Source of the DNA: Commensalibacter melissae
GTDB taxonomy: Bacteria > Pseudomonadota > Alphaproteobacteria > Acetobacterales > Acetobacteraceae
NCBI RefSeq assembly: GCF_003691365.1
Contig: NZ_CP033087.1
Location: 1,254,501 to 1,318,500 of the forward strand
Direction: 5' to 3'
DNA: 64,000 nucleotides
The position numbers and the translations under genes are program-made. This document shows, in pieces, positions 1 through 64,000 of the stretch; the stretch's first letter is position 1, and the number at the start of each line of letters is the position of its first letter. The notes under the pieces were generated by a model. It saw nothing but the letters and a program-made list of their open reading frames with translations. It was not told the DNA's origin and made no database searches.

Positions 1-689
1 TCTTTAGATTCAGCCGCAACGGTACCAATCAGCTCAACTCCAATAAAGGCAAAGGTGGCACTTTGAAATCCAGCCAAAAACCCCTCAAATCCATTAGGAA
101 ACAAATTACCATGATTCCATATGTTTTTTACAGAGGTCACGTCTCCTGATGGAGAACGAAAACCCGTAACGATAAAAAAGATACCAACAAGAATTAAAAC
201 AATAATGGCTAGAATTTTGATAATGGCAAAACTAAATTCCATTTCACCAAATATTCGAACAGTCAAGCGGTTTAAAATATAAAATATTGCGATACAGCAT
301 AGAGCCGGTATCCAAGAATACAAATTGGGATAAAATATTTGCGTATATCCTGAAATGGCAATTAGATCTGCAATACCAATGACAATCCAGCACAACCAGT
401 AAGACCAACCCAAAACAAAGCCGCAACAAGGTCCAAGCAATTCTGTAACAAAATCTACAAATGATCTGTATCGTAAATCAGATAAAAGAATTTCGCCCAA
501 GGCACGCATTACAAGGAATACAATAATACCAATAATACAGTAAATAAAAATAATAGAGGGACCAGCAAGTGAAATCGTATTAGCCGCTCCCATAAAAAGA
601 CCAGTGCCTATACACCCTCCAATTGCAATTAACTGCATATGTCGGTTACTCAAATTTCTTTTTAGTTCTGTATCTATACCCTGACCCAT
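1..689 (-). CDS. cycA: CycA-like amino acid permease (APC superfamily), partial
   Basis: N-terminal about 229 residues of an amino acid:proton symporter; the rest lies beyond the left edge. Reading from ATG 687-689, the protein begins MGQGIDTELKRNLSNRH and continues through the signatures IAIGGCIGTGLFMGAA and SLAGPSIIF, then several membrane helices. The last visible stretch, FAFIGVELIGTVAAESK, is the conserved TM6-region of the AAT family. The wording is very close to E. coli CycA (D-serine/D-alanine/glycine permease), but GABA or aromatic permeases of the same family are not excluded, so the substrate is inferred. Weak SD. A 20-bp palindrome lies 23-42 bp upstream of the start. Divergent from the helicase gene at 890. 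Confidence 0.88.
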   Translation of the reverse strand, partial: MGQGIDTELKRNLSNRHMQLIAIGGCIGTGLFMGAANTISLAGPSIIFIYCIIGIIVFLVMRALGEILLSDLRYRSFVDFVTELLGPCCGFVLGWSYWLCWIVIGIADLIAISGYTQIFYPNLYSWIPALCCIAIFYILNRLTVRIFGEMEFSFAIIKILAIIVLILVGIFFIVTGFRSPSGDVTSVKNIWNHGNLFPNGFEGFLAGFQSATFAFIGVELIGTVAAESK

Positions 690-711
690 AAAAAACCTTT
701 GTTACATTGAT

Positions 712-731
712 TTTTCAAACGTGTTTGAAAA
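712..731. promoter_or_regulatory. 20-bp palindrome upstream of permease gene
   Basis: Two perfect 9-base arms, TTTTCAAAC and GTTTGAAAA, are separated by GT. It sits in the divergent gap between the permease (start at 689) and the helicase (start at 890). This position suits an operator or a leader hairpin of the permease gene; the cognate regulator is unknown. The rest of the 690-889 gap is AT-rich, with no promoter I can call. Confidence 0.5.
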
Positions 732-889
732 TGATTAATTTTTTGCAAACAATAAATTAATTATTTAATTATTAATTAAAATAAAATCTCAAAACAATTG
801 TAATTTATAATTATCATTGAATGATTATCTAGTTAATTTATCTATTATCCTGTACGCTTATCAAAAACAGCTGATATAAATTATCTATA

Positions 890-3388
890 ATGACACAAAT
901 CAAAGCAATACTTGGACCAACAAATACTGGCAAGACCTATACAGCCCTTGAACGCTTGCTTGCTTATCCTTCCGGAATCATTGGATTTCCCCTAAGGCTT
1001 CTTGCCAAGGAAAACTATGACCGAATGGTTAAAATCAAAGGAAAAAAAAATGTCGGGCTTATAACAGGTGAGGAAAAAATTGTCCCACCCCAGGCAAAAT
1101 GGTTTTCCTGCACTGTTGAGGCAATGCCTGTTCATATACCCGTTGATATTGTCATCATTGATGAAATTCAGCTTTGTTCAGATCCAGATCGTGGACACAT
1201 TTTTACCCACCGGCTTCTTCATTGCCGCGGAACATATGAAACAATTTTTCTCGGAGCTGATACAATCATCCCTATTTTGAAAAAACTTGTTCCATCTATC
1301 GAAATACAAACACGGCCAAGACTTTCATCATTAGTATATAATGGATTTACCAAATTAACAAAATTGCCACCACGTTGTGCAATTGTTGCCTTTTCAGCCC
1401 ATGAAGTTTATGCCATTGCAGAATTGGTCAAGCGTCAAAAAGGTGGATGTGCAATTATCATGGGACGACTTTCTCCCCGTACTCGTAATGCACAAATGGA
1501 ACTTTATCAAAATAAAGAGGTTGACTATTTGATTGCCACCGATGCAATTGGCATGGGTTTGAATATGGATGTCAATCATATCGCTTTTGTGAATTTATCA
1601 AAATATGATGGACGACAGATGCGTAATCTCTATCCAAGTGAAATTGCTCAAATTGCAGGTAGGGCTGGGAGAGGCTCAAAGGATGGAACATTTGGCATAA
1701 CCGCGAATTGTCCAATAATTTCTGATAAAATTGTCAATGCCATAGAAAATCATGCTTTCGATCCCATAAAACAAATTTATTGGCGTAATCATGATCTCGA
1801 TTTTCAAAATCCCCTGACACTTTTTTCCACCTTATCCACACCTTCACTGTTTCCACAGCTTATAACTGGTCAATATTCTTCTGATCTTAAAAACCTATCT
1901 TATCTTATCCAAGACCATGAAGTACGTTCAATATGTACGTCACAATTTAAAACTGAATTGTTATGGGAATGTTGTCAAATACCCGACTTTAAAAAAATTG
2001 GCAGTGAATATCATGCACGGATATGTAAACAAATTTTCCTTTTTTTGATCAAACAAGGCCATATACCTGAAAATTGGATTGATCAGCAAATTCAACAGCT
2101 AAATCATTTGCAGGGGGACATCGATACCTTAATGCAGAGACTTGCCAGTATTCGTATCTATTCATTTTTAACAACAAAAAATAATTGGGTAGAATCATCA
2201 TCTTATTGGCACACCCAAACAAAAGAGATAGAAGAAAAACTTTCCGACGCGCTACATGACAGTTTGGTATCAAAGTTCGTTAATCAAAGGGTCACAAACC
2301 TTATCCATCATTTATCTCACTCTAAACAAATAAATGCCTTTACCTCTATAACAAATGAAGGGAATATTTCAATTGATGGCGAGTTTATTGGTAAAATTCG
2401 GGGATTTTGTTTTCAACTTCCGGATTCAATCCATAAAGACGAACGCTCTTTTATTTTAAAAAAAATTAATAAATCGATTGAAAAATTTATCCCTCAACAG
2501 GTTAATCGATTAATTCACGATAATGATAAAGAATTTATGATAGATCATGATAAAAAAATTATATCATGGCAAAAATCACCAATCGCTCAATTAAAAAAAG
2601 GCAAGGATTTTTTTCATCCAGATATCTGCCTTTTAAATAAGGATTTAATTCAACAAGTTTTTCAAAATTTAATCTTGAGAAGATTGAAAGAATTTTTAGA
2701 AAATTATAATCGAAGATTATTTCCAAATTTTTTTAATGCCTTGGATAATGATAACAACACATCAGAACTACGTGGAATTCTGCATCAACTTTATGAAAAT
2801 GGAGGCATTTTATGGACTGAACAATATTTCAATTTGTCAAAAGACACAATTAAACAATTGAAACATTACAAGATTCATTATGGAAATCACGCAATTTATA
2901 TCGAAAACTTTTTTAAAGAAAAACAATATTATTTACGACATACACTCCTCACACTCAATGAACAGATTGCTAATCCTGTTTTACTTTCACCTAAACAAGT
3001 TGCTTATTTAACTTCTTCGACAATGAACAAAAATCTTGTTGCCAAGATGGGATGGCTTGTTGCCAATAAACAGATCATCAGATTGGATATTGCAGAAAAA
3101 TTGACGTTCAAGCTTAAGAAAGCGTCAAAAAAACATCCTGTTTGTTTTCATAAAAAATGGATAGCACCTGTTCCATATTATAATGATAACATTATTCCAC
3201 TACTTAAATCTCTAAAATTGCAACCCAAAAAACCTGAAAAATTAACATATGAAAAATTTGGCCCTCCAGCACCCTTATTAATTAAAAAAATTAAAATAAA
3301 AAAACAGCGCAAAATTAAACATATGACGCATCTTACCCAAGATAATCCATTTAACATTCTTAAAAACTTTCTTTTGAATCGTACATGA
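890..3388 (+). CDS. Suv3-like superfamily 2 RNA/DNA helicase
   Basis: An 832-residue ATP-dependent helicase of the Suv3/MgpS type found in mitochondria and alphaproteobacteria, where it acts on RNA; the exact substrate here is not known. Visible motifs: Walker A GPTNTGKT at residues 9-16, DEIQ (Walker B) at 91-94, the conserved IATDAIGMGLN segment, and motif VI QIAGRAGRG near residue 254. The long C-terminal half (about 330-832) has no recognised catalytic motif and ends in a lysine-rich tail, probably for nucleic acid contact. Its stop overlaps the ATG of the S4 gene by 4 bases (ATGA), so the two are translationally coupled. The helicase - S4 - fdxA order recurs in alphaproteobacteria. Confidence 0.9.
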   Translation: MTQIKAILGPTNTGKTYTALERLLAYPSGIIGFPLRLLAKENYDRMVKIKGKKNVGLITGEEKIVPPQAKWFSCTVEAMPVHIPVDIVIIDEIQLCSDPDRGHIFTHRLLHCRGTYETIFLGADTIIPILKKLVPSIEIQTRPRLSSLVYNGFTKLTKLPPRCAIVAFSAHEVYAIAELVKRQKGGCAIIMGRLSPRTRNAQMELYQNKEVDYLIATDAIGMGLNMDVNHIAFVNLSKYDGRQMRNLYPSEIAQIAGRAGRGSKDGTFGITANCPIISDKIVNAIENHAFDPIKQIYWRNHDLDFQNPLTLFSTLSTPSLFPQLITGQYSSDLKNLSYLIQDHEVRSICTSQFKTELLWECCQIPDFKKIGSEYHARICKQIFLFLIKQGHIPENWIDQQIQQLNHLQGDIDTLMQRLASIRIYSFLTTKNNWVESSSYWHTQTKEIEEKLSDALHDSLVSKFVNQRVTNLIHHLSHSKQINAFTSITNEGNISIDGEFIGKIRGFCFQLPDSIHKDERSFILKKINKSIEKFIPQQVNRLIHDNDKEFMIDHDKKIISWQKSPIAQLKKGKDFFHPDICLLNKDLIQQVFQNLILRRLKEFLENYNRRLFPNFFNALDNDNNTSELRGILHQLYENGGILWTEQYFNLSKDTIKQLKHYKIHYGNHAIYIENFFKEKQYYLRHTLLTLNEQIANPVLLSPKQVAYLTSSTMNKNLVAKMGWLVANKQIIRLDIAEKLTFKLKKASKKHPVCFHKKWIAPVPYYNDNIIPLLKSLKLQPKKPEKLTYEKFGPPAPLLIKKIKIKKQRKIKHMTHLTQDNPFNILKNFLLNRT

Positions 3389-3666
3389 ACTATCAAACTG
3401 AGCTAACCTGTCAACGTATTGATATCTGGCTTTGGCATGCTAGAATATATAAATCCCGATCGATTAGTTATTTCTCGATTAAAAACGAAATTATAAAAAT
3501 AAATTCAAAATCAGTTATCAAACCTGCAACTTTAATAAAAAAAAACGATATCATTACCATTCCCTGGAATAATAGTAGCAGGGTAATACAGGTCTTGGGT
3601 TTTTCAACCCGAAGAGTTTCAACAAAATTATGTCACTCTTTATACAAAGAAATTCTTGAAAAATAG
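3385..3666 (+). CDS. hslR: S4-domain RNA-binding protein, Hsp15 family
   Basis: A 93-residue protein that is almost entirely an S4 RNA-binding domain (QRIDIWLWHARIYKSRS near the N-terminus). This signature matches Hsp15/HslR, which in E. coli binds stalled 50S subunits carrying nascent chains. It is shorter than E. coli Hsp15 (about 133 residues), lacking most of the basic C-terminal tail. It overlaps the helicase stop by 4 bases. The family is clear; the ribosome rescue role is by analogy. Confidence 0.82.
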   Translation: MNYQTELTCQRIDIWLWHARIYKSRSISYFSIKNEIIKINSKSVIKPATLIKKNDIITIPWNNSSRVIQVLGFSTRRVSTKLCHSLYKEILEK

Positions 3667-3680
3667 ATTTTGATGTAATA

Positions 3681-3701
3681 AAGAAAATGAATAATTTTCT
3701 T
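3681..3701 (+). terminator. Weak AT-rich hairpin after hslR
   Basis: Arms AAGAAAAT and ATTTTCTT (8 bp) with a GAATA loop, 14 bases past the hslR stop. No GC pairs stabilise the base and no clean T-run follows, so termination here would be inefficient. The remainder of the gap before fdxA holds nothing else I can name. Confidence 0.25.
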
Positions 3702-3813
3702 GTTAGTCATCAAGATGATACCTAACTTATATAAGTAAGCTATTTTATATAATTAAGAAAAACAATTATTTAGGGAAAAACCCTTATTTAACTAGTATGA
3801 ATCGGAGAAAACA

Positions 3814-4146
3814 ATGGCCTATGTGGTCACAGAAAACTGTATCCGCTGCAAATATATGGATTGTGTAGAAGTATGTCCCGTCGACTGCTTCTATGCGGGT
3901 GAAAATTTTCTAGTTATAAGCCCAGAAGAATGTATCGATTGTGGAGTATGTGAACCTGAATGCCCTGCAGAAGCTATATTCCCTGACAGTGATGATCGTT
4001 CTACCGACTGGATTGAGATCAATGCTGAACTGTCCAAATCATGGCCAAACATTACAAGAAAAGAAAATACACCTTCGGATGCTGATGAATGGAACGGAAA
4101 GCCTGATAAAAAGGATATGCTTTCCCGGGAACCGCATAAGAGCTAA
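3814..4146 (+). CDS. fdxA: 7Fe-type ferredoxin FdxA
   Basis: A 110-residue soluble low-potential electron carrier with one [3Fe-4S] and one [4Fe-4S] cluster. Cysteines lie at 9, 12, 17, 21 and 25 in the first half and 40, 43, 46 and 50 in the second ([12 protein letters not shown]), the FdxA pattern of proteobacteria. The acidic C-terminal extension (about 55-110) is also typical. SD GGAG sits about 8 bases before the ATG. It follows the helicase/S4 pair, as in related genomes, and is convergent with cyoD across a strong bidirectional terminator. The electron partner is unknown. Confidence 0.95.
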
Positions 4147-4170
4147 TGTATATCTGTCTTTAATCAATAA

Positions 4171-4200
4171 AAAACCCTTTATCATTTGATAAAGGGTTTT
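4171..4200. terminator. Bidirectional rho-independent terminator, fdxA / cyoD
   Basis: A 13-bp stem AAAACCCTTTATC / GATAAAGGGTTTT with an ATTT loop, followed by T residues on the plus strand and flanked by A residues that give U-runs on the minus transcript. It lies between the convergent fdxA and cyoABCD units. Confidence 0.88.
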
Positions 4201-4258
4201 TTTATAACTTGATTTCATTTTGCCCCATAATGATTTACAGGACAAAACGTAAATATAA

Positions 4259-4594
4259 TTATCGAGACATCATGTTATAACTTGCATTATGCATTACGAA
4301 TAACGTTCCAAATACAATAACGATTGCTACGAAAAGCGAAAATGCATAACTTACCAAATCAACACGTTTTTCTGGAGACACACTGACATGCAAGAAAAAT
4401 ACTGACTGAACAATAATTTGTAATGCTGCCAATACCCCAAGCGTAGTTGCAGTAGCCATCGTTGAAAACATATGTTCCATAACGATATAAAAAGCAATTA
4501 CCGTAAGGATGATCGATAATACATACCCGACTATATAGGATGCTACAGAGCCGTGTCCTGCCTCTTCTGAGGCTGTAGTGTGATTTTCTGTCAT
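4259..4594 (-). CDS. cyoD: Cytochrome bo3 ubiquinol oxidase subunit IV
   Basis: A 111-residue subunit of the bo3 quinol oxidase with three predicted membrane helices (SYIVGYVLSIILTVIAFYIV, LGVLAALQIIVQSVFFLHV and a C-terminal segment around VAIVIVFGTLFVMH). The QSVFFLHV block is the CyoD signature. It assists assembly of the copper centre and quinol oxidase stability. Its ATG overlaps the cyoC stop by one base (TAATG), so translation is coupled. Last gene of cyoABCD before the terminator at 4171-4200. Confidence 0.95.
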   Translation of the reverse strand: MTENHTTASEEAGHGSVASYIVGYVLSIILTVIAFYIVMEHMFSTMATATTLGVLAALQIIVQSVFFLHVSVSPEKRVDLVSYAFSLFVAIVIVFGTLFVMHNASYNMMSR

Positions 4595-5214
4595 TATGCC
4601 ATACTCAACAGGTAAACGAAACTAAATACGCAAATCCAAACAATATCCAAGAAATGCCAAAATAAACTCATACAAGCCAATCTTGGCATCATTGTTTTGT
4701 TTAGACCCTTTGTTACCAATTGAATCATCAGAACCGTCATCCAAATCAGACCCAAAGTAACATGTAAGCCATGCGTTCCAACAAGTGTAAAGAATGCCGA
4801 CCAATAAGCGCTAACGGTTGGTGAGGCACCATGTTGAACAAAAGCGATAAACTCTTGAACTTCCAAAACAAGGAACCCTAAACCAAGAATGGCTGAAACC
4901 ACCATCCATAAAAGTGTTCCATTGTTACTGTTACGACGCGCCTGAATCATCGCGAAACCGAAGGTAAGTGAACTTGTCAACAGCAAGGCAGTTTCAATAG
5001 CCACTCGCCCCAGTTCAAACATTTCTTTACTGGTTGGACCACCAGCAAACTGATTTCTTAAAACCGCATAACTGGTAAATAAACACCCAAAGACAATGCA
5101 GTCCGACATCAAATACATCCAAAAGCCAAAGAATGAATGATTTTCATGCTCATGTTCGTGTTCATGAACATTTTGTGAAGTATTTGACATCGTTGTACTC
5201 ATATTCTCAGCCAT
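4594..5214 (-). CDS. cyoC: Cytochrome bo3 ubiquinol oxidase subunit III
   Basis: A 206-residue, five-helix subunit III of the heme-copper oxidase. The FGFWMYLMSDCIVFG motif opens the first helix, and THGLHVTLGLIWM and FWHFLDIVWICVFS are the conserved COX3 segments. A His/Glu-alternating stretch (HEHEHEHENH) precedes the first helix; His-rich N-termini are common in CyoC. No heme or copper is bound here; subunit III stabilises the complex. Its start overlaps the cyoB stop by one base. Confidence 0.96.
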   Translation of the reverse strand: MAENMSTTMSNTSQNVHEHEHEHENHSFFGFWMYLMSDCIVFGCLFTSYAVLRNQFAGGPTSKEMFELGRVAIETALLLTSSLTFGFAMIQARRNSNNGTLLWMVVSAILGLGFLVLEVQEFIAFVQHGASPTVSAYWSAFFTLVGTHGLHVTLGLIWMTVLMIQLVTKGLNKTMMPRLACMSLFWHFLDIVWICVFSFVYLLSMA

Positions 5215-7202
5215 TATTCAGCCACCTGTGTCATAAGTTTACGAGAATGTTCTTTTTCAATACGTTCAACTTCTGAAGCAGGAATGACATATTCTTTATC
5301 ATCTTTAAAGCTATAGCCAATAGCTAATACAAAATTAAGAATTACGGTAACAATCACAAGCCACCAGATATGCCAAACTGCCGCAAATCCCAGAACCAAT
5401 GCAAACATGCCATGCCAAAAACCTGCAGACGTGTTTTTAGGCATAAGAATATCCTTATAGGTTTCAGACGTACGACGTGTATCAATTCCATGCTCTTTAT
5501 TATATGCATAAGCATCACGTGATTGAACAACTGGAATATGAGCAAAGTTATAAACAGGAGCTGGAGAAGAAGTTGACCATTCAAGACTACGACCATCCCA
5601 TGGATCACCCGTTACATCAATATTTTCAGGTTTTTTCGCGTTAATAATACCAAGGAAAATCTGTAATAATTGGCAAACAACACCACAAAGGATACAAAAT
5701 ACACCAACACAGGCAATCTGTAACCAGAAATGCCAATTGGGATTGTCATAATGATTCAAACGACGAACCATTCCATCAAATCCGGTAATGTATAATGGAA
5801 CAAATGAAAGGAAAAATCCAAAGAACCAGAAAAAGAATGCGGCCTTACCAAGTTTCTGACTCATCTTGAAACCGGTTACTTTTGGAGCCCAAAAATTCAT
5901 CCCCGCGACATAACCAAAATAAACACCACCAATAATAGTATTATGGAAGTGAGCAATCAAGAATTCACTATTATGCAAAACGAAGTCACTGGCTGGAATT
6001 GCCAGCATAACCCCGGTCATACCACCAATAACGAAAACAATCATAAATCCGATTGTCCAATACATTGGTGCAGTAAATTCGATACGTCCTCTAAACATGG
6101 TAAAGAGCCAGTTAAAGACCTTAACTCCTGTTGGGATGGCAATGATCATCGTCATGATACCAAAAAAGGTATTAACATTTGCTCCGGCACCCATTGTAAA
6201 GAAGTGGTGAACCCAAACCAGCAAGGACAAGGTCGTAATCGCCAAACTTGCATAAACCATTGTTGCATAACCGAATAATGGTTTTTTGCAAAATACAGGA
6301 ACAACTTCCGAGAAAACACCAAAGGCAGGAATTACAAGAATGTAAACTTCAGGATGTCCCCATGCCCAGATCAGATTCAAATACAACATTACATTTCCAC
6401 CACCATCATTGGTAAAGAAATGCATTCCACAATAACGATCCAGTGCCAATTCAGCCACAGCCACTGTCAAGGCAGGGAATGTCGTAAAAATCATGATACA
6501 AGATGCAATAACAGTCCATGTGAAAACAGGAATACGCATCCATGTCATTCCTGGGGCACGCATTTTGACAACTGTAGTTATAAAGTTAACAGCAGTCAAA
6601 AGCGTTCCAACACCGGAAATCTGAACAGCCCAGATATAATAGTCTACCCCTACGCCAGGACTGAACTGCAATTCAGAAACAGGTGGATAGGCCAACCAAC
6701 CAGCAGTCGAGAAATCACCAATAAACAAAGAGATGTTAACTAGTATAGCACCAGCAGTCGTTAACCAAAAACTTAATGAGTTGATAAATGGAAAAGCGAC
6801 GTCACGAGCACCAATCTGCAAAGGAACGATAAGGTTAAATAGACCCTGCATAAATGCCATGGCCATGAAGAAAATCATGATTGTACCATGAGCAGTGAAA
6901 ATTTGGTCATAATGCGATGGAGGCAGGTAACCAGGACTATTATAAGCCATGGCCTGTTGCAGACGCATCATGATAGCATCCGCAAATCCACGGAATAACA
7001 TAACAAGTGCAAGCACGATGTACATTATACCGATACGCTTGTGATCAACCGAGAAAAGCCAGTTTCTGAACAATACACCCCATTTACCATAGTATGTGAT
7101 CGCTCCTAAAACAGCCAATCCAACAATAACTACCCCAATAAATGTCCCTACCAATATAGGTACATGATATGGAATAGCCGAAAGACTTAATTTACCTAAC
7201 AT
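5214..7202 (-). CDS. cyoB: Cytochrome bo3 ubiquinol oxidase subunit I
   Basis: Catalytic subunit (662 residues) that reduces O2 with ubiquinol electrons and pumps protons at the inner membrane. All metal ligands are present: helix [13 protein letters not shown] (low-spin heme), helix [17 protein letters not shown] (Cu(B) His and cross-link Tyr), helix [12 protein letters not shown] (Cu(B) pair) and helix [12 protein letters not shown] (heme o3 and heme b). It has the extra N- and C-terminal helices of the bo3 type. SD AGAGGA precedes the ATG and lies inside the end of cyoA. It is a useful contrast to the degraded COX1 homologue at 53967-55298. Confidence 0.98.
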
Positions 7203-7206
7203 TTAT

Positions 7207-8145
7207 CTATTCCTCTGCGTGCTTCATTTCACCAGATTGACTTGAGCTCATATGAATCATTTGCCCAGTAGCTTTATCCATAACCATACCATTGTTATAT
7301 TTTGCTATGATTGTATCGAATAAAACCGGTTCAACATGAGCATAGTATTCAACTGGATTTTTAATACTATCTTCATGCAATTTAGCATATGTTTCATTAT
7401 TCAAGTCTTGAGAAGACGCACGAACTTTTTCAATCCAGTCCTGAAATCCCTTTTCATCTTTAACCAATGTACGGAATCTCATATCTGAATATCCAGCACC
7501 ACTGTAATTATTGGTTTCCCCCAAATAATCACCTTCTGTAGAAGCCAATAAATGCAATTGAGTTTGCATACCAGCCATTACATAGACTTGTGACCCTAGC
7601 TGCGGAATCCAAAAAGAGTTCATTGTCGCATCGGACGTTAATCGGAAGGAAACTGGTGTATTAACAGGTACTACCAATTGATTAACTGTGGCTATACCAT
7701 ATTCAGGATAAATAAATAACCATTTCCAGTTTAACGCAACAACCTGAACATCAATTGGTTTGACTTGTGGATTATCAGCAGGTGCAGCGATTGGTTTATA
7801 AGGATCCAATTCATGAGATGAAACAAATGTTTTATATGCAAGAAAAGCAATCAAACACATTGGAATTCCCCACATACATATTTCAATCGGAAGTGAGAAA
7901 TCCCATTTTGGTGAATATGTTGCACTGGTATTTGATGCACGATAACGTCTTGCAATAATTAAGGTTGCAATAATAACGGGAATAACAACGCAAAGCATTG
8001 CCCCTACCGTCATCATAATCAATTCTTTCTCACTTTGTCCTATCGGTCCTTTTGGATCAAATAAAACCAAGTTACATCCACCCAACATAAGAGTAGATGT
8101 TAAACCCACTACCGATAATGTAATTTTCGGTAATAATTTTTTCAT
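7207..8145 (-). CDS. cyoA: Cytochrome bo3 ubiquinol oxidase subunit II (lipoprotein)
   Basis: Subunit II, two membrane helices plus a periplasmic cupredoxin domain without Cu(A), as in quinol oxidases. I place the start at 8145 (312 residues) rather than at the ATG at 8169. A GAGG SD lies 6 bases upstream, and the protein then begins directly with a lipoprotein signal (MKKLLPKITL...LMLGGC, lipobox Cys24). The longer form would add eight polar residues before the signal. The cupredoxin segment TMNSFWIPQLGSQVYVMAGM is conserved. First gene of cyoABCD. Confidence 0.95.
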   Translation of the reverse strand: MKKLLPKITLSVVGLTSTLMLGGCNLVLFDPKGPIGQSEKELIMMTVGAMLCVVIPVIIATLIIARRYRASNTSATYSPKWDFSLPIEICMWGIPMCLIAFLAYKTFVSSHELDPYKPIAAPADNPQVKPIDVQVVALNWKWLFIYPEYGIATVNQLVVPVNTPVSFRLTSDATMNSFWIPQLGSQVYVMAGMQTQLHLLASTEGDYLGETNNYSGAGYSDMRFRTLVKDEKGFQDWIEKVRASSQDLNNETYAKLHEDSIKNPVEYYAHVEPVLFDTIIAKYNNGMVMDKATGQMIHMSSSQSGEMKHAEE

Positions 8146-8169
8146 TCTATGCCTCGTTGATTCTGACAT

Positions 8170-8432
8170 CGCTCAACTCATCAGCGTGTTTATTTTATAA
8201 AACTTCTTTTTAATTGAGAAATCATATAAAAAAACAGTTTTATATTATTAAATTTTTATATAAAATTCATTCTTCATAAAAAGACCACAATTTTTTCTAA
8301 ATTTAGACATATAATCATGATCTTAGTATAATGTTATTTTATATCTAATTGTTTACTATAAATAACATCCCATTACAACTCACTTTATAAGCAAGCACTT
8401 ATTAAATATCGATTATGGATTATGGCTATAAT
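8170..8432 (-). promoter_or_regulatory. Upstream region of the cyo operon
   Basis: AT-rich gene-free stretch upstream of cyoA that must carry the operon's promoter. I see no convincing -35/-10 pair and no FNR-type TTGAT-N4-ATCAA site. The only symmetrical element noticed is the 10-base palindrome CTAAATTTAG near 8299-8308. No small gene or RNA is recognisable. Confidence 0.3.
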
Positions 8433-8436
8433 CAAA

Positions 8437-8467
8437 AAAAAATAGTGCTGAATAAATCAGCACTATT
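8437..8467 (-). terminator. Rho-independent terminator of the BI-1-like gene
   Basis: Arms AAAATAGTGCTGA and TCAGCACTATTTT around ATAAA. Read on the minus strand, the stem is followed by a long T-run, 30 bases past the stop at 8498. Confidence 0.85.
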
Positions 8468-8497
8468 TTCAACATTCATAAAACTGTCATTTTAAGC

Positions 8498-9268
8498 TTA
8501 GTTGTCGTTTTGACGAACACCCATGAATTGCAGCATAAACTGAAACAGGTTGATAAAATTCAAATACATACTTAAGGCATCATAAACGCTGGCTTTAAGC
8601 ACGATATCAGACCCTTCATATTGATAAAGATTTTGATAGGAAAGCTTAATACGTTGAGTATCCGTAGCGGCAAGACCTGTAAAAATGATCACTCCAACTA
8701 TATTAATGATTAATCCTAGTTGTCCGCTTTTGAAAAAAATATTCGCAACCATGGCTAAAACAAGACCAAACAGACCCATCCCTAAAAAAGAACCAATACC
8801 TGTCAAATCTTTGTGAGTTGAGTATCCCCACAAAGACATTCCTGCAAACATACCTGCTGTGACTACAAACGTCCTTACGATGGATTCACCTGTATATACA
8901 TAAAAGATATTTGCCATACTAACGCCCATGACACCACAAAATACCCAGAAAAGCGTTTGTGCAGCTTGCGTTGAAAGACGATTGACCCCAAAGGACATTA
9001 CCAAGACAAATGCCAATGGTGAAAAAATAGCGATATAACCCAATAATGTTGGTGTGATTCCAATGGTTCTGTATCCCATCACTACCGGATGATAAAATAT
9101 ATCACCTAAAGATGTGTTAACAACCAAATATGAAACTAATGCAGTTAGCAACAACCCTGATGCCATCCAATTATAGATACGAAGCATATAATTTCTAAGA
9201 CCTGCATCATATGCGACTTTGGCATTGACATTGGTCATATTGTTATAAGAATCAGGACGAAATACCAT
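8498..9268 (-). CDS. Bax inhibitor-1 / YccA family membrane protein
   Basis: A 256-residue integral membrane protein with seven predicted helices, ending in the family's C-terminal block (KASVYDALSMYLNFINLFQFMLQFMG). Other family hallmarks are GLAATDTQRIKLSYQ and the early NYMLRIYNWMASGLL. Bacterial relatives include YbhL, YccA (an FtsH modulator) and the calcium-leak channel BsYetJ. The biological role is therefore uncertain: ion homeostasis or membrane proteostasis. Monocistronic, with its own terminator. It lies upstream of, and in the same direction as, cyoA. Confidence 0.88.
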   Translation of the reverse strand: MVFRPDSYNNMTNVNAKVAYDAGLRNYMLRIYNWMASGLLLTALVSYLVVNTSLGDIFYHPVVMGYRTIGITPTLLGYIAIFSPLAFVLVMSFGVNRLSTQAAQTLFWVFCGVMGVSMANIFYVYTGESIVRTFVVTAGMFAGMSLWGYSTHKDLTGIGSFLGMGLFGLVLAMVANIFFKSGQLGLIINIVGVIIFTGLAATDTQRIKLSYQNLYQYEGSDIVLKASVYDALSMYLNFINLFQFMLQFMGVRQNDN

Positions 9269-9405
9269 TTACTTTACTCATTAAAATTTTCATAGACTTA
9301 TATAATATATTTCATTTACAGCCCAAATATCAAGCATTGAAAAAAAATATGTTATATTCATAATTAATACGCAAAGAGTTGAATTATAAAAACAGAATTG
9401 ATCAT

Positions 9406-9951
9406 ATGCGCTTATTTATAGGTATTGATTTCCCAAATTATGTAACTCGCCATTTAAGTCAATTAAGAGGTAGTTTGACCTATGTAAGATGGTATGACCC
9501 TGGGACCTACCACCTCACACTAAATTTTATAGGTGAAATTAATGACTATGATCTGTTGAATGATCTTGATTTGACACTTGAAAAAATATCGCCCCCTTCA
9601 TTCAATTTGACAATTGATAAGGTTAATCTATTTCAAACAGCATCCAATACCCAAATATTATGGGCGGGGATCCAGCCTTCTGAGAGTCTGGTTCATTTAC
9701 GTAAAAAAGTGGAACAAATCTTAAGACAATTAGAAATCAAAACTCAAAAACAAAAATTTGTTCCCCATATTACACTGGGGAAAGGTTCTTGCCTTCCTCA
9801 AGAACATATCAAACAATGGTTGAATCATTATAACCTGTTAAAAATTCCCGATATTGAAATAACCCACTTCTCATTGTTCAGCTCGTATCCTGGTAAGGAG
9901 CAGCCCAATTACATAATTGAGAAAAATTATCCATTATCTTTTCAAACTTAA
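9406..9951 (+). CDS. thpR: RNA 2',3'-cyclic phosphodiesterase (2'-5' RNA ligase family)
   Basis: LigT/ThpR family enzyme that opens 2',3'-cyclic phosphate RNA ends. Two catalytic H-x-T-L motifs are present: YHLTLNFIGE in the N-terminal half and FVPHITLGKG in the C-terminal half, on the usual two-lobed 2H fold. I choose ATG 9406 because family members start MRLFIGID; an in-frame TTG at 9379 would add nine residues without homology. Neither start has a good SD. Its 3' end overlaps the 3' end of the convergent mprF by 4 bases, which may reflect the deletion that shortened mprF. Confidence 0.88.
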   Translation: MRLFIGIDFPNYVTRHLSQLRGSLTYVRWYDPGTYHLTLNFIGEINDYDLLNDLDLTLEKISPPSFNLTIDKVNLFQTASNTQILWAGIQPSESLVHLRKKVEQILRQLEIKTQKQKFVPHITLGKGSCLPQEHIKQWLNHYNLLKIPDIEITHFSLFSSYPGKEQPNYIIEKNYPLSFQT

Positions 9952-12014
9952 GATTTTTTGAATTTACCAATCAGATTAATCATAAAACTAGCATACTGGA
10001 CTTCACAACAAACAAAATGGTCCGTTTTATCCAGTTTCAAACTCGCCAATCCAAAATCATGATAAATGGTCAGGTATTTTTTTCCCGCACCCCAAAAACC
10101 AATAGACCGATTTTCCTGTAACGCCAAATCCCTAAGACGCCAGATAGTATTGACAATTTCACGTTCATTACCCACGGGATCTCCTATTCCGACTAAAAAA
10201 TTATCCTTACGAATAAAAGGTATAGCCGTTCCCTCCTTTGAGCAGATCAAGATACCATTCGGTTTAATATCATCCAGTAATTTATTGTCTGTATCAGACA
10301 TAACCCGATATAATTCTTTAGTTTCCCCTGACCAGGGCCATGAAACTATTTTTGCTGGAAGCATAAGCTTAAACAATATTAAAATTCCGCTTATTCCCAC
10401 CACTGCAATAATTATTTTTGTTGCGATTGAAATATTGCCAGAGAAAAAAACCTGAACAACTCCATATTGAGCAATTGATTGCGGGATTAACCAGTTTATT
10501 ATCAATACAGTGGTTAAAAATAAAATAACCTCTACAATAATTTTGCTGGAAAACGGTGCATCCGTTAAACTGGCTGATCGATAATAACATTTTCTAAACG
10601 GTGCAATAAAAAACGCAACCAAAGTCAGTATGGCCGGAATAATGAGATAAGTTCCCATAATCAACGTAATTACTGCTGATGCAATTAAAATACAAAGACT
10701 TAATCCCCATGCGAGTGTAATTCTACGGACTAATGACACCGTAAGAGTTAATAGGATAAGACCTAAAAACGATAAAATATAATCGCCTGTAAGTTCAATA
10801 AATAATGAAAAAGTTCCTGCATCGTGAAGAATCAATCCGGAATCAAACAAAGGCACAGCCAGATCAATCAAAGCGCAAATAAAAACTGCCGCTGCTGCAA
10901 TGGCTACAGAAAAAGCCGCATCACTCTCCCGCAGATTTTCATCAATGAATAGAGATGGATTGAATCGTAACAGATTCTTTTTTCTGGGCTTATCAAATAT
11001 GGATTTGCTTCTAATTAAAATTTCATGCACTGCAAACATACTGCCTGCAATAAACAATGGTATTAAATAATACAAAAACCGGAAAACAAATATAACACAC
11101 ATAATATTGGCCATTGGCATATAATTTTTTAAAGCCAATATCATGCTGCCCTCAAACACCCCTGCGCCCCCAGGTACACTTGATATTAACCCGGCAATAT
11201 AGGAAGCGATATAAATCGCCATAAAAGACATAAAATCAAGTGCGGGATAACCGGTCATGATTGAATGAGACGGTACGACACAATAAGGGATTGCAGCCGT
11301 TATTATAACTTCAGCAGTTGCGACAACAATTTGTGAAATAGCCATGGATGGCCGAGGAAACGATAAAGTATATTTCCAGACTTTTAACGTGTTGCATCGG
11401 AATGAAAGAAAAATATAACCAAAGACCCCTAACCACGCGACAATTCCGATAAAAATAAATATCCAGCCTGGCAATGCCTGCCCAATGATTGGTAATGAAT
11501 TCGATTTAAATATTAATAACGCGCCTACTAGCACCGCAACACCTATAAAATAGGTAATGGAACAAAAGGCGATAACCTGAAGGATTTCTAAAGGCTTAAG
11601 CCCCCAACTCCCATATAACCGGAAACGAACCATTGCTCCAGAAACTGCCGACAAACCAATATTATGTGAAAGCACATAGGAACAAAAAGATGCAAAGGCA
11701 GTTTTCAAAAAAGACAAGCGGTATCCAATTTGTCTAACAGCCATTTTATCATAAAACGACAGGACAAAAAATGACAATAAGGTGCACGCTCCAGCCATTA
11801 ACAAGGAAAAAGTGGGAATTTGTTCAAAAGATAGCTTAATCTCTTTCAGGCTGAGATGTTTGAATTCCTTTTGCACAACATAAATTGCAGCCACGAATAA
11901 CAAAACACCAATAATACGAGAACAATATTTTAAATGAATCTTCCAACCCGTGTTTTTATAATGTTTCCCATCATTCTGGGTGTTATTGAGTTTTTCGAAA
12001 TCCGATGGCTGCAT
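9948..12014 (-). CDS. mprF: MprF-type lysyl-phosphatidylglycerol flippase/synthase, C-terminally truncated
   Basis: A 688-residue protein with the N-terminal LPG-flippase membrane domain (about 14 helices; ISSVPGGAGVFEGSM is the family signature). A soluble DUF2156/GNAT synthase portion follows, but it begins near residue 560 and stops after YHDFGLASLKLDK, where full MprF proteins (about 840-870 residues) continue for roughly another 150-200. The second, catalytic GNAT lobe is missing. The last 25 or so residues do not resemble the family, and I found no continuation in other frames before thpR. Flippase activity may survive; lysyl transfer probably does not. It lies 51 bases downstream of lysS, whose product makes the lysyl-tRNA donor. 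Confidence 0.85.
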   Translation of the reverse strand: MQPSDFEKLNNTQNDGKHYKNTGWKIHLKYCSRIIGVLLFVAAIYVVQKEFKHLSLKEIKLSFEQIPTFSLLMAGACTLLSFFVLSFYDKMAVRQIGYRLSFLKTAFASFCSYVLSHNIGLSAVSGAMVRFRLYGSWGLKPLEILQVIAFCSITYFIGVAVLVGALLIFKSNSLPIIGQALPGWIFIFIGIVAWLGVFGYIFLSFRCNTLKVWKYTLSFPRPSMAISQIVVATAEVIITAAIPYCVVPSHSIMTGYPALDFMSFMAIYIASYIAGLISSVPGGAGVFEGSMILALKNYMPMANIMCVIFVFRFLYYLIPLFIAGSMFAVHEILIRSKSIFDKPRKKNLLRFNPSLFIDENLRESDAAFSVAIAAAAVFICALIDLAVPLFDSGLILHDAGTFSLFIELTGDYILSFLGLILLTLTVSLVRRITLAWGLSLCILIASAVITLIMGTYLIIPAILTLVAFFIAPFRKCYYRSASLTDAPFSSKIIVEVILFLTTVLIINWLIPQSIAQYGVVQVFFSGNISIATKIIIAVVGISGILILFKLMLPAKIVSWPWSGETKELYRVMSDTDNKLLDDIKPNGILICSKEGTAIPFIRKDNFLVGIGDPVGNEREIVNTIWRLRDLALQENRSIGFWGAGKKYLTIYHDFGLASLKLDKTDHFVCCEVQYASFMINLIGKFKKS

Positions 12015-12065
12015 GAATCTTCTATGTTATAATTGATAAAGCAAAATCTTTCGATCTTCTTATAT

Positions 12066-13679
12066 TTATCTTTTTACCGCCTTGTTAATCAACTCTATTG
12101 TTTCTTTTATTCCATATACGGCGATAAACATTCCGAAACGTGGCCCATCTTTTTGTCCGAGTAACACTTCATAAAGACAACCAAACCAATCCCTTAACGG
12201 TTCAAATTCGTATTTTTTACCGATTGCAAACACCAAATTTTGTAAAATATCAGGTTTATGCTCTTCCGCTGGTAATTTCTTCAATTCAACAGATAACTCA
12301 ATCAAAGCCCTTGCCTCTCGTTCATCCGGTGTACGATAAACCTTATGGGGACGAATGAAATCAGCATAATATGCCAGGGCATTCTCTACTAGCTGAGCCA
12401 ACATGGGGCTATTGTCAGGCGATACAGATTCATCATATCGTTTAAGAAATCCCCATAATATCTCGGCTCTTTCCGCATTCGCAACACTGGCAAGATTTAA
12501 TAACATTGCGAATGAAATCGGACTTCCCGCTTTTTTTGGTAAAACACCTCCATGTATGAACCAGGCAGGATTAGCATATTTCTTTTCTTTTTCAGCGGGT
12601 CCGACACTATCATCTTCCCGCTCTGATTTCTGCCAATTTTCAACATGTTTAAGATATTCATCTGTAGTCTTGGGTATAACATCAAAAAATAATCTTTTCG
12701 CCCGTCTAGGTGCATTAAACATATATTGCGCAAGACTTTCCGAGGGACCATATCGCAACCATTCTTCAATCGACAGTCCATTTCCTTTCGATTTTGAGAT
12801 TTTTTGCCCCTGATCATCAAGAAATAATTCATATGTTAGATTGGCTGGTGGAGTGCCACCAAGAATTTTACAAATCTTGCTTGAAAGTCGAACACTGTCA
12901 ATCAGATCCTTTCCTGACATTTCATAATCTACCCCCAGGGCATACCAGCGCATTGCCCAATCAGCTTTCCATTGTAATTTTGCATATCCACCTGTAACAG
13001 GGGTTTCAAAAAGCTTGCCATTCCCATCACGCCATTGAATAGTTCCAGATACCGGATCAATTTTTTCCATAGGAACTTGCATAACAATTCCCGTTTCAGG
13101 ATGGACAGGTAACACAGGGGAATAGGTGGCCCGTCTTTCTTCTCTCAGTGTCGGTGCAATTACAGCAACTATCTTGTCGTGAACTTCCAATATTCTTTTC
13201 AAAGCGGAATCGAATTTTCCTGATTGATAATATTCTGTTGAGGAGACAAATTCATATTCAAATCCAAAATGATCAAGAAAGGAACAAAGTTGGGCATTAT
13301 TATGTGCACCAAAAGATTCATGTGTTCCAAATGGATCAGGTATACTTGACAAAGGTTTTCCTAAATGTTCTTTTAACATTTCCTGATTAGGTACATTTTC
13401 TGGAATTTTACGTAAACCATCCATATCATCTGAAAATGCAAGAATGACAGCTTTTTTCCCTGTCAGGGCCTGATATGCCTGGCTGACCCAAGAAGTGCGA
13501 GCCACTTCGCCAAATGTTCCGATATGCGGTAAACCAGAAGGGCCATATCCTGTTTCAAGCAAGGCGGGTTTATCCGATTTATCTTTTTTATTCCGAACAT
13601 GTTCAGCCAATTTTACGGCTTCCTCGAAAGGCCATATTTTGGGTATTGAAGTAAAAGAAGAAAAATCGTTTATTGTCAT
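12066..13679 (-). CDS. lysS: Class I lysyl-tRNA synthetase
   Basis: A 537-residue class I (archaeal-type) LysRS, which replaces the class II enzyme in most alphaproteobacteria. The Rossmann-fold signature GLPHIGT occupies residues 49-55, and the KMSKS-equivalent KISKSKGNG lies around residue 290. It charges tRNA-Lys with lysine and ATP in the cytosol. Length and domain order are normal. It reads in the same direction as mprF 51 bases downstream, so lysyl-tRNA synthesis and lysyl-lipid synthesis were probably one operon. Divergent from the DinG-family gene. Confidence 0.95.
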   Translation of the reverse strand: MTINDFSSFTSIPKIWPFEEAVKLAEHVRNKKDKSDKPALLETGYGPSGLPHIGTFGEVARTSWVSQAYQALTGKKAVILAFSDDMDGLRKIPENVPNQEMLKEHLGKPLSSIPDPFGTHESFGAHNNAQLCSFLDHFGFEYEFVSSTEYYQSGKFDSALKRILEVHDKIVAVIAPTLREERRATYSPVLPVHPETGIVMQVPMEKIDPVSGTIQWRDGNGKLFETPVTGGYAKLQWKADWAMRWYALGVDYEMSGKDLIDSVRLSSKICKILGGTPPANLTYELFLDDQGQKISKSKGNGLSIEEWLRYGPSESLAQYMFNAPRRAKRLFFDVIPKTTDEYLKHVENWQKSEREDDSVGPAEKEKKYANPAWFIHGGVLPKKAGSPISFAMLLNLASVANAERAEILWGFLKRYDESVSPDNSPMLAQLVENALAYYADFIRPHKVYRTPDEREARALIELSVELKKLPAEEHKPDILQNLVFAIGKKYEFEPLRDWFGCLYEVLLGQKDGPRFGMFIAVYGIKETIELINKAVKR

Positions 13680-13742
13680 TATTTTACAGCCACTATAAAA
13701 ATGCCTGCCCTCTGATTAAATATGGATTTAAAAAACTATTAT

Positions 13743-13757
13743 CTGTTAGATTAACAG
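13743..13757. promoter_or_regulatory. Short palindrome between lysS and the DinG-family gene
   Basis: Inverted repeat CTGTTA-GAT-TAACAG in the 126-base divergent gap, 64 bases upstream of lysS and 49 bases upstream of the helicase. It may be an operator; no regulator can be assigned. Confidence 0.3.
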
Positions 13758-13805
13758 GATAAAAATCAATATATTATCATATACGTATGAATTGTTAGAA
13801 AATAA

Positions 13806-16628
13806 ATGGTTTTAAAAGATTATTCCGCATTAATTATTCATGATAATCAATTTTCATTATTTAATACGGATGGAGAAATTCTTAATTTACCGTTACAGAC
13901 ATTGATTGCTGAACTTGAACAAACAACTGAATTGCTGATCATACACAAATCTTATACCTACCGTAAACTAAAATCCCCAAAAACCATTCATACTGACCGG
14001 TGGCTTGATTTGCTTGAACTTGCCGCATTTGTATTTCCCGTTCAATCCTTTGGCTATACAGTCACAAATTTTGCCAATGCATTAAAAATCCCCATGCCTT
14101 TAAATCCTGAAGCTGATTTTTTAATAATTATCTGCGATTATCTTATCCTAAAATTCAAGGAAGAATATAATCATGGCAATAAAGACCTGATTGCCGCTCG
14201 GCTAGCGGCCCTCTATCATGCACAATGGTTATGGGCTCCAATATTATTATCTGCACTTGATATTTCTCTACCGTTACCAGCGCAACAACTGCAAGCTTCT
14301 GACGCGCTCAGAATATGGCAACGATTACCAAAATGGCAAGAACTTTCCCCACGTCCCAAACCCAGCCAATTTCCTGTCAAACGCCAGGAAACCTTTAATC
14401 GTTTGGCCGAAATTCTGGGACCTGGCGCTGAAGATCGAGCTGGACAAATTGATTTTACAGATGTTGCCCGTTATGCATTTGAACCTTGTGTGGAACAGGG
14501 AAAACCCAATATTGTATTAGCCGAGGCAGGAACAGGTACAGGAAAGACCTCTGCCTATATTGCTCCAGCAAGTTTATGGGCTGAACACAATAAAGGAACA
14601 GTTTGGATAAATACCTACACGCGCCATTTACAAAGGCAAATCGAACATGAATTCCATTATCTTTATCCAGATCCTGCCACCCGCAAGAAAAAAATTGTGG
14701 TCCGAAAAGGTAGAGAGAATTATTTATGTTTATTAAATTTAGATGAATATATTACGCTTCATTTCAATAAAAATGATGGTAACGGTAATAATATCGCCAT
14801 TGTTTTATTATGCAACTGGGCTGAACAAAGCAATGATGGTGATCTTTTTGGAGGTGACCTGCCTAACTGGTTCCATGATCTTTTTGACAACAGAATATTA
14901 TCTATTCTTGCTGAAAGACGGGGTGAATGCATTCATGCAAGTTGCCCACATTACCAGACTTGTTTTGTTGAACATTCCATTCGCAGAGCCCAAAATGCAG
15001 AAATTGTTATTGCAAATCACGCCCTGGTCATTAACCACTTTGCCTGGTCTTTAGATAATGCCTCTCCTGAATGGGAAAGTAATCTACCGTCCCGCTTGAT
15101 TTTTGACGAGGCCCATCATATATCGGATGCAGCCGATTCAGCTTTTTCAACCGCTTTCTCGGCTACTGAAACCAGCGAATTGAGACGATGGCTATTAGGA
15201 AATGAAGGGAACAATACACGTTCAAAAGGATTGAAAAAGCGTATTCATGACGTAATTATTGGCAATAAAGCGCTTGAAAAGGATTTGGAAGAAATTATTG
15301 ATTCCGCTTTTATTTTACCCCCCTTAAATTGGTCAAGTCATCTTGCATCATTTCATGACAATAAGGATGAAAACCTAACCAATTTATCTGAGCGTTTCTT
15401 TTACCTCATATATCAGCAAATACAAGCCCGTTCTTCCCGTAACCAAATTATCAATCAGTCCTACGCAGAAACAAGACAATATGAATGCGATCTCTATCCG
15501 CTATTACCGGAATTAGTTGCACTTGTACCAAATTTAATTCAATCCTTTCAAAAATTGCTAAACTGTCTTTTAAAATTTACACGCAATATAGAAACCAAAT
15601 TAAATAATGAAAAAGACTCTCTGGACAAAATGTCCCTTGAGAGACTTGAGACAACTCACGCAACATTAACCCGGAAAGCGGTTACTCCCTTAACTCTATG
15701 GTTGGATCTTTTGACTTCATTGAATAAACCAGAACATTCCAATAGCCAACCTAAAACTCATGTTTCATTTCTGAAATCTGAACATAAGAATAAAAATATA
15801 ACAGACGTAGGTTTATTTCATCATTGGCTTGACCCAACCATTCCATTGATGAAAATGCTGGCACCTTCAATACAAGGTATGCTTTTCACCTCTGCAACCT
15901 TACGCGATGAAAGTAACAATGACACAGAAGCATCCTGGCAAGCAGCCGAACAAAGAGTTGGGACAGAACATCTTCCCGTTCAACCTCTTAGAGCTGCATT
16001 AAGTTGTCCCTTCAATTATGACAAGCAAGCCCGTGTTTTTGTAGTTAATGACATTAATATTCATTCCATTAATGAAGTGGCCCATGCCTACCTGCATTTA
16101 TTCAAGGCCTCCAAAGGTGGTGCATTGGGATTGTTTACAGCAATTCATCGGTTACGTGCAATTTATCACCAGATTAATGAATCTTTGGAAAAAGATAATA
16201 TTTCTCTTTTTGCACAACATATCGATCCATTGAGTAATAATAGTCTGGTTGAATTGTTTAAAAATGATATGCGCTCCTGTCTATTGGGTACTGATGCCAT
16301 GCGGGATGGAATCAATATTCCAGGTAATTCTTTACGCCTTGTTGTATTTGAAAGAATACCCTGGCCTCGCCCTGATATTCTTTATCGAGAAAGAAGAAAG
16401 TATTTTTATAAAGACAAACCCAATCTTTATGATGAGCAAATTGTTCGATTGCGCTTAAGACAGGCTTTTGGCAGATTGATACGTACTCAATCAGACAAGG
16501 GAATTTTTATTATTTTGGACCGTCGTACACCAACTCGTGTATTGTCCGCTTTCCCAAAAAATGTTCCGATACGAAGACAGAGCCTACAAGAGGTAATCAA
16601 TCAGACGACCCTTTTTTATGAAAAATAA
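13806..16628 (+). CDS. DinG-family ATP-dependent DNA helicase
   Basis: A 940-residue XPD-like superfamily 2 helicase. Walker A is AEAGTGTGKTSAYIAP (about residues 239-254) and the DEAH box FDEAHH is near residue 434. Between them a cysteine cluster (an isolated C, then CIHASCPHYQTC around 375-386) is the expected [4Fe-4S] site. The C-terminal RecA lobe ends with LRQAFGRLIRTQSDKGIFIILDRR (motif VI region). The first about 200 residues are a divergent N-terminal part without recognised exonuclease motifs. DinG enzymes unwind R-loops, forks and DNA:RNA hybrids. I leave the symbol blank because YoaA-like proteins look similar. Confidence 0.88.
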   Translation: MVLKDYSALIIHDNQFSLFNTDGEILNLPLQTLIAELEQTTELLIIHKSYTYRKLKSPKTIHTDRWLDLLELAAFVFPVQSFGYTVTNFANALKIPMPLNPEADFLIIICDYLILKFKEEYNHGNKDLIAARLAALYHAQWLWAPILLSALDISLPLPAQQLQASDALRIWQRLPKWQELSPRPKPSQFPVKRQETFNRLAEILGPGAEDRAGQIDFTDVARYAFEPCVEQGKPNIVLAEAGTGTGKTSAYIAPASLWAEHNKGTVWINTYTRHLQRQIEHEFHYLYPDPATRKKKIVVRKGRENYLCLLNLDEYITLHFNKNDGNGNNIAIVLLCNWAEQSNDGDLFGGDLPNWFHDLFDNRILSILAERRGECIHASCPHYQTCFVEHSIRRAQNAEIVIANHALVINHFAWSLDNASPEWESNLPSRLIFDEAHHISDAADSAFSTAFSATETSELRRWLLGNEGNNTRSKGLKKRIHDVIIGNKALEKDLEEIIDSAFILPPLNWSSHLASFHDNKDENLTNLSERFFYLIYQQIQARSSRNQIINQSYAETRQYECDLYPLLPELVALVPNLIQSFQKLLNCLLKFTRNIETKLNNEKDSLDKMSLERLETTHATLTRKAVTPLTLWLDLLTSLNKPEHSNSQPKTHVSFLKSEHKNKNITDVGLFHHWLDPTIPLMKMLAPSIQGMLFTSATLRDESNNDTEASWQAAEQRVGTEHLPVQPLRAALSCPFNYDKQARVFVVNDINIHSINEVAHAYLHLFKASKGGALGLFTAIHRLRAIYHQINESLEKDNISLFAQHIDPLSNNSLVELFKNDMRSCLLGTDAMRDGINIPGNSLRLVVFERIPWPRPDILYRERRKYFYKDKPNLYDEQIVRLRLRQAFGRLIRTQSDKGIFIILDRRTPTRVLSAFPKNVPIRRQSLQEVINQTTLFYEK

Positions 16629-16647
16629 ATCATCATAAACAACAAAA

Positions 16648-16671
16648 CCAGCTCTTTATCAAAAGAGCTGG
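16648..16671 (-). terminator. Rho-independent terminator of cspA
   Basis: Perfect 10-bp stem CCAGCTCTTT / AAAGAGCTGG with an ATCA loop. On the minus strand it is followed by TTTTGTTG, so it suits cspA; on the plus strand it lacks a T-run but may still help end the helicase message. Confidence 0.8.
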
Positions 16672-16723
16672 CTTGCTTACGGTAAATAGATAACTCTAAT
16701 ACCAGTAATCGTATGCTTCGATC

Positions 16724-16927
16724 TTACAAAGGCTTGAGATTAGCTGCAGCAGCTTTACCTCTTTCTGTTACAATATCATAGCTTACACGCTGATTTTCCT
16801 TCAAATCACGAAGTCCAGCAGCCTGAACAGCTGTAATATGCACAAAAACGTCTTTGCCACCTTCTTCAGGGACAATAAAACCAAATCCTTTTGTAGGATT
16901 AAACCATTTCACGGTTCCAGTATACAT
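16724..16927 (-). CDS. cspA: CspA-family cold-shock protein
   Basis: A 67-residue single cold-shock domain with RNP1 KGFGFI and RNP2 VFVHI, starting [14 protein letters not shown]. It binds single-stranded RNA and DNA as a chaperone. Length and motifs are normal. A long AT-rich leader region lies upstream. Such proteins are often numerous in a genome, so cold induction of this copy cannot be assumed. Confidence 0.95.
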
Positions 16928-17307
16928 TATAACCGCGCATCCTTATCATATATAGAATATCAAGCCTTGAAACATAGACCTGATATAGAGTTAAAATCAA
17001 AACGAATAAATCGTTTACCTATTCAGAAAGAAAACTTTCATGGGACTATTTGACACATAAAATAAATAAACTGTCAATATAATTATTATTTATTAAATAA
17101 AAAAAACATATATATTGTAAATTTAATATAAAATATAAATAAATTTTTAGTATTTATTAAAATTTTAGAATATTTATTTATTATTTAGAATAAAACACTT
17201 AAAAAATATATCGCAACATTTCATTTACAATATTATTCAAGACTATTTAATATGGTTAATTTAATAATTACTACTTCATAATTGTGATCAAATATTCACA
17301 TATATAA
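16928..17307 (-). promoter_or_regulatory. Long AT-rich leader/promoter region of cspA
   Basis: About 380 gene-free bases upstream of cspA, the part beyond 17050 almost pure A/T. One TTGACA (minus strand, near 17080) and one TTGATT-N18-TATGTT pair nearer the gene are possible promoter elements; neither is convincing. A small hairpin (AAACGA / TCGTTT, 17000-17016) lies in the probable leader. Csp genes often have long structured leaders, but I see no defined cold box. No small gene is evident. Confidence 0.35.
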
Positions 17308-17339
17308 AAAGGTTACTGCCATTATTGACAGTAACCTTT
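17308..17339 (-). terminator. Rho-independent terminator of groESL
   Basis: An 11-bp stem AAAGGTTACTG / CAGTAACCTTT with a 10-base loop; on the minus strand it runs into TTTTTATATA. It lies about 50 bases after the groEL stop. Confidence 0.85.
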
Positions 17340-17389
17340 CAGGATAAGATAATTATTTAGTTATTATCCTTTGTGCAATAAGGGAGAAA

Positions 17390-19048
<1,659 letters not shown>

Positions 19049-19103
19049 CTACAAGAAATTCTTTAAAAAAAGTCAAAATCAAAAGCTGGTGAAAAATTGC
19101 GGA

Positions 19104-19394
19104 TTAACCTACAATTCCCATAATATCGCTTTCTTTCATAATCAAAAGCTCTTCGCCATTTAATTTGACTTCGGTCCCAGACCATTTACCGAATAAAACT
19201 TTATCACCTTTTTTAACATCCAGAGGAACAATTTGTCCCTGCTCATTACGAGCTCCCGGACCTACGGCAATGACTTCGCCTTCTTGAGGTTTTTCTTTTG
19301 CTGTATCTGGAATGATAATTCCACCGACAGTTTTTTCTTCACTGTTTAGCCGACGAACGACTACACGGTCATGTAATGGACGAAAATTCGTCAT
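19104..19394 (-). CDS. groES: Co-chaperonin GroES (Hsp10)
   Basis: A 96-residue GroES with the start [13 protein letters not shown], mobile loop around [18 protein letters not shown] and the end [11 protein letters not shown]. It caps the GroEL chamber. The SD GGAG lies 8-9 bases before the ATG. First gene of the groESL operon. The upstream region lacks a CIRCE element but carries a large dyad at the predicted transcription start. Confidence 0.98.
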
Positions 19395-19479
19395 TTGGAT
19401 CGCTCCATAATTTCTATATAATGCCCTTAATCAAAGCAGCATTATGGGTTTTAACTACGCGCGTTTTTGCCGCGTTACT

Positions 19480-19517
19480 CCAAATATTACAGTGGCATTA
19501 TTGCCACTTATATTTGG
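19480..19517. promoter_or_regulatory. 38-bp compound inverted repeat at the groES promoter
   Basis: Nested symmetrical arms: outer CCAAATAT / ATATTTGG and inner AGTGGCA / TGCCACT around a TTAT loop, with a 3-base versus 1-base bulge between outer and inner arms. It begins at the predicted groES start site, so it could be a repressor operator, a leader hairpin or both. It does not match CIRCE (TTAGCACTC-N9-GAGTGCTAA). Confidence 0.6.
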
Positions 19518-19521
19518 TTTT

Positions 19522-19550
19522 AAGGTAACCATAATCATGTACAATGTCAA
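19522..19550 (-). promoter_or_regulatory. Candidate housekeeping promoter of groESL
   Basis: On the minus strand TTGACA (19545-19550), a 17-base spacer, then TACCTT (19522-19527). The -35 is perfect, the -10 moderate. The predicted start near 19515 gives a leader of about 120 bases. No clear heat-shock sigma element was recognised. Confidence 0.45.
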
Positions 19551-19576
19551 CTAAATTTAATTCCTATGCACAGATA

Positions 19577-19587
19577 TAAGTTACTTA
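19577..19587. promoter_or_regulatory. Palindrome TAAGTTACTTA, copy 1
   Basis: An 11-base dyad (TAAGT-T-ACTTA) in the divergent groES/nemR-like gap. An identical copy lies 74 bases away at 19651. It may be an operator of the adjacent TetR-family regulator. Confidence 0.4.
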
Positions 19588-19650
19588 AATTTTATCGATT
19601 GATTTATTGTGTATAATTACAATATATTTTAAAGAATAATACTTATTAAG

Positions 19651-19661
19651 TAAGTTACTTA
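19651..19661. promoter_or_regulatory. Palindrome TAAGTTACTTA, copy 2
   Basis: Same 11-mer as 19577-19587, extended here to GTAAGT-T-ACTTAC and with an extra TAAG half-site just upstream. It lies 73 bases before the regulator's ATG. The two centres are 74 bp apart, close to seven helical turns. Confidence 0.4.
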
Positions 19662-19733
19662 CAAAAGATTTTATCACATAACATAACGTGCTTTCAGACT
19701 CAAATCTCTTTTTCCGTAACCTCATATCGTCTT

Positions 19734-20321
19734 ATGAATGCTAAAAATAAAAAAAATCTTCTTTTGAAAATTGGTCAGGAATTTTTTGCAAGCCAAGGTT
19801 TTACAAATGTTGGTTTAGCTGAAATTCTCAAACAAGCAAATATTCCCAAAGGCTCATTCTATTATTATTTCAATTCCAAGGAAGATTACGGCGTTCAGGT
19901 CATTGATCACTATATTGACAATTATATAATGGCTCTTCAGTCCTTACTTAAGTCTTCTTCACTTTCAGGAAAAGATCGTCTACTTAAATATTGGGAAAAA
20001 TGGCAATTTTCACAATGCGACAATAATTTTGAGGGACATTGTCTTATCGTTAAATTAAGTTCTGAGGTGACGGATTATTCCGAACCGATGCGTAAGGCAT
20101 TCTGTAGAGGAACCGACCGGATATTATCCCTTATCGCACAAATTATTGCCATAGGCCAAAAAGATAATTCCATTCACAATCAGGCTGACAATTTTTTTAT
20201 AGCTCAACAACTATATCAACAATGGTTGGGAGCAAGTTTAATGGTGAAAATACAAAAACGGTCTACAGCATTTACTATCGCCCTCCATTTCACAAACTTT
20301 CTTCTTGACAATAATATTTAA
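19734..20321 (+). CDS. nemR: NemR-like TetR-family regulator
   Basis: A 195-residue TetR repressor. The N-terminal helix-turn-helix reads VGLAEILKQANIPKGSFYYYFNSKEDY (split here as residues 26-45 and 46-52). The ligand domain has the NemR-type block GHCLIVKLSSEVTDYSEPMR with Cys103, the likely counterpart of the E. coli NemR redox/electrophile-sensing Cys106; Cys95 and Cys124 are further candidates. It lies directly upstream of two Old Yellow Enzyme genes, as nemR does for nemA. It probably represses them until quinones, hypochlorite or other electrophiles modify it. No clear SD. Confidence 0.82.
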   Translation: MNAKNKKNLLLKIGQEFFASQGFTNVGLAEILKQANIPKGSFYYYFNSKEDYGVQVIDHYIDNYIMALQSLLKSSSLSGKDRLLKYWEKWQFSQCDNNFEGHCLIVKLSSEVTDYSEPMRKAFCRGTDRILSLIAQIIAIGQKDNSIHNQADNFFIAQQLYQQWLGASLMVKIQKRSTAFTIALHFTNFLLDNNI

Positions 20322-20336
20322 TTTTTCATAGATTAA

Positions 20337-20351
20337 TAGACGACCGGTCTA
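20337..20351. promoter_or_regulatory. Putative NemR-type operator before the first OYE gene
   Basis: TAGAC-GACCG-GTCTA, a 15-base palindrome with perfect 5-base arms, 41 bases upstream of the nemA start and 15 bases after the regulator's stop. TAGAC/GTCTA arms resemble published NemR-type boxes, as far as I recall them. Confidence 0.6.
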
Positions 20352-20391
20352 CTATTTTTTGAAAATATAATTATTAGTGAGGTTTACCACT

Positions 20392-21477
20392 ATGCCTATT
20401 CTATTTGATCCCATTCAGTTGGGCGCAATAAAAGCTTCCAACCGTATCATCATGGCTCCTATGTCACGTTCAAGAGCGACAAAAGATCACATTCCCACCC
20501 CTATGATGATTGAATATTATCGTCAAAGGGCAACAGCTGGTTTGATCATTTCCGAGGGTACAGGAATTTCACAAGAGGGAATGGGATTTCCCTATGCTCC
20601 TGGTATATGGAATAAGGAACAGGTTGAAGCATGGAAACCCATAACCCAGGCTGTTCATGATAAAGGCGGTAAAATTATTTGCCAATTGTGGCATATGGGA
20701 CGCACAGTACATTCTTCATTTTATCCATCTCCCATTTCTGCATCAGCAACCACAGCGCCAGGTCATGCACATACTTATGATGGGAAGAAACCCTATGTTC
20801 AGGCAAGGGCTTTACTTGTTGATGAAATTCCAAGATTACTCAATGATTATGCCAAAGCGGCACAAAATGCTATGGACTCTGGTTTTGATGGTGTCCAGAT
20901 TCATGCCGCAAATGGCTACCTGATTGATGAATTTTTACGTGACAGCAGTAATTTCCGTCAAGATGAATATGGCGGTTCAATTGAAAATCGCCTACGTCTA
21001 CTAATCGAGATTACGAAAATGGTTTGCCATGAGGTGGGTTCAGATCGAACATCTGTGCGTCTTTCTCCAAATGAACGTGTACAGGGTGTATTTGACAGCA
21101 ATGCCAAAAGCCTTTTTATCGCTGCCAGCCAAGCGTTGAGTAGAGAAAAAATTAATTTCCTGGAAGTCAGGGAACCACAAATCGGCAATAAAGATAATTA
21201 TGTGGAAAAAGATTTGACAGATGCTGACTATCATCCACCGATTTTTCCTTCTATGCGGGAAAATTTCAAGGGTAATTTCGTTATTAATGGAACGTATAAT
21301 GGTCAACTGGCCCAAAAAATTGTTAAAACGGGACAAGCAGATGCAGTTTCTTTTGGTCGTCCTTTTATTTCCAATCCGGATTTGGTCGAAAAAATTAAAA
21401 CGGGCAAACCCTTTGTCCCACATGATTCGTCCATTTGGTATACTCAGGATGAAAAAGGCTATATTGACTTCAAGTAA
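20392..21477 (+). CDS. nemA: Old Yellow Enzyme, N-ethylmaleimide reductase type (copy 1)
   Basis: A 361-residue FMN-dependent NAD(P)H:flavin oxidoreductase that reduces activated C=C bonds and nitro compounds. Visible motifs: substrate-binding HAAN in FDGVQIHAANGYLIDEFL with the catalytic Tyr in GYLIDEF, DEYGGSIENR and RLSPNE. I start at ATG 20392, which has the SD AGTGAGG 9 bases upstream; the in-frame GTG at 20377 is part of that SD. It follows the NemR-like gene and a palindromic operator. A close paralogue lies 111 bases downstream. Confidence 0.92.
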   Translation: MPILFDPIQLGAIKASNRIIMAPMSRSRATKDHIPTPMMIEYYRQRATAGLIISEGTGISQEGMGFPYAPGIWNKEQVEAWKPITQAVHDKGGKIICQLWHMGRTVHSSFYPSPISASATTAPGHAHTYDGKKPYVQARALLVDEIPRLLNDYAKAAQNAMDSGFDGVQIHAANGYLIDEFLRDSSNFRQDEYGGSIENRLRLLIEITKMVCHEVGSDRTSVRLSPNERVQGVFDSNAKSLFIAASQALSREKINFLEVREPQIGNKDNYVEKDLTDADYHPPIFPSMRENFKGNFVINGTYNGQLAQKIVKTGQADAVSFGRPFISNPDLVEKIKTGKPFVPHDSSIWYTQDEKGYIDFK

Positions 21478-21588
21478 AATAATGAATGAATAGCCTTCCC
21501 GTATCTTTAATGATAATATCATTATGTTCATTTGCTTACGTCAATAGATAAAACTGACTTAACAAGATAATAATATTGGAAAAATTAA

Positions 21589-22680
21589 ATGGTTACTTTA
21601 TTTGACTCTATTCAATTGGGCGCAATAAAAGCATCTAACCGTATCATCATGGCACCCTTAACCCGGGGACGGGCCACAAAGGATCATATTCCAACTTCTT
21701 TAATGATAGAATATTATCGCCAAAGAGCCTCTGCAGGTCTGATCATTTCAGAAGGAACAGGAATTTCACAAGAGGGATTGGGATGGGCATATGCTCCAGG
21801 CATATGGAATAAACAGCAAGTTGAGGCATGGAAACCTGTAACCCAGGCTGTTCATGATGAGGGGGGTCATATTATTTGTCAATTATGGCATATGGGTCGA
21901 ACCGTACATCCATCATTTTACCCTTCTCCTATTTCCGCATCAGCAACCACAGCTCCAAGATATGCACACACATATGAAGGAAAAAAGCCGTATGAAAAAG
22001 CGCGTGCATTACCCAAAGAAGAAATTCCCCGATTAATCAATGATTATATAAAAGCTGCAAATCATGCCATGGAAGCGGGATTTGACGGTGTACAAATACA
22101 TGCCGCCAATGGATATTTGATTGATGAATTTTTAAGAGACAATTGCAATTTTAGAACGGATGAGTACGGCGGAAGTATTGAAAATAGAATCAGGCTACTA
22201 ATTGAAATAACACATAATGTCTGCAAAACAGTGGGATCAGACAGAACTTCAGTTAGACTTTCACCAAATGAAGAAATTCAAGGCGTTCATGACAGTAATC
22301 CCGAACCATTATTTATTGCCGCCTCAAAGGCTTTAAGTAAAGAAAATATTAATTTTTTGGAAGTGAGGGAACCACGACCAGGTGAAGACAATTTCGTCAT
22401 GTCAACCCTTACAGATCAGGATTTCTATCCCCCCATCGCTCCCGCAATGAGGAAAAATTTTAAGGGAAATTTTGTCATTAATGGCTCCTATAATGGGCAC
22501 TCTGCTCAAAAAATTATCAAGAACAATGAGGCGGATGCTGTTTCATTCGGCCGACCATTTATTTCCAATCCCGACCTTGTTCACAAAATTAAAAATGATA
22601 TCCCCCTAAAACCATCTGATAGCAAAACCTGGTTCAGTCAGGGAAAAGAAGGTTATACGGATTATCCCGTTGCAAAATAA
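21589..22680 (+). CDS. Old Yellow Enzyme, N-ethylmaleimide reductase type (copy 2)
   Basis: A 363-residue tandem paralogue of the preceding gene; most of the chain is identical in register (for example LGAIKASNRIIMAP, ICQLWHMGRTVH, HAANGYLIDEFLRD). All OYE motifs are kept. Differences cluster in loops near the active site (PLTRGRATKD for PMSRSRATKD, EDNFVMSTLT for KDNYVEKDLT) and the C-terminus, which fits altered substrate preference. The 111-base gap holds no TAGAC palindrome, so it probably depends on readthrough from the nemA promoter or an unrecognised own promoter. Confidence 0.9.
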   Translation: MVTLFDSIQLGAIKASNRIIMAPLTRGRATKDHIPTSLMIEYYRQRASAGLIISEGTGISQEGLGWAYAPGIWNKQQVEAWKPVTQAVHDEGGHIICQLWHMGRTVHPSFYPSPISASATTAPRYAHTYEGKKPYEKARALPKEEIPRLINDYIKAANHAMEAGFDGVQIHAANGYLIDEFLRDNCNFRTDEYGGSIENRIRLLIEITHNVCKTVGSDRTSVRLSPNEEIQGVHDSNPEPLFIAASKALSKENINFLEVREPRPGEDNFVMSTLTDQDFYPPIAPAMRKNFKGNFVINGSYNGHSAQKIIKNNEADAVSFGRPFISNPDLVHKIKNDIPLKPSDSKTWFSQGKEGYTDYPVAK

Positions 22681-22687
22681 TCCAAGC

Positions 22688-22721
22688 TCTACTCTGGTTT
22701 ATAAAAATTGATCAGAGTAGA
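22688..22721. terminator. Hairpin between convergent OYE copy 2 and mtnP
   Basis: A 9-bp stem TCTACTCTG / CAGAGTAGA with a 16-base loop in the 54-base convergent gap. No T-run on either strand, so it is at best a weak terminator. Confidence 0.4.
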
Positions 22722-22734
22722 TTCAAAAATGAAA

Positions 22735-23628
22735 TTATAAAACCCGATCAGCAATCGTTTTTAAACGTTCAACCAAAACAGGATCACGTTTTTCCGGTGC
22801 CGTTATCAATGCATAATCCAGGGCGTGTTTACATTGACATTCACTGTTCCCCTGAGGTCTTTTCCCTAAAGCTGGAATAAATTTCTCAACCAAAGAGCTA
22901 GCATGTCTGGCATTTTGCTTCAGTATTCTGACAACAGCTTCAACGCTAACCGCATCATGTTCCTCATGCCAACAATCATAATCGGTAACCATAGCAATTG
23001 TCGCATAACAGATTTCTGCCTCTCGCGCCAAAGCTGCCTCTGGCATATTGGTCATACCAATAACCGACGCACCCCATGAACGATAAAGCTGACTTTCCGC
23101 CCGTGTTGAAAACTGAGGGCCTTCCATAACAAGATAGGTTCCCCCCTTGACAACTTTGATTTCTAATTGTTTTGCCTGTTCATACAGCATCTGCCTCAAT
23201 TTAGGACAAAATGGATCAGCCAGAGATACATGGGCAACCAATCCCTTTTCAAAAAAACTTTTGGTTCGTAAACGTGAACGGTCAATTAATTGATCCACCA
23301 CAACAAATGTACCTGGGGACAATTCCTCTTTCAGGGAACCGACAGCAGAAACAGAAACAAGATCCGTAACACCTAGTTTTTTCATCGCTGCAATATTCGC
23401 CCGATAATTCACATCTGTTGGAGAATATACATGGCCCCGACCATGTCTCGGTAAGAATACACATGAAACACCATCAAGTGTGCCTTTTAATAACTGATCG
23501 GATGGCTTGCCCCAGGGTGTATCAACTTCCACCCACTGCTGATCACTCAAACCTGAAATATTATATAATCCCGAACCACCGATAACCCCAATGACTGGCT
23601 TATCATGAGTATGACTATTTATTGACAT
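22735..23628 (-). CDS. mtnP: S-methyl-5'-thioadenosine phosphorylase
   Basis: Cleaves methylthioadenosine to adenine and methylthioribose-1-phosphate in methionine salvage. The start of the fold, IGVIGGSGLYNI, and the phosphate site LPRHGRGH are present, followed by NYRANIAAMKKLGV, MEGPQFSTRAES and the substrate-site MTNMPEAALAREAEICYA. I start at ATG 23628 (297 residues, MSINSHTHDKPVIG); an upstream in-frame start would add eleven hydrophobic residues deep inside petC. It overlaps the petC 3' end by 14 bases, so it is coupled to petBC. Confidence 0.93.
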   Translation of the reverse strand: MSINSHTHDKPVIGVIGGSGLYNISGLSDQQWVEVDTPWGKPSDQLLKGTLDGVSCVFLPRHGRGHVYSPTDVNYRANIAAMKKLGVTDLVSVSAVGSLKEELSPGTFVVVDQLIDRSRLRTKSFFEKGLVAHVSLADPFCPKLRQMLYEQAKQLEIKVVKGGTYLVMEGPQFSTRAESQLYRSWGASVIGMTNMPEAALAREAEICYATIAMVTDYDCWHEEHDAVSVEAVVRILKQNARHASSLVEKFIPALGKRPQGNSECQCKHALDYALITAPEKRDPVLVERLKTIADRVL

Positions 23629-24403
23629 TTGACCACACTTTACGATTAATAAGAAATACAAGAATAATGATAAAAATCATATAAAGAAAAAGCATTATTC
23701 CCATACGATGACGTTCTGTCAAATGGGGATGTGCAACCCAATTCAGAAAAATGACAATATCTCTTGCTTGTTGTTCAACAGTTGCTGACGTGCCATCTTC
23801 ATAATGAATACCTCCATCAGTCAAAGGAGGTTTCATCCCTATCTGGTGATGCGGTGCATAAAGATTATAATATGAGGCTTTATTGTCAAAATGAAAACCT
23901 GATGGTGCAGTTTCATAACCCAATAATAGAGCCATCACATAATCGGCCCCGTTTTTTCTGATCATCATGTAACGTGAAAAATCCGGCGGTATTTTACCGT
24001 TATTGGCTGTTTTCGCAATATTATCATTAAAGTACGGTTTTTTTAAATAATCAGTTACATTGGCTGGACGGTAATAATCCTGCCCTTGATTATCCTTGCC
24101 ATCCATGACCTGATCCCTATGGGCAATTTTATCAATATGCTCAAGAGTCAATCCCATTTGCTGCAAATCAGCATAACGCATCACATTGATGGAGTGACAT
24201 GAAGCACATTTTTGTCTATAAACCTGATAACCCCTTTGCACACTCGCATTGTCAAAATATCCTAATGAACCTCTAAAGCTCCACTCATAATGCGGTATAG
24301 TAATTTCATGATTTTTATCCACTGCCCAGATTGTCATCATTGCCGTTATAAAAATCAGGATATTTAAGAAAAAACCTAGAACAATCTTCTTAACCATGCC
24401 CAT
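23615..24403 (-). CDS. petC: Cytochrome c1 of the bc1 complex
   Basis: Membrane-anchored c-type cytochrome of ubiquinol:cytochrome c reductase. One heme motif, QKCASCHSI, sits near the N-terminus of the mature part; the probable axial Met is in GMKPPLTDGG. An N-terminal export helix and a C-terminal anchor (LFLYMIFIIILVFLINRKV) bound the periplasmic domain. I start at ATG 24403 (262 residues), which has AGGA about 9 bases upstream and lies 10 bases after petB; longer starts would overlap petB. It ends over the mtnP start. The Rieske partner gene is not in this operon. Confidence 0.92.
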   Translation of the reverse strand: MGMVKKIVLGFFLNILIFITAMMTIWAVDKNHEITIPHYEWSFRGSLGYFDNASVQRGYQVYRQKCASCHSINVMRYADLQQMGLTLEHIDKIAHRDQVMDGKDNQGQDYYRPANVTDYLKKPYFNDNIAKTANNGKIPPDFSRYMMIRKNGADYVMALLLGYETAPSGFHFDNKASYYNLYAPHHQIGMKPPLTDGGIHYEDGTSATVEQQARDIVIFLNWVAHPHLTERHRMGIMLFLYMIFIIILVFLINRKVWSNVNK

Positions 24404-24413
24404 AAATCGCGTC

Positions 24414-25655
24414 CTATTTATTATCACATAATGAAGAATCATGTAATTTACATCGAATTTCAAAACGGGCCGATAAGGGTAAAATCACTAAAAAATGGCA
24501 ATAATAATACAATAATGAAAGGCGTCCCACCCATATAAGTGAGTTAAATGTATGAAATTTTCCTACAATACCCAACATTACGAAAGCAATAACCAAAATA
24601 ATCAATGATATACGGTAAATAGGTCTGTATCGTGCCGATTTAACAGGTGATGAGTCCAGCCACGGAACCAAGAATAGAAGAAAAATCGTTCCTGCTGATA
24701 AAGCCATTCCCCCAAATTTATATGGTATTATTTGTAAAATTCCGTAAAAAGGTAGGAAATACCACTCTGGAGCAATGGACGCTGGGGTTTCCAGTGGATT
24801 GGCTGGAATATAATTTTCACTATTTGTCAACAACCCTGGTTCAAAAAAAATCAAAATAACCATTATTAATCCGGAAACGCCTAGAACCAGCCCATCTTTT
24901 GCCACAAAATAAGGAAAGAAAGGAAGAACATTCTTTTTTGATGTAATATCGATTCCTTCAGGATTATTGGATTTTACATGATGCATGCAAATGACATGAA
25001 GAAAAACGATAAAACAGATTACAAACGCCAAAACAAAATGAATTGTATAGTAACGATGTAATGTCAGTGCGTTTGGTATTTCCCCACCCATCAACCAACC
25101 GGACAAATTTTGTCCTATGATTGGAATGGATGAAATCGCTTGAATAACTACATTAGCAGCCCAGTAAGACATTTGCCCCCATGGCAATATATATCCAGCA
25201 AAAGCCGTTATCATTACAGAAACTGTCAAAATCATCCCCGAACACCAGACCAGCTCTCTTGGTGATTTATAAGAACCGTAATATAATCCCCTAAACAAAT
25301 GCAAATATAGAAAAGCCAAAAACAAATTTGATCCTGCCATATGAATGGATCTAATTAACCAGCCGCTTGGCACCCTTCTTTCAATCATCTCTATTGATAA
25401 AAAAGCATGATAAGGCATAGCTGTATAATATAAAGTTAAAAAAATCCCCGTCAGTAACATCAAGAATAAAATAACAGTTAAGACAGCACCAAATGTCCAC
25501 CAAATATTCAAATTTTTAGGCATTGGAAACTGAATGTATTCTTTCTGAATCACCGAAAAAAAGGGAAAACGTTTATCCAGCCATAATTTAAAAGACTGTT
25601 TGTTCCTAACAGTTTTTTTTCTTTGCCCATTCTGGGATAAATTCAGATCACCCAT
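24414..25655 (-). CDS. petB: Cytochrome b of the bc1 complex
   Basis: A 413-residue eight-helix cytochrome b with two b hemes and two quinone sites. Heme histidines are visible as a pair in helix B (HMAGSNLFLAFLYLH) and a pair 14 residues apart in helix D (TIHFVLAFVICFIVFLH). The Qo site PEWY motif is present (IAPEWYFLPFY), as is GYILPWGQMSYW. All features argue for a folded, heme-binding protein. Normally petA (Rieske) lies directly upstream; here the upstream 180 bases are empty and the next gene is divergent and unrelated. Confidence 0.95.
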   Translation of the reverse strand: MGDLNLSQNGQRKKTVRNKQSFKLWLDKRFPFFSVIQKEYIQFPMPKNLNIWWTFGAVLTVILFLMLLTGIFLTLYYTAMPYHAFLSIEMIERRVPSGWLIRSIHMAGSNLFLAFLYLHLFRGLYYGSYKSPRELVWCSGMILTVSVMITAFAGYILPWGQMSYWAANVVIQAISSIPIIGQNLSGWLMGGEIPNALTLHRYYTIHFVLAFVICFIVFLHVICMHHVKSNNPEGIDITSKKNVLPFFPYFVAKDGLVLGVSGLIMVILIFFEPGLLTNSENYIPANPLETPASIAPEWYFLPFYGILQIIPYKFGGMALSAGTIFLLFLVPWLDSSPVKSARYRPIYRISLIILVIAFVMLGIVGKFHTFNSLIWVGRLSLLYYYCHFLVILPLSARFEIRCKLHDSSLCDNK

Positions 25656-25835
25656 GCCATTAACTTACTCAATAAAAAGCATACAAATTCTAAAAAATTA
25701 TAAATAGTATAATAAATAACAATTTCGCCTTTATATTGCTACAATTCCATGTAAAATAAAACCAGTCATGTTTTTTATTAATGATTTACTTGTTTTTTCC
25801 TCTTAAAAAAATAATTTTCTATAAAGCAATCCTTC

Positions 25836-26903
25836 ATGTCTTTATCGATATCCAGACGACATCTACTTAAATTTTTATCACTGACAGGTATGACAACAGC
25901 CCTACCCTCGTTGCCTATTAAGGCTAATGAAGTTTTATCAACGGTTGACCCTACTAAAGATGGTAAAGATGACTATTCACTTATAGTGGGTGGTACAAAA
26001 GAAAGTCGAATAGGTCAATTTTCCAGCACACTAGCAGATTTATTTAAACAGAATATCGAGAGTAACCCTTTGTTATCTCTGCAATTCACAACTGGTTATG
26101 ATAGTGTAACAGCATCAAATTTATTCGATACAAGATTAACCCAAGACGGCTCGATCGCATTGATAACTTCTGGATCTGCCATTATCGCAGCCTTGGCCGC
26201 TGATCCGCGTGTTCATTTTGATTATCAACATTGGATACCTGTATTTTCAACCATCACTCCAATTATTGTTATATCGAGACAACCTTTTCATAACTCTATT
26301 CCTGATCTTTTAAAGAATAGAACAATGAAAGTTGGAGTCTCCACCCTTATTGGAAAAGAACTTCCAACATTATTGGGAATTGAACTTTTACAAATCAGTA
26401 CTAAACCCGTAATCGGAATTACAACGTTATCAACTGGAATTGAAGCGTTACGTAACCGAACAATAGATATATTACAGATAGATTCCCCTGAGGGGTTTGC
26501 AGAACTGCCGAAATTGTTGGCCGAGGGATTTCATATCTTTTTTTCATTTGATCAGGAATCCTCGTATAGCCCTTCTTTTTCCAGTCTCTACACGAAATTG
26601 CCCCATTATCGCACAGGCAACACATTATTTGAAATATGGCAAACCCTTGCCCTTGCAGCCAGAATTAATTCTGCCGTTTTCTTGCCCATGCTGACCCCTT
26701 CAGCGCTTGTTACAAAATGGCGTTTGAATTTCGAAAAAATCACTGATAATCCTTATTTTCAATCAATTGTACATGCCAACAATATTGTCACTCAAAATAG
26801 TTTAAAAACAATTGATAATTTTTCAAAATTGATCCCCTCTGCTACAGCAACTTTGGCATTGAGACGCTGGTTGTCATTGAAAATTTCCCAATGGGAAAAT
26901 TGA
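25836..26903 (+). CDS. Periplasmic substrate-binding-like protein with Tat-type signal
   Basis: A 355-residue exported protein. The N-terminus has a twin-arginine motif (SRRHLLKFLSLTG) and a signal ending near LPIKANE. The body has the look of tripartite tricarboxylate transporter binding proteins (TctC/Bug): an early glycine-rich segment, LDPRVHFDYQHWIPVF-like spacing and a C-terminal RRWLSLKISQW helix. The similarity is loose, and no TctA/TctB membrane genes are adjacent. It is divergent from petB and convergent with smr (8 bases apart). It may bind a carboxylate, but the ligand is unknown. Confidence 0.5.
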   Translation: MSLSISRRHLLKFLSLTGMTTALPSLPIKANEVLSTVDPTKDGKDDYSLIVGGTKESRIGQFSSTLADLFKQNIESNPLLSLQFTTGYDSVTASNLFDTRLTQDGSIALITSGSAIIAALAADPRVHFDYQHWIPVFSTITPIIVISRQPFHNSIPDLLKNRTMKVGVSTLIGKELPTLLGIELLQISTKPVIGITTLSTGIEALRNRTIDILQIDSPEGFAELPKLLAEGFHIFFSFDQESSYSPSFSSLYTKLPHYRTGNTLFEIWQTLALAARINSAVFLPMLTPSALVTKWRLNFEKITDNPYFQSIVHANNIVTQNSLKTIDNFSKLIPSATATLALRRWLSLKISQWEN

Positions 26904-26911
26904 AAAAAATT

Positions 26912-27523
26912 CTAACGCCTTTTTTTCAGTAGAATTCTAACCGCTCCATTATTCGTAGCGGACACATAGGAAGTTGCAAGTATCATTGAATGTATATAAG
27001 GACGATTTAACCAATGAGGTAATTCTCTTTTGAGTATACCACCACCTTGGGATAGATTTCCAACACCTGTTATAATTTCGATACATCTTATTTGTTGTCT
27101 ATAGGCATTTAAAATAAAATTTTCCAAGGCTAAAAATGCATGATGTGCTGTAAAACCGTGTAAATCTAATCTCCATTGCGATTTTAACTCGCCATTCTGA
27201 AACTTCTTCCAGGTATTTTTATCCAGTCCGGGTTGTTTCTGTCCAATTGCCATGAAAGAATCATTTTTATTATTTAATTGATTCTTATGAGCTTTAAAAA
27301 GTTTATAATGCTGTATGAACAAGGAATTTTCATTCAGCACTATTTTCTTAATATTGTTCGTCTGTTTGAAATTATTTTTATTCGTTTGTTTTTGAGACAT
27401 GAAAAATGAATCAAGATCATTTTTTATATATATTAATTTATCCCGTTTTGCAGATTTTTTAATTGAATATGTAAAATTATCCCATAATATTCGTTCCTCT
27501 TTACTAAGCTGTCTTTTTTTCAA
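26912..27523 (-). CDS. Smr-domain protein
   Basis: A 203-residue protein with a C-terminal Smr (small MutS-related) domain: LDLHGFTAHHAFLALENF, the ITGVGNLSQGGGILK loop (TG-x-G type) and a terminal AVRILLKKRR. The lysine-rich, asparagine-rich N-terminal half (1-110) looks disordered. Smr domains bind or nick nucleic acids; the bacterial stand-alone form is implicated in collided-ribosome RNA cleavage or DNA processing in some species. In many alphaproteobacteria it directly follows mltA; here two genes intervene. Confidence 0.85.
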   Translation of the reverse strand: MKKRQLSKEERILWDNFTYSIKKSAKRDKLIYIKNDLDSFFMSQKQTNKNNFKQTNNIKKIVLNENSLFIQHYKLFKAHKNQLNNKNDSFMAIGQKQPGLDKNTWKKFQNGELKSQWRLDLHGFTAHHAFLALENFILNAYRQQIRCIEIITGVGNLSQGGGILKRELPHWLNRPYIHSMILATSYVSATNNGAVRILLKKRR

Positions 27524-27565
27524 AATAATCCTCTTTCATTTACCCTTATCCTATCACAACAAAAA

Positions 27566-27597
27566 AACCTTTCACCCGTTTTAACAGGTGAAAGGTT
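27566..27597 (-). terminator. Rho-independent terminator of the triheme peroxidase gene
   Basis: An 11-bp stem AACCTTTCACC / GGTGAAAGGTT with a 10-base loop, followed on the minus strand by seven T residues. It separates the peroxidase from smr, so smr must have its own promoter or depend on readthrough. Confidence 0.88.
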
Positions 27598-27619
27598 AAA
27601 CAAATAAACTAGCTTGAAA

Positions 27620-29056
27620 TTATGGATTCATTTTATCAATAGATTGACCTTGATATTTTCCTGTTAATGATTTCAGGAATTCTACAATATCATCAACATC
27701 CTGATCTGGAATTTGATGATCAGGAGTTTGATATTTAACCATTTCAATTACAGCCTCTTTTAGGGTTTTCGCACTGCCATCATGAAAATAAGGCGCGGTC
27801 AAGGCAATATTGCGTAATAAGGGAATCTTAAAGAAGAAACGATCATTTTGATCATGTGTAAAATTAAATCGGCCAAAATCCGCATTTGTCAAGGCTTTGT
27901 TTAGACGATCCTGGAAAAAATCACGTTGCAGTCCCATTTTGGCAAAAGATGCTCCACCAACACCGACTCCATTATGGCAACTTGCGCAACCGATATTCTT
28001 AAAAACTTGATATCCATGTTTAGCTCGTTCACTAATCGCACTATCTATTCCCTTCAAATACATATCAAAGGGACTGTCTGGCGTAATCAAGGTTTTTTCA
28101 TATTCTGCAATCGCTTCTGTTATTGTTTTCTGGTCAATTACGGAACTGTTATAGACATTCATGAAATCTTTTTCATATGAAGGGTCTTTACGTAATTTGT
28201 CAGCAACTTCCTCCCATTTTTTTGATCCCATTTCAATCGGGTTCATTACGGGCCCTGCAGCCTGTGCCATCAGATCGCTAGCTCTTCCGTCCCAAAACTG
28301 GGTGTGATTGAATACAGAATTATATACGGTGGGTACATTGATAGGACCTTTTTGACCATTAATCCCGGTTGCTGTTACAAGATTATCCACCCCGCCCTTT
28401 TTCAGATCATGGCATGAAGCACAGGTAAGGGTATTGTCACCAGATAAACGTTTTTCGAAAAACAGTTTTTCTCCCAGGGCAACCTTTTTGGCATCGACCT
28501 CTAAAGATTCAGGAATAGGTTGAATGGGTTCATCAGCAAATTGTTCTGCCACACCTGATGTTGCGTAACTTTGTCTACGTTCACGCTTGATCCATTTAAT
28601 CACGGTATCTCGTTGCTCAGCTGAAAGGCGTGCATGCCAGTGCATTAATAAATACAGTGATGGCGGCATTAGATTTCGTTGCATTACGAATTCTATACGA
28701 GACAGGGAAACATTATCAACTGGCTCGCCTTTATTCATCGCATCAAGAACGGGTTCAAGATGAAAATTTTCCAGTCCCTTTGTGCGATCACTTTGCATCA
28801 ACTGATTTGCCACAGGTATCTTGAAATAGAAAGGCATATCTACTTTTTGCGTATGACAGTAATCACAACGGGCTTCCCTTAAAACATTAAAAGCATCCAT
28901 CGCCATTTTATCGTGACGCAATGGTGAACTATCTGACAAACTAGGGGCTGTAGAATGATCATAACGGGTTAAATACGTAACAACCCCTCCATAAACGATG
29001 GCAAAAACCACCAGAAGCATTAAAATAAGTTTTTTCATCCACTGTTTTCCAAACAA
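27620..29056 (-). CDS. ccp: Triheme cytochrome c peroxidase (YhjA/quinol peroxidase type)
   Basis: A 478-residue periplasmic peroxidase anchored by an N-terminal helix (LILMLLVVFAIVYGGVVTYL). Three heme c motifs are present: CDYCH at 64-68 in an extra N-terminal domain, then CASCH near 212 and CASCH near 357 in a MauG/CcpA-type diheme core. This three-heme layout and length match E. coli YhjA (Ccp), which reduces H2O2 with electrons from the quinol pool. Conserved core pieces include NVPTVYNSVFNHTQFWDGRA and TAPYFHDGSAKTL. It lies between the methyltransferase gene and smr with its own terminator. Confidence 0.9.
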   Translation of the reverse strand: MFGKQWMKKLILMLLVVFAIVYGGVVTYLTRYDHSTAPSLSDSSPLRHDKMAMDAFNVLREARCDYCHTQKVDMPFYFKIPVANQLMQSDRTKGLENFHLEPVLDAMNKGEPVDNVSLSRIEFVMQRNLMPPSLYLLMHWHARLSAEQRDTVIKWIKRERRQSYATSGVAEQFADEPIQPIPESLEVDAKKVALGEKLFFEKRLSGDNTLTCASCHDLKKGGVDNLVTATGINGQKGPINVPTVYNSVFNHTQFWDGRASDLMAQAAGPVMNPIEMGSKKWEEVADKLRKDPSYEKDFMNVYNSSVIDQKTITEAIAEYEKTLITPDSPFDMYLKGIDSAISERAKHGYQVFKNIGCASCHNGVGVGGASFAKMGLQRDFFQDRLNKALTNADFGRFNFTHDQNDRFFFKIPLLRNIALTAPYFHDGSAKTLKEAVIEMVKYQTPDHQIPDQDVDDIVEFLKSLTGKYQGQSIDKMNP

Positions 29057-29139
29057 TACATAACCTAGAATTTTTATAAATCTTTAGAATTTCAAAAAAA
29101 TATCAAGTTTTGAATTAATAATAAATCAGAATTTATCTT

Positions 29140-29991
29140 TTATTTGGTCAATACCGCTTTTTCCAACCTTTCTTTGGCAATTTTTACATAATTTTTATCA
29201 ATCTCCATTCCTATGGCCCTTCCCCCTTCATAATGGGCTGCCAATAAAGTAGTTCCCGTACCCATAAACGGATCCACTACAACTGGATTTTTTTTTCCAT
29301 GCAACCTTAGACACATTTGGGGCAACGCAATTGGAAAAGTTCCAGGATGATTGAATTTTTCCGATTTTTTTCTAATCGTGTCATAGGGAATAAACCATAC
29401 ATCACCTCGACAACGTAAATCATACGTATGAGATCGTCTAGCAATATTGGACTTATCCTTATATGGAACTCCTACATTGAGACGATTTAACTGCACGATT
29501 CCAGTTTTCGTCAAATGGAATATATATTCATGATTGCGATGCAGAAATCGTTTGCTGACTACAGGTTTGAAATGACCGTAACTTTCCTCACCTATTGAAA
29601 TAGACTTCACCCATTCTATGTGATTTTGCAATATGAAAATTTTTCTCAATCGGACAATCAGTTCAAATGGCAACCAAGGATTTGATGATGATCCGGCAAT
29701 ATTCAAAAAAAACGAAGCATCATCCTTCATGACTCTTTTAATTTCAAAACAGATTTTTTCAAGCCAATCGAGATATTCTGCCTCTCCCTTTTTATCCTGA
29801 TAAGCGCTATAGACTATACCTAGGTTATATGGAGGAGAGGTAATAAAAACATCTACAGAACGGTCTTTCATTTTTTGCAAAACCGTTAAACAATCCCCCC
29901 TAATAATAGTATGCCTATCAACCCTGAAGCTATATGGACGTAATAAAAGTTCCTGTTTTATTTGAACTTTGGTCTTTTTACGTAAAGACAC
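29140..29991 (-). CDS. Solitary site-specific DNA methyltransferase
   Basis: A 283-residue amino-methyltransferase. Catalytic motif IV TSPPYNLG lies in the N-terminal part and the AdoMet-binding motif DPFMGTGTTLLAAHYEG near the C-terminus, the beta-class order. S-P-P-Y is typical of N4-cytosine enzymes but is also seen in some N6-adenine enzymes, so the base is uncertain. No restriction endonuclease or specificity gene is adjacent. It lies 16 bases behind mltA in the same direction, suggesting co-transcription. It may be an epigenetic or phage-derived orphan enzyme. The recognition sequence is unknown. Confidence 0.88.
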   Translation of the reverse strand: MSLRKKTKVQIKQELLLRPYSFRVDRHTIIRGDCLTVLQKMKDRSVDVFITSPPYNLGIVYSAYQDKKGEAEYLDWLEKICFEIKRVMKDDASFFLNIAGSSSNPWLPFELIVRLRKIFILQNHIEWVKSISIGEESYGHFKPVVSKRFLHRNHEYIFHLTKTGIVQLNRLNVGVPYKDKSNIARRSHTYDLRCRGDVWFIPYDTIRKKSEKFNHPGTFPIALPQMCLRLHGKKNPVVVDPFMGTGTTLLAAHYEGGRAIGMEIDKNYVKIAKERLEKAVLTK

Positions 29992-30007
29992 TTAAAATCT
30001 CACTTGA

Positions 30008-31207
30008 TTATCGCTTCACTGATGCAGGAACTGACTGATTGGAATGGGAAAACTGACGGGGCAACAAAAGATATATCTTTCCTTTTTCATTCATCAGCCC
30101 CGCATACCATTCAGCGGTCTTACCCCATCCGGTGAATAGGTCCAACCGGTTCATTCCATGAATGTCCCCGCCCAAGTCATGGGCAAAGACCATATGTTTC
30201 CATGACCTTTTATCCTGATGTCCAGGTTCAGGCATTAGGGTTTCAATCCATAAAGGACTACCCAACGGTATCCATTTTTTATCAACAGCAGCAGATCGGC
30301 CTGCACTTAAACTAACATTAAAAGCACCTTTTGGTCCTTCATCAAGAATTTGATTATTTAAAATTTTAAAGAAAACGTAATTTTTATTTTCTTCCATCAG
30401 GGAGAGTGCTTGATCAGGATGGTTGAATAGCCACGTTCTCAATGAATAAATATTGATTGCATCAGAATTCATATATCCTTTGTCAATAAGGATTTTTCCT
30501 AATGGTGTATAGGGTTGTCCATTCTTGCCGGCATAAGCCAGACGTAAAATTTTACCGTCCGGTAACAAAATCCGGCCTGATCCTTGAATTTGCATAAAAA
30601 ACAGATCTGCCGAATTTTTTAACCAGACAATTTCAAGATTTTTACCGTTTAATGCCCCTTTGTCAATTTCAGCACGTGTGTAGTAGGGAATGAATTGATT
30701 ATTCTGCATGTGACCATACTGAATTTGACCATCAACAGTTTTACGCGCTTTCAGATCGTTGGGACGTGTATATACAGGTACTTGATAATTGCCTGTTTTT
30801 ACAGTTGACCCTTCAATTTCTGGTTCATAATATCCTGTCACCTTCCCTTTCTGAATTCTATAGGAGTATTGATAAGGTTGTAGCCATTGTTCAAAAAAGT
30901 TTTTCACTTGTAGAGGTTGTTTGATATCAATCTGTTCCGCAGCAATACAAACTGGAATCCAATCCTTAGCCTGACTTCCTGGCAAACCGCTGACTCCCCC
31001 TAGATAAGTGGTAGATGGCAATTTTCTTATCTGCCTACAGGTTTGACGAAAAACTGTCAAAATTTGTGAGTGGTTTTCCTGATTCCATCCTTGTAATACC
31101 TGATAGGAAACCGGATAGAATTCTGATAGTTTTTCCTGACCTTCCTGTACACAAGCGGTCAGACATATCCCAAGGGATATCGATATTGCATGAACAAAGC
31201 GTTTCAT
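30008..31207 (-). CDS. mltA: Membrane-bound lytic murein transglycosylase A
   Basis: A 399-residue outer-membrane lipoprotein that cleaves peptidoglycan to 1,6-anhydromuropeptides. The lipobox LTAC gives Cys19 as the lipidation site. The MltA domain is visible as GYYEPEIEGS, the barrel segment QIQGSGRILLPDGK and the 3D domain AHDLGGDIHGMNRLDLFTGWG (given in part: catalytic Asp in RLDLF, G-W-G end). It lies 16 bases downstream of tim44, the usual alphaproteobacterial order. Confidence 0.93.
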   Translation of the reverse strand: MKRFVHAISISLGICLTACVQEGQEKLSEFYPVSYQVLQGWNQENHSQILTVFRQTCRQIRKLPSTTYLGGVSGLPGSQAKDWIPVCIAAEQIDIKQPLQVKNFFEQWLQPYQYSYRIQKGKVTGYYEPEIEGSTVKTGNYQVPVYTRPNDLKARKTVDGQIQYGHMQNNQFIPYYTRAEIDKGALNGKNLEIVWLKNSADLFFMQIQGSGRILLPDGKILRLAYAGKNGQPYTPLGKILIDKGYMNSDAINIYSLRTWLFNHPDQALSLMEENKNYVFFKILNNQILDEGPKGAFNVSLSAGRSAAVDKKWIPLGSPLWIETLMPEPGHQDKRSWKHMVFAHDLGGDIHGMNRLDLFTGWGKTAEWYAGLMNEKGKIYLLLPRQFSHSNQSVPASVKR

Positions 31208-31223
31208 AACAAGCCTATTAAAT

Positions 31224-31928
31224 TCAAGTTCCTGTACGAGTTGATTTTAAACGCCAGGAAATATCCTGACCATTCATTCCTAATACACGTTCAAATAACC
31301 AGAAATCAATAAATTCCGTCACAGATTCCGTACCAACTACAGGTTCTTTCTTTTTATCAAATATACAATTCAATTGATCAGAAATGATCTTAACCTCAAT
31401 CAATGCTTTTTTAGGATCAACTTCAGATTTAATTTCAGCTTTTGTTATAGCGATCGAACAAATTGCTTTGATTTCAATTTTTTGAATTTCGTGTGCCTCT
31501 TGACGTTTTTTTATAGCCCTTTCAAATGAAGAATAGGCATCTGATGTCAACATTGACCCAAGACTATTTAAGTCTGCATTAGCAAATGCAGTTAGAATTT
31601 TACGAAATACTATTTCAGTACCTGCCACAAATTTTTGCGGAACAAAAGTTGAATCGAGCGCGCTAATTTCTTGTAAAGTCTGTCCTAATTCACTATTGGC
31701 AGCCGGTATTTCATAATTAACCTTGGGTACAGGTGCTACTGCTGGCTGTACGGGTTTATTTTTTGTATTTGATAAAAAAGCTGGTGCTTTAACTGTCAAG
31801 GAAATGGCTTCATGTTTCTCAAATCCAGTTTTTTTCCCTAATACACTTCGCAAACGGAGAATCAGAAAAATCGCTATCAAGGAAAATATTATAATATCTA
31901 TGGGAATATCACCTACAGAAAAATCCAT
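31224..31928 (-). CDS. Tim44-domain inner-membrane protein
   Basis: A 234-residue protein with an N-terminal helix (IDIIIFSLIAIFLILRL), a low-complexity linker (about 45-85) and a C-terminal Tim44/MBA1-like domain (FRKILTAFANADLNSLGSML to the end FWLFERVLG). Bacterial homologues (TimA) are linked to membrane protein biogenesis. Here it heads the run tim44 - mltA - methyltransferase and is divergent from secB, itself an export chaperone. Exact function is not established. Confidence 0.85.
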   Translation of the reverse strand: MDFSVGDIPIDIIIFSLIAIFLILRLRSVLGKKTGFEKHEAISLTVKAPAFLSNTKNKPVQPAVAPVPKVNYEIPAANSELGQTLQEISALDSTFVPQKFVAGTEIVFRKILTAFANADLNSLGSMLTSDAYSSFERAIKKRQEAHEIQKIEIKAICSIAITKAEIKSEVDPKKALIEVKIISDQLNCIFDKKKEPVVGTESVTEFIDFWLFERVLGMNGQDISWRLKSTRTGT

Positions 31929-32160
31929 CTTTTAACCTGTTAACTTGAACCTATATTGAAGTTATTTACTATATTCTTTTATGATCATTTAAAACATTAA
32001 AAACAAATTATTTTATTTAATTATTTCAATTTTTAAACTGCCTCTTGTTTTTTTATTATAAGTTTAATTAGTATAAATCGTTTTATTTAATGATAAAATT
32101 TATGTTATATGAAAATTTAAAAATTTTTAAATTAAGAATAAAGAATATATAGAGAATATA
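31929..32160. other. Divergent AT-rich gap tim44 / secB
   Basis: About 230 bases that must carry both promoters. The sequence is nearly all A/T, and I cannot separate promoter elements from background; no hairpin, repeat or small gene stands out. Confidence 0.3.
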
Positions 32161-32685
32161 ATGACTGACTCAACAAATACGGTATCGAGCAATCAAACAG
32201 AAGGAACACCCCCTTCCCTTCCATTAACCCTTAATATCCAGTTTACAAAAGATCTTTCGTTTGAAGTCCCTCACGGAGCTGCCATTTTCGCGAGTTTGCA
32301 AGAGGCTCCCCAAATATCGGTTTCAATTGACACAAATGCCAACCGATTAAATGAAAACGGAGTTTATGAGGTCAGTTTAAAAATTAAAATTGACGCTGTA
32401 GAGGCACAAAAACAAAATGAAGGTACCAGTCGCACAATTTTTATTGCGGAACTTATCTACTGTGCTGTTGTAACCCTGAATAATCCGCCAGAAGAATTGA
32501 TTGAACCCATTCTTCTTGTCGAAGTTCCTCGTTTGATTTTCCCTTATGCACGAAATATTATAAGTGAAGTTACACGAGATGGAGGGTTTCCACCCGTTGT
32601 TCTACAACCCATAGATTTTGTTTCTTTATGGCAAAATAAACAACAACAGGCAGCCCAAACACATACCGAGGCAGGTCATGCATAA
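32161..32685 (+). CDS. secB: Protein-export chaperone SecB
   Basis: A 174-residue SecB, a tetrameric cytosolic chaperone that keeps preproteins unfolded for SecA. Conserved parts include YVKDLSFE-like FTKDLSFEVPHGA, the strand region VYEVSLKIKIDA and the signature LLVEVPRLIFPYARNIISEVTRDGGFPPV (LIFPYAR, GGFPP). The glutamine/alanine-rich C-terminal tail is usual. Convergent with hemD across only 14 bases, where no terminator is visible. Confidence 0.97.
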   Translation: MTDSTNTVSSNQTEGTPPSLPLTLNIQFTKDLSFEVPHGAAIFASLQEAPQISVSIDTNANRLNENGVYEVSLKIKIDAVEAQKQNEGTSRTIFIAELIYCAVVTLNNPPEELIEPILLVEVPRLIFPYARNIISEVTRDGGFPPVVLQPIDFVSLWQNKQQQAAQTHTEAGHA

Positions 32686-32699
32686 TTTTGAGCATACTA

Positions 32700-33437
32700 T
32701 CACTTTATAAGATAAAGCATGGATTCAGTAGAGGGATGATCCGCAACGACAATCCCTTTCCACTGGAAATTCTCCAATACCTTTTTCACTTTTTCACTTA
32801 TTGCAATAGCATAAATCTGGTTAAGCAAATATCTATACTCTTCATATAGAAGATCCTTAAAAAACTGGGCTGTTTCCGAAGAGAAAAATAGAATTGTATT
32901 AATTTCCCCCCGTTTGAGTTTCTCAATAAAAGAAAAAGGTATAAAATCTTTTCGTCTGGTTTCGTACACTTCTTCCACAATCATTTTGAAACCAGAATTT
33001 TGTAAATTGGAAATCAATTTTTTTCCCTGCCCTTTTCCTACAGGAAACAATAAACCGCCTTGTTTGGGAAACAATTCCCTTTGAATTAAATCATTCAAAG
33101 CGTTCGAATCTTTATGCGCACTTTGAACCTTTTCAAAACCAGCAATTTTAGCATCATGCGCAGTTATATCGCCAACAGCAAAAACAGGGATATCCCTATA
33201 TCTTATATCTTGCCGAATAAATAATTTTACCGTAGAAATGATGGCTTGGCGGCTTGTAAACAAAATAGCCTGAATTTGATCAATATTGGTAAATTCAACA
33301 GACAATTGATTAACATTCATCAAGGGTAAGGCTAATGTTTTCCATCCCAATTTCTGAACCTTTAAAATCGTTTCACTCAACCCTGGTTCTGGCCGAGTTA
33401 TTACAACATAATTTTTTTGCTTGTCACCCAATTTCAA
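32700..33437 (-). CDS. hemD: Uroporphyrinogen-III synthase
   Basis: A 245-residue two-lobed enzyme that cyclises hydroxymethylbilane to uroporphyrinogen III in heme synthesis. The family is poorly conserved; visible pieces are VITRPEPGLSETI at the start, AILFTSRQAI and FFSSETAQFF at the lobe interface, and the C-terminal AIAISEKVKKVL. Identification rests largely on its 4-base overlap with hemC directly upstream. Confidence 0.88.
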   Translation of the reverse strand: MKLGDKQKNYVVITRPEPGLSETILKVQKLGWKTLALPLMNVNQLSVEFTNIDQIQAILFTSRQAIISTVKLFIRQDIRYRDIPVFAVGDITAHDAKIAGFEKVQSAHKDSNALNDLIQRELFPKQGGLLFPVGKGQGKKLISNLQNSGFKMIVEEVYETRRKDFIPFSFIEKLKRGEINTILFFSSETAQFFKDLLYEEYRYLLNQIYAIAISEKVKKVLENFQWKGIVVADHPSTESMLYLIK

Positions 33438-34504
33438 GACTCAAAAATATCATTCGGACTATCTTTACGCAATTGTTTACCTAACTCATGACCGATCAAT
33501 TCAGCTTCTTCCAGGGTTCCTATAACATCTTTTTTGATTAAAAAAGAACCGTCTTCTCTTGCAACCAATCCCGTTAAATGCAACCGTTCTTCCTGACCCG
33601 GAAAAGAAACAACCCTTGCATACCCGCCAATTGGTGTTCGACAAGATCCATCAAGCTCAGCCAGCAAGGCACGTTCAGCGCTGGATACCGCCTTTGCCTC
33701 CCTATTTTCAATTGCCGAAAGCATTTCAAGCAATTCTGTGTCCTTTTCTCTAACTGTGATTCCAACAATACCTTGACCCGCCGCTGGAACCATAATTGAG
33801 GGATCAATCAAAACATCAATTCGATGCTCCATATCCAGTCTTTGCAATCCTGCAGCAGCAAGAAAAGTTGCATCAAATTGTTTTGAGGTAATTTTATCCA
33901 AACGTGTCTGAATATTACCCCTCAACAATCCAAATTTCAAATCAGGTCTATAATGCAGCAATTGAGCTTGACGTCGTACGGAAGAAGACCCGATCAACGC
34001 GCCTTTTGGTAAAACATCAAATGGATTTTTAGAATCAATGGGTTGATATTCACTTCTAACAATTAAAGCATCCCTCGCATCTTGTCTTTTTAGCGTACAT
34101 GCCAAAACAAGACCTTTGGGCAGGTCTGTTTCTAGATCTTTAAGGCTATGGACAGCAAAATCAATATTCCCTTCCAACAGCTGTTCATGAATTTCCTTGG
34201 CAAATAATCCCTTGCCACCGATTTCAGCCAAACGTCGATCCTGTATGCGATCTCCTGAAGTATGAATTTGAAATTCCTGAAACGCCCCAATCTGACGTAA
34301 TAAAGGGCAGAATTGTGTCAATAATGTGAGAAAATTGCGAGTCTGGACCAAAGCCAAAGGAGAACCCCTGGTTCCTACTCGCAGGGGCAGTCCTCTTTTT
34401 CCATGGGCTTTAATATAGTTTGCTTTCTGTAATTCCGCAGCCTTGGCGGCAACCCGTTGTAAATTGGGATTTGAAGCAATATGTACTATGTTTTTGATAT
34501 CCAT
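33434..34504 (-). CDS. hemC: Hydroxymethylbilane synthase (porphobilinogen deaminase)
   Basis: A 356-residue enzyme that joins four porphobilinogen units. The core begins at LPLRVGTRGSPLALVQT, near residue 39, and includes GGKGLFAKEIHEQLL, SSVRRQAQL and the dipyrromethane-cofactor cysteine in DGSCRTPIGGY. An N-terminal extension of about 38 residues precedes the core; there is no later in-frame ATG close to it, so either the extension is real or a non-ATG start is used. First gene of hemCD, divergent from tsaD. Confidence 0.95.
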   Translation of the reverse strand: MDIKNIVHIASNPNLQRVAAKAAELQKANYIKAHGKRGLPLRVGTRGSPLALVQTRNFLTLLTQFCPLLRQIGAFQEFQIHTSGDRIQDRRLAEIGGKGLFAKEIHEQLLEGNIDFAVHSLKDLETDLPKGLVLACTLKRQDARDALIVRSEYQPIDSKNPFDVLPKGALIGSSSVRRQAQLLHYRPDLKFGLLRGNIQTRLDKITSKQFDATFLAAAGLQRLDMEHRIDVLIDPSIMVPAAGQGIVGITVREKDTELLEMLSAIENREAKAVSSAERALLAELDGSCRTPIGGYARVVSFPGQEERLHLTGLVAREDGSFLIKKDVIGTLEEAELIGHELGKQLRKDSPNDIFES

Positions 34505-34562
34505 AAAAATATACTTTATCTATATTTATACTCATATTCTCTTTAAAAGAAAAATATTCATT

Positions 34563-35663
34563 ATGATATCCATACACCAAACACGTATAAAAACAAATAA
34601 CTGCTTTAAAATTCTGGCAATTGAATCTTCTTGTGATGATACAGCATGCGCAATCATTCGTTCGGACGGAATGGTTTTGGGAGAAAAGGTTCATTCACAA
34701 AAGGAACATGTTCATTTTGGTGGTGTGGTACCAGAAATAGCTGCCCGTGCTCATATGCACCATCTTCCTTCTTTGGTAAATTCATTGTTGGATGAGGCAA
34801 AAGTTTCTTGGTGTCAAATTGATGCCATTGCCGCAACCTGCGGACCCGGTTTAATTGGTGGGGTGATTGTTGGCAGCAGTTTTGCAAAAGGTCTGGCACT
34901 TTCAAAAAAAATTCCCTTTATTGGTATCAATCACATCGAGGCTCATGCCCTTACCGTCCGTTTACCGGATATTTCAAGCAAGAAAATAGAATTTCCCTAT
35001 CTATTATTTTTAACATCAGGTGGCCATTGTCAATGTATCTATGTTGACGATGTCGGTAAATATCAGCATTTGGGAGGTACTATTGATGATGCGGCTGGCG
35101 AGGCTTTTGATAAAGTTGCAAAAATGCTTGGACTTCCCTGGCCTGGTGGTCCAGCCCTTGAAGCCTTGGCAAAAGAGGGAAATGAAAATGCATTCATCAT
35201 GCCTCATCCTTTATATGGCCGTGACGGATGTGACTTCTCATTTTCCGGACTTAAAACGGCAGTGGCTAATTTACTTGAACCCTATAAGGACTTATCTTGC
35301 TTGCCACGCTCTTTGGCAGCTGACATTGCGGCGAGTTTCCAGAAAACTATAACGGATACCATTATCAACAGATTAGAGAATGCCATTCAAATGGCCCCTA
35401 AAACCAAAATTCTTGCGACAGCTGGTGGGGTTGCGGCCAACCAATATTTAAAGTTTCATCTAATGAGACTTGCCAGTCAATATAATATGGAATTTATAGC
35501 CCCTCCAATTCGTTATTGTACGGATAACGCAGTTATGATTGGATGGGCAGCAATTGAAATTTTAAAAAAGACCATTACAAATAATTTTATTCCAAACGAC
35601 ATTGATTTGATACCTCGTCCACGTTGGCCTTTGTCTGAAATGAAGTCTCGTTTTGAACACTAA
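34563..35663 (+). CDS. tsaD: tRNA threonylcarbamoyladenosine transferase subunit TsaD
   Basis: A 366-residue Kae1/TsaD protein that transfers threonylcarbamoyl to A37 of ANN-decoding tRNAs. Visible motifs: ILAIESSCDDTACAI near the start, metal-binding NHIEAHAL (His-x-x-x-His), the DDAAGEAFDK loop, FSFSGLKTAV and ATAGGVAANQYL. I choose ATG 34563; the frame is open further upstream to an ATG at 34443, but that part overlaps hemC and has no family similarity. Upstream of gpsA by 29 bases, a common alphaproteobacterial pairing. Confidence 0.95.
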   Translation: MISIHQTRIKTNNCFKILAIESSCDDTACAIIRSDGMVLGEKVHSQKEHVHFGGVVPEIAARAHMHHLPSLVNSLLDEAKVSWCQIDAIAATCGPGLIGGVIVGSSFAKGLALSKKIPFIGINHIEAHALTVRLPDISSKKIEFPYLLFLTSGGHCQCIYVDDVGKYQHLGGTIDDAAGEAFDKVAKMLGLPWPGGPALEALAKEGNENAFIMPHPLYGRDGCDFSFSGLKTAVANLLEPYKDLSCLPRSLAADIAASFQKTITDTIINRLENAIQMAPKTKILATAGGVAANQYLKFHLMRLASQYNMEFIAPPIRYCTDNAVMIGWAAIEILKKTITNNFIPNDIDLIPRPRWPLSEMKSRFEH

Positions 35664-35692
35664 GTCTTTTATTATTTGAAGGATTATGAAAC

Positions 35693-36655
35693 ATGAAGAA
35701 ATCAATTGCTGTCATTGGTGCCGGCGCTTGGGGAATAGCCCTTGCCATTCATGTTGCTCGTACAAATGCCAACGTATATTTATGGAGTAGAAAAGAGCTT
35801 CCCGATCCGAATACAAAAACACTTTCAAGATTAAAAAATTTCCCTTTACCAAATAATATTCAGGTTCATAATTCATTTCCAAAGAGGGCCGATCTTATTT
35901 TTTTGGCAGTACCCCTTCAATTTATCCGCTCCATTCTACCGAATATCAGTAGTTTACAATGTCCGATTATTGTCTGCTGCAAAGGTGTAGAACAGCAAAC
36001 CCTTAAATTTCCATCAGAAATAATTGAAGAATTTGTGCCAAAACAGAATATCGCCATTTTGTCAGGTCCAAATTTTGCTCACGAAGTGGCAGCAAATTTA
36101 CCAACAGCCAGTGTTATCGCGTCTGACAACATACAAATGGCCCAGGAAATTTCAGATGAAATTTCAACTTTTAATTTTCGTTTTTATAAAAATGATGATC
36201 CCATTGGTGTTCAAATTGGCGGTGCTGCAAAAAACATATTTGCAATTGCCGCAGGTGCGGCAATTGGAGCCGGTTTGGGGGAAAATGCCCGTGCTTCGCT
36301 AATAACCCGTGGTATTAGCGAACTTTCGAGACTCAGTCTCGGATTGGGAGGATCTCCCAGAACATTATCAGGATTGGCTGGCTTGGGAGACATGATTTTG
36401 ACATGCACGGGAACGTCATCTAGAAACTATTCATTAGGAATCGAGTTAGGTAATGGAAAAAAGCTTGACGCCATCCTAAAGGAGAGAACTGTCGTGACAG
36501 AAGGCGTTACAACCACTCCCGCCTTGCTTAAAAGAGCGCAAAACCATCATATTGACGTTCCAATTATTGAAACAGTCGCCGCCATATTAAGTGATAAAAT
36601 CACCATTCATCAAGCAAAGGAAAGATTGATGTCCCGTCCCATTCCTTTCGAATAA
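35693..36655 (+). CDS. gpsA: Glycerol-3-phosphate dehydrogenase [NAD(P)+]
   Basis: A 320-residue enzyme that reduces dihydroxyacetone phosphate to sn-glycerol-3-phosphate for phospholipids. The Rossmann motif GAGAWGIALAIHVA opens the protein, LSGPNFAHEVA follows, and the catalytic Lys is in GGAAKNIFAIAAGAAIGAG. LAGLGDMILTCTG is the C-terminal signature. Length is normal. SD GAAGGA lies near 35680. Downstream of tsaD in the same direction. Confidence 0.95.
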   Translation: MKKSIAVIGAGAWGIALAIHVARTNANVYLWSRKELPDPNTKTLSRLKNFPLPNNIQVHNSFPKRADLIFLAVPLQFIRSILPNISSLQCPIIVCCKGVEQQTLKFPSEIIEEFVPKQNIAILSGPNFAHEVAANLPTASVIASDNIQMAQEISDEISTFNFRFYKNDDPIGVQIGGAAKNIFAIAAGAAIGAGLGENARASLITRGISELSRLSLGLGGSPRTLSGLAGLGDMILTCTGTSSRNYSLGIELGNGKKLDAILKERTVVTEGVTTTPALLKRAQNHHIDVPIIETVAAILSDKITIHQAKERLMSRPIPFE

Positions 36656-36742
36656 ATAAACATTTATATTTAAAATAATATTTAATATAATAAAAAAAAT
36701 TTTAAAAATCTTGTCAACGAAACTGAATCCATAACATATATA

Positions 36743-37231
36743 ATGACCACATCACTCTATGATTTAACTATATCCTCCTCTACAGGGGAAAGTATTAACC
36801 TTGGTAAATTTCAGGGTAAGCCTTTATTAATTATCAATACCGCGTCTCATTGTAAATTTACGCCTCAATATGAAGATTTACAGGATTTATGGCTTTATTT
36901 TAGAAATTGGGATTTGAATATTATCGCCATTCCTTCCGGTGATTTCGGCAATCAAGAGTTTGAAACAAATGAAGAAATCAGGAATTTTTGTCTTAAGCGT
37001 TATCGTATTGATTTTATTCTGGCCCAAAAAAGCCATGTAAAGGGAAAACAGGCCATTCCACTTTTTCAATGGCTGAATAAAGCAGGGGGATATATATCAA
37101 AACCAAGATGGAATTTCTATAAATATATTATAAGCCGTCAGGGCAAGTTGTCATCTTGGTACTCATGTTTAACACGTCCTTCATCCAAGAGGTTTATTAA
37201 TGCGGTTGAACGTGTAGCCTATGATTTATAA
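36743..37231 (+). CDS. Glutathione-peroxidase-like thiol peroxidase
   Basis: A 162-residue thioredoxin-fold protein of the GPx/BsaA family. The peroxidatic Cys is in INTASHCKFTPQYEDLQ, and the Trp/Asn of the catalytic tetrad are in KPRWNFYKY. The family's Gln position (usually NQF) reads GDF in IPSGDFGNQE; SNDF-type variants occur in alphaproteobacterial GPx-like proteins, so it may be active with altered kinetics or thioredoxin as reductant. No selenocysteine. It stands between gpsA and murJ with 60-90 base gaps. Confidence 0.85.
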   Translation: MTTSLYDLTISSSTGESINLGKFQGKPLLIINTASHCKFTPQYEDLQDLWLYFRNWDLNIIAIPSGDFGNQEFETNEEIRNFCLKRYRIDFILAQKSHVKGKQAIPLFQWLNKAGGYISKPRWNFYKYIISRQGKLSSWYSCLTRPSSKRFINAVERVAYDL

Positions 37232-37291
37232 ATCTGATAATAACTAAATAATATTATTTTATAAAATACCTCCACCTTGGTAAAGGTTTCA

Positions 37292-38845
37292 ATGTTTAAA
37301 AATCTTTTAACAGTCAGTGGGTGGACCATGTTAAGCCGTCTTCTGGGACTGGTTCGAGATCAACTGCTTGCCGCCTTTCTTGGAGCCGGTTCTTTACAGG
37401 ATGCCTATCAGGTTGCCTTTAGGTTACCAAACATGTTTCGCCGTTTATTTGGTGAAGGCGCTTTTAACGCCGCTTTTGTCCCCTTATTCACCCTAACTCT
37501 TGATAAGAAAAATATTAACGAGGCTAAGAAATTTGCAAATGAATCGTTCAATATTCTTATATTCATCTTGTTGATTTTCACCTTACTGGGTGAAATTTTT
37601 ATGCCCCAACTGCTTCACATCATAGCTCCAGGTTTTACCACCGATAAAAATCGTTATCATGAAGCCATTATTTTAAGCCGTATCACCTTTCCCTATATGA
37701 TCTTAATCTGTGGAGCAGCTTTATTGGCTGGTGTTTTGAACAGTTTACATCATTTCAGCATTGCTGCTGCTGCTTATGTCAGTTTTAATATATTTGGAAT
37801 TGCCGCGCTGCTCTGGCTAACCCCTTTTATGCCAAACGCAGCATGGGCTGCAGCATGGGGAGTTACAATTTCAGGAGTGGCCCAGTTTGGCATTTTATGG
37901 TTAGCGGCAAGAAAAGCTGGGATCACTATCCTTTTCCATCGACCAAAATTAAGTCCAAGTATCAAAAAACTCTTTAGGAAGATGACCCCCGGCATTATTG
38001 GAAGTGGCATCACACAGATCAATTTAACCATTGATACAATCATCGCCACCTTGTTACCGACCGGTAGCGTTTCAGTCATGTATTTTGCTGACCGAATTAA
38101 TCAGCTACCCCTTGGTGTTCTAGGAGCTGCTGCAGGAACAACCCTATTACCCCTATTAACAAAAGAGCTTAATACCGGAAATAAAGAAGCTGCCTTATCC
38201 ATTCAAAATAAAACTCTTGATTATTGTTTGCTTTTGACACTGCCTGCAGCTTTTGGTTTATTTACCTTGGCCCCTCTTATAATTTCAACTTTATTTGGTC
38301 ATGGTGCTTTTAATCTTGACGCTGTCTGTAAATCAGCTCAATCCTTACGGACCTATACAGTTGGCCTTCCAGCCTTTATCCTTATCAAGGTTTTATCTCC
38401 TGGTTTTTTTGCCCGTGGTGATACATCTACTCCTGTAAAAATCGGTATATTCACCCTTTTATTGAATTTCATCCTGAATCTTATATTCATGTATCCTCTT
38501 GCCCATATGGGCCCCCCTCTGGCAAGCAGTATTGCGGCCATTGCTAATGTCGGGGCCCTTGCTTTCATTTTATGGAAGAAAGATGCGTTTTACCTACCGA
38601 TTTCTATAATAAAACGTATCATTTATATGCTTGTTGCCGCATTCATCATGAGTTTGAGCATATTTTTGACAGAAATGATTTTCTTTCAAAATATAATTAA
38701 AAATCCAATTTTATTTCGTATAATAGATCTCTCTATTTTAGTGTTAACAGGCGGAATTGTTTATGGAGGAATTCTTCACATTTTTAATATCATTGATTTG
38801 AATTCGACTTGCCTAAAAGTCAGACAAAGAATTTTGAAACAATAA
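37292..38845 (+). CDS. murJ: Lipid II flippase MurJ
   Basis: A 517-residue MOP-superfamily protein with about 14 helices that moves lipid II across the inner membrane for peptidoglycan synthesis. Signatures: SRLLGLVRDQLLAAFLGAG, DAYQVAFRLPNMFRRLFGEGAF and YFADRINQLPLGVLGAAAGT. I start at ATG 37292, preceded by AAAGG at 5-6 bases; the in-frame TTG at 37277 is less likely. mutS follows after 27 bases. Confidence 0.94.
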   Translation: MFKNLLTVSGWTMLSRLLGLVRDQLLAAFLGAGSLQDAYQVAFRLPNMFRRLFGEGAFNAAFVPLFTLTLDKKNINEAKKFANESFNILIFILLIFTLLGEIFMPQLLHIIAPGFTTDKNRYHEAIILSRITFPYMILICGAALLAGVLNSLHHFSIAAAAYVSFNIFGIAALLWLTPFMPNAAWAAAWGVTISGVAQFGILWLAARKAGITILFHRPKLSPSIKKLFRKMTPGIIGSGITQINLTIDTIIATLLPTGSVSVMYFADRINQLPLGVLGAAAGTTLLPLLTKELNTGNKEAALSIQNKTLDYCLLLTLPAAFGLFTLAPLIISTLFGHGAFNLDAVCKSAQSLRTYTVGLPAFILIKVLSPGFFARGDTSTPVKIGIFTLLLNFILNLIFMYPLAHMGPPLASSIAAIANVGALAFILWKKDAFYLPISIIKRIIYMLVAAFIMSLSIFLTEMIFFQNIIKNPILFRIIDLSILVLTGGIVYGGILHIFNIIDLNSTCLKVRQRILKQ

Positions 38846-38872
38846 ATAAAAAAGCGGTTTAAACAGGTATAT

Positions 38873-41515
38873 ATGACACTTCCTTCTGCAAAAGGTGCCA
38901 CACCCGTAATGGCACAATGGTTTTCTCTTAAAAAAGAACATCCTGATGCCCTTCTTTTCTTTAGAATGGGTGATTTTTTTGAACTGTTCTTTCATGATGC
39001 AGAAGCGGCGGCAAATGCACTCGATATTGCCCTGACTGCTCGTGGTACCCATGCCGGACAGCCAATTCCCATGTGTGGTGTTCCCGTTGGTACTGCTGCA
39101 ACCTATCTTGCTCGTCTCATCAAAAAAGGATTCAAGGTTGCTGTTGCAGAACAAACAGAAAGTCCAAAAAAAAGAGGAAAAAATCAAAAAGGCCCGCTTT
39201 CAAGAGCTGTTATACGTTTAATCACTCCAGGAACCCTGACCGAAGATGAATTATTAAACGCTTCTCAACCAAATTATATCCTTTGTATCATCCCTGACCT
39301 TAAAAAAAATTCCTCCAATCTGGGAGCGGCATGGATTGATATCTCAACAGGAATTTTTGAAACTAGCTATTTCAAATCCTTTCAATTAGATGATTTTTTA
39401 GCCCGTATCAATCCCTCTGAAATCTTGGCACCCAATCAATTATATCTAAATTCGTATGAAAATCGTCAAACAATATTGAATGAAATCAGTAATATCAAGA
39501 TTGCTCAAAAACAACTTGCGACTTTATTCAATATCAACTCCTTATCCGCACTAGGTGATTTCAAAAATGAAGAAATTATTGCTGGATATGAACTGATCAC
39601 CTATATTGGCCAAACACAAAATGGTAGAATTCCACAATTATCACGTCCTCAATCACAAAAATACGAATCAATCCTAGCTATTGATCAAGCAACGAGAAAC
39701 AGTCTTGAAATTCTTGAAAATAATGCCGGCAACAACCAATTTACCCTATTTTCCAGCATTAACCGTGCCATTACGGCACCAGGTTCAAGAATGTTGGCAA
39801 ATTGGCTGTCGTCACCCCTGACTGAAATCGATAAAATTGAAGCCCGACAAAAAGGATGGATTTATCTATATCAAAATACACAGCTTTTAACCCTTCTACG
39901 CCAGACCCTGAAAGGTTCGCCAGACATTGCCCGCTCTCTGGGTCGAATTTCGGTCGGCAGAGGTTCTCCCCGTGATCTGGCATCCATACGAAACGGTTTG
40001 CATGTTGCCAGAAAAATAGCACAAATCTTGTCGAAATACGAAAAAAAAATTGATCGAACTCCACCCTATATCCATAAAATCAGGCATTATCTTTTATCAG
40101 GAAACATCCTTCTTGAAAATTTAACCAAAGCCTTGATGGAAAATCCTCCCCTTAAACTGGAAGAGGGTTCAATTATCAAAGAGGGTTATGATGAAAAGCT
40201 TGACACTTACCGTCATCTTCATCAGCAAAGCCGGCAAATAATTATTGATTTGCAACAAAAATACTGCAAAAAATATGATATCTCCACATTAAAGATTCGA
40301 TTTAGCAACCAATTGGGATATATCATTGAGCTCAGTCGTACTGCAGCCGCAAAATTAAAAGATTGTCCAGAACTGATTTTAAGACAGGGAACAGTTAATC
40401 TTGCACGTTATACAACCGACGAATTAAATATCTTAAATACAAAGATCCTTGAAGCTTCCTCCATTTCTGCAGAATATGAAAAGATGCTTTTTGATAAGCT
40501 GATTGAGGAAACGTTACGGGAAATGGATTTGCCGCTTCTGGCAAACGCCATTGCTGTCATTGATGTTTTACAGTCATGTGCGACGCTTTATTCCTCGCAA
40601 GAATGGTGTGTACCAACTTTAACCAATGATACACGCTTCACACTTAAAAACGCACGCCATCCAGTTGTTGAGGTCGCGTTACAAAAACCTGATAAGTTTA
40701 CACCCAACTCCTGCAATTTATCCAACAATAAAAGGGTTATGCTGCTTACAGGTCCTAACATGGCGGGAAAATCAACATTCCTAAGACAAGTCGCCCTAAA
40801 CGTCATTCTTGCACAAAGTGGTTTGCCCTTACCTGCAACAAATGCTGAAATTGGAATTGTCGATCGCTTGTTCTCAAGGGTGGGTGCCTCTGATGACCTT
40901 GCCAATGGTCGATCAACCTTTATGGTTGAAATGACCGAGGCAGCTTCAATTCTAAATCAGGCTGGTCCCCGTTCTCTTGTTGTAATTGATGAAATAGGAA
41001 GAGGAACTTCAACCCTGGATGGATTGGCCATCGCTTGGGCTATATTAGAAACCTTGCATAATACGATACAATGTCGTACAATTTTTGCCACACATTTTCA
41101 TGAATTATCACAATTGACCCATCATTTGCCATTTATACAAAATTTTACCATGAAAATTAAAGAATGGAAAGGTTCCATAATTTTCCAATATGAGGTAGTG
41201 CCTGGCGCAGCCGAACATAGTTGGGGTATTCATGTCGCACAGTTAGCAGGTGTGCCAACAACAACGTTAAACAGGGCAAAATCGGTTTTACAAACTCTTG
41301 AAACGCAACAGTATGGTTCCCAAATCTCACTTCCTCTATCAGACACTGATGCAACGGTTGGAAATCAGGATCATTCCCAAGTAAATTTTGATACTAAAAA
41401 ACGAAAAATGCTTAATGAAATAAAAACTGCCCTTATGGAAATCAATCCGGATCAAATCACTCCAATAAATGCCATAAATATTCTTTATAAACTAAAAAAA
41501 GTTATTGATAGATGA
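38873..41515 (+). CDS. mutS: DNA mismatch repair protein MutS
   Basis: An 880-residue mismatch sensor. The mismatch-binding Phe-x-Glu is in RMGDFFELFFHDAE near residue 35 (FFE where E. coli has FYE). Walker A GPNMAGKSTFLRQ lies near residue 626, followed by the Walker B VVIDEIGRGTSTLDG and signature ATHFHELSQL. The C-terminal tail is about 880-long, as usual. Between murJ and glnD in the same direction; no mutL in the window. Confidence 0.97.
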   Translation: MTLPSAKGATPVMAQWFSLKKEHPDALLFFRMGDFFELFFHDAEAAANALDIALTARGTHAGQPIPMCGVPVGTAATYLARLIKKGFKVAVAEQTESPKKRGKNQKGPLSRAVIRLITPGTLTEDELLNASQPNYILCIIPDLKKNSSNLGAAWIDISTGIFETSYFKSFQLDDFLARINPSEILAPNQLYLNSYENRQTILNEISNIKIAQKQLATLFNINSLSALGDFKNEEIIAGYELITYIGQTQNGRIPQLSRPQSQKYESILAIDQATRNSLEILENNAGNNQFTLFSSINRAITAPGSRMLANWLSSPLTEIDKIEARQKGWIYLYQNTQLLTLLRQTLKGSPDIARSLGRISVGRGSPRDLASIRNGLHVARKIAQILSKYEKKIDRTPPYIHKIRHYLLSGNILLENLTKALMENPPLKLEEGSIIKEGYDEKLDTYRHLHQQSRQIIIDLQQKYCKKYDISTLKIRFSNQLGYIIELSRTAAAKLKDCPELILRQGTVNLARYTTDELNILNTKILEASSISAEYEKMLFDKLIEETLREMDLPLLANAIAVIDVLQSCATLYSSQEWCVPTLTNDTRFTLKNARHPVVEVALQKPDKFTPNSCNLSNNKRVMLLTGPNMAGKSTFLRQVALNVILAQSGLPLPATNAEIGIVDRLFSRVGASDDLANGRSTFMVEMTEAASILNQAGPRSLVVIDEIGRGTSTLDGLAIAWAILETLHNTIQCRTIFATHFHELSQLTHHLPFIQNFTMKIKEWKGSIIFQYEVVPGAAEHSWGIHVAQLAGVPTTTLNRAKSVLQTLETQQYGSQISLPLSDTDATVGNQDHSQVNFDTKKRKMLNEIKTALMEINPDQITPINAINILYKLKKVIDR

Positions 41516-41578
41516 TGATTTTTTTTTAATTATTGTCTGTAAATGCCCTTTATTCTATTATGAAATTGGTTAAATAAA

Positions 41579-44506
41579 TTGAAGCAATCTTTACTTAATT
41601 TCTCCTCTAACCCTGAAAAAGCGACAGAATCTCTTCGCAATTACGTTCAAAAGATTTTAAATAATAATCCAGATTTATCCAGAGAGGAATTGCTTCAGAT
41701 TTTCAGACGTCATCTCGGGCGCATCCAGACACAAATTCAATCCGAATTTGAGATATCCAAAATTCCAGGACTGAAAGCCGCCACGGAACTGGCCGAATAT
41801 ATTGACGGTTTAATTACCGTTATATTTGATTTTATCTATAAAACCTTACCCTCCACAGATATCGCCACACATTCCATAGCATTGGTCGCGACAGGTGGAT
41901 ATGGAAGAAAGGCCCTTGCCCCGTTCAGTGATATTGACCTTCTTTTTTTAACGTCTGAGCGTCCCTCAAGCAATCTGCTCAATACGATTGAACAATTTTT
42001 ATATTTTCTTTGGGATTTAGGGTTAAAAGTTGGTCATGCCACACGTTCCATTTCGGAATGTCTTTCAACAGCACAAAAAGACATAACCATTTTGACCACT
42101 TTACTTGATTCACGTTTTGTAAGCGGAGATCAGAAACTTTTCAACCAATTTAGTATTGAATTCAAAAGGACCCATGAAACCGTGGGTGATGTTCGTTATA
42201 TTCAGGAAAAGCGTAAAGAGAAAAAAAACAGGTACAAAAAATTTGGAGAAACTCCGTATCTAGTTGAACCTAATATCAAAGAAGGTTTGGGAGGACTAAG
42301 AGACTTACAGACAATTCATTGGGAATGCCGCTATATCCTCGGGTTAAATCAGCAGGACAATATCTTCATCAATCCATATATCGGATCCTTGAATGTACTG
42401 AATGAACAAGAGGTTCGACGTTTAAGGAGAGCGCATAATTTTTTATGGACGGTTCGTTTTCAGTTGCACTATATCGCAGGACGAGCTGAAGACCGATTGA
42501 CTTTTGATATGCAGCCCATCATTGGGGGGAGGATGGGATACACACGACATGGACAACAAGTCGGTGTTGAACGATTTATGCGACATTATTTTCTTACGGC
42601 CCGCGAAATAACGCGTTTAACCTATGTTATCGAGGCGGCTTTATATCTTCATGCCCAACGGCTCAAAATAACCGATTACCAAAACAATAAATTTCTTGAA
42701 CATACCGGTTTTGCCCTTTTAGAAAACCAGCTTTTTCCAACGCCAAAAATTTCATTTGACAATCAGCCCATTTACATGATGCGGATGCTTAAGATTGCCC
42801 AGACCCAAAAACGTGCCATTCATCCTCTGGCAATTCATCAAATGATCAGAGCGGAACGACAGACCAACCTATTACGTGGGGACAAAGAGGCTTCCCATAT
42901 TTTCCTTGATCTGTTATGCGATATACCGAAAGTACTTACTTCAAAGGCACGCTATAAACGTCTAAGCCAGAATAAAAATGAACGTCAGATAGCTGTTCCG
43001 TTTGACCCAGTCTCGGACGAACAATATAATTTTCATTGGCTGCAAATCCTTAATACAACAGGTGTATTGGGTCAGTTCATTCCTGAATGGCGTCATATGG
43101 TGGGACAGATGCAATTTGATACCTATCATGTATTTACCGTTGATCAACATAGTATTGAAGCTGTCAAACTTTTGGCGCTACTCGAAGCAGGATATTATCC
43201 CGAGGATTTGCATTTTGCCTACAAACTCATTCAGGGATTACAGTCACGACGGGCATTATATCTTGCCACCCTTCTTCATGATTCAGGCAAAGGCAAAGGT
43301 TCAGATCATTCTGAACTTGGTTCTCAAATGGCGGTTAATATTTGTGCAAGATTGCATATGTCAGCCGATGAATCAGATACCGTTTCCTGGCTTATCCTTC
43401 ATCACCTGCTTTTAAGCAGTACTGCATTTCAACGCGATATCGATGACCCAAAAACAATTTTGGATCTGGTTGATACCATTCAATCTCCAGAACGTCTTCG
43501 TTTATTATTTTTACTAACCGTTTCTGATATTCGTGCCGTTAACGATAAAGTTTGGAATGCATGGAAAGCTACCCTTTTAGTCGAACTTTACAACCGAATA
43601 TCCGAGGTGTTAGAAGGAAGTCTTGCAACTGCTGAACAAGATACCCGAGTCCACCAGAGTAAAGATAGTATCACCAACCTGTTGAATAGCAAAGAATTCA
43701 ATTCATGGGAAATTGATGATTTTATCAAGCTGGGATATGCCAGTTATTGGCTATCTTTTGATCAAGACACATATTTGCGCCACGCGGAAATAATTACAAA
43801 AGCGAATCAATCAAGCTCTCCCCTAACGGTCCATACCCATCCCATTCATGACCGTGGTGTCACAGAAGTCACCATCTATACACAGGATCACTCCGGTTTA
43901 TTTTCAAAAATCGCAGGTGCCCTATCGATTGCTGGGGCATCCATTGTGGATGCACGAATTCACACCCTCACAAATGGCATGATTCTGGATACATTCTGGA
44001 TACAAAATGCCTCCAAAGATGTTTTTGATGAACCCCACCGCCTGAAAAGAGTTGAGGAATTAATTCATTCAACTCTTGAACAGAAAACAGACATAGAACA
44101 ATGCATATATAATTATTCCCATCACCTGTTATATGGAAGACGTATGCGGGCAATTCATGTCCCTCCCCGTGTTGTTATAGATAATCAGGCTTCTAACAGT
44201 TTTACCGTCATTGAAATCAATGGACGTGACCGGATTGGTTTACTTTATGATGTGACAAAGACTATTAAGGAACAAAATCTACAGATAAGTTCCGCCCATA
44301 TTACAACTTATGGTATTAGAGCTGTGGATGTTTTCTATGTTAAAGACGCGTTTGGTCTAAAAATTCAAGATAAAACCAAATTGTCTCTCATAAGAGACGC
44401 TATTCTTCAAAAACTATACCAAGCTGAAGAAAAAATTACTGGTCAACAATCTGAAAAATCTAAGGTAACACAAAATCAACCTCAGTCAGAAAATATCAAT
44501 TTATAA
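41579..44506 (+). CDS. glnD: Bifunctional [PII] uridylyltransferase / uridylyl-removing enzyme
   Basis: A 975-residue nitrogen sensor that uridylylates and deuridylylates PII proteins according to glutamine. Domain order: nucleotidyltransferase motif ATGGYGRKALAPFSDIDLL near residues 104-122, a PII-UMP helical region (PYLVEPNIKEGLGGLRDLQ), an HD domain LLHDSGKGKGSDH near 566, and two C-terminal ACT domains (TIYTQDHSGLFSKIAGA and INGRDRIGLLYDVT). The frame opens only at 41564, so the start is the TTG at 41579 without an SD. A five-codon ATG mini-frame (41560-41577) ends one base before it. The 3' end overlaps the convergent TPR gene by 11 bases. Confidence 0.95.
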   Translation: MKQSLLNFSSNPEKATESLRNYVQKILNNNPDLSREELLQIFRRHLGRIQTQIQSEFEISKIPGLKAATELAEYIDGLITVIFDFIYKTLPSTDIATHSIALVATGGYGRKALAPFSDIDLLFLTSERPSSNLLNTIEQFLYFLWDLGLKVGHATRSISECLSTAQKDITILTTLLDSRFVSGDQKLFNQFSIEFKRTHETVGDVRYIQEKRKEKKNRYKKFGETPYLVEPNIKEGLGGLRDLQTIHWECRYILGLNQQDNIFINPYIGSLNVLNEQEVRRLRRAHNFLWTVRFQLHYIAGRAEDRLTFDMQPIIGGRMGYTRHGQQVGVERFMRHYFLTAREITRLTYVIEAALYLHAQRLKITDYQNNKFLEHTGFALLENQLFPTPKISFDNQPIYMMRMLKIAQTQKRAIHPLAIHQMIRAERQTNLLRGDKEASHIFLDLLCDIPKVLTSKARYKRLSQNKNERQIAVPFDPVSDEQYNFHWLQILNTTGVLGQFIPEWRHMVGQMQFDTYHVFTVDQHSIEAVKLLALLEAGYYPEDLHFAYKLIQGLQSRRALYLATLLHDSGKGKGSDHSELGSQMAVNICARLHMSADESDTVSWLILHHLLLSSTAFQRDIDDPKTILDLVDTIQSPERLRLLFLLTVSDIRAVNDKVWNAWKATLLVELYNRISEVLEGSLATAEQDTRVHQSKDSITNLLNSKEFNSWEIDDFIKLGYASYWLSFDQDTYLRHAEIITKANQSSSPLTVHTHPIHDRGVTEVTIYTQDHSGLFSKIAGALSIAGASIVDARIHTLTNGMILDTFWIQNASKDVFDEPHRLKRVEELIHSTLEQKTDIEQCIYNYSHHLLYGRRMRAIHVPPRVVIDNQASNSFTVIEINGRDRIGLLYDVTKTIKEQNLQISSAHITTYGIRAVDVFYVKDAFGLKIQDKTKLSLIRDAILQKLYQAEEKITGQQSEKSKVTQNQPQSENINL

Positions 44507-46385
44507 ATTTACTTACTTTTTTTTCCAATGCAAGTTTTACCTTATCAATGACAGCTTGCCAGCTCTCTTCCCCATTCCCCGCTTTTTCTTGTTTGAATAA
44601 TGTCAAAGTTGGATACCACAAATTCTTTTTTGGTATATCGGGACTTTGATTGTACCATCGCCAGTCCCCACCATAACGGTTTAAAAGCCAGATCTCTTTA
44701 CCTAAAATACCGGCAAGATGCGCTATTACAGTATCAACTGTTATGATCAAGTCCATTTTCTGCATAATTATGGCTGTATCAAGTAAATCACCCTGTGGTA
44801 AAGTCAATATTTTATATTTATCAAGTAATTTCTGAGAAAAATTAATTTGTAAAGATTGAAAAATCACATGTTGAATTGAAAATAACGTTGATAATAATTT
44901 AAAAGATATAGACCTTATTCGGTCAAATCGATAATCCGGACTACCTGCCCAACAAATTCCAACATGAAATTTGTTTTCATGCAAAACTATTTCATTTGTT
45001 TTATCAAGAATAACTGTAGGCATAATTGGAATGAAATTGATATCTAACAAATAGGGCAAACTCATTAATCTTGCCTGGAAATCAATTGGCTGATTAATTT
45101 CCTCCCCTTTTACAATAACTTTACAAATATTATTTAATTCTTGTTGAACAATAACCAATCCAACCAATCGATATACTGGTAAAGGAACTTCCAAAATTAT
45201 AGAAAGGTTTTTATCTAAATATGGTAGATACCGGATAAACTGAAGAATATCCCCCAATCCCTGTTCTGATCTTATCAGCAATGTGCCTTTTAGCACTTTT
45301 CCGTCCCAAAAAGGTATATCAGAATATTCTGGAGCAATTTCAAGTAAAGGATGACGAGATTCCATAAGTCTCCAGCCTTCTTTAAATTGACACTTAGCCA
45401 ATAATATCGATGACAAATTATATTTCATTCTGTTCTGATCTTCCTCTGACAAAAAATGTAAATCATCATCATGAAACAATCTAATATACAGTTTTTCAGC
45501 CTCGTCAATCATTCCTAATTCAAAAAATAACGTACCTAAATTCAAGCCTATTTTCAGATCTGCTGGAAATTTGTCATAAACCTTCTTCAGTAACTTTAGA
45601 GATTTCAGCAATGATCCCTCTGCCATATAAACAAGGGACAAATTAACCTGACATTCTGAATTGTCATTCTGCTTATCAAATGCTTTTTCCAAATAATGTT
45701 TGGCTTCATCAATTTGATTTAATTGAAATAATATCCCCCCTAAATTAGCATAGGCACCGTAATCATCATGTTTTAAATGAATAATTTTCTTATAAACAAT
45801 AACAGCTTCATCCAACAAATTTAACGCCTGCAAAACCAATGCAAGTTTGAATAGAAAATCTATTTCTCCTGGATTATTCCTGACAGATTCCTGTGCAACC
45901 GACAAAGCTGTTTCATAAAAATGCCGATCCCAATAAAAATCGATCAAATCATTCCAATAATTGAATGTCTTCTGTTGTAATTCAACCGCCTGCTTAAATG
46001 CCTGTTCGGCACGTGTATAATCATCTAAATCATTATAAACTCTTGCTATGGCGTTTAATGCCCGATCATCGGATGGTTGTAAAATAATTGCACTTTTTAG
46101 CGCTGATTTAGCCTCATTTAAATGACCCTGACAATGCAACGCTTTCCCAAGAATTACATAATATTCAGGTTTGGAAGAAAATTGGACGGCCCTACCTGCG
46201 AAACCTATGGATAGATCAAACCTTTTGGCCATATAAAAAACAAGTGAGCGCCCATATAATGCATCTGGTTCATCAGGATTGCTTTCTAAAATTTCAAAGA
46301 AAGCTTGATCCGCTTCTTGAAATTTTCCCTCGGATATGTAATCCATACCCAATTTTATCAACAGCTTATAATTTGTCATAAACAA
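44496..46385 (-). CDS. TPR protein with glycosyltransferase-9-like C-terminal domain
   Basis: A 629-residue protein. Roughly nine tetratricopeptide repeats fill residues 5-335 (for example DALYGRSLVFYMAKRFDLSI and AYANLGGILFQLNQIDEAKH). The C-terminal part (about 345-625) resembles heptosyltransferase-like GT domains, with LLIRSEQGLGDILQFIRYLP, HVGICWAGSPDYR and the nucleotide-sugar-site-like MDLIITVDTVIAHLAGILGK. Such TPR-GT proteins are common in acetic acid bacteria and may act in surface glycan or protein glycosylation; the substrate is unknown. Monocistronic. Confidence 0.78.
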   Translation of the reverse strand: MFMTNYKLLIKLGMDYISEGKFQEADQAFFEILESNPDEPDALYGRSLVFYMAKRFDLSIGFAGRAVQFSSKPEYYVILGKALHCQGHLNEAKSALKSAIILQPSDDRALNAIARVYNDLDDYTRAEQAFKQAVELQQKTFNYWNDLIDFYWDRHFYETALSVAQESVRNNPGEIDFLFKLALVLQALNLLDEAVIVYKKIIHLKHDDYGAYANLGGILFQLNQIDEAKHYLEKAFDKQNDNSECQVNLSLVYMAEGSLLKSLKLLKKVYDKFPADLKIGLNLGTLFFELGMIDEAEKLYIRLFHDDDLHFLSEEDQNRMKYNLSSILLAKCQFKEGWRLMESRHPLLEIAPEYSDIPFWDGKVLKGTLLIRSEQGLGDILQFIRYLPYLDKNLSIILEVPLPVYRLVGLVIVQQELNNICKVIVKGEEINQPIDFQARLMSLPYLLDINFIPIMPTVILDKTNEIVLHENKFHVGICWAGSPDYRFDRIRSISFKLLSTLFSIQHVIFQSLQINFSQKLLDKYKILTLPQGDLLDTAIIMQKMDLIITVDTVIAHLAGILGKEIWLLNRYGGDWRWYNQSPDIPKKNLWYPTLTLFKQEKAGNGEESWQAVIDKVKLALEKKVSKFIN

Positions 46386-46575
46386 ATGTCACTTTATAAA
46401 CAGAAAAATGGTCAAAAATTAATCAATACAAATTTTTTGGTTTAAAATTTCGTGCGTTATACATTTTTTTTATTCTATTATGAGAATAACAGTATTAAAT
46501 AAGGTTAGTCTCTATCATAATCTTTGATTTTAACTTATAAATAAACAAAAATTAACTGGTAATAGAATATTCATC

Positions 46576-47715
46576 ATGAGCATTTTAAAATATTGTTTCA
46601 TTGCCCTGTCCATGATCCTGATGGTTGTGTTCGTCTCTTTTGACAAGGGTATGGCAAAGCAAAAATTAGATCAACCCTCTCTATTACCATCCAATGCGTT
46701 ACAAAGCGTTGCAACTGTTAATCAATATATTCCAAATTATATTGCGGTTGATACAGAAAAAAGAATTTTTGTTCAATTTTTCAATTACAATAGAGATTCA
46801 GGCCCTTCTCTGGCAACTATAAACGCTGATAACTCAGTTACTCCATATCCGGGAGGTCAATGGAATGACTGGAACAAGACATCCAACCTTGATCCCTCAA
46901 ACGCATTTGTTGGATTGTCTGGAATGACCTTAACACCTGATGGTTATCTATGGATCATTGATAATGGTATCGATAAATTCGGGAACAAGCCAAATAAAAA
47001 AGGCATTAAAATAATTAAGATAGATATTAAAACCAATAAGGTTGTTGATACCTATCCCATTCCTTCCTCTGTCATTTTGCCTAAATCGGTTTTTAATGCG
47101 TTGGCTGTCCACGACCATCATGCTTATTTTGCAGATAAAGGTGCTCCCGCCTTGATTATTATGGATTTAAACAATAATCAAGCTAGACGTGTCTTAAGCA
47201 ATTCATCCAGCCTATATTCTCGACAACCCATTATCGTCAATCATAATCTTATACGTCCAAGTAGCGATCAGAATTCTTTTTTCAATGTTAACCAAATCGC
47301 AATCACCCCCGACGGAAAAAGACTTTATTATCAGGCTGTCAGTGGACCACTTTATCGTATCGACACCATGTATCTCAATGATCCTACATATTCGGAATCC
47401 GAATTAAATGAAGCGATGATTTTATGGCTTGAAACTCCCTCTTCAGGTGGGATCACATGTGATAATGAAGGCAATCTTTATTTTACTGACATATCCACAA
47501 ACAGTATCTATCGTTTTACCCAGGGACGCATTTTAAATAAAATTGTTACGGATCCCCGCCTACAATGGCCCGCTCATCCTTTTGTTCTACAGGATAAAAC
47601 CCTATATACTCCTGTAAATCAGTTTATCCATCATTCGGCACTGGATCATAATAATCATTCAACGATTAAATGGCCTTTGACGATTTACAAAATTGACCTT
47701 CCACCCTTAAAATAA
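46576..47715 (+). CDS. Secreted yellow / major royal jelly protein family protein
   Basis: A 379-residue exported protein: signal helix (ILKYCFIALSMILMVVFVSF) with likely cleavage near GMA-KQ, then a beta-propeller of the MRJP/yellow family. Family hallmarks are GLSGMTLTPDGYLWIIDNG, KVVDTYPIPSSVILP, AYFADKGAPALIIMDL, FFNVNQIAITPDGKRLYY and the late block SGGITCDNEGNLYFTDIS ... PRLQWPAH ... LYTPVNQF. The family is best known from insects but occurs sporadically in bacteria, where its function is unknown (sugar-acid lactonase-like or ligand-binding). 24 bases upstream of thrC. Confidence 0.85.
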   Translation: MSILKYCFIALSMILMVVFVSFDKGMAKQKLDQPSLLPSNALQSVATVNQYIPNYIAVDTEKRIFVQFFNYNRDSGPSLATINADNSVTPYPGGQWNDWNKTSNLDPSNAFVGLSGMTLTPDGYLWIIDNGIDKFGNKPNKKGIKIIKIDIKTNKVVDTYPIPSSVILPKSVFNALAVHDHHAYFADKGAPALIIMDLNNNQARRVLSNSSSLYSRQPIIVNHNLIRPSSDQNSFFNVNQIAITPDGKRLYYQAVSGPLYRIDTMYLNDPTYSESELNEAMILWLETPSSGGITCDNEGNLYFTDISTNSIYRFTQGRILNKIVTDPRLQWPAHPFVLQDKTLYTPVNQFIHHSALDHNNHSTIKWPLTIYKIDLPPLK

Positions 47716-47739
47716 ACTCTATCTAAAAAACAGGTTACC

Positions 47740-49140
47740 ATGCGTTACATATCCACACGGGGACAAGCCCCAATTTTAAATTTTTCTCATACGCTCCTTA
47801 CGGGTCTTGCAGAAGATGGAGGCTTATATATTCCTGAAACCTGGCCACACCTTTCCCATAATGATCTTAGGGAATTGAGAAAGCTTGATTATTCAGAACT
47901 TGCCGCAAAAATTATTGGTTTATTTACAGGGGATGATATACCTGCTCCCATCCTTTTGGATTTATGCAAACAATCCTACGCAAGCTTTAACCATAAAGCA
48001 ATTGTCCCCTTGGTTCAGCTTGAACACAACCTTTTTGTTCAGGAACTTTTTCATGGTCCCACCCTGGCTTTTAAAGATATGGCGATGCAGCTTTTGGGAC
48101 GCCTGTTTGATTATGTTCTCAGCCAACGAGAGGAGCATATCACAATTGTAGGTGCGACGTCAGGCGATACAGGCTCTGCCGCAATAGAGGCTTTTAAGGA
48201 CAGTAAATATCTTACGGTCACTATTTTACATCCCTATGGACGCACTTCAGAAGTTCAGCGTCGTCAAATGACAACCGTCCTTTCACCCAATATCAATAAT
48301 ATTGCCATTAAAGGTTCCTTTGATGATTGCCAGGATTTAGTCAAGTCCATGTTTGCGGACATGCCATTCCGTAAAGAAATGCATTTATCTGCCATAAATT
48401 CCATTAATTGGGGACGTATCGCCGCACAAATTCCCTATTATATTTATGCGGCACTATGTTTAGGCGCTCCTGACCGTGAGGTTTCCTTTACTGTCCCAAC
48501 AGGAAATTTCGGCAATATACTTGCTGCATGGACGGCAAAGAAAATGGGGCTCCCCATTAGATTTTTAGGAGTCGCCTCCAATCATAATGATATCCTAACA
48601 CGCTTTTTATTAAATAATGACATGAGTATACAAGAGGTAAAACCGAGTTTATCTCCCTCAATGGATATCCAGATTTCTTCGAATTTTGAACGGTTGCTTT
48701 TTGAGTTGCTTGATCGTGATGCAGCGCAATGCTGTCAAATCATGCAAAATTTCCGCAAGGATGGAAAAATGAATATTCCTGAACAATCCTGGACAAAAGC
48801 GACGCAGAATTTTAAGGGAATGTCACTGAATAATGAAGAAACGAAAAAAGCCATTACAAAAATTTTCAAAGATTCACTGTATCTTGCAGACCCACATACT
48901 GCAATCGGAATAATAACCGCACAAAAATATCTTGAAAAAAATGTCCCTATGGTAGCTGTTGCAACAGCTCACCCGGCCAAATTCCCTGATGCGATAAAAC
49001 AGGCAACAGGAATTCTTCCTCCACTGCCACTTGCAATGGCGGATTTATATGAAAGAAAAGAAAACTATCAAATTCTTCCTGCAGATTTACAAGCGATTGA
49101 AAATTCAGTCCGCACTGTAGCCTATCAAAATAATTTTTAA
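47740..49140 (+). CDS. thrC: Threonine synthase
   Basis: A 466-residue PLP enzyme converting O-phosphohomoserine to threonine. The PLP lysine is in HGPTLAFKDMAMQLLG, near residue 111. The phosphate-binding loop is VGATSGDTGSAAIEAF, and VPTGNFGNILAAW is a further conserved element. Long-type bacterial/fungal enzyme. 13 bases upstream of the M16 peptidase; this thrC-M16 pair is recurrent in alphaproteobacteria, usually near the cta oxidase operon. Confidence 0.97.
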   Translation: MRYISTRGQAPILNFSHTLLTGLAEDGGLYIPETWPHLSHNDLRELRKLDYSELAAKIIGLFTGDDIPAPILLDLCKQSYASFNHKAIVPLVQLEHNLFVQELFHGPTLAFKDMAMQLLGRLFDYVLSQREEHITIVGATSGDTGSAAIEAFKDSKYLTVTILHPYGRTSEVQRRQMTTVLSPNINNIAIKGSFDDCQDLVKSMFADMPFRKEMHLSAINSINWGRIAAQIPYYIYAALCLGAPDREVSFTVPTGNFGNILAAWTAKKMGLPIRFLGVASNHNDILTRFLLNNDMSIQEVKPSLSPSMDIQISSNFERLLFELLDRDAAQCCQIMQNFRKDGKMNIPEQSWTKATQNFKGMSLNNEETKKAITKIFKDSLYLADPHTAIGIITAQKYLEKNVPMVAVATAHPAKFPDAIKQATGILPPLPLAMADLYERKENYQILPADLQAIENSVRTVAYQNNF

Positions 49141-49153
49141 TTTTAGGATAATT

Positions 49154-50419
49154 ATGAATCAAGCCATAAATATCACACGTCTTCCTTCCGGCATGTTGGT
49201 CGTGACTGAACAGATGAAACATGTAGAAACCGTTTCCATGGGAGCTTATGTTTCAGTCGGGACAAGATATGAAAAGGCTGAAGAAAATGGAATATCCCAT
49301 TTTCTGGAACATATGGCTTTCAAGGGTACACACTCGCGCTCTGCATCCGTTATTGCGGAAACGGTTGAAAATGTTGGTGGACACATCAATGCCTTTACCG
49401 CCCGCGAACTTACAGCCTATTATCTTAAACTTTTAAAGGATGATGTGGAACTGGGGACAGATATTCTGGGCGATATCTTGACCCATAGTATTTTTGATGC
49501 GGAAGAATTTGAAAAAGAGAGAAGTGTTATTCTTCAGGAAATCGGTCAAGTTAATGATACACCTGATGAAATCATTTTCGATTATTTCCAGGAAACCGCT
49601 TATCCCGATCAACCAATGGGACGTCCCACTCTTGGGACAAGCAGTATTATCAGATCTTTGCAAAAAGAACATCTGCAACACTATATGAATTCACATTATA
49701 ATGCGGAAAATATAATTTTCTCTGCAGCTGGTAATATTGAACACAATAAAATTGTTGCGTATGTAAACAAATATTTCAAAGACTTACCCAAAAAAAAATC
49801 AGTCTCTCCTGTTGCAGCCCTATATAAAGGTGGGGAATTCAGAAAATTAAAACACTTGGATCAGGCACATATTATTCTGGGCTTTCCATCATTTACATTC
49901 AAACATCCATGTTATTATGCCTCCATTCTTTTATCTATTATTCTCGGTGGCGGAATGTCCTCTCGTCTTTTTCAGGAAATACGAGAAAAAAGAGGGCTTG
50001 TTTACACAATCTACGCTTATAACCTCACCCATCAGGATGATGGAATATTCAGTATTTATACAGGTACTGGTAAAGAACAGGTTAAGGAATTAATGCCTGT
50101 TCTTGTACAAGAATTGAAAAATATTCAAAAATACATCAAGCCCGAGGAATTACAACGCACCAAGGCTCAATTAAAGTCTTCCCTGTTAATGTCAATGGAA
50201 AGCACTAACAGCCGTTGTGAACAACTTGCACGTCATTTACAGATTTATGGCCGGATCATTTCCCCCCAGGAAATTTCCAAACGCATTGATGCTGTCACCC
50301 TTGATGACATATGCCAAGCTGCAAAACACATTTTTACCCGTGTTCCCACGCTAACAGCACTGGGTCCTATTGAAAACGTTCCATTTCTATCAAGTATTAC
50401 CGAAAGTCTTGCACAATGA
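49154..50419 (+). CDS. M16 family zinc peptidase (processing-peptidase-like)
   Basis: A 421-residue peptidase related to the beta subunit of the mitochondrial processing peptidase. The inverted zinc motif H-x-x-E-H is at residues 49-53 (ISHFLEHMAFKGT), and the distal Glu lies in RSVILQEIGQVNDTPDE. The second lobe carries GGGMSSRLFQEIREKRGLVY. It starts MNQAINITRLPSGM without a signal peptide, so it is cytoplasmic. The stop overlaps pmbA by 4 bases (ATGA). Substrate unknown. Confidence 0.93.
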   Translation: MNQAINITRLPSGMLVVTEQMKHVETVSMGAYVSVGTRYEKAEENGISHFLEHMAFKGTHSRSASVIAETVENVGGHINAFTARELTAYYLKLLKDDVELGTDILGDILTHSIFDAEEFEKERSVILQEIGQVNDTPDEIIFDYFQETAYPDQPMGRPTLGTSSIIRSLQKEHLQHYMNSHYNAENIIFSAAGNIEHNKIVAYVNKYFKDLPKKKSVSPVAALYKGGEFRKLKHLDQAHIILGFPSFTFKHPCYYASILLSIILGGGMSSRLFQEIREKRGLVYTIYAYNLTHQDDGIFSIYTGTGKEQVKELMPVLVQELKNIQKYIKPEELQRTKAQLKSSLLMSMESTNSRCEQLARHLQIYGRIISPQEISKRIDAVTLDDICQAAKHIFTRVPTLTALGPIENVPFLSSITESLAQ

Positions 50420-51753
50420 CAGATCATAAAGATTTTATCAAAAACCTGATTTTAAAGGCTAAAAAGGCAGGGGCGACCGATGCGGATGCAATCTATCTTG
50501 AATCTACATCCGTTGGTGTGCAGGTCAGAAATGGTCAGGTGGAAGAGCTTGAACGTTCCGAATCAAAAACAGTTGGATTAAGAGTTTTAGTTAACAAACG
50601 CGTTTCAACAGTCTCAACAACTGATTTGCAACAACAGAATATGGAAAAGCTGGTAGAGCATGCTATTTCAATGGCAAAAATATTGCCAGAGGATCCCTAT
50701 GCCGAATTGCCCGCACCCTCAGGAAAAAATTATATTGAACCGCAAAAGCTAGATCTGTATGACCCTACAGAACAATCAACCAAACAGATGATTGAGCAAG
50801 CCAAAGCCGTGGAAACTGCCGCAATAACCATAAAAGGAATAACAAATAGTATGGGAGGAAGCTGCAGTTATGGCAAGACAGCTATGACCTTGGCAAACAG
50901 TAAGGGTTTTTTGGGATCTTATCAACGTACCTCTCATTCGCTGGCTGTTTGTGTTCTGGCAGGAACCGGTACAGAAATGCAAAGAGATTATGACTTTCAT
51001 TCCTCTGTTCATCTTCAGGATTTACAGTCCCCCAAAATCATCGGTGAAAATGCCGCCCGTAAAACGTTGGCCAAATTAAATCCTTCCAAACCCAAAACAG
51101 GTATATTATCTGTCGTTTTTCATCCTCGGGTTGCCAACAGCATTGTTTCTCATCTGGCAAGTGCATTAAATGGTCATGCAATTGCAAAAGGAACTTCTTT
51201 TTTGAAAGAGAAAATGGGACAGTTTGTTTTTCCCGAAAATATAACCATTATTGATAATCCATACAAAATAAGAGGGTTGGCATCTCGTCCTTTTGATGCT
51301 GAAGGATTGTTTCCTGAAGAATTGAAACTGGTTGATTCTGGTAAAATAGCCAATTGGTTGTTAGACAATCGTACAGCAAAACAACTCGGTCTGCAAAGCA
51401 ACGGTCACGCAACCAGAGGTCCATCATCTCCACCTACACCAACGACAACCAATCTGTATATTCAGCCTGGCGAACAAACCCCCGAAGAATTGATGAAAGA
51501 TATTGCAGAAGGTATTTACATAACAGAACTATTAGGTTCATCGGTCAATATTGTCACGGGTGACTATAGTCGTGGCGCCAGTGGGTTTATGATCAGAAAT
51601 GGAAAAATTGCTGAACCAATTATGGAATTCACACTTGCTGGCAATCTAATGGACATGTTTTCAAAACTTCACGTCGCAAACGATCTTGATTTCAGATATA
51701 CTACCAATAGTCCAACTCTACGGATTGATGAAATCAGTATTGCTGGACAATAA
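50416..51753 (+). CDS. pmbA: TldE/PmbA-family protein (metalloprotease modulator)
   Basis: A 445-residue protein of the TldD/TldE family. It starts with the typical VQVRNGQVEELERSESKTVGLRVLV region and ends with GYFIR-type pieces (GDYSRGASGFMIRNGKIAEPI). It lacks the HExxxH zinc motif of TldD, so it is the TldE/PmbA subunit. TldD/E degrade unfolded peptides and process microcins. No tldD in the window. Coupled to the M16 peptidase gene, suggesting a peptide-handling unit. Confidence 0.92.
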   Translation: MTDHKDFIKNLILKAKKAGATDADAIYLESTSVGVQVRNGQVEELERSESKTVGLRVLVNKRVSTVSTTDLQQQNMEKLVEHAISMAKILPEDPYAELPAPSGKNYIEPQKLDLYDPTEQSTKQMIEQAKAVETAAITIKGITNSMGGSCSYGKTAMTLANSKGFLGSYQRTSHSLAVCVLAGTGTEMQRDYDFHSSVHLQDLQSPKIIGENAARKTLAKLNPSKPKTGILSVVFHPRVANSIVSHLASALNGHAIAKGTSFLKEKMGQFVFPENITIIDNPYKIRGLASRPFDAEGLFPEELKLVDSGKIANWLLDNRTAKQLGLQSNGHATRGPSSPPTPTTTNLYIQPGEQTPEELMKDIAEGIYITELLGSSVNIVTGDYSRGASGFMIRNGKIAEPIMEFTLAGNLMDMFSKLHVANDLDFRYTTNSPTLRIDEISIAGQ

Positions 51754-51783
51754 TTTCATAACCTTAAGAGATGGATCAATAAA

Positions 51784-52854
51784 ATGAAACGTGCGACCTT
51801 ACACAGCCGTACACTGTTATTTTTATTAAGTGCTGCTTTGATTAGCCCCCCGCTCCTCATTTCTTCCTCTCATCAAGCTGAAGCAAGAGCAGGACGAGGG
51901 TTTTCCATGGGTAGCAGGGGAAGCAGAACCTTCAGCTCACCTTCCTATACTAGAATAACACCTAATGGAGGACAATCTTTTCAACGTACCATGACGAGAC
52001 CTCCAGCAACTAATAATTCAGGTTTTAATGCGCGCCCTGTAGCACCGTCAGCTCCAACTACGCGACAGATATCCCCCAATAACGCAACAGCTCCGCAAAG
52101 AGGAAATTTTCTTAAAGGAGTTGCCGGAGGAGTTGCCGGAGCAGCTGCCTATGATATGTTGATGGGTCATCATCAAACCAACGCCCAAACTCCCGCTGCT
52201 AATGCCAATCAAAATACTGATCAGAACATGAATCCGTCAGATCCCAATACAATGCAATCACATCCGACACCAATGTCTCAACAGACACCCAAAAAGCATA
52301 ATTCATCAGGATCTCTTGTATGGATTATAGTTCTTGGGCTTCTGGTATGGTTTGGTATCCGTTATTTTCGCAAAAATTCTGCCATTAATAAAGGACAAGG
52401 AAACAATAATTCAGTAAATCCGATTAAGGAATATATCAAGGAATCAAATATACAACTTAATCAAAACGATTATACTGTTTTCCAACAACGACTCATCGAA
52501 ATACAGGAAGCCTGGAATCATCAGGATTTGGGAAGTATGCAAAAAATTGCCACTCCCGAGATGGTGTCTTATTTCAATGAGCAACTTACTGATTTGGCTA
52601 GTAAAGGTCTGCATAACAGCACTTCAAATGTACAATTTGAACAAGGGGATCTTTCCGAAGTTTGGACTGAAGGTACACGTGAATATGCTACAGTGGCTAT
52701 GCGTTATTCGCTAATCGATATAACGACCGACAATAACGGAAACGTTGTAGAAGGTAATCCAAATCAGCCTGTAACTGTAACAGAACTTTGGACTTTCGTA
52801 CGATCGGTTGATCATAATTGGTGGTTGTTGTCTGCCATCCAACAACAGAAATAG
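51784..52854 (+). CDS. Tim44-like domain membrane protein
   Basis: A 356-residue protein: N-terminal signal-like helix (LLFLLSAALISPPLLI), a long Ser/Pro/Asn/Gln-rich linker, a glycine-rich segment (GVAGGVAGAAAYDMLMG), one membrane helix (SLVWIIVLGLLVWFGIRYF, about 180-198) and a C-terminal Tim44-like domain (FQQRLIEIQEAWNHQDLG to ELWTFVRSVDHNWWLLSAIQ). It resembles predicted lipid-binding/import-motor-like transport proteins of unknown role. It is a different subtype from the Tim44 protein at 31224-31928. The stop is one base from the end of the convergent CoxF-like gene. Confidence 0.82.
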   Translation: MKRATLHSRTLLFLLSAALISPPLLISSSHQAEARAGRGFSMGSRGSRTFSSPSYTRITPNGGQSFQRTMTRPPATNNSGFNARPVAPSAPTTRQISPNNATAPQRGNFLKGVAGGVAGAAAYDMLMGHHQTNAQTPAANANQNTDQNMNPSDPNTMQSHPTPMSQQTPKKHNSSGSLVWIIVLGLLVWFGIRYFRKNSAINKGQGNNNSVNPIKEYIKESNIQLNQNDYTVFQQRLIEIQEAWNHQDLGSMQKIATPEMVSYFNEQLTDLASKGLHNSTSNVQFEQGDLSEVWTEGTREYATVAMRYSLIDITTDNNGNVVEGNPNQPVTVTELWTFVRSVDHNWWLLSAIQQQK

Positions 52855-52855
52855 T

Positions 52856-52996
52856 TTAAACTTTGATTAAGGTGATAATATATAAAATCCCACTTAATCC
52901 CAAAAATGCATAAAATAAAATTTTATTCCTTTGAATGTTACGGCGTTTTTTTTCCTGCCTTTCTTCAAGGGATATTTTTTTTTCAAAATATATCAT
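52856..52996 (-). CDS. CoxF-like small membrane protein
   Basis: A 46-residue protein, found by reading the minus strand after ctaB. It begins MIYFEKKISLEERQEKKRRN, a charged stretch, then a single helix FYAFLGLSGILYIITLIKV and stop. This charged-then-helix pattern with an ERQ-x-KRR motif is that of the small CoxF protein that follows ctaB in alphaproteobacterial cta operons. It lies 8 bases downstream of ctaB. Function is unknown, probably in oxidase assembly. Too small to be sure on sequence alone; position is the stronger evidence. Confidence 0.72.
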   Translation of the reverse strand: MIYFEKKISLEERQEKKRRNIQRNKILFYAFLGLSGILYIITLIKV

Positions 52997-53004
52997 GATT
53001 GATA

Positions 53005-53970
53005 TTAGACACCCCATAAATCATAAATATAATGATCTATAATCAAGGCTAAAAATAAAAAGAAGAGATAAATCAAAGAAAAACGAAAAGACCATCTTGC
53101 CGCTTTATCACTTCTTAAACTTTTTCCTGAATGATCCTGTTTTTCAAGTAAAACACAAATGGCCATAAACATAAATCCAACATTCAATATCAACGCTGTC
53201 ACCATATAGACGCTATGCGTGAAATGAAAATACACAGGCAATAAACTGACAATGGCCAACAAAATAGTATATATGAAAATCTGCCACCGTGTATGTCTGG
53301 CCCCTTTCACAACTGGAAGCATGGGAATACCAGCCCGTCCATAATCCTTGCAAGCATATAGGGATAAAGACCAAAAATGGGGAGGTGTCCAGAAAAAAAC
53401 AATCAAAAACAGTATTATTGGGAATAATTGGATCTGTCCAGTTACACTTATCCAACCTATCAAGGGAGGAAAAGCACCCGCTGCCCCACCAATAACAATA
53501 TTTTGCGGGGTTGATCTTTTTAACCAAACTGTATAAATCACACTATAATAAAATATTGAAAACGCCAGTATAAAACTTGCAAAAAAATTTGTAGCCAGAA
53601 ACATAAGGATGACAGAGATAATGGATACAGTTACCCCATAAATCAAAGCATCTGAAGATTGAACCCTCCCCGAGGGCAAAGGACGGGTTATAGTCCTGTT
53701 CATAACACGATCAATATCCTGATCGTACCACATGTTAATGGCACCAGCACCTCCTGACGCAAGACAAATACAAATAATACTTATCAAAGAAATAAAAGGG
53801 TTTGCATATCCAGGTGCCAAAATAATGCCGACAATTCCTGTAAAAACAACCAAAGAAATAACCCTCGGTTTTAACAGAAGGAACCAATCCCTGACATTGC
53901 TTCCAACAATTAGTGGGTTGAAGCGTATACGCTGGTTGACAGCATTATTCTCAATCTGAATTTTACTCAT
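53005..53970 (-). CDS. ctaB: Protoheme IX farnesyltransferase (heme O synthase)
   Basis: A UbiA-family prenyltransferase (about 321 residues) that farnesylates heme B to heme O, the heme needed by the bo3 oxidase encoded at 4259-8145. The first Asp-rich motif is NMWYDQDIDRVMNRT, followed by RPLPSGRV; the second, in HFWSLSLYACKDYGRAGIPMLPV, is also present. I start at ATG 53970, which overlaps the upstream COX1-like stop by 4 bases (ATGA) and gives MSKIQIEN; a start at 54015 would intrude 49 bases into that gene. Also called cyoE. Confidence 0.94.
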   Translation of the reverse strand: MSKIQIENNAVNQRIRFNPLIVGSNVRDWFLLLKPRVISLVVFTGIVGIILAPGYANPFISLISIICICLASGGAGAINMWYDQDIDRVMNRTITRPLPSGRVQSSDALIYGVTVSIISVILMFLATNFFASFILAFSIFYYSVIYTVWLKRSTPQNIVIGGAAGAFPPLIGWISVTGQIQLFPIILFLIVFFWTPPHFWSLSLYACKDYGRAGIPMLPVVKGARHTRWQIFIYTILLAIVSLLPVYFHFTHSVYMVTALILNVGFMFMAICVLLEKQDHSGKSLRSDKAARWSFRFSLIYLFFLFLALIIDHYIYDLWGV

Positions 53971-55298
53971 CTGTTTTGCTTGTTTGCAGTAAACATGGGA
54001 GAAGGCAATTTCCATTCATTCGTGATTGCACCTTTACCCCAATAATTGGCTACAGGTTTAACCACGTTATAAAATATGGCATTGATAATCACACCCTGAA
54101 AAACAAATATGGATAGTCCCATAAATATGTCACCCCAAAAAACTGTGTTTCTACCTAATGGGATTATTTTCAATGTCAGAACAATTCCAATCATTGTAAT
54201 TACAAAATGTGAAATTCCCAATGATTCTGAATATTGTTTTCCAAAAATTTTACCCATCCAAAAATAAAACCCTGCAAAAATTGATAATATAATTGCATAA
54301 GTTAGAGTTGAATGAATCTGATTTATTCCTTGAATTAATCCTTTATATGGCCAGGCAAAAAGTAAAAGGAACAAGCAGCCCAACGACCATAGCATAGGCG
54401 TTGATATGTTTTTTAAGCCTGTTTTAAACAATTTCAATGCAAAAATACTTAAAACACATATCAATCCATATAAACCAACAGCAAATATAGTTTCGATGTT
54501 CGCAAATGAATCTGTCTGAAAGTAGATTTCTGTAAATATGGATTTATTCCAAAATAAAAATAATAGAAGAGAGAATGCTGTTGTAATACCAATTAATAAA
54601 ATTTTATCCGATTTGATTTTCTTTTCTGATATTGTCTGAAAAATATGAAATAAGATACCAAAAGATGGCAAGATTAAAACTACAACCATGGGAAAAACGA
54701 AATTTTTAACAGTTTGTGAAATCGCCCAATCCAACTGCATATTATAATTGAAATAATCTCGTGTTAATATCCCCAATAATATTGATCCCACTCCCAATAA
54801 AAAACTCGCACTTATAACATGCATCCAGGCAAATAGGGGAATTGAGTAATATTTAATATCCTGCCCACGATTATTAATAAAAGTAACAAGGACATTAATT
54901 GAAAATAAAACCGAACCAATTGACCAAAATACCAGGCTTATCAAGCTCATCAATCCAGTTTCTGAATTAAAAAAGGAAAAAAAATTAAAGAAAAATCCTG
55001 TCCATAATAAAATGATTGAAAGGATATTGATTAATGGAAACGCAAAATTTCTGCTTCCAATTAAAACAGGAAAGAACCATGAACCGAAGGCTACCATTAA
55101 TGCTGGCTGTAAGACAAAAAAAACCATCATTCTGGCATGAGTCTGGAAAATGTTAATAGCAGCAGTTTGGTCATGAATTTGAAATAATAAAGGTAGAAAT
55201 TCATTCAGTTGGTAATATAAAGCGGTGATCCCTCCACTTAATCCTGCCAAGATAGCCAAAATAATGGCACTCATTCCTACTTTATAATTGATTCTCAT
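53967..55298 (-). CDS. Heme-copper oxidase subunit I homologue lacking the binuclear centre
   Basis: A 443-residue, 12-helix protein that follows COX1 throughout: helix I VGMSAIILAILAGLSGG, helix II QTHARMMVFFVLQPALM, helix X/XI IFAGFYFWMGKIFGKQY. Both low-spin heme histidines remain (His54 in helix II, His329 in helix X). All high-spin/Cu(B) ligands are replaced: the GHPEVY His and Tyr become Phe202 and Val206 (Pro203 kept), the WAHH pair becomes WNKS (252-253), and the first His of HFH becomes Gln327. It cannot reduce O2 the usual way. The ORF is intact and translationally coupled to ctaB, occupying the position of ctaD. It may be a one-heme membrane protein with a new role. Confidence 0.85.
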   Translation of the reverse strand: MRINYKVGMSAIILAILAGLSGGITALYYQLNEFLPLLFQIHDQTAAINIFQTHARMMVFFVLQPALMVAFGSWFFPVLIGSRNFAFPLINILSIILLWTGFFFNFFSFFNSETGLMSLISLVFWSIGSVLFSINVLVTFINNRGQDIKYYSIPLFAWMHVISASFLLGVGSILLGILTRDYFNYNMQLDWAISQTVKNFVFPMVVVLILPSFGILFHIFQTISEKKIKSDKILLIGITTAFSLLLFLFWNKSIFTEIYFQTDSFANIETIFAVGLYGLICVLSIFALKLFKTGLKNISTPMLWSLGCLFLLLFAWPYKGLIQGINQIHSTLTYAIILSIFAGFYFWMGKIFGKQYSESLGISHFVITMIGIVLTLKIIPLGRNTVFWGDIFMGLSIFVFQGVIINAIFYNVVKPVANYWGKGAITNEWKLPSPMFTANKQNR

Positions 55299-55336
55299 TA
55301 ATAATTTTCCACAAATATACTTTTTTTAGAGTATAT

Positions 55337-56005
55337 CTATCTTTCAAAACTAACCAAAGTAAATAATCCTAAAGGCGGAACCGAATTTACTTCAGCCCTT
55401 TTTAACACTTCTGGTGGTAACAAGGACTGAATGGCAAAATCGGGATGCCAACCCAATGCCTTGGAGGCAGGAGCCATAATTCGTTCAACATATGACCGGA
55501 GTCCTTTTTGAGCTATAAAATGATTCACAAAAAGAATATGCCCACCAGGCTTCACTACACGTTGTAATTCCTTAAACAATCGGTCTGGATGAGGCACAAC
55601 CGAGGCAACAAACATGCCGACCGCAATGTCAAAAGAATCCGTTTCAAAAGTCGTTGCTTCAGCATCCATTTCCAACAATGCATCAACATTATCGATTTTT
55701 TCTTTTTTCACACGCTGTTTGGCCTTTTCCAGCATATCGGTTGAAAGGTCAATACCCGTCACTCTTTTATCATTATGATAAGAAGGTAAAGCCAGGCCAG
55801 TTCCGACACCCACCTCTAATATTTTTTTCCCCGGTAAAGAATTAACCTTTTCAACGGCACATCGTCGGCCAAATGAAGAAACTGTACCAAAAACAGTATC
55901 ATAAACCTTGGCCCAGCGACGATAGGCAAGCTTAACTGCATCTGCATTTAAGGCAGTATGAGGTAAAGGAGACACGCTATTGCTCCAAATTTGGTGAAAT
56001 AACAA
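55337..56005 (-). CDS. pmtA: Phosphatidylethanolamine N-methyltransferase (PmtA type)
   Basis: A 222-residue soluble class I SAM methyltransferase. The Rhodobacter-type PmtA signature is clear: YRRWAKVYDTVFGTVSSFGR, then the SAM motif ILEVGVGTGLALPSY, GIDLSTDMLEKAKQR and the post-core GGHILFVNHF. It makes phosphatidylcholine by three methylations of phosphatidylethanolamine, a pathway known from acetic acid bacteria. It lies upstream of the COX1-like gene (38 bases), where ctaC would be in a full cta locus. Confidence 0.85.
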   Translation of the reverse strand: MLFHQIWSNSVSPLPHTALNADAVKLAYRRWAKVYDTVFGTVSSFGRRCAVEKVNSLPGKKILEVGVGTGLALPSYHNDKRVTGIDLSTDMLEKAKQRVKKEKIDNVDALLEMDAEATTFETDSFDIAVGMFVASVVPHPDRLFKELQRVVKPGGHILFVNHFIAQKGLRSYVERIMAPASKALGWHPDFAIQSLLPPEVLKRAEVNSVPPLGLFTLVSFER

Positions 56006-56208
56006 AATAATACAAAAATAACACCTTATAATCCAATTTCATAAAAATAGAAATTTTTTTTATTTACCTTAAAATTAAAGTATTATTTTTTATAATTTTT
56101 CTTTGGATAATCAAAATTCATCGAACTCTCTTTATTGTTTCCCGAATTATGTCTATACTCCATTTTGTTAACAAATAAATAAAATATAATTAGGACTTAA
56201 GCGTTAAA
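56006..56208. other. Divergent AT-rich gap
   Basis: About 200 gene-free bases between pmtA and the small membrane protein gene, containing long T-runs (near 56050-56100). Promoters for both directions must lie here, but none stands out from background. Confidence 0.3.
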
Positions 56209-56397
56209 ATGTTAATGACAATTGTGGTATGGATCCTCGCGATTGGATCAATCATACTATGGAGCTATAATTTTACTTACCTAAAACATCGTGAAATATA
56301 CGAGTGGTTTGATAACAAATTTGGCAAGGATGACCCGATACCGCCAATGCCTTCAAAATCGAATTCTGATCAATCCAGTGATAACAAAGAAAAATAA
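56209..56397 (+). CDS. Small single-helix membrane protein, unknown
   Basis: A 62-residue protein that I do not recognise. One N-terminal helix (IVVWILAIGSIILWSYNF) is followed by a charged part (YLKHREIYEWFDNKFGKDD) and a Pro/Ser/Asn-rich tail. A second ATG two codons on could also be the start. A weak AGGA lies about 14 bases upstream. Codon use resembles its neighbours. Flanked by pmtA (divergent) and gshB (convergent). Confidence 0.55.
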   Translation: MLMTIVVWILAIGSIILWSYNFTYLKHREIYEWFDNKFGKDDPIPPMPSKSNSDQSSDNKEK

Positions 56398-56414
56398 TCT
56401 TTAATTCTTTTTCA

Positions 56415-57374
56415 TTATAGATAGGATTCAATAACATTCCAGATACAAGCGGCAGAATTCATTTGATTAAAACGGTCCAGCTCTTGTAACCCTGTTGGTG
56501 AGGTGACATTAATTTCAGTAAGGTAATCCCCCAATACATCTATCCCAACAAAAATCAACCCCTGCTCTTTCAGGGTTTTACCTATTTTAGAGCAAATATA
56601 AAGATCCCGTTCAGTTAATTGAGTTTTCTCCGCCACTCCCCCAATATGCATATTGGATCGCATATCTCCTTTTTGCGGAACTCGATTGATTGCACCGATA
56701 GGTTCCCCATCAACTAAAATGATCCTTTTGTCTCCCCTCTTAACGGAAGGCTCGTAACGTTGCACCATCAGGGGTTCATTGGATATTGAAAACTGCATTT
56801 CTAACAATGCATTAAAATTCTCATCCTCATCCTGAATGCGAAAAACGCCTACACCCCCATTCCCGAACAACGGTTTAACAACAATATCTTTGTATTCCTC
56901 CCTAAACATCCGAATTGTTTCGACATCGCGGGAAACAAGCGTGGGAGGCATTAATTCAGGCCAAAATGTAGCCATTAATTTTTCAGGTGAATTTCGAACG
57001 GATTTTGGATTATTTACAACAAATACCTTGTCCTTGCCCACACCATGAATACGTTCCAGAATATGTGTGGCAGTAATATATCCCATATCAAAAGGTGGAT
57101 CCTGGCGCATCAACAGCACGTCAAAATCTGCCAGATTCACGGTTTCCACTTCTCCAAATTTTACATGATCACCTGTAACCTTTTGAATATTAACTTTTCG
57201 ACCTCGTGCTGTTACATACTTACTTTTTTCATTGTTGAACAAACTTAAGCTATTTACAGAATAAACAAAAAGTGAATAACCACGAGCCTGTGCCTCGAGC
57301 ATCAATGCAAATGTTGAATCTCCATGAATATTTATCTTTTCCAAAGGATCCATTTGTACCGCGATTTTTAACAT
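56415..57374 (-). CDS. gshB: Glutathione synthetase
   Basis: A 319-residue ATP-grasp enzyme that adds glycine to gamma-glutamylcysteine. It begins MLKIAVQMDPLEKINIHGDS; the conserved DVLLMRQDPPFDMGYI, VVKPLFGNGGVGVFR (ATP-site) and INVTSPTGLQELDRF are present. Length is normal. Fourth gene of the minus-strand run uvrB - epimerase - greB - gshB, 15 bases after greB. Supplies glutathione used by thiol peroxidases. Confidence 0.96.
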   Translation of the reverse strand: MLKIAVQMDPLEKINIHGDSTFALMLEAQARGYSLFVYSVNSLSLFNNEKSKYVTARGRKVNIQKVTGDHVKFGEVETVNLADFDVLLMRQDPPFDMGYITATHILERIHGVGKDKVFVVNNPKSVRNSPEKLMATFWPELMPPTLVSRDVETIRMFREEYKDIVVKPLFGNGGVGVFRIQDEDENFNALLEMQFSISNEPLMVQRYEPSVKRGDKRIILVDGEPIGAINRVPQKGDMRSNMHIGGVAEKTQLTERDLYICSKIGKTLKEQGLIFVGIDVLGDYLTEINVTSPTGLQELDRFNQMNSAACIWNVIESYL

Positions 57375-57389
57375 TTTTAAATATCCATT

Positions 57390-57875
57390 CTATTCTGACT
57401 CTGCATCATAAGTGATTTCTAATATTTCAAGGTATTTTTCACCAACAGGGGTTTGCAACCTTATTTCATCCCCTACTCTAGCACGCATTAATGCCCTAGC
57501 TACAGGGGATACTAGACTTATTTGCCCTTTTTCCGTGATTGCTTCGTCTGTTCCAACAATAGTAACCCTATGCTCACAATCATCCTCGGTTAAATAACGC
57601 ACTGTAGCACCAAAAAAAACCCGATTTTTTCCCTGTTGATCATTGGGGTTTACAATTTGTGCGTTCTCTAACCGTTTGGATAAAAATCGAACCCGACGAT
57701 CAATCTCACGCAATCTTTTTTTTCCATAAAGATAATCTCCATTTTCAGATCGATCTCCATTACCGGCTGCCCATGAAACAATCTCCACTATTTTTGGACG
57801 CTCTTCATGCAATAGTTGCAATAATTCCTTTTTTAAACGTGTATAACCCCAAGGGGTGATATAAGGTAAAGACAT
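57390..57875 (-). CDS. greB: Transcription elongation factor GreB
   Basis: A 161-residue Gre factor that stimulates RNA polymerase to cleave backtracked transcripts. The coiled-coil tip reads GDRSENGDYLYGKKRLREID, with the acidic D/E pair that enters the active site; GKKRLREIDRRVRFL is GreB- rather than GreA-like. The C-terminal FKBP-like domain includes VSPVARALMRARVGDEI. Third gene of the run, 29 bases after the epimerase. Confidence 0.92.
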   Translation of the reverse strand: MSLPYITPWGYTRLKKELLQLLHEERPKIVEIVSWAAGNGDRSENGDYLYGKKRLREIDRRVRFLSKRLENAQIVNPNDQQGKNRVFFGATVRYLTEDDCEHRVTIVGTDEAITEKGQISLVSPVARALMRARVGDEIRLQTPVGEKYLEILEITYDAESE

Positions 57876-57904
57876 ATAAACAAACCTAAATTCTAAAATA
57901 ATTT

Positions 57905-58792
57905 CTATATTCCCATAAAGGAATAGAATATCCTGCCTTTTAAAATTTGCCCCGGTTTTAAGATAAACAAGCCGCGATCCGAAATTTCTGGCATATTGAT
58001 TGCATTATTCATGTTAGTTGCCGGTTCCATAGTAAAAAAAGATTGGTCTGGTGGGGTATATACAACAAAATGCCGAAAAATAACGCTGGCAGAAACCGTT
58101 AAGAAACTATTACTATATTTCCAGCGGATAAACGCTTCGCGATTCCAGTTCACATAACAATTATCCAGAAAATCGTCTTGTTTCAAAATACGCATTTGAT
58201 CAAAGTTCCATTGATCTTCGTTCAACATGCGACCCTCTGGCAATCCATCCGGACCATTGTTCCATACAGACGGTGCCGAAAAACCGATTTCGACAAGATT
58301 TCTTCTTGGCAAATAGGGATGAAAGCCCATCCCGATGGGTTGTTTGCAAATATCAGTATTTTTACATGACATTTGTATAAACAATCCACTTTCATAAACA
58401 CAATATCTCAACCTGGCAAAATATGCATAGGGCCATTCCTTTTGAGATCCCTTATCCGGATTATAATTCAAAGTTAAAACAACACTATTTTCCGTAAAGG
58501 ATTCAAGATCCCAAGACCTTTGCCATGCATTACCATGAATGGAATCCTTTCCGTTCGACGCATTGGGGGTTAATTGATAAACACTGTTATTGAATTTAAA
58601 TTTACCGTTTGCAATACGATTAGAATAAGGCAACATTGGATAGGCTGCAATAATCTGGTCAGAATGTCTCGTCAAGGGCGAACGCTCGACTGGATAAAAA
58701 ATCAATAAATCTTTTCTCAACCAATATGCTATGGCTCCACCCAAAGAAGGATATATGCCAATTCTATTATTTCCCGCCTTAATTTCCAGCAT
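57905..58792 (-). CDS. Aldose 1-epimerase family protein
   Basis: A 295-residue beta-sandwich protein of the GalM family, which interconverts alpha and beta anomers of sugars. Family pieces: YPMLPYSNRIANGKF, the catalytic-His-containing GMGFHPYLPR and FFTMEPATNMNNAINM. It most resembles the YeaD/LacX-like subgroup, so galactose is not a safe substrate assignment. Second in the run, 13 bases after uvrB. Confidence 0.85.
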   Translation of the reverse strand: MLEIKAGNNRIGIYPSLGGAIAYWLRKDLLIFYPVERSPLTRHSDQIIAAYPMLPYSNRIANGKFKFNNSVYQLTPNASNGKDSIHGNAWQRSWDLESFTENSVVLTLNYNPDKGSQKEWPYAYFARLRYCVYESGLFIQMSCKNTDICKQPIGMGFHPYLPRRNLVEIGFSAPSVWNNGPDGLPEGRMLNEDQWNFDQMRILKQDDFLDNCYVNWNREAFIRWKYSNSFLTVSASVIFRHFVVYTPPDQSFFTMEPATNMNNAINMPEISDRGLFILKPGQILKGRIFYSFMGI

Positions 58793-58805
58793 CCCGCATC
58801 CCTAT

Positions 58806-60995
58806 TTAATGTTTCTTTGATCTTTGACGCCTCGATGGACTATAGCCTCCCCCACCAGGTCCAAGAGGTCTTGGTTTAAAATTGCTTTTTAGGATTCTCC
58901 CATCTTCTCTGGTACGGATTGTCGGTTCAATATCAGAAATTAATCCCATATCTAAATCTTCCAATCTCTTTATTTCATCTCGTATACGAGCAGCCTCTTC
59001 AAACTCAAGATTGGTGGCAGCGTTACGCATTTCTTTTTCCAATTCTGCTATGGTTCCTTTCAGGTCCTTCCCTACCAGAGAATGAATATCAGAAAATTCT
59101 GTTGGGGAAACCGTTACATAATCCTGTTCATAAACAGAAGCAATGATCTCTCCAATTTTCTTTTTTACTGTTGCTGGCGTAATATTATGATCTTCATTCC
59201 ATTGTGTCTGTTTTTCACGACGTCTTGCAGTTTCTTCGATCGCATATTTTAAACTGTCCGTCATTTTATCCGCATATAATAAAACACGCCCATCAACATT
59301 TCTTGCTGCCCGTCCAATCGTCTGTATCAAAGAGGTTCTTGACCTTAAAAATCCTTCTTTGTCAGCATCAAGAATGGCCACCAATTGACATTCTGGTATA
59401 TCCAGACCCTCCCTTAGAAGATTGATCCCTACCAGAACATCTATCACACCCAAACGCAAATCCCTTATAATCTCTATACGCTCCAAAGTATCGATATCTG
59501 AATGAAGATAACGTACCTTTATACCAGCTTCACTCATATAATCAGTTAATTTTTCAGCCCATTTTTTGGTTAGAGTTGTAACAAGAACACGTCCACCCTT
59601 CTTGATGACCTTATTTGCCTCGGATAATAAATCATCCACTTGCAATTCAATTGGTCTTATATCAGTAACAGGATCAGTCAAACCGGTTGGACGTATGACC
59701 TGTTCAATAAACACGCCTCCTGTTTTCTCTAACTCCCAGGGACCTGGTGTCGCACTGACAAAAATGCTCTGGGGACGATAACAATCCCATTCCGCAAAAT
59801 TAAGTGGCCTATTGTCCATACAAGAAGGGAGTCGAAAACCAAAATCCGAAAGCGTTTTTTTACGTGCATAATCCCCCCGTTCCATTCCTCCTATCTGAGG
59901 TACGCTTACATGACTTTCATCCACGATAAGCAAGGCATCTTCTGGCAGATATTCAAAAAGAGTAGGCGGAGGTTCACCGGGATTGCGTCCTGAAAGATAA
60001 CGGGAATAATTCTCAATACCCTTACACAATCCTGTTGTTTCGATCATTTCAAGATCAAAAGTTGTACGCTGTTGAATACGTTCGGCCTCCAACAATTTGC
60101 CTTCAGCTACAAATTGATCAATTCTTTCCTTCAACTCAACCTTGATATTTTTAATTGCCTGATTCAAGGTTGGTCTTGGCGTAACAAAATGACTATTGGC
60201 ATAAATAGTTATCGACTTTAAATTTGCTGTATTAACCCCGGTCAAAGGATCAAATTCGTTAATTGATTCAACCTCATCCCCAAAGAGCTGAATTCTCCAG
60301 GCACGATCAGCGTTTTGAACGGGAAAAATATCTATTGTTTCGCCTCTTACACGAAACGTTCCCCGCTGAAAGGCCATATCATTTCTACGATATTGCTGTT
60401 CTACCAAAGCTTTTAGCAAATCCTCACGATTCATCACTCCGCCTTCCTCAACCCGCACAACCATATGAGAATAGGTTTCTGGAGATCCAATACCGTAAAT
60501 ACAGGAAACAGAGCCAACTATAATAACATCATTACGTTCTAGTAAAGCCTGTGTGGCCGCATGTCGCATACGGTCAATCTGTTCATTGATCTGACTATCT
60601 TTTTCTATATAAGTGTCAGATCGAGGCACATAGGCTTCCGGTTGATAATAATCATAATAACTGACAAAATATTCAACCGCATTATTTGGAAAAAATTCTT
60701 TCATTTCTCCATAAAGCTGCGCTGCAAGCGTTTTATTGGGTGCTAAAATCAAGGTTGGTTTTTGCACAGCCTCAATAACCTTGGCCATGGTAAAAGTTTT
60801 GCCTGAACCTGTTACACCCAATAAGACCTGATCACGATCTCCAGCCTCAATTCCATCAGTAAGTTGTTTGATGGCGTTTGGCTGATCTCCTGAGGGCTGA
60901 AATTGCGATACAATTTCCAACCTGTTCATTTTCGGTTTTGCCGGAATCTTTTCTGGATGAAAAATGACAGTTCCGCTTCTTTTTGGTTTTTTCAT
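58806..60995 (-). CDS. uvrB: Excinuclease ABC subunit B
   Basis: A 729-residue nucleotide-excision-repair helicase-like subunit. Walker A is [15 protein letters not shown]; the beta-hairpin region [12 protein letters not shown], the DESHVS Walker B and [14 protein letters not shown] follow, and the C-terminal UVR motif is [18 protein letters not shown]. An N-terminal extension of about 25 residues ([15 protein letters not shown]) and a basic tail are present. First gene of the run; a palindrome lies about 100 bases upstream. Confidence 0.97.
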
Positions 60996-61090
60996 GGAAA
61001 TTATCTGATTTTGTTATGATTTCTATATTTGATTTAAGATTAAGACTTTGTATTTGCTACATTATATAGCATAATAAATGGTCTACTAAA

Positions 61091-61109
61091 ATGAACAATC
61101 CCAGTTCAT
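61091..61109. promoter_or_regulatory. Palindrome ATGAAC-N7-GTTCAT upstream of uvrB
   Basis: Perfect 6-base arms with a 7-base spacer in the 209-base gap between divergent uvrB and pepF. It contains a GTTC half-site at LexA-like spacing but as an inverted repeat, whereas the alphaproteobacterial LexA box is the direct repeat GTTC-N7-GTTC. Possible damage-response operator. Confidence 0.35.
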
Positions 61110-61204
61110 AGATCAAAAAAACAAATGTCTGTTTTCATCGCCTGAAATATTCGATAAAATCCATTTATATAAAAGATCATTCATTTAAATCAAACAGAGA
61201 TACA

Positions 61205-63028
61205 ATGTCTAATTCATCTTGTCACACCAATCAACCGAATCATGATACACTAAAATCCGAAAAGAAAAAATCGGATCAACTTCCTTCTTGGGACCTGACA
61301 GATTTGTACCCATCACCCGATTGTCAAGAATTAAAGAATGATCTGCAAAAAGCTCAAACCCTCATCACACAATTTTCTGAAAAATGGAAGGGAAATTTAT
61401 CCCAGACATCAAGTCAGGAATTAAACCAGGCTCTTAAAAGTTATGAAATAATCAACGAAATATTAGGAAGAATTGGATCTTATGCTCAACTGATTTTCGC
61501 AACTGATTCGACCAATCTCCAAAATACCAAATTTTATCAGGATATCCATGAAAAAATAACTGGATTAAACACGCAGTTTCTTTTCTTTACTCTGGAATTG
61601 AACCAGCTTAGCGAGGAAAATGTCAAAAATAAAATGCAGGACAACGAATTACTGCAGTGGAAACCGTTTCTTGATAAAATCCGTATATTGCGCCCTTATC
61701 AGTTAAGTAATGAAATCGAAAAGCTTTTCCATGAAAAAGCAGTTACGGGAGCCAATGCATGGTCAAGATTATATGACGAAACATTGGCGACCCTGGAAAT
61801 CCCCCTAAAAGATAAAACCGTCCCTTTAGGTGAGGCTTTGAATAAATTATCATCTTCACAGGCAAAAGAAAGAAAAGATGCAGCCCAGGGATTGAGTTCG
61901 GTATTTTCGAAAAATCTGAGACTTTTCTCGATTATTACAAATACGTTGGCAAAGGATAAGCAAATCTCTGACCAATGGCGTGGTTTTTCCCGTCCAGACT
62001 CACAACGAAATTGTGATAACCAGATTGAAGACAGTGTCGTTGATGCGCTGGTTACCGCTGTTACCAATAATTATCAAAATCTGTCACACCGCTACTATCT
62101 TTTAAAAGCAAAATGGCTGGGTGTGGACAAATTACATCATTGGGATCGTAATGCTCCCTTACCGGAAGATCATGATCAACCTATACACTGGAGAGACGCG
62201 AAGACAATCGTTTATCAAGCGTATCATGAATTTGATCCTCGGCTGGGCAAAATGATTGATCAGTTTTTACATAGTCCATGGATTGATGCCACACTACGTA
62301 CCGGGAAATCCTCTGGTGCCTTTGCCCATCCCACTGTTCCATCGGTTCATCCCTATATTCTTCTTAATTACCATGGTCGCAGCCGAGATGTCATGACATT
62401 GGCCCATGAGCTGGGGCACGGGATTCACCAGATTCTTGCTGCAAAACAGGGATATATTCTATCTGATACACCGCTGACCCTTGCTGAAACAGCCAGTGTA
62501 TTCGGAGAAATGCTGACTTTCCAGAGCCTTTTAAAAAACCAAACAGATCCCAGACATCGTCATATTCTCTTAAGCCGTAAAGTTGAGGATATGTTAAACA
62601 CAGTAGTAAGACAAATTGCATTTTATCAATTTGAACGCAAGGTTCACGAAGCCAGACATGAGAACGAGCTTTTACCTGAACAAATTGGTCAGTTCTGGCT
62701 TGAAACGCAACAAAAAAGCCTTGGTCCAGCTTTTGAATTTACACCAGACTATAATACATATTGGACATATATACCGCATTTCATCCATACACCTTTTTAT
62801 GTTTATGCCTATGCGTTTGGTGATTGTTTGGTTAATGCACTCTATAATGTCTATCAGGAAGGGTTTCCCGACTTCCAGGACCTTTATATTGAAATGCTGA
62901 AGGCGGGTGGAACAAAAAGTCATAAAGAACTTTTGGCGCCTTTTGGATTGGATGCCTCTGATCCAGCCTTTTGGCAAAAAGGATTAAATGTAATCAATGA
63001 TTTCATAGATGAACTGGAACAAATTTAG
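61205..63028 (+). CDS. pepF: Oligoendopeptidase F (M3 family)
   Basis: A 607-residue cytosolic zinc metallopeptidase that degrades oligopeptides. The zinc motif HExxH is in LAHELGHGIHQ (about residue 400), with the third ligand Glu in LAETASVFGEML. Conserved C-terminal pieces FHTPFYVYAYAFGD-like (IHTPFYVYAYAFGDCLVNAL) and YIEMLKAGGTKSHKELLAPFG are present. Its stop abuts the ATG of the ABC1 kinase gene directly, with no gap. Confidence 0.93.
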   Translation: MSNSSCHTNQPNHDTLKSEKKKSDQLPSWDLTDLYPSPDCQELKNDLQKAQTLITQFSEKWKGNLSQTSSQELNQALKSYEIINEILGRIGSYAQLIFATDSTNLQNTKFYQDIHEKITGLNTQFLFFTLELNQLSEENVKNKMQDNELLQWKPFLDKIRILRPYQLSNEIEKLFHEKAVTGANAWSRLYDETLATLEIPLKDKTVPLGEALNKLSSSQAKERKDAAQGLSSVFSKNLRLFSIITNTLAKDKQISDQWRGFSRPDSQRNCDNQIEDSVVDALVTAVTNNYQNLSHRYYLLKAKWLGVDKLHHWDRNAPLPEDHDQPIHWRDAKTIVYQAYHEFDPRLGKMIDQFLHSPWIDATLRTGKSSGAFAHPTVPSVHPYILLNYHGRSRDVMTLAHELGHGIHQILAAKQGYILSDTPLTLAETASVFGEMLTFQSLLKNQTDPRHRHILLSRKVEDMLNTVVRQIAFYQFERKVHEARHENELLPEQIGQFWLETQQKSLGPAFEFTPDYNTYWTYIPHFIHTPFYVYAYAFGDCLVNALYNVYQEGFPDFQDLYIEMLKAGGTKSHKELLAPFGLDASDPAFWQKGLNVINDFIDELEQI

Positions 63029-64000
63029 ATGGTGCATAATAACGATAATCTTGATAAAACCAGTTTATTCAGTGGAATGAAACGTATGGTCAATTCTACC
63101 CGGGCGGTGGGGGGAATTGCCGCACGGTTGGCTGGTGAAAAAATGGGAATACCGATTAACAAAGCTTCCCATGCAGAAGAGTTGAAAAACATTCTTGGGA
63201 ATCTCAAAGGCCCCATGATGAAGGTGGCGCAATTAATCAGTACCATTCCCAATATCCTGCCTGATGAATATGCCGATGAATTGGCGCAATTACAATCAAA
63301 TGCCCCTCCGATGGGATGGTCTTTCGTCCGTCGTCGCATGAGGGGAGAATTAGGTCCGAACTGGGAAACCGCTTTTGACGAATTTTCACATGAAGCTGTC
63401 GCCGCAGCCAGTCTTGGTCAAGTCCACAAGGCAAAATTGCACGATGGAAGGGAAGTTGCCTGTAAATTACAATATCCCGACATGATTAGCACTGTTGAAT
63501 CAGACCTCAAGCAACTTCGTCTATTAATTGCTTTATACCATCGATTGGACAATGCAATTAAACAGGATGAGGTTTACAAAGAACTTGTTACACGTTTACA
63601 GGAAGAACTGGATTATAAAAGAGAAGCGGCCAATTTAAGACTTTTCTCCTATATGCTCAAAAATAATGACACAACAGTTATACCAAATGTAATTGAAAAT
63701 CTTTCCACTGAACGTCTTATAACCATGGATTGGATAGAGGGAAAGAATCTAAGATCCCTGATCACACCTGAATTAGATCAGGCTCATAGGAACAATATTG
63801 CCCGCGCACTCTTTAAAGCCTGGTATATTCCTTTTTATCAATATGGTGTCATTCATGGTGACCCGCATATGGGAAATTTTCTTATCAATCATCAAAATCA
63901 ACTGTGTCTTCTTGATTTCGGTTCGATACGAATTTTTCAGGGTAAATTTGTCAAGGGTGTTATTGATCTTTGCCATGCCGTAGAAACTAACAATGAAGAA
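63029..64000 (+). CDS. ABC1/AarF/UbiB family kinase-like protein, partial
   Basis: First 324 codons of an atypical kinase of the ABC1 (ADCK/UbiB) family; the gene runs off the right edge. It starts with ATG 63029 right after the pepF stop. The KxGQ-type region reads LKGPMMKVAQLIS (with V-A in place of x-G), the Ala-rich loop is AAASLGQVHKA, followed by EEELDYKREAANL-like ELDYKREAANL, the catalytic HGDPHMGNFL and DFG in LDFGSIR. Family members support ubiquinone or lipid metabolism; the substrate here is unknown. Confidence 0.9.
   Translation, partial: MVHNNDNLDKTSLFSGMKRMVNSTRAVGGIAARLAGEKMGIPINKASHAEELKNILGNLKGPMMKVAQLISTIPNILPDEYADELAQLQSNAPPMGWSFVRRRMRGELGPNWETAFDEFSHEAVAAASLGQVHKAKLHDGREVACKLQYPDMISTVESDLKQLRLLIALYHRLDNAIKQDEVYKELVTRLQEELDYKREAANLRLFSYMLKNNDTTVIPNVIENLSTERLITMDWIEGKNLRSLITPELDQAHRNNIARALFKAWYIPFYQYGVIHGDPHMGNFLINHQNQLCLLDFGSIRIFQGKFVKGVIDLCHAVETNNEE

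Follow-up and report, generated by a model that had tools for sequence, protein, structure and literature searches.

COX1L (COX1-like single-heme-site protein), a homologue of heme-copper oxidase subunit I that has lost the residues of O2 chemistry and keeps the ligand pair of one low-spin heme, is encoded directly before the heme O synthase gene ctaB in Commensalibacter melissae and in relatives in the Acetobacteraceae, where it is under purifying selection. Since COX1L keeps the second heme site of its parent enzyme and adjoins ctaB, it probably handles the special heme made by the product of that gene. We consider the chance somewhat better than even that COX1L is a single-heme membrane partner of CtaB, which accepts, parks or hands on heme O (or heme b) for the bo3 quinol oxidase.

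The COX1L gene and its predicted fold

The window analysed here is a stretch of 64,000 nucleotides from the 2.02-Mb genome of C. melissae. COX1L occupies an intact minus-strand frame of 443 codons (Table 1), and the plus strand in the same register contains many stops. A Pfam search matched residues 6-376 to COX1 (E 8.8e-28), which was the sole family found at E up to 1; no match to DUF420 (CtaM family) was obtained at this threshold. The score of COX1L against the NCBIfam cytochrome c oxidase subunit I model was 98.8 bits, far under the curated cut-off of 670.75. An AlphaFold2 model, built from a 15-row alignment, contained 12 long membrane-type helices (mean pLDDT 82.7, pTM 0.86), and the overlay on COX1 that the original prediction had proposed as a check gave a Z of 37.1 and an rmsd of 3.4 against Paracoccus COX1 (1ar1_A). 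Because the two align over 429 residues, COX1L is predicted to have the full 12-helix COX1 fold with shortened loops. The description of the gene product as a 443-residue, 12-helix COX1 homologue was thus borne out.

Table 1 Features of the COX1L locus and the presumed heme O consumer (positions in the window)
Feature	Position	Strand	Basis
COX1L, 443 aa	53967..55298	(-)	ORF, Pfam, alignments, AlphaFold2 model
Codon of H54, low-spin heme ligand, helix II, kept	55137..55139	(-)	Alignments; coordinates computed from frame
Codon of H329, low-spin heme ligand, helix X, kept	54312..54314	(-)	Alignments
Codon of F202, replaces first CuB His	54693..54695	(-)	Alignments
Codon of V206, replaces cross-link Tyr	54681..54683	(-)	Alignments
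Codons of K252-S253, replace CuB His pair	54540..54545	(-)	Alignments
Codon of Q327, replaces high-spin heme His	54318..54320	(-)	Alignments
ctaB, heme O synthase, from Met16 of longest ORF	53005..53970	(-)	NCBIfam TIGR01473, 324.9 bits (cut-off 210.3)
ATGA, possible ctaB start overlapping COX1L stop	53967..53970	(-)	Translational coupling inferred
PmtA-like phospholipid N-methyltransferase, upstream neighbour	55337..56005	(-)	Best NCBIfam model PmtA, 162.8 bits (below cut-off 390)
cyoABCD, bo3 quinol oxidase, presumed heme O consumer	4259..8169	(-)	

When ctaB is read from Met16, its start forms the ATGA overlap at 53970-53967, while the longest ORF overlaps COX1L by 49 bp. No subunit II gene lies beside COX1L, whose neighbours are pmtA and ctaB, and CyoA was the only COX2-family match in the source genome. 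The gene of heme A synthase (CtaA) is present in this genome. Its heme A may enter the quinol oxidase, as a passage of PMC6915089 suggests for the ba3 oxidase of Acetobacter pasteurianus.

Ligand retention and loss in the Acetobacteraceae

The original prediction had called F202, V206, K252-S253 and Q327 as losses and H54 and H329 as retained low-spin ligands, and these calls held in several alignments. The window protein has further lost the K-channel Lys, the Mg-site His and, by deletion, the loop with arginines that we take to be heme propionate contacts. Every tested residue of O2 chemistry is therefore gone together with the K-channel Lys, and the low-spin pair remains. COX1L is like CtaD/COX1 of the A family in its homology, its predicted 12-helix fold, its low-spin histidines on helices II and X and its place before ctaB; it differs in lacking CuB and its histidines, the cross-link Tyr, the high-spin His, the K-channel and Mg-site residues, the propionate loop and a subunit II partner in the neighbourhood.

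Relatives were collected by a sweep through 397 Acetobacteraceae genomes. After 27 identical copies had been removed from 150 ORFs, 123 distinct COX1-family ORFs were left: 24 had all six His (23 aa3-like sequences and the organism's own CyoB), and 99, including the window protein, did not. At the position of H329, His was found in 99/99 of these COX1L members, and at that of H54 in 98/99; with three extra divergent members, which have both low-spin His, the counts became 102/102 and 101/102. By contrast, neither the first CuB His nor the cross-link Tyr occurred in any of the 99 aligned members. Since the low-spin histidines are kept in 98 and 99 members against none for these two residues, their retention, as judged from the alignment, exceeds chance. 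At the other positions, the high-spin heme His was found in 2/99, the second CuB His in 45/99, the third in 10/99 and the K-channel Lys in 0/99 members. The Mg-site His and the propionate Arg loop were deleted in all 99, the helix X Ser was mostly lost, and the helix I Arg was kept in only 11. In a conservation ranking of the 386 columns with 80% occupancy, six were kept in at least 99% of the rows, namely W158, W250, H329, Y345, W347 and H54. The search for the same ligand losses in related Acetobacteraceae that the original prediction had suggested thus showed loss of the first CuB His and of the Tyr throughout, with the other ligands lost to varying degrees. Orthologues with intact ligands, which it had named as counter-evidence, did not occur in the COX1L clade (99 sequences).

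L148, the only member that lacks the helix II His, comes from genome G367, which is 85% complete; it has an arginine-rich N-terminus and looks frameshifted there, through either a sequencing error or a recent loss. In G016, a COX1L cut by a contig end seemingly has the helix II His; it stands outside all His counts.

The gene order was equally constant. ctaB lay directly 3' of COX1L in 99/99 loci and in the three extra loci (102/102), and a PmtA-like methyltransferase on the same strand flanked the upstream side in all 99 loci and likewise in the three extra ones. The nearest possible ctaB start formed a four-base overlap with the COX1L stop in 57/99 loci and lay within 30 bp in 98/99; these counts are an upper view of coupling, since the nearest ATG, GTG or TTG was taken as the start. 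COX1L and ctaB may well be translationally coupled.

The original prediction knew of no described function for such a protein, which was not supported: a 'deranged COX1-like' protein encoded beside ctaB in Acetobacter has been published, with a proposed structural role (Degli Esposti 2023, citing Matsutani 2014; a passage of PMC10715153). The 'ctaD' APT_01775 of A. pasteurianus SKU1108, mentioned in PMC5158111, is likewise a gene of this kind at this place next to ctaB; like COX1L, these genes stem from a lost cytochrome c oxidase. COX1L fits the description of an Acetobacteraceae COX1 relic clustered with ctaB, as judged by the 397-genome sweep, the gene order and the tree given below. The published gene, however, is said in that passage of PMC10715153 to lack all metal-binding residues, a wording that is too strong for the members examined here, which do not show such total loss. 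Within the open-licence PMC literature, outside which Matsutani 2014 lies, neither a tested function nor the retained low-spin His of COX1L was found; the gene is already known, and none of the texts consulted there describes a retained heme site that is under selection across the family.

Origin, selection and distribution

A single origin of COX1L by descent from aa3-type subunit I (CtaD) is indicated by the sequences. In a CyoB-rooted tree that joined 48 COX1L representatives with 24 intact sequences, made with a quick method, containing long branches and leaving out L148, COX1L was monophyletic (SH-aLRT 100) and lay within aa3 CtaD, closest to sequences from the Acetobacteraceae. In two genomes (G033 and G019), pmtA, coxB and coxA are consecutive on one strand; because of this row, the order pmtA-COX1L-ctaB looks like a cox operon minus coxB and the genes beyond ctaB. 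A passage of PMC6915089, which also names a ba3 quinol oxidase, regards ctaB and ctaA as still functional remnants of the cox cluster. Two loci were examined among at least 80 CtaB matches: that of Komagataeibacter xylinus (L154) has a COX1L with both low-spin His beside ctaB, and that of an Asaia bogorensis MAG has an intact aa3-type COX1.

COX1L is under clear purifying selection, yet it evolves faster than ctaB. For 29 independent pairs with dS of 0.05-2, each trimmed by its first 30 aligned codons and none of them including L148, the median dN/dS of COX1L was 0.11 (range 0.06-0.30), compared with 0.03 for ctaB at the same loci; 2/31 pairs outside this dS range, with ratios of 0.316 and 0.069, were dropped. 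The constraint on COX1L is thus several times below that on ctaB, and the mean corrected distance was 1.9 for COX1L vs 0.39 for CtaB. The relaxed ratio near 1 that the original prediction had named as evidence against it was therefore not observed, and its claim that selection maintains a single-site bis-His protein beside ctaB is upheld by this ratio and by the pattern of ligand retention. Among the 48 representatives without L148, COX1L distances had a partial r of 0.60 with those of CtaB (PmtA removed) and of 0.05 with those of PmtA (CtaB removed); the P of 0.001 in this covariation test ignores phylogeny and is supportive only.

By our reading of the sweep and of follow-up comparisons, COX1L was carried by 104/397 genomes of the family, belonging to 20 genus codes. 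In a panel of 61 genomes chosen by us, all 52 carriers had ctaB above the cut-off and a CyoB-sized COX1-family gene, and CtaA was present in 28/52 and absent from 24/52. At least four carriers (G106, G119, G234 and G427) have an extra COX1-family frame of 544-577 aa, the usual aa3 size, so COX1L is not confined to genomes without such a gene. In five carriers (G039, G164, G374, G204 and G246), Pfam COX1 gave only one match, of CyoB size, and a profile built from COX1L found COX1L; Pfam-based surveys can therefore undercount it.

Five genomes of 1.7-2.1 Mb (G036, G162, G112, G116 and G255; loci L240-L244) showed no COX1L match, no ctaB above the cut-off and no CyoB-sized gene. A recognisably related locus with partly kept flanking gene order was found in these genomes, and pmtA was present in all of them. 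Three had only a COX1-family frame of 785-833 aa, the size of a nitric oxide reductase, and two had none. G255 and G116 retain the genes that flank the gap on either side and hence lack just COX1L and ctaB there; pmbA was not found in G112, and pmbA and a 356-aa gene were not found in G036 and G162. A functional link between COX1L and pmtA is weakened, since pmtA survives without COX1L and ctaB and its divergence is uncorrelated with that of COX1L once CtaB is removed.

Two further genomes keep ctaB without COX1L. In G008 (L237), pmtA adjoins ctaB and there are two CyoB-sized genes; in G224 (L245), pmtA adjoins ctaB with no COX1-type gene between them. CtaB therefore does not need COX1L everywhere, and a general requirement of CtaB for COX1L was rejected. 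The CtaB of G008 sits on a long branch that is sister to the clade of COX1L carriers (support 87), for which reason the loss in G008 may have taken the oxidase pair as a whole, and not COX1L at a later time. The two genomes are a natural test case for the needs of CtaB.

Possible role beside CtaB

The mechanism that we propose starts from an ancestral aa3 subunit I, of which a 12-helix protein with a single low-spin bis-His site would be left. COX1L would then work with CtaB, presumably in contact with it, and would accept, park or pass a farnesylated heme (heme O, possibly heme b), which would be delivered to CyoB of the bo3 quinol oxidase. The more specific idea that aa3 subunit I was retained after oxidase loss as a decoy, taking heme O from CtaB via the low-spin site to bo3, is tentative and has, in our estimate, somewhat less than an even chance. 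Heme binding itself is suggested by the ligands and the predicted fold. Since the parental pocket has lost the propionate loop and, in most members, the helix X Ser, the heme may sit unlike in COX1. Because so few members have the helix I Arg, which presumably contacts the formyl group of heme A, heme A does not appear to be a needed cofactor; this scarcity and the general loss of the propionate loop argue against heme A and for a changed pocket. A heme A role was set aside, as CtaA is absent from 24/52 carriers.

Beyond the retained low-spin His, the single origin, the purifying selection and the place before ctaB, several observations support COX1L as a heme partner of CtaB: the joint absence of COX1L, ctaB and bo3-type genes from five genomes that keep pmtA, the divergence of COX1L, which tracks CtaB and not PmtA, and the maintenance of COX1L in carriers with or without heme A synthase, all 52 of which have ctaB and a CyoB-sized gene. 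According to a section of PMC9145763, the low-spin heme site is the one filled first in the parent enzyme. Other points are against it. COX1L is less constrained than ctaB by several-fold, and its adjacency to ctaB means that one deletion could remove both without any functional link. E. coli bo3 has no known assembly protein except heme O synthase, as stated in a passage of PMC9145763, and the summary in PMC10715153 has all ligands missing from the COX1-like protein. Among the functions suggested in the original prediction, the heme O partner for CtaB is the best one, given the ctaB adjacency and the retained site, and no evidence was obtained for a quinol role.

Part of these data would also suit a structural scaffold, in which COX1L only stabilises CtaB in the membrane and any low-spin heme is a folding cofactor. 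The adjacency to ctaB in 99/99 loci, the absence of COX1L together with ctaB and the covariation of their rates all favour such a scaffold, which has been proposed in print as a guess of Degli Esposti et al. 2023 (PMC10715153, in the passage on this gene). It does not, however, predict that two heme ligands would be among the six best-kept of 386 columns in a fast-changing protein, and G008 and G224 have ctaB without COX1L; on balance we regard it as doubtful, with a minority share of the probability. Two points speak for a b-type electron carrier or a quinol-linked cytochrome feeding or regulating bo3 or another membrane enzyme: the bis-His site of a COX1 fold serves electron transfer in the parent enzyme, and COX1L is absent where bo3-type genes are absent. 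Such a redox protein is nevertheless unlikely: the neighbours are pmtA and ctaB with no subunit II gene, the channel residues and the propionate loop are lost, and the constant place before ctaB would be unexplained.

The gene-order and site evidence for the heme-partner reading would serve as well for a sensor that binds surplus heme O and tunes the activity or turnover of CtaB by feedback; this sensor has no separate evidence, is indistinguishable from a chaperone here, and is in our view very unlikely. That COX1L is a decaying relic, hitchhiking between pmtA and ctaB via polar effects on ctaB translation, is scarcely credible. Its very fast divergence (1.9 vs 0.39 for CtaB), its derivation from a cox operon and the seemingly frameshifted L148 would fit such a relic, but the median dN/dS is 0.11, both His are kept while the catalytic ligands drift, and besides L148 no interrupted frame was found among 102 members. 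The original prediction had argued from the intact frame next to ctaB that simple decay is not the explanation; the dN/dS and the selective ligand retention agree with this, and simple decay was rejected.

Surf1 and CtaA are protein families other than COX1L, and CtaA differs further in being absent from 24/52 COX1L-positive genomes. Surf1 and the CtaA-CtaB complex resemble the proposed partner of CtaB in handling heme O or heme A next to CtaB, as described in part of PMC9145763. A precedent is CtaM (DUF420) of Staphylococcus and Bacillus, according to a passage of PMC4958251 a membrane protein adjacent to ctaB in S. aureus, which a quinol oxidase needs and for which a heme chaperone role has been proposed. 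It belongs to another Pfam family and has four or five helices (a passage of PMC9145763), so that the two have only the proposed role in common.

How heme O and heme A exit from their synthases and reach the oxidase is not understood, as a passage of PMC9145763 puts it. COX1L offers a natural case of a protein with a single heme site left, kept beside CtaB, and with natural absences for comparison; these carriers and absences make the question of heme transfer testable in culturable acetic acid bacteria. The present findings correct the statement of total metal-ligand loss in the part of PMC10715153 on this gene. They also warn against scoring COX1L as a cytochrome c oxidase, as may be the case for a table note in PMC4596401, in which 'another terminal oxidase, a cytochrome c oxidase' of Granulibacter and A. 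pasteurianus may be the COX1L gene. If the decoy idea is true, the core of an oxidase would have become a single-heme acceptor or chaperone dedicated to farnesylated heme.
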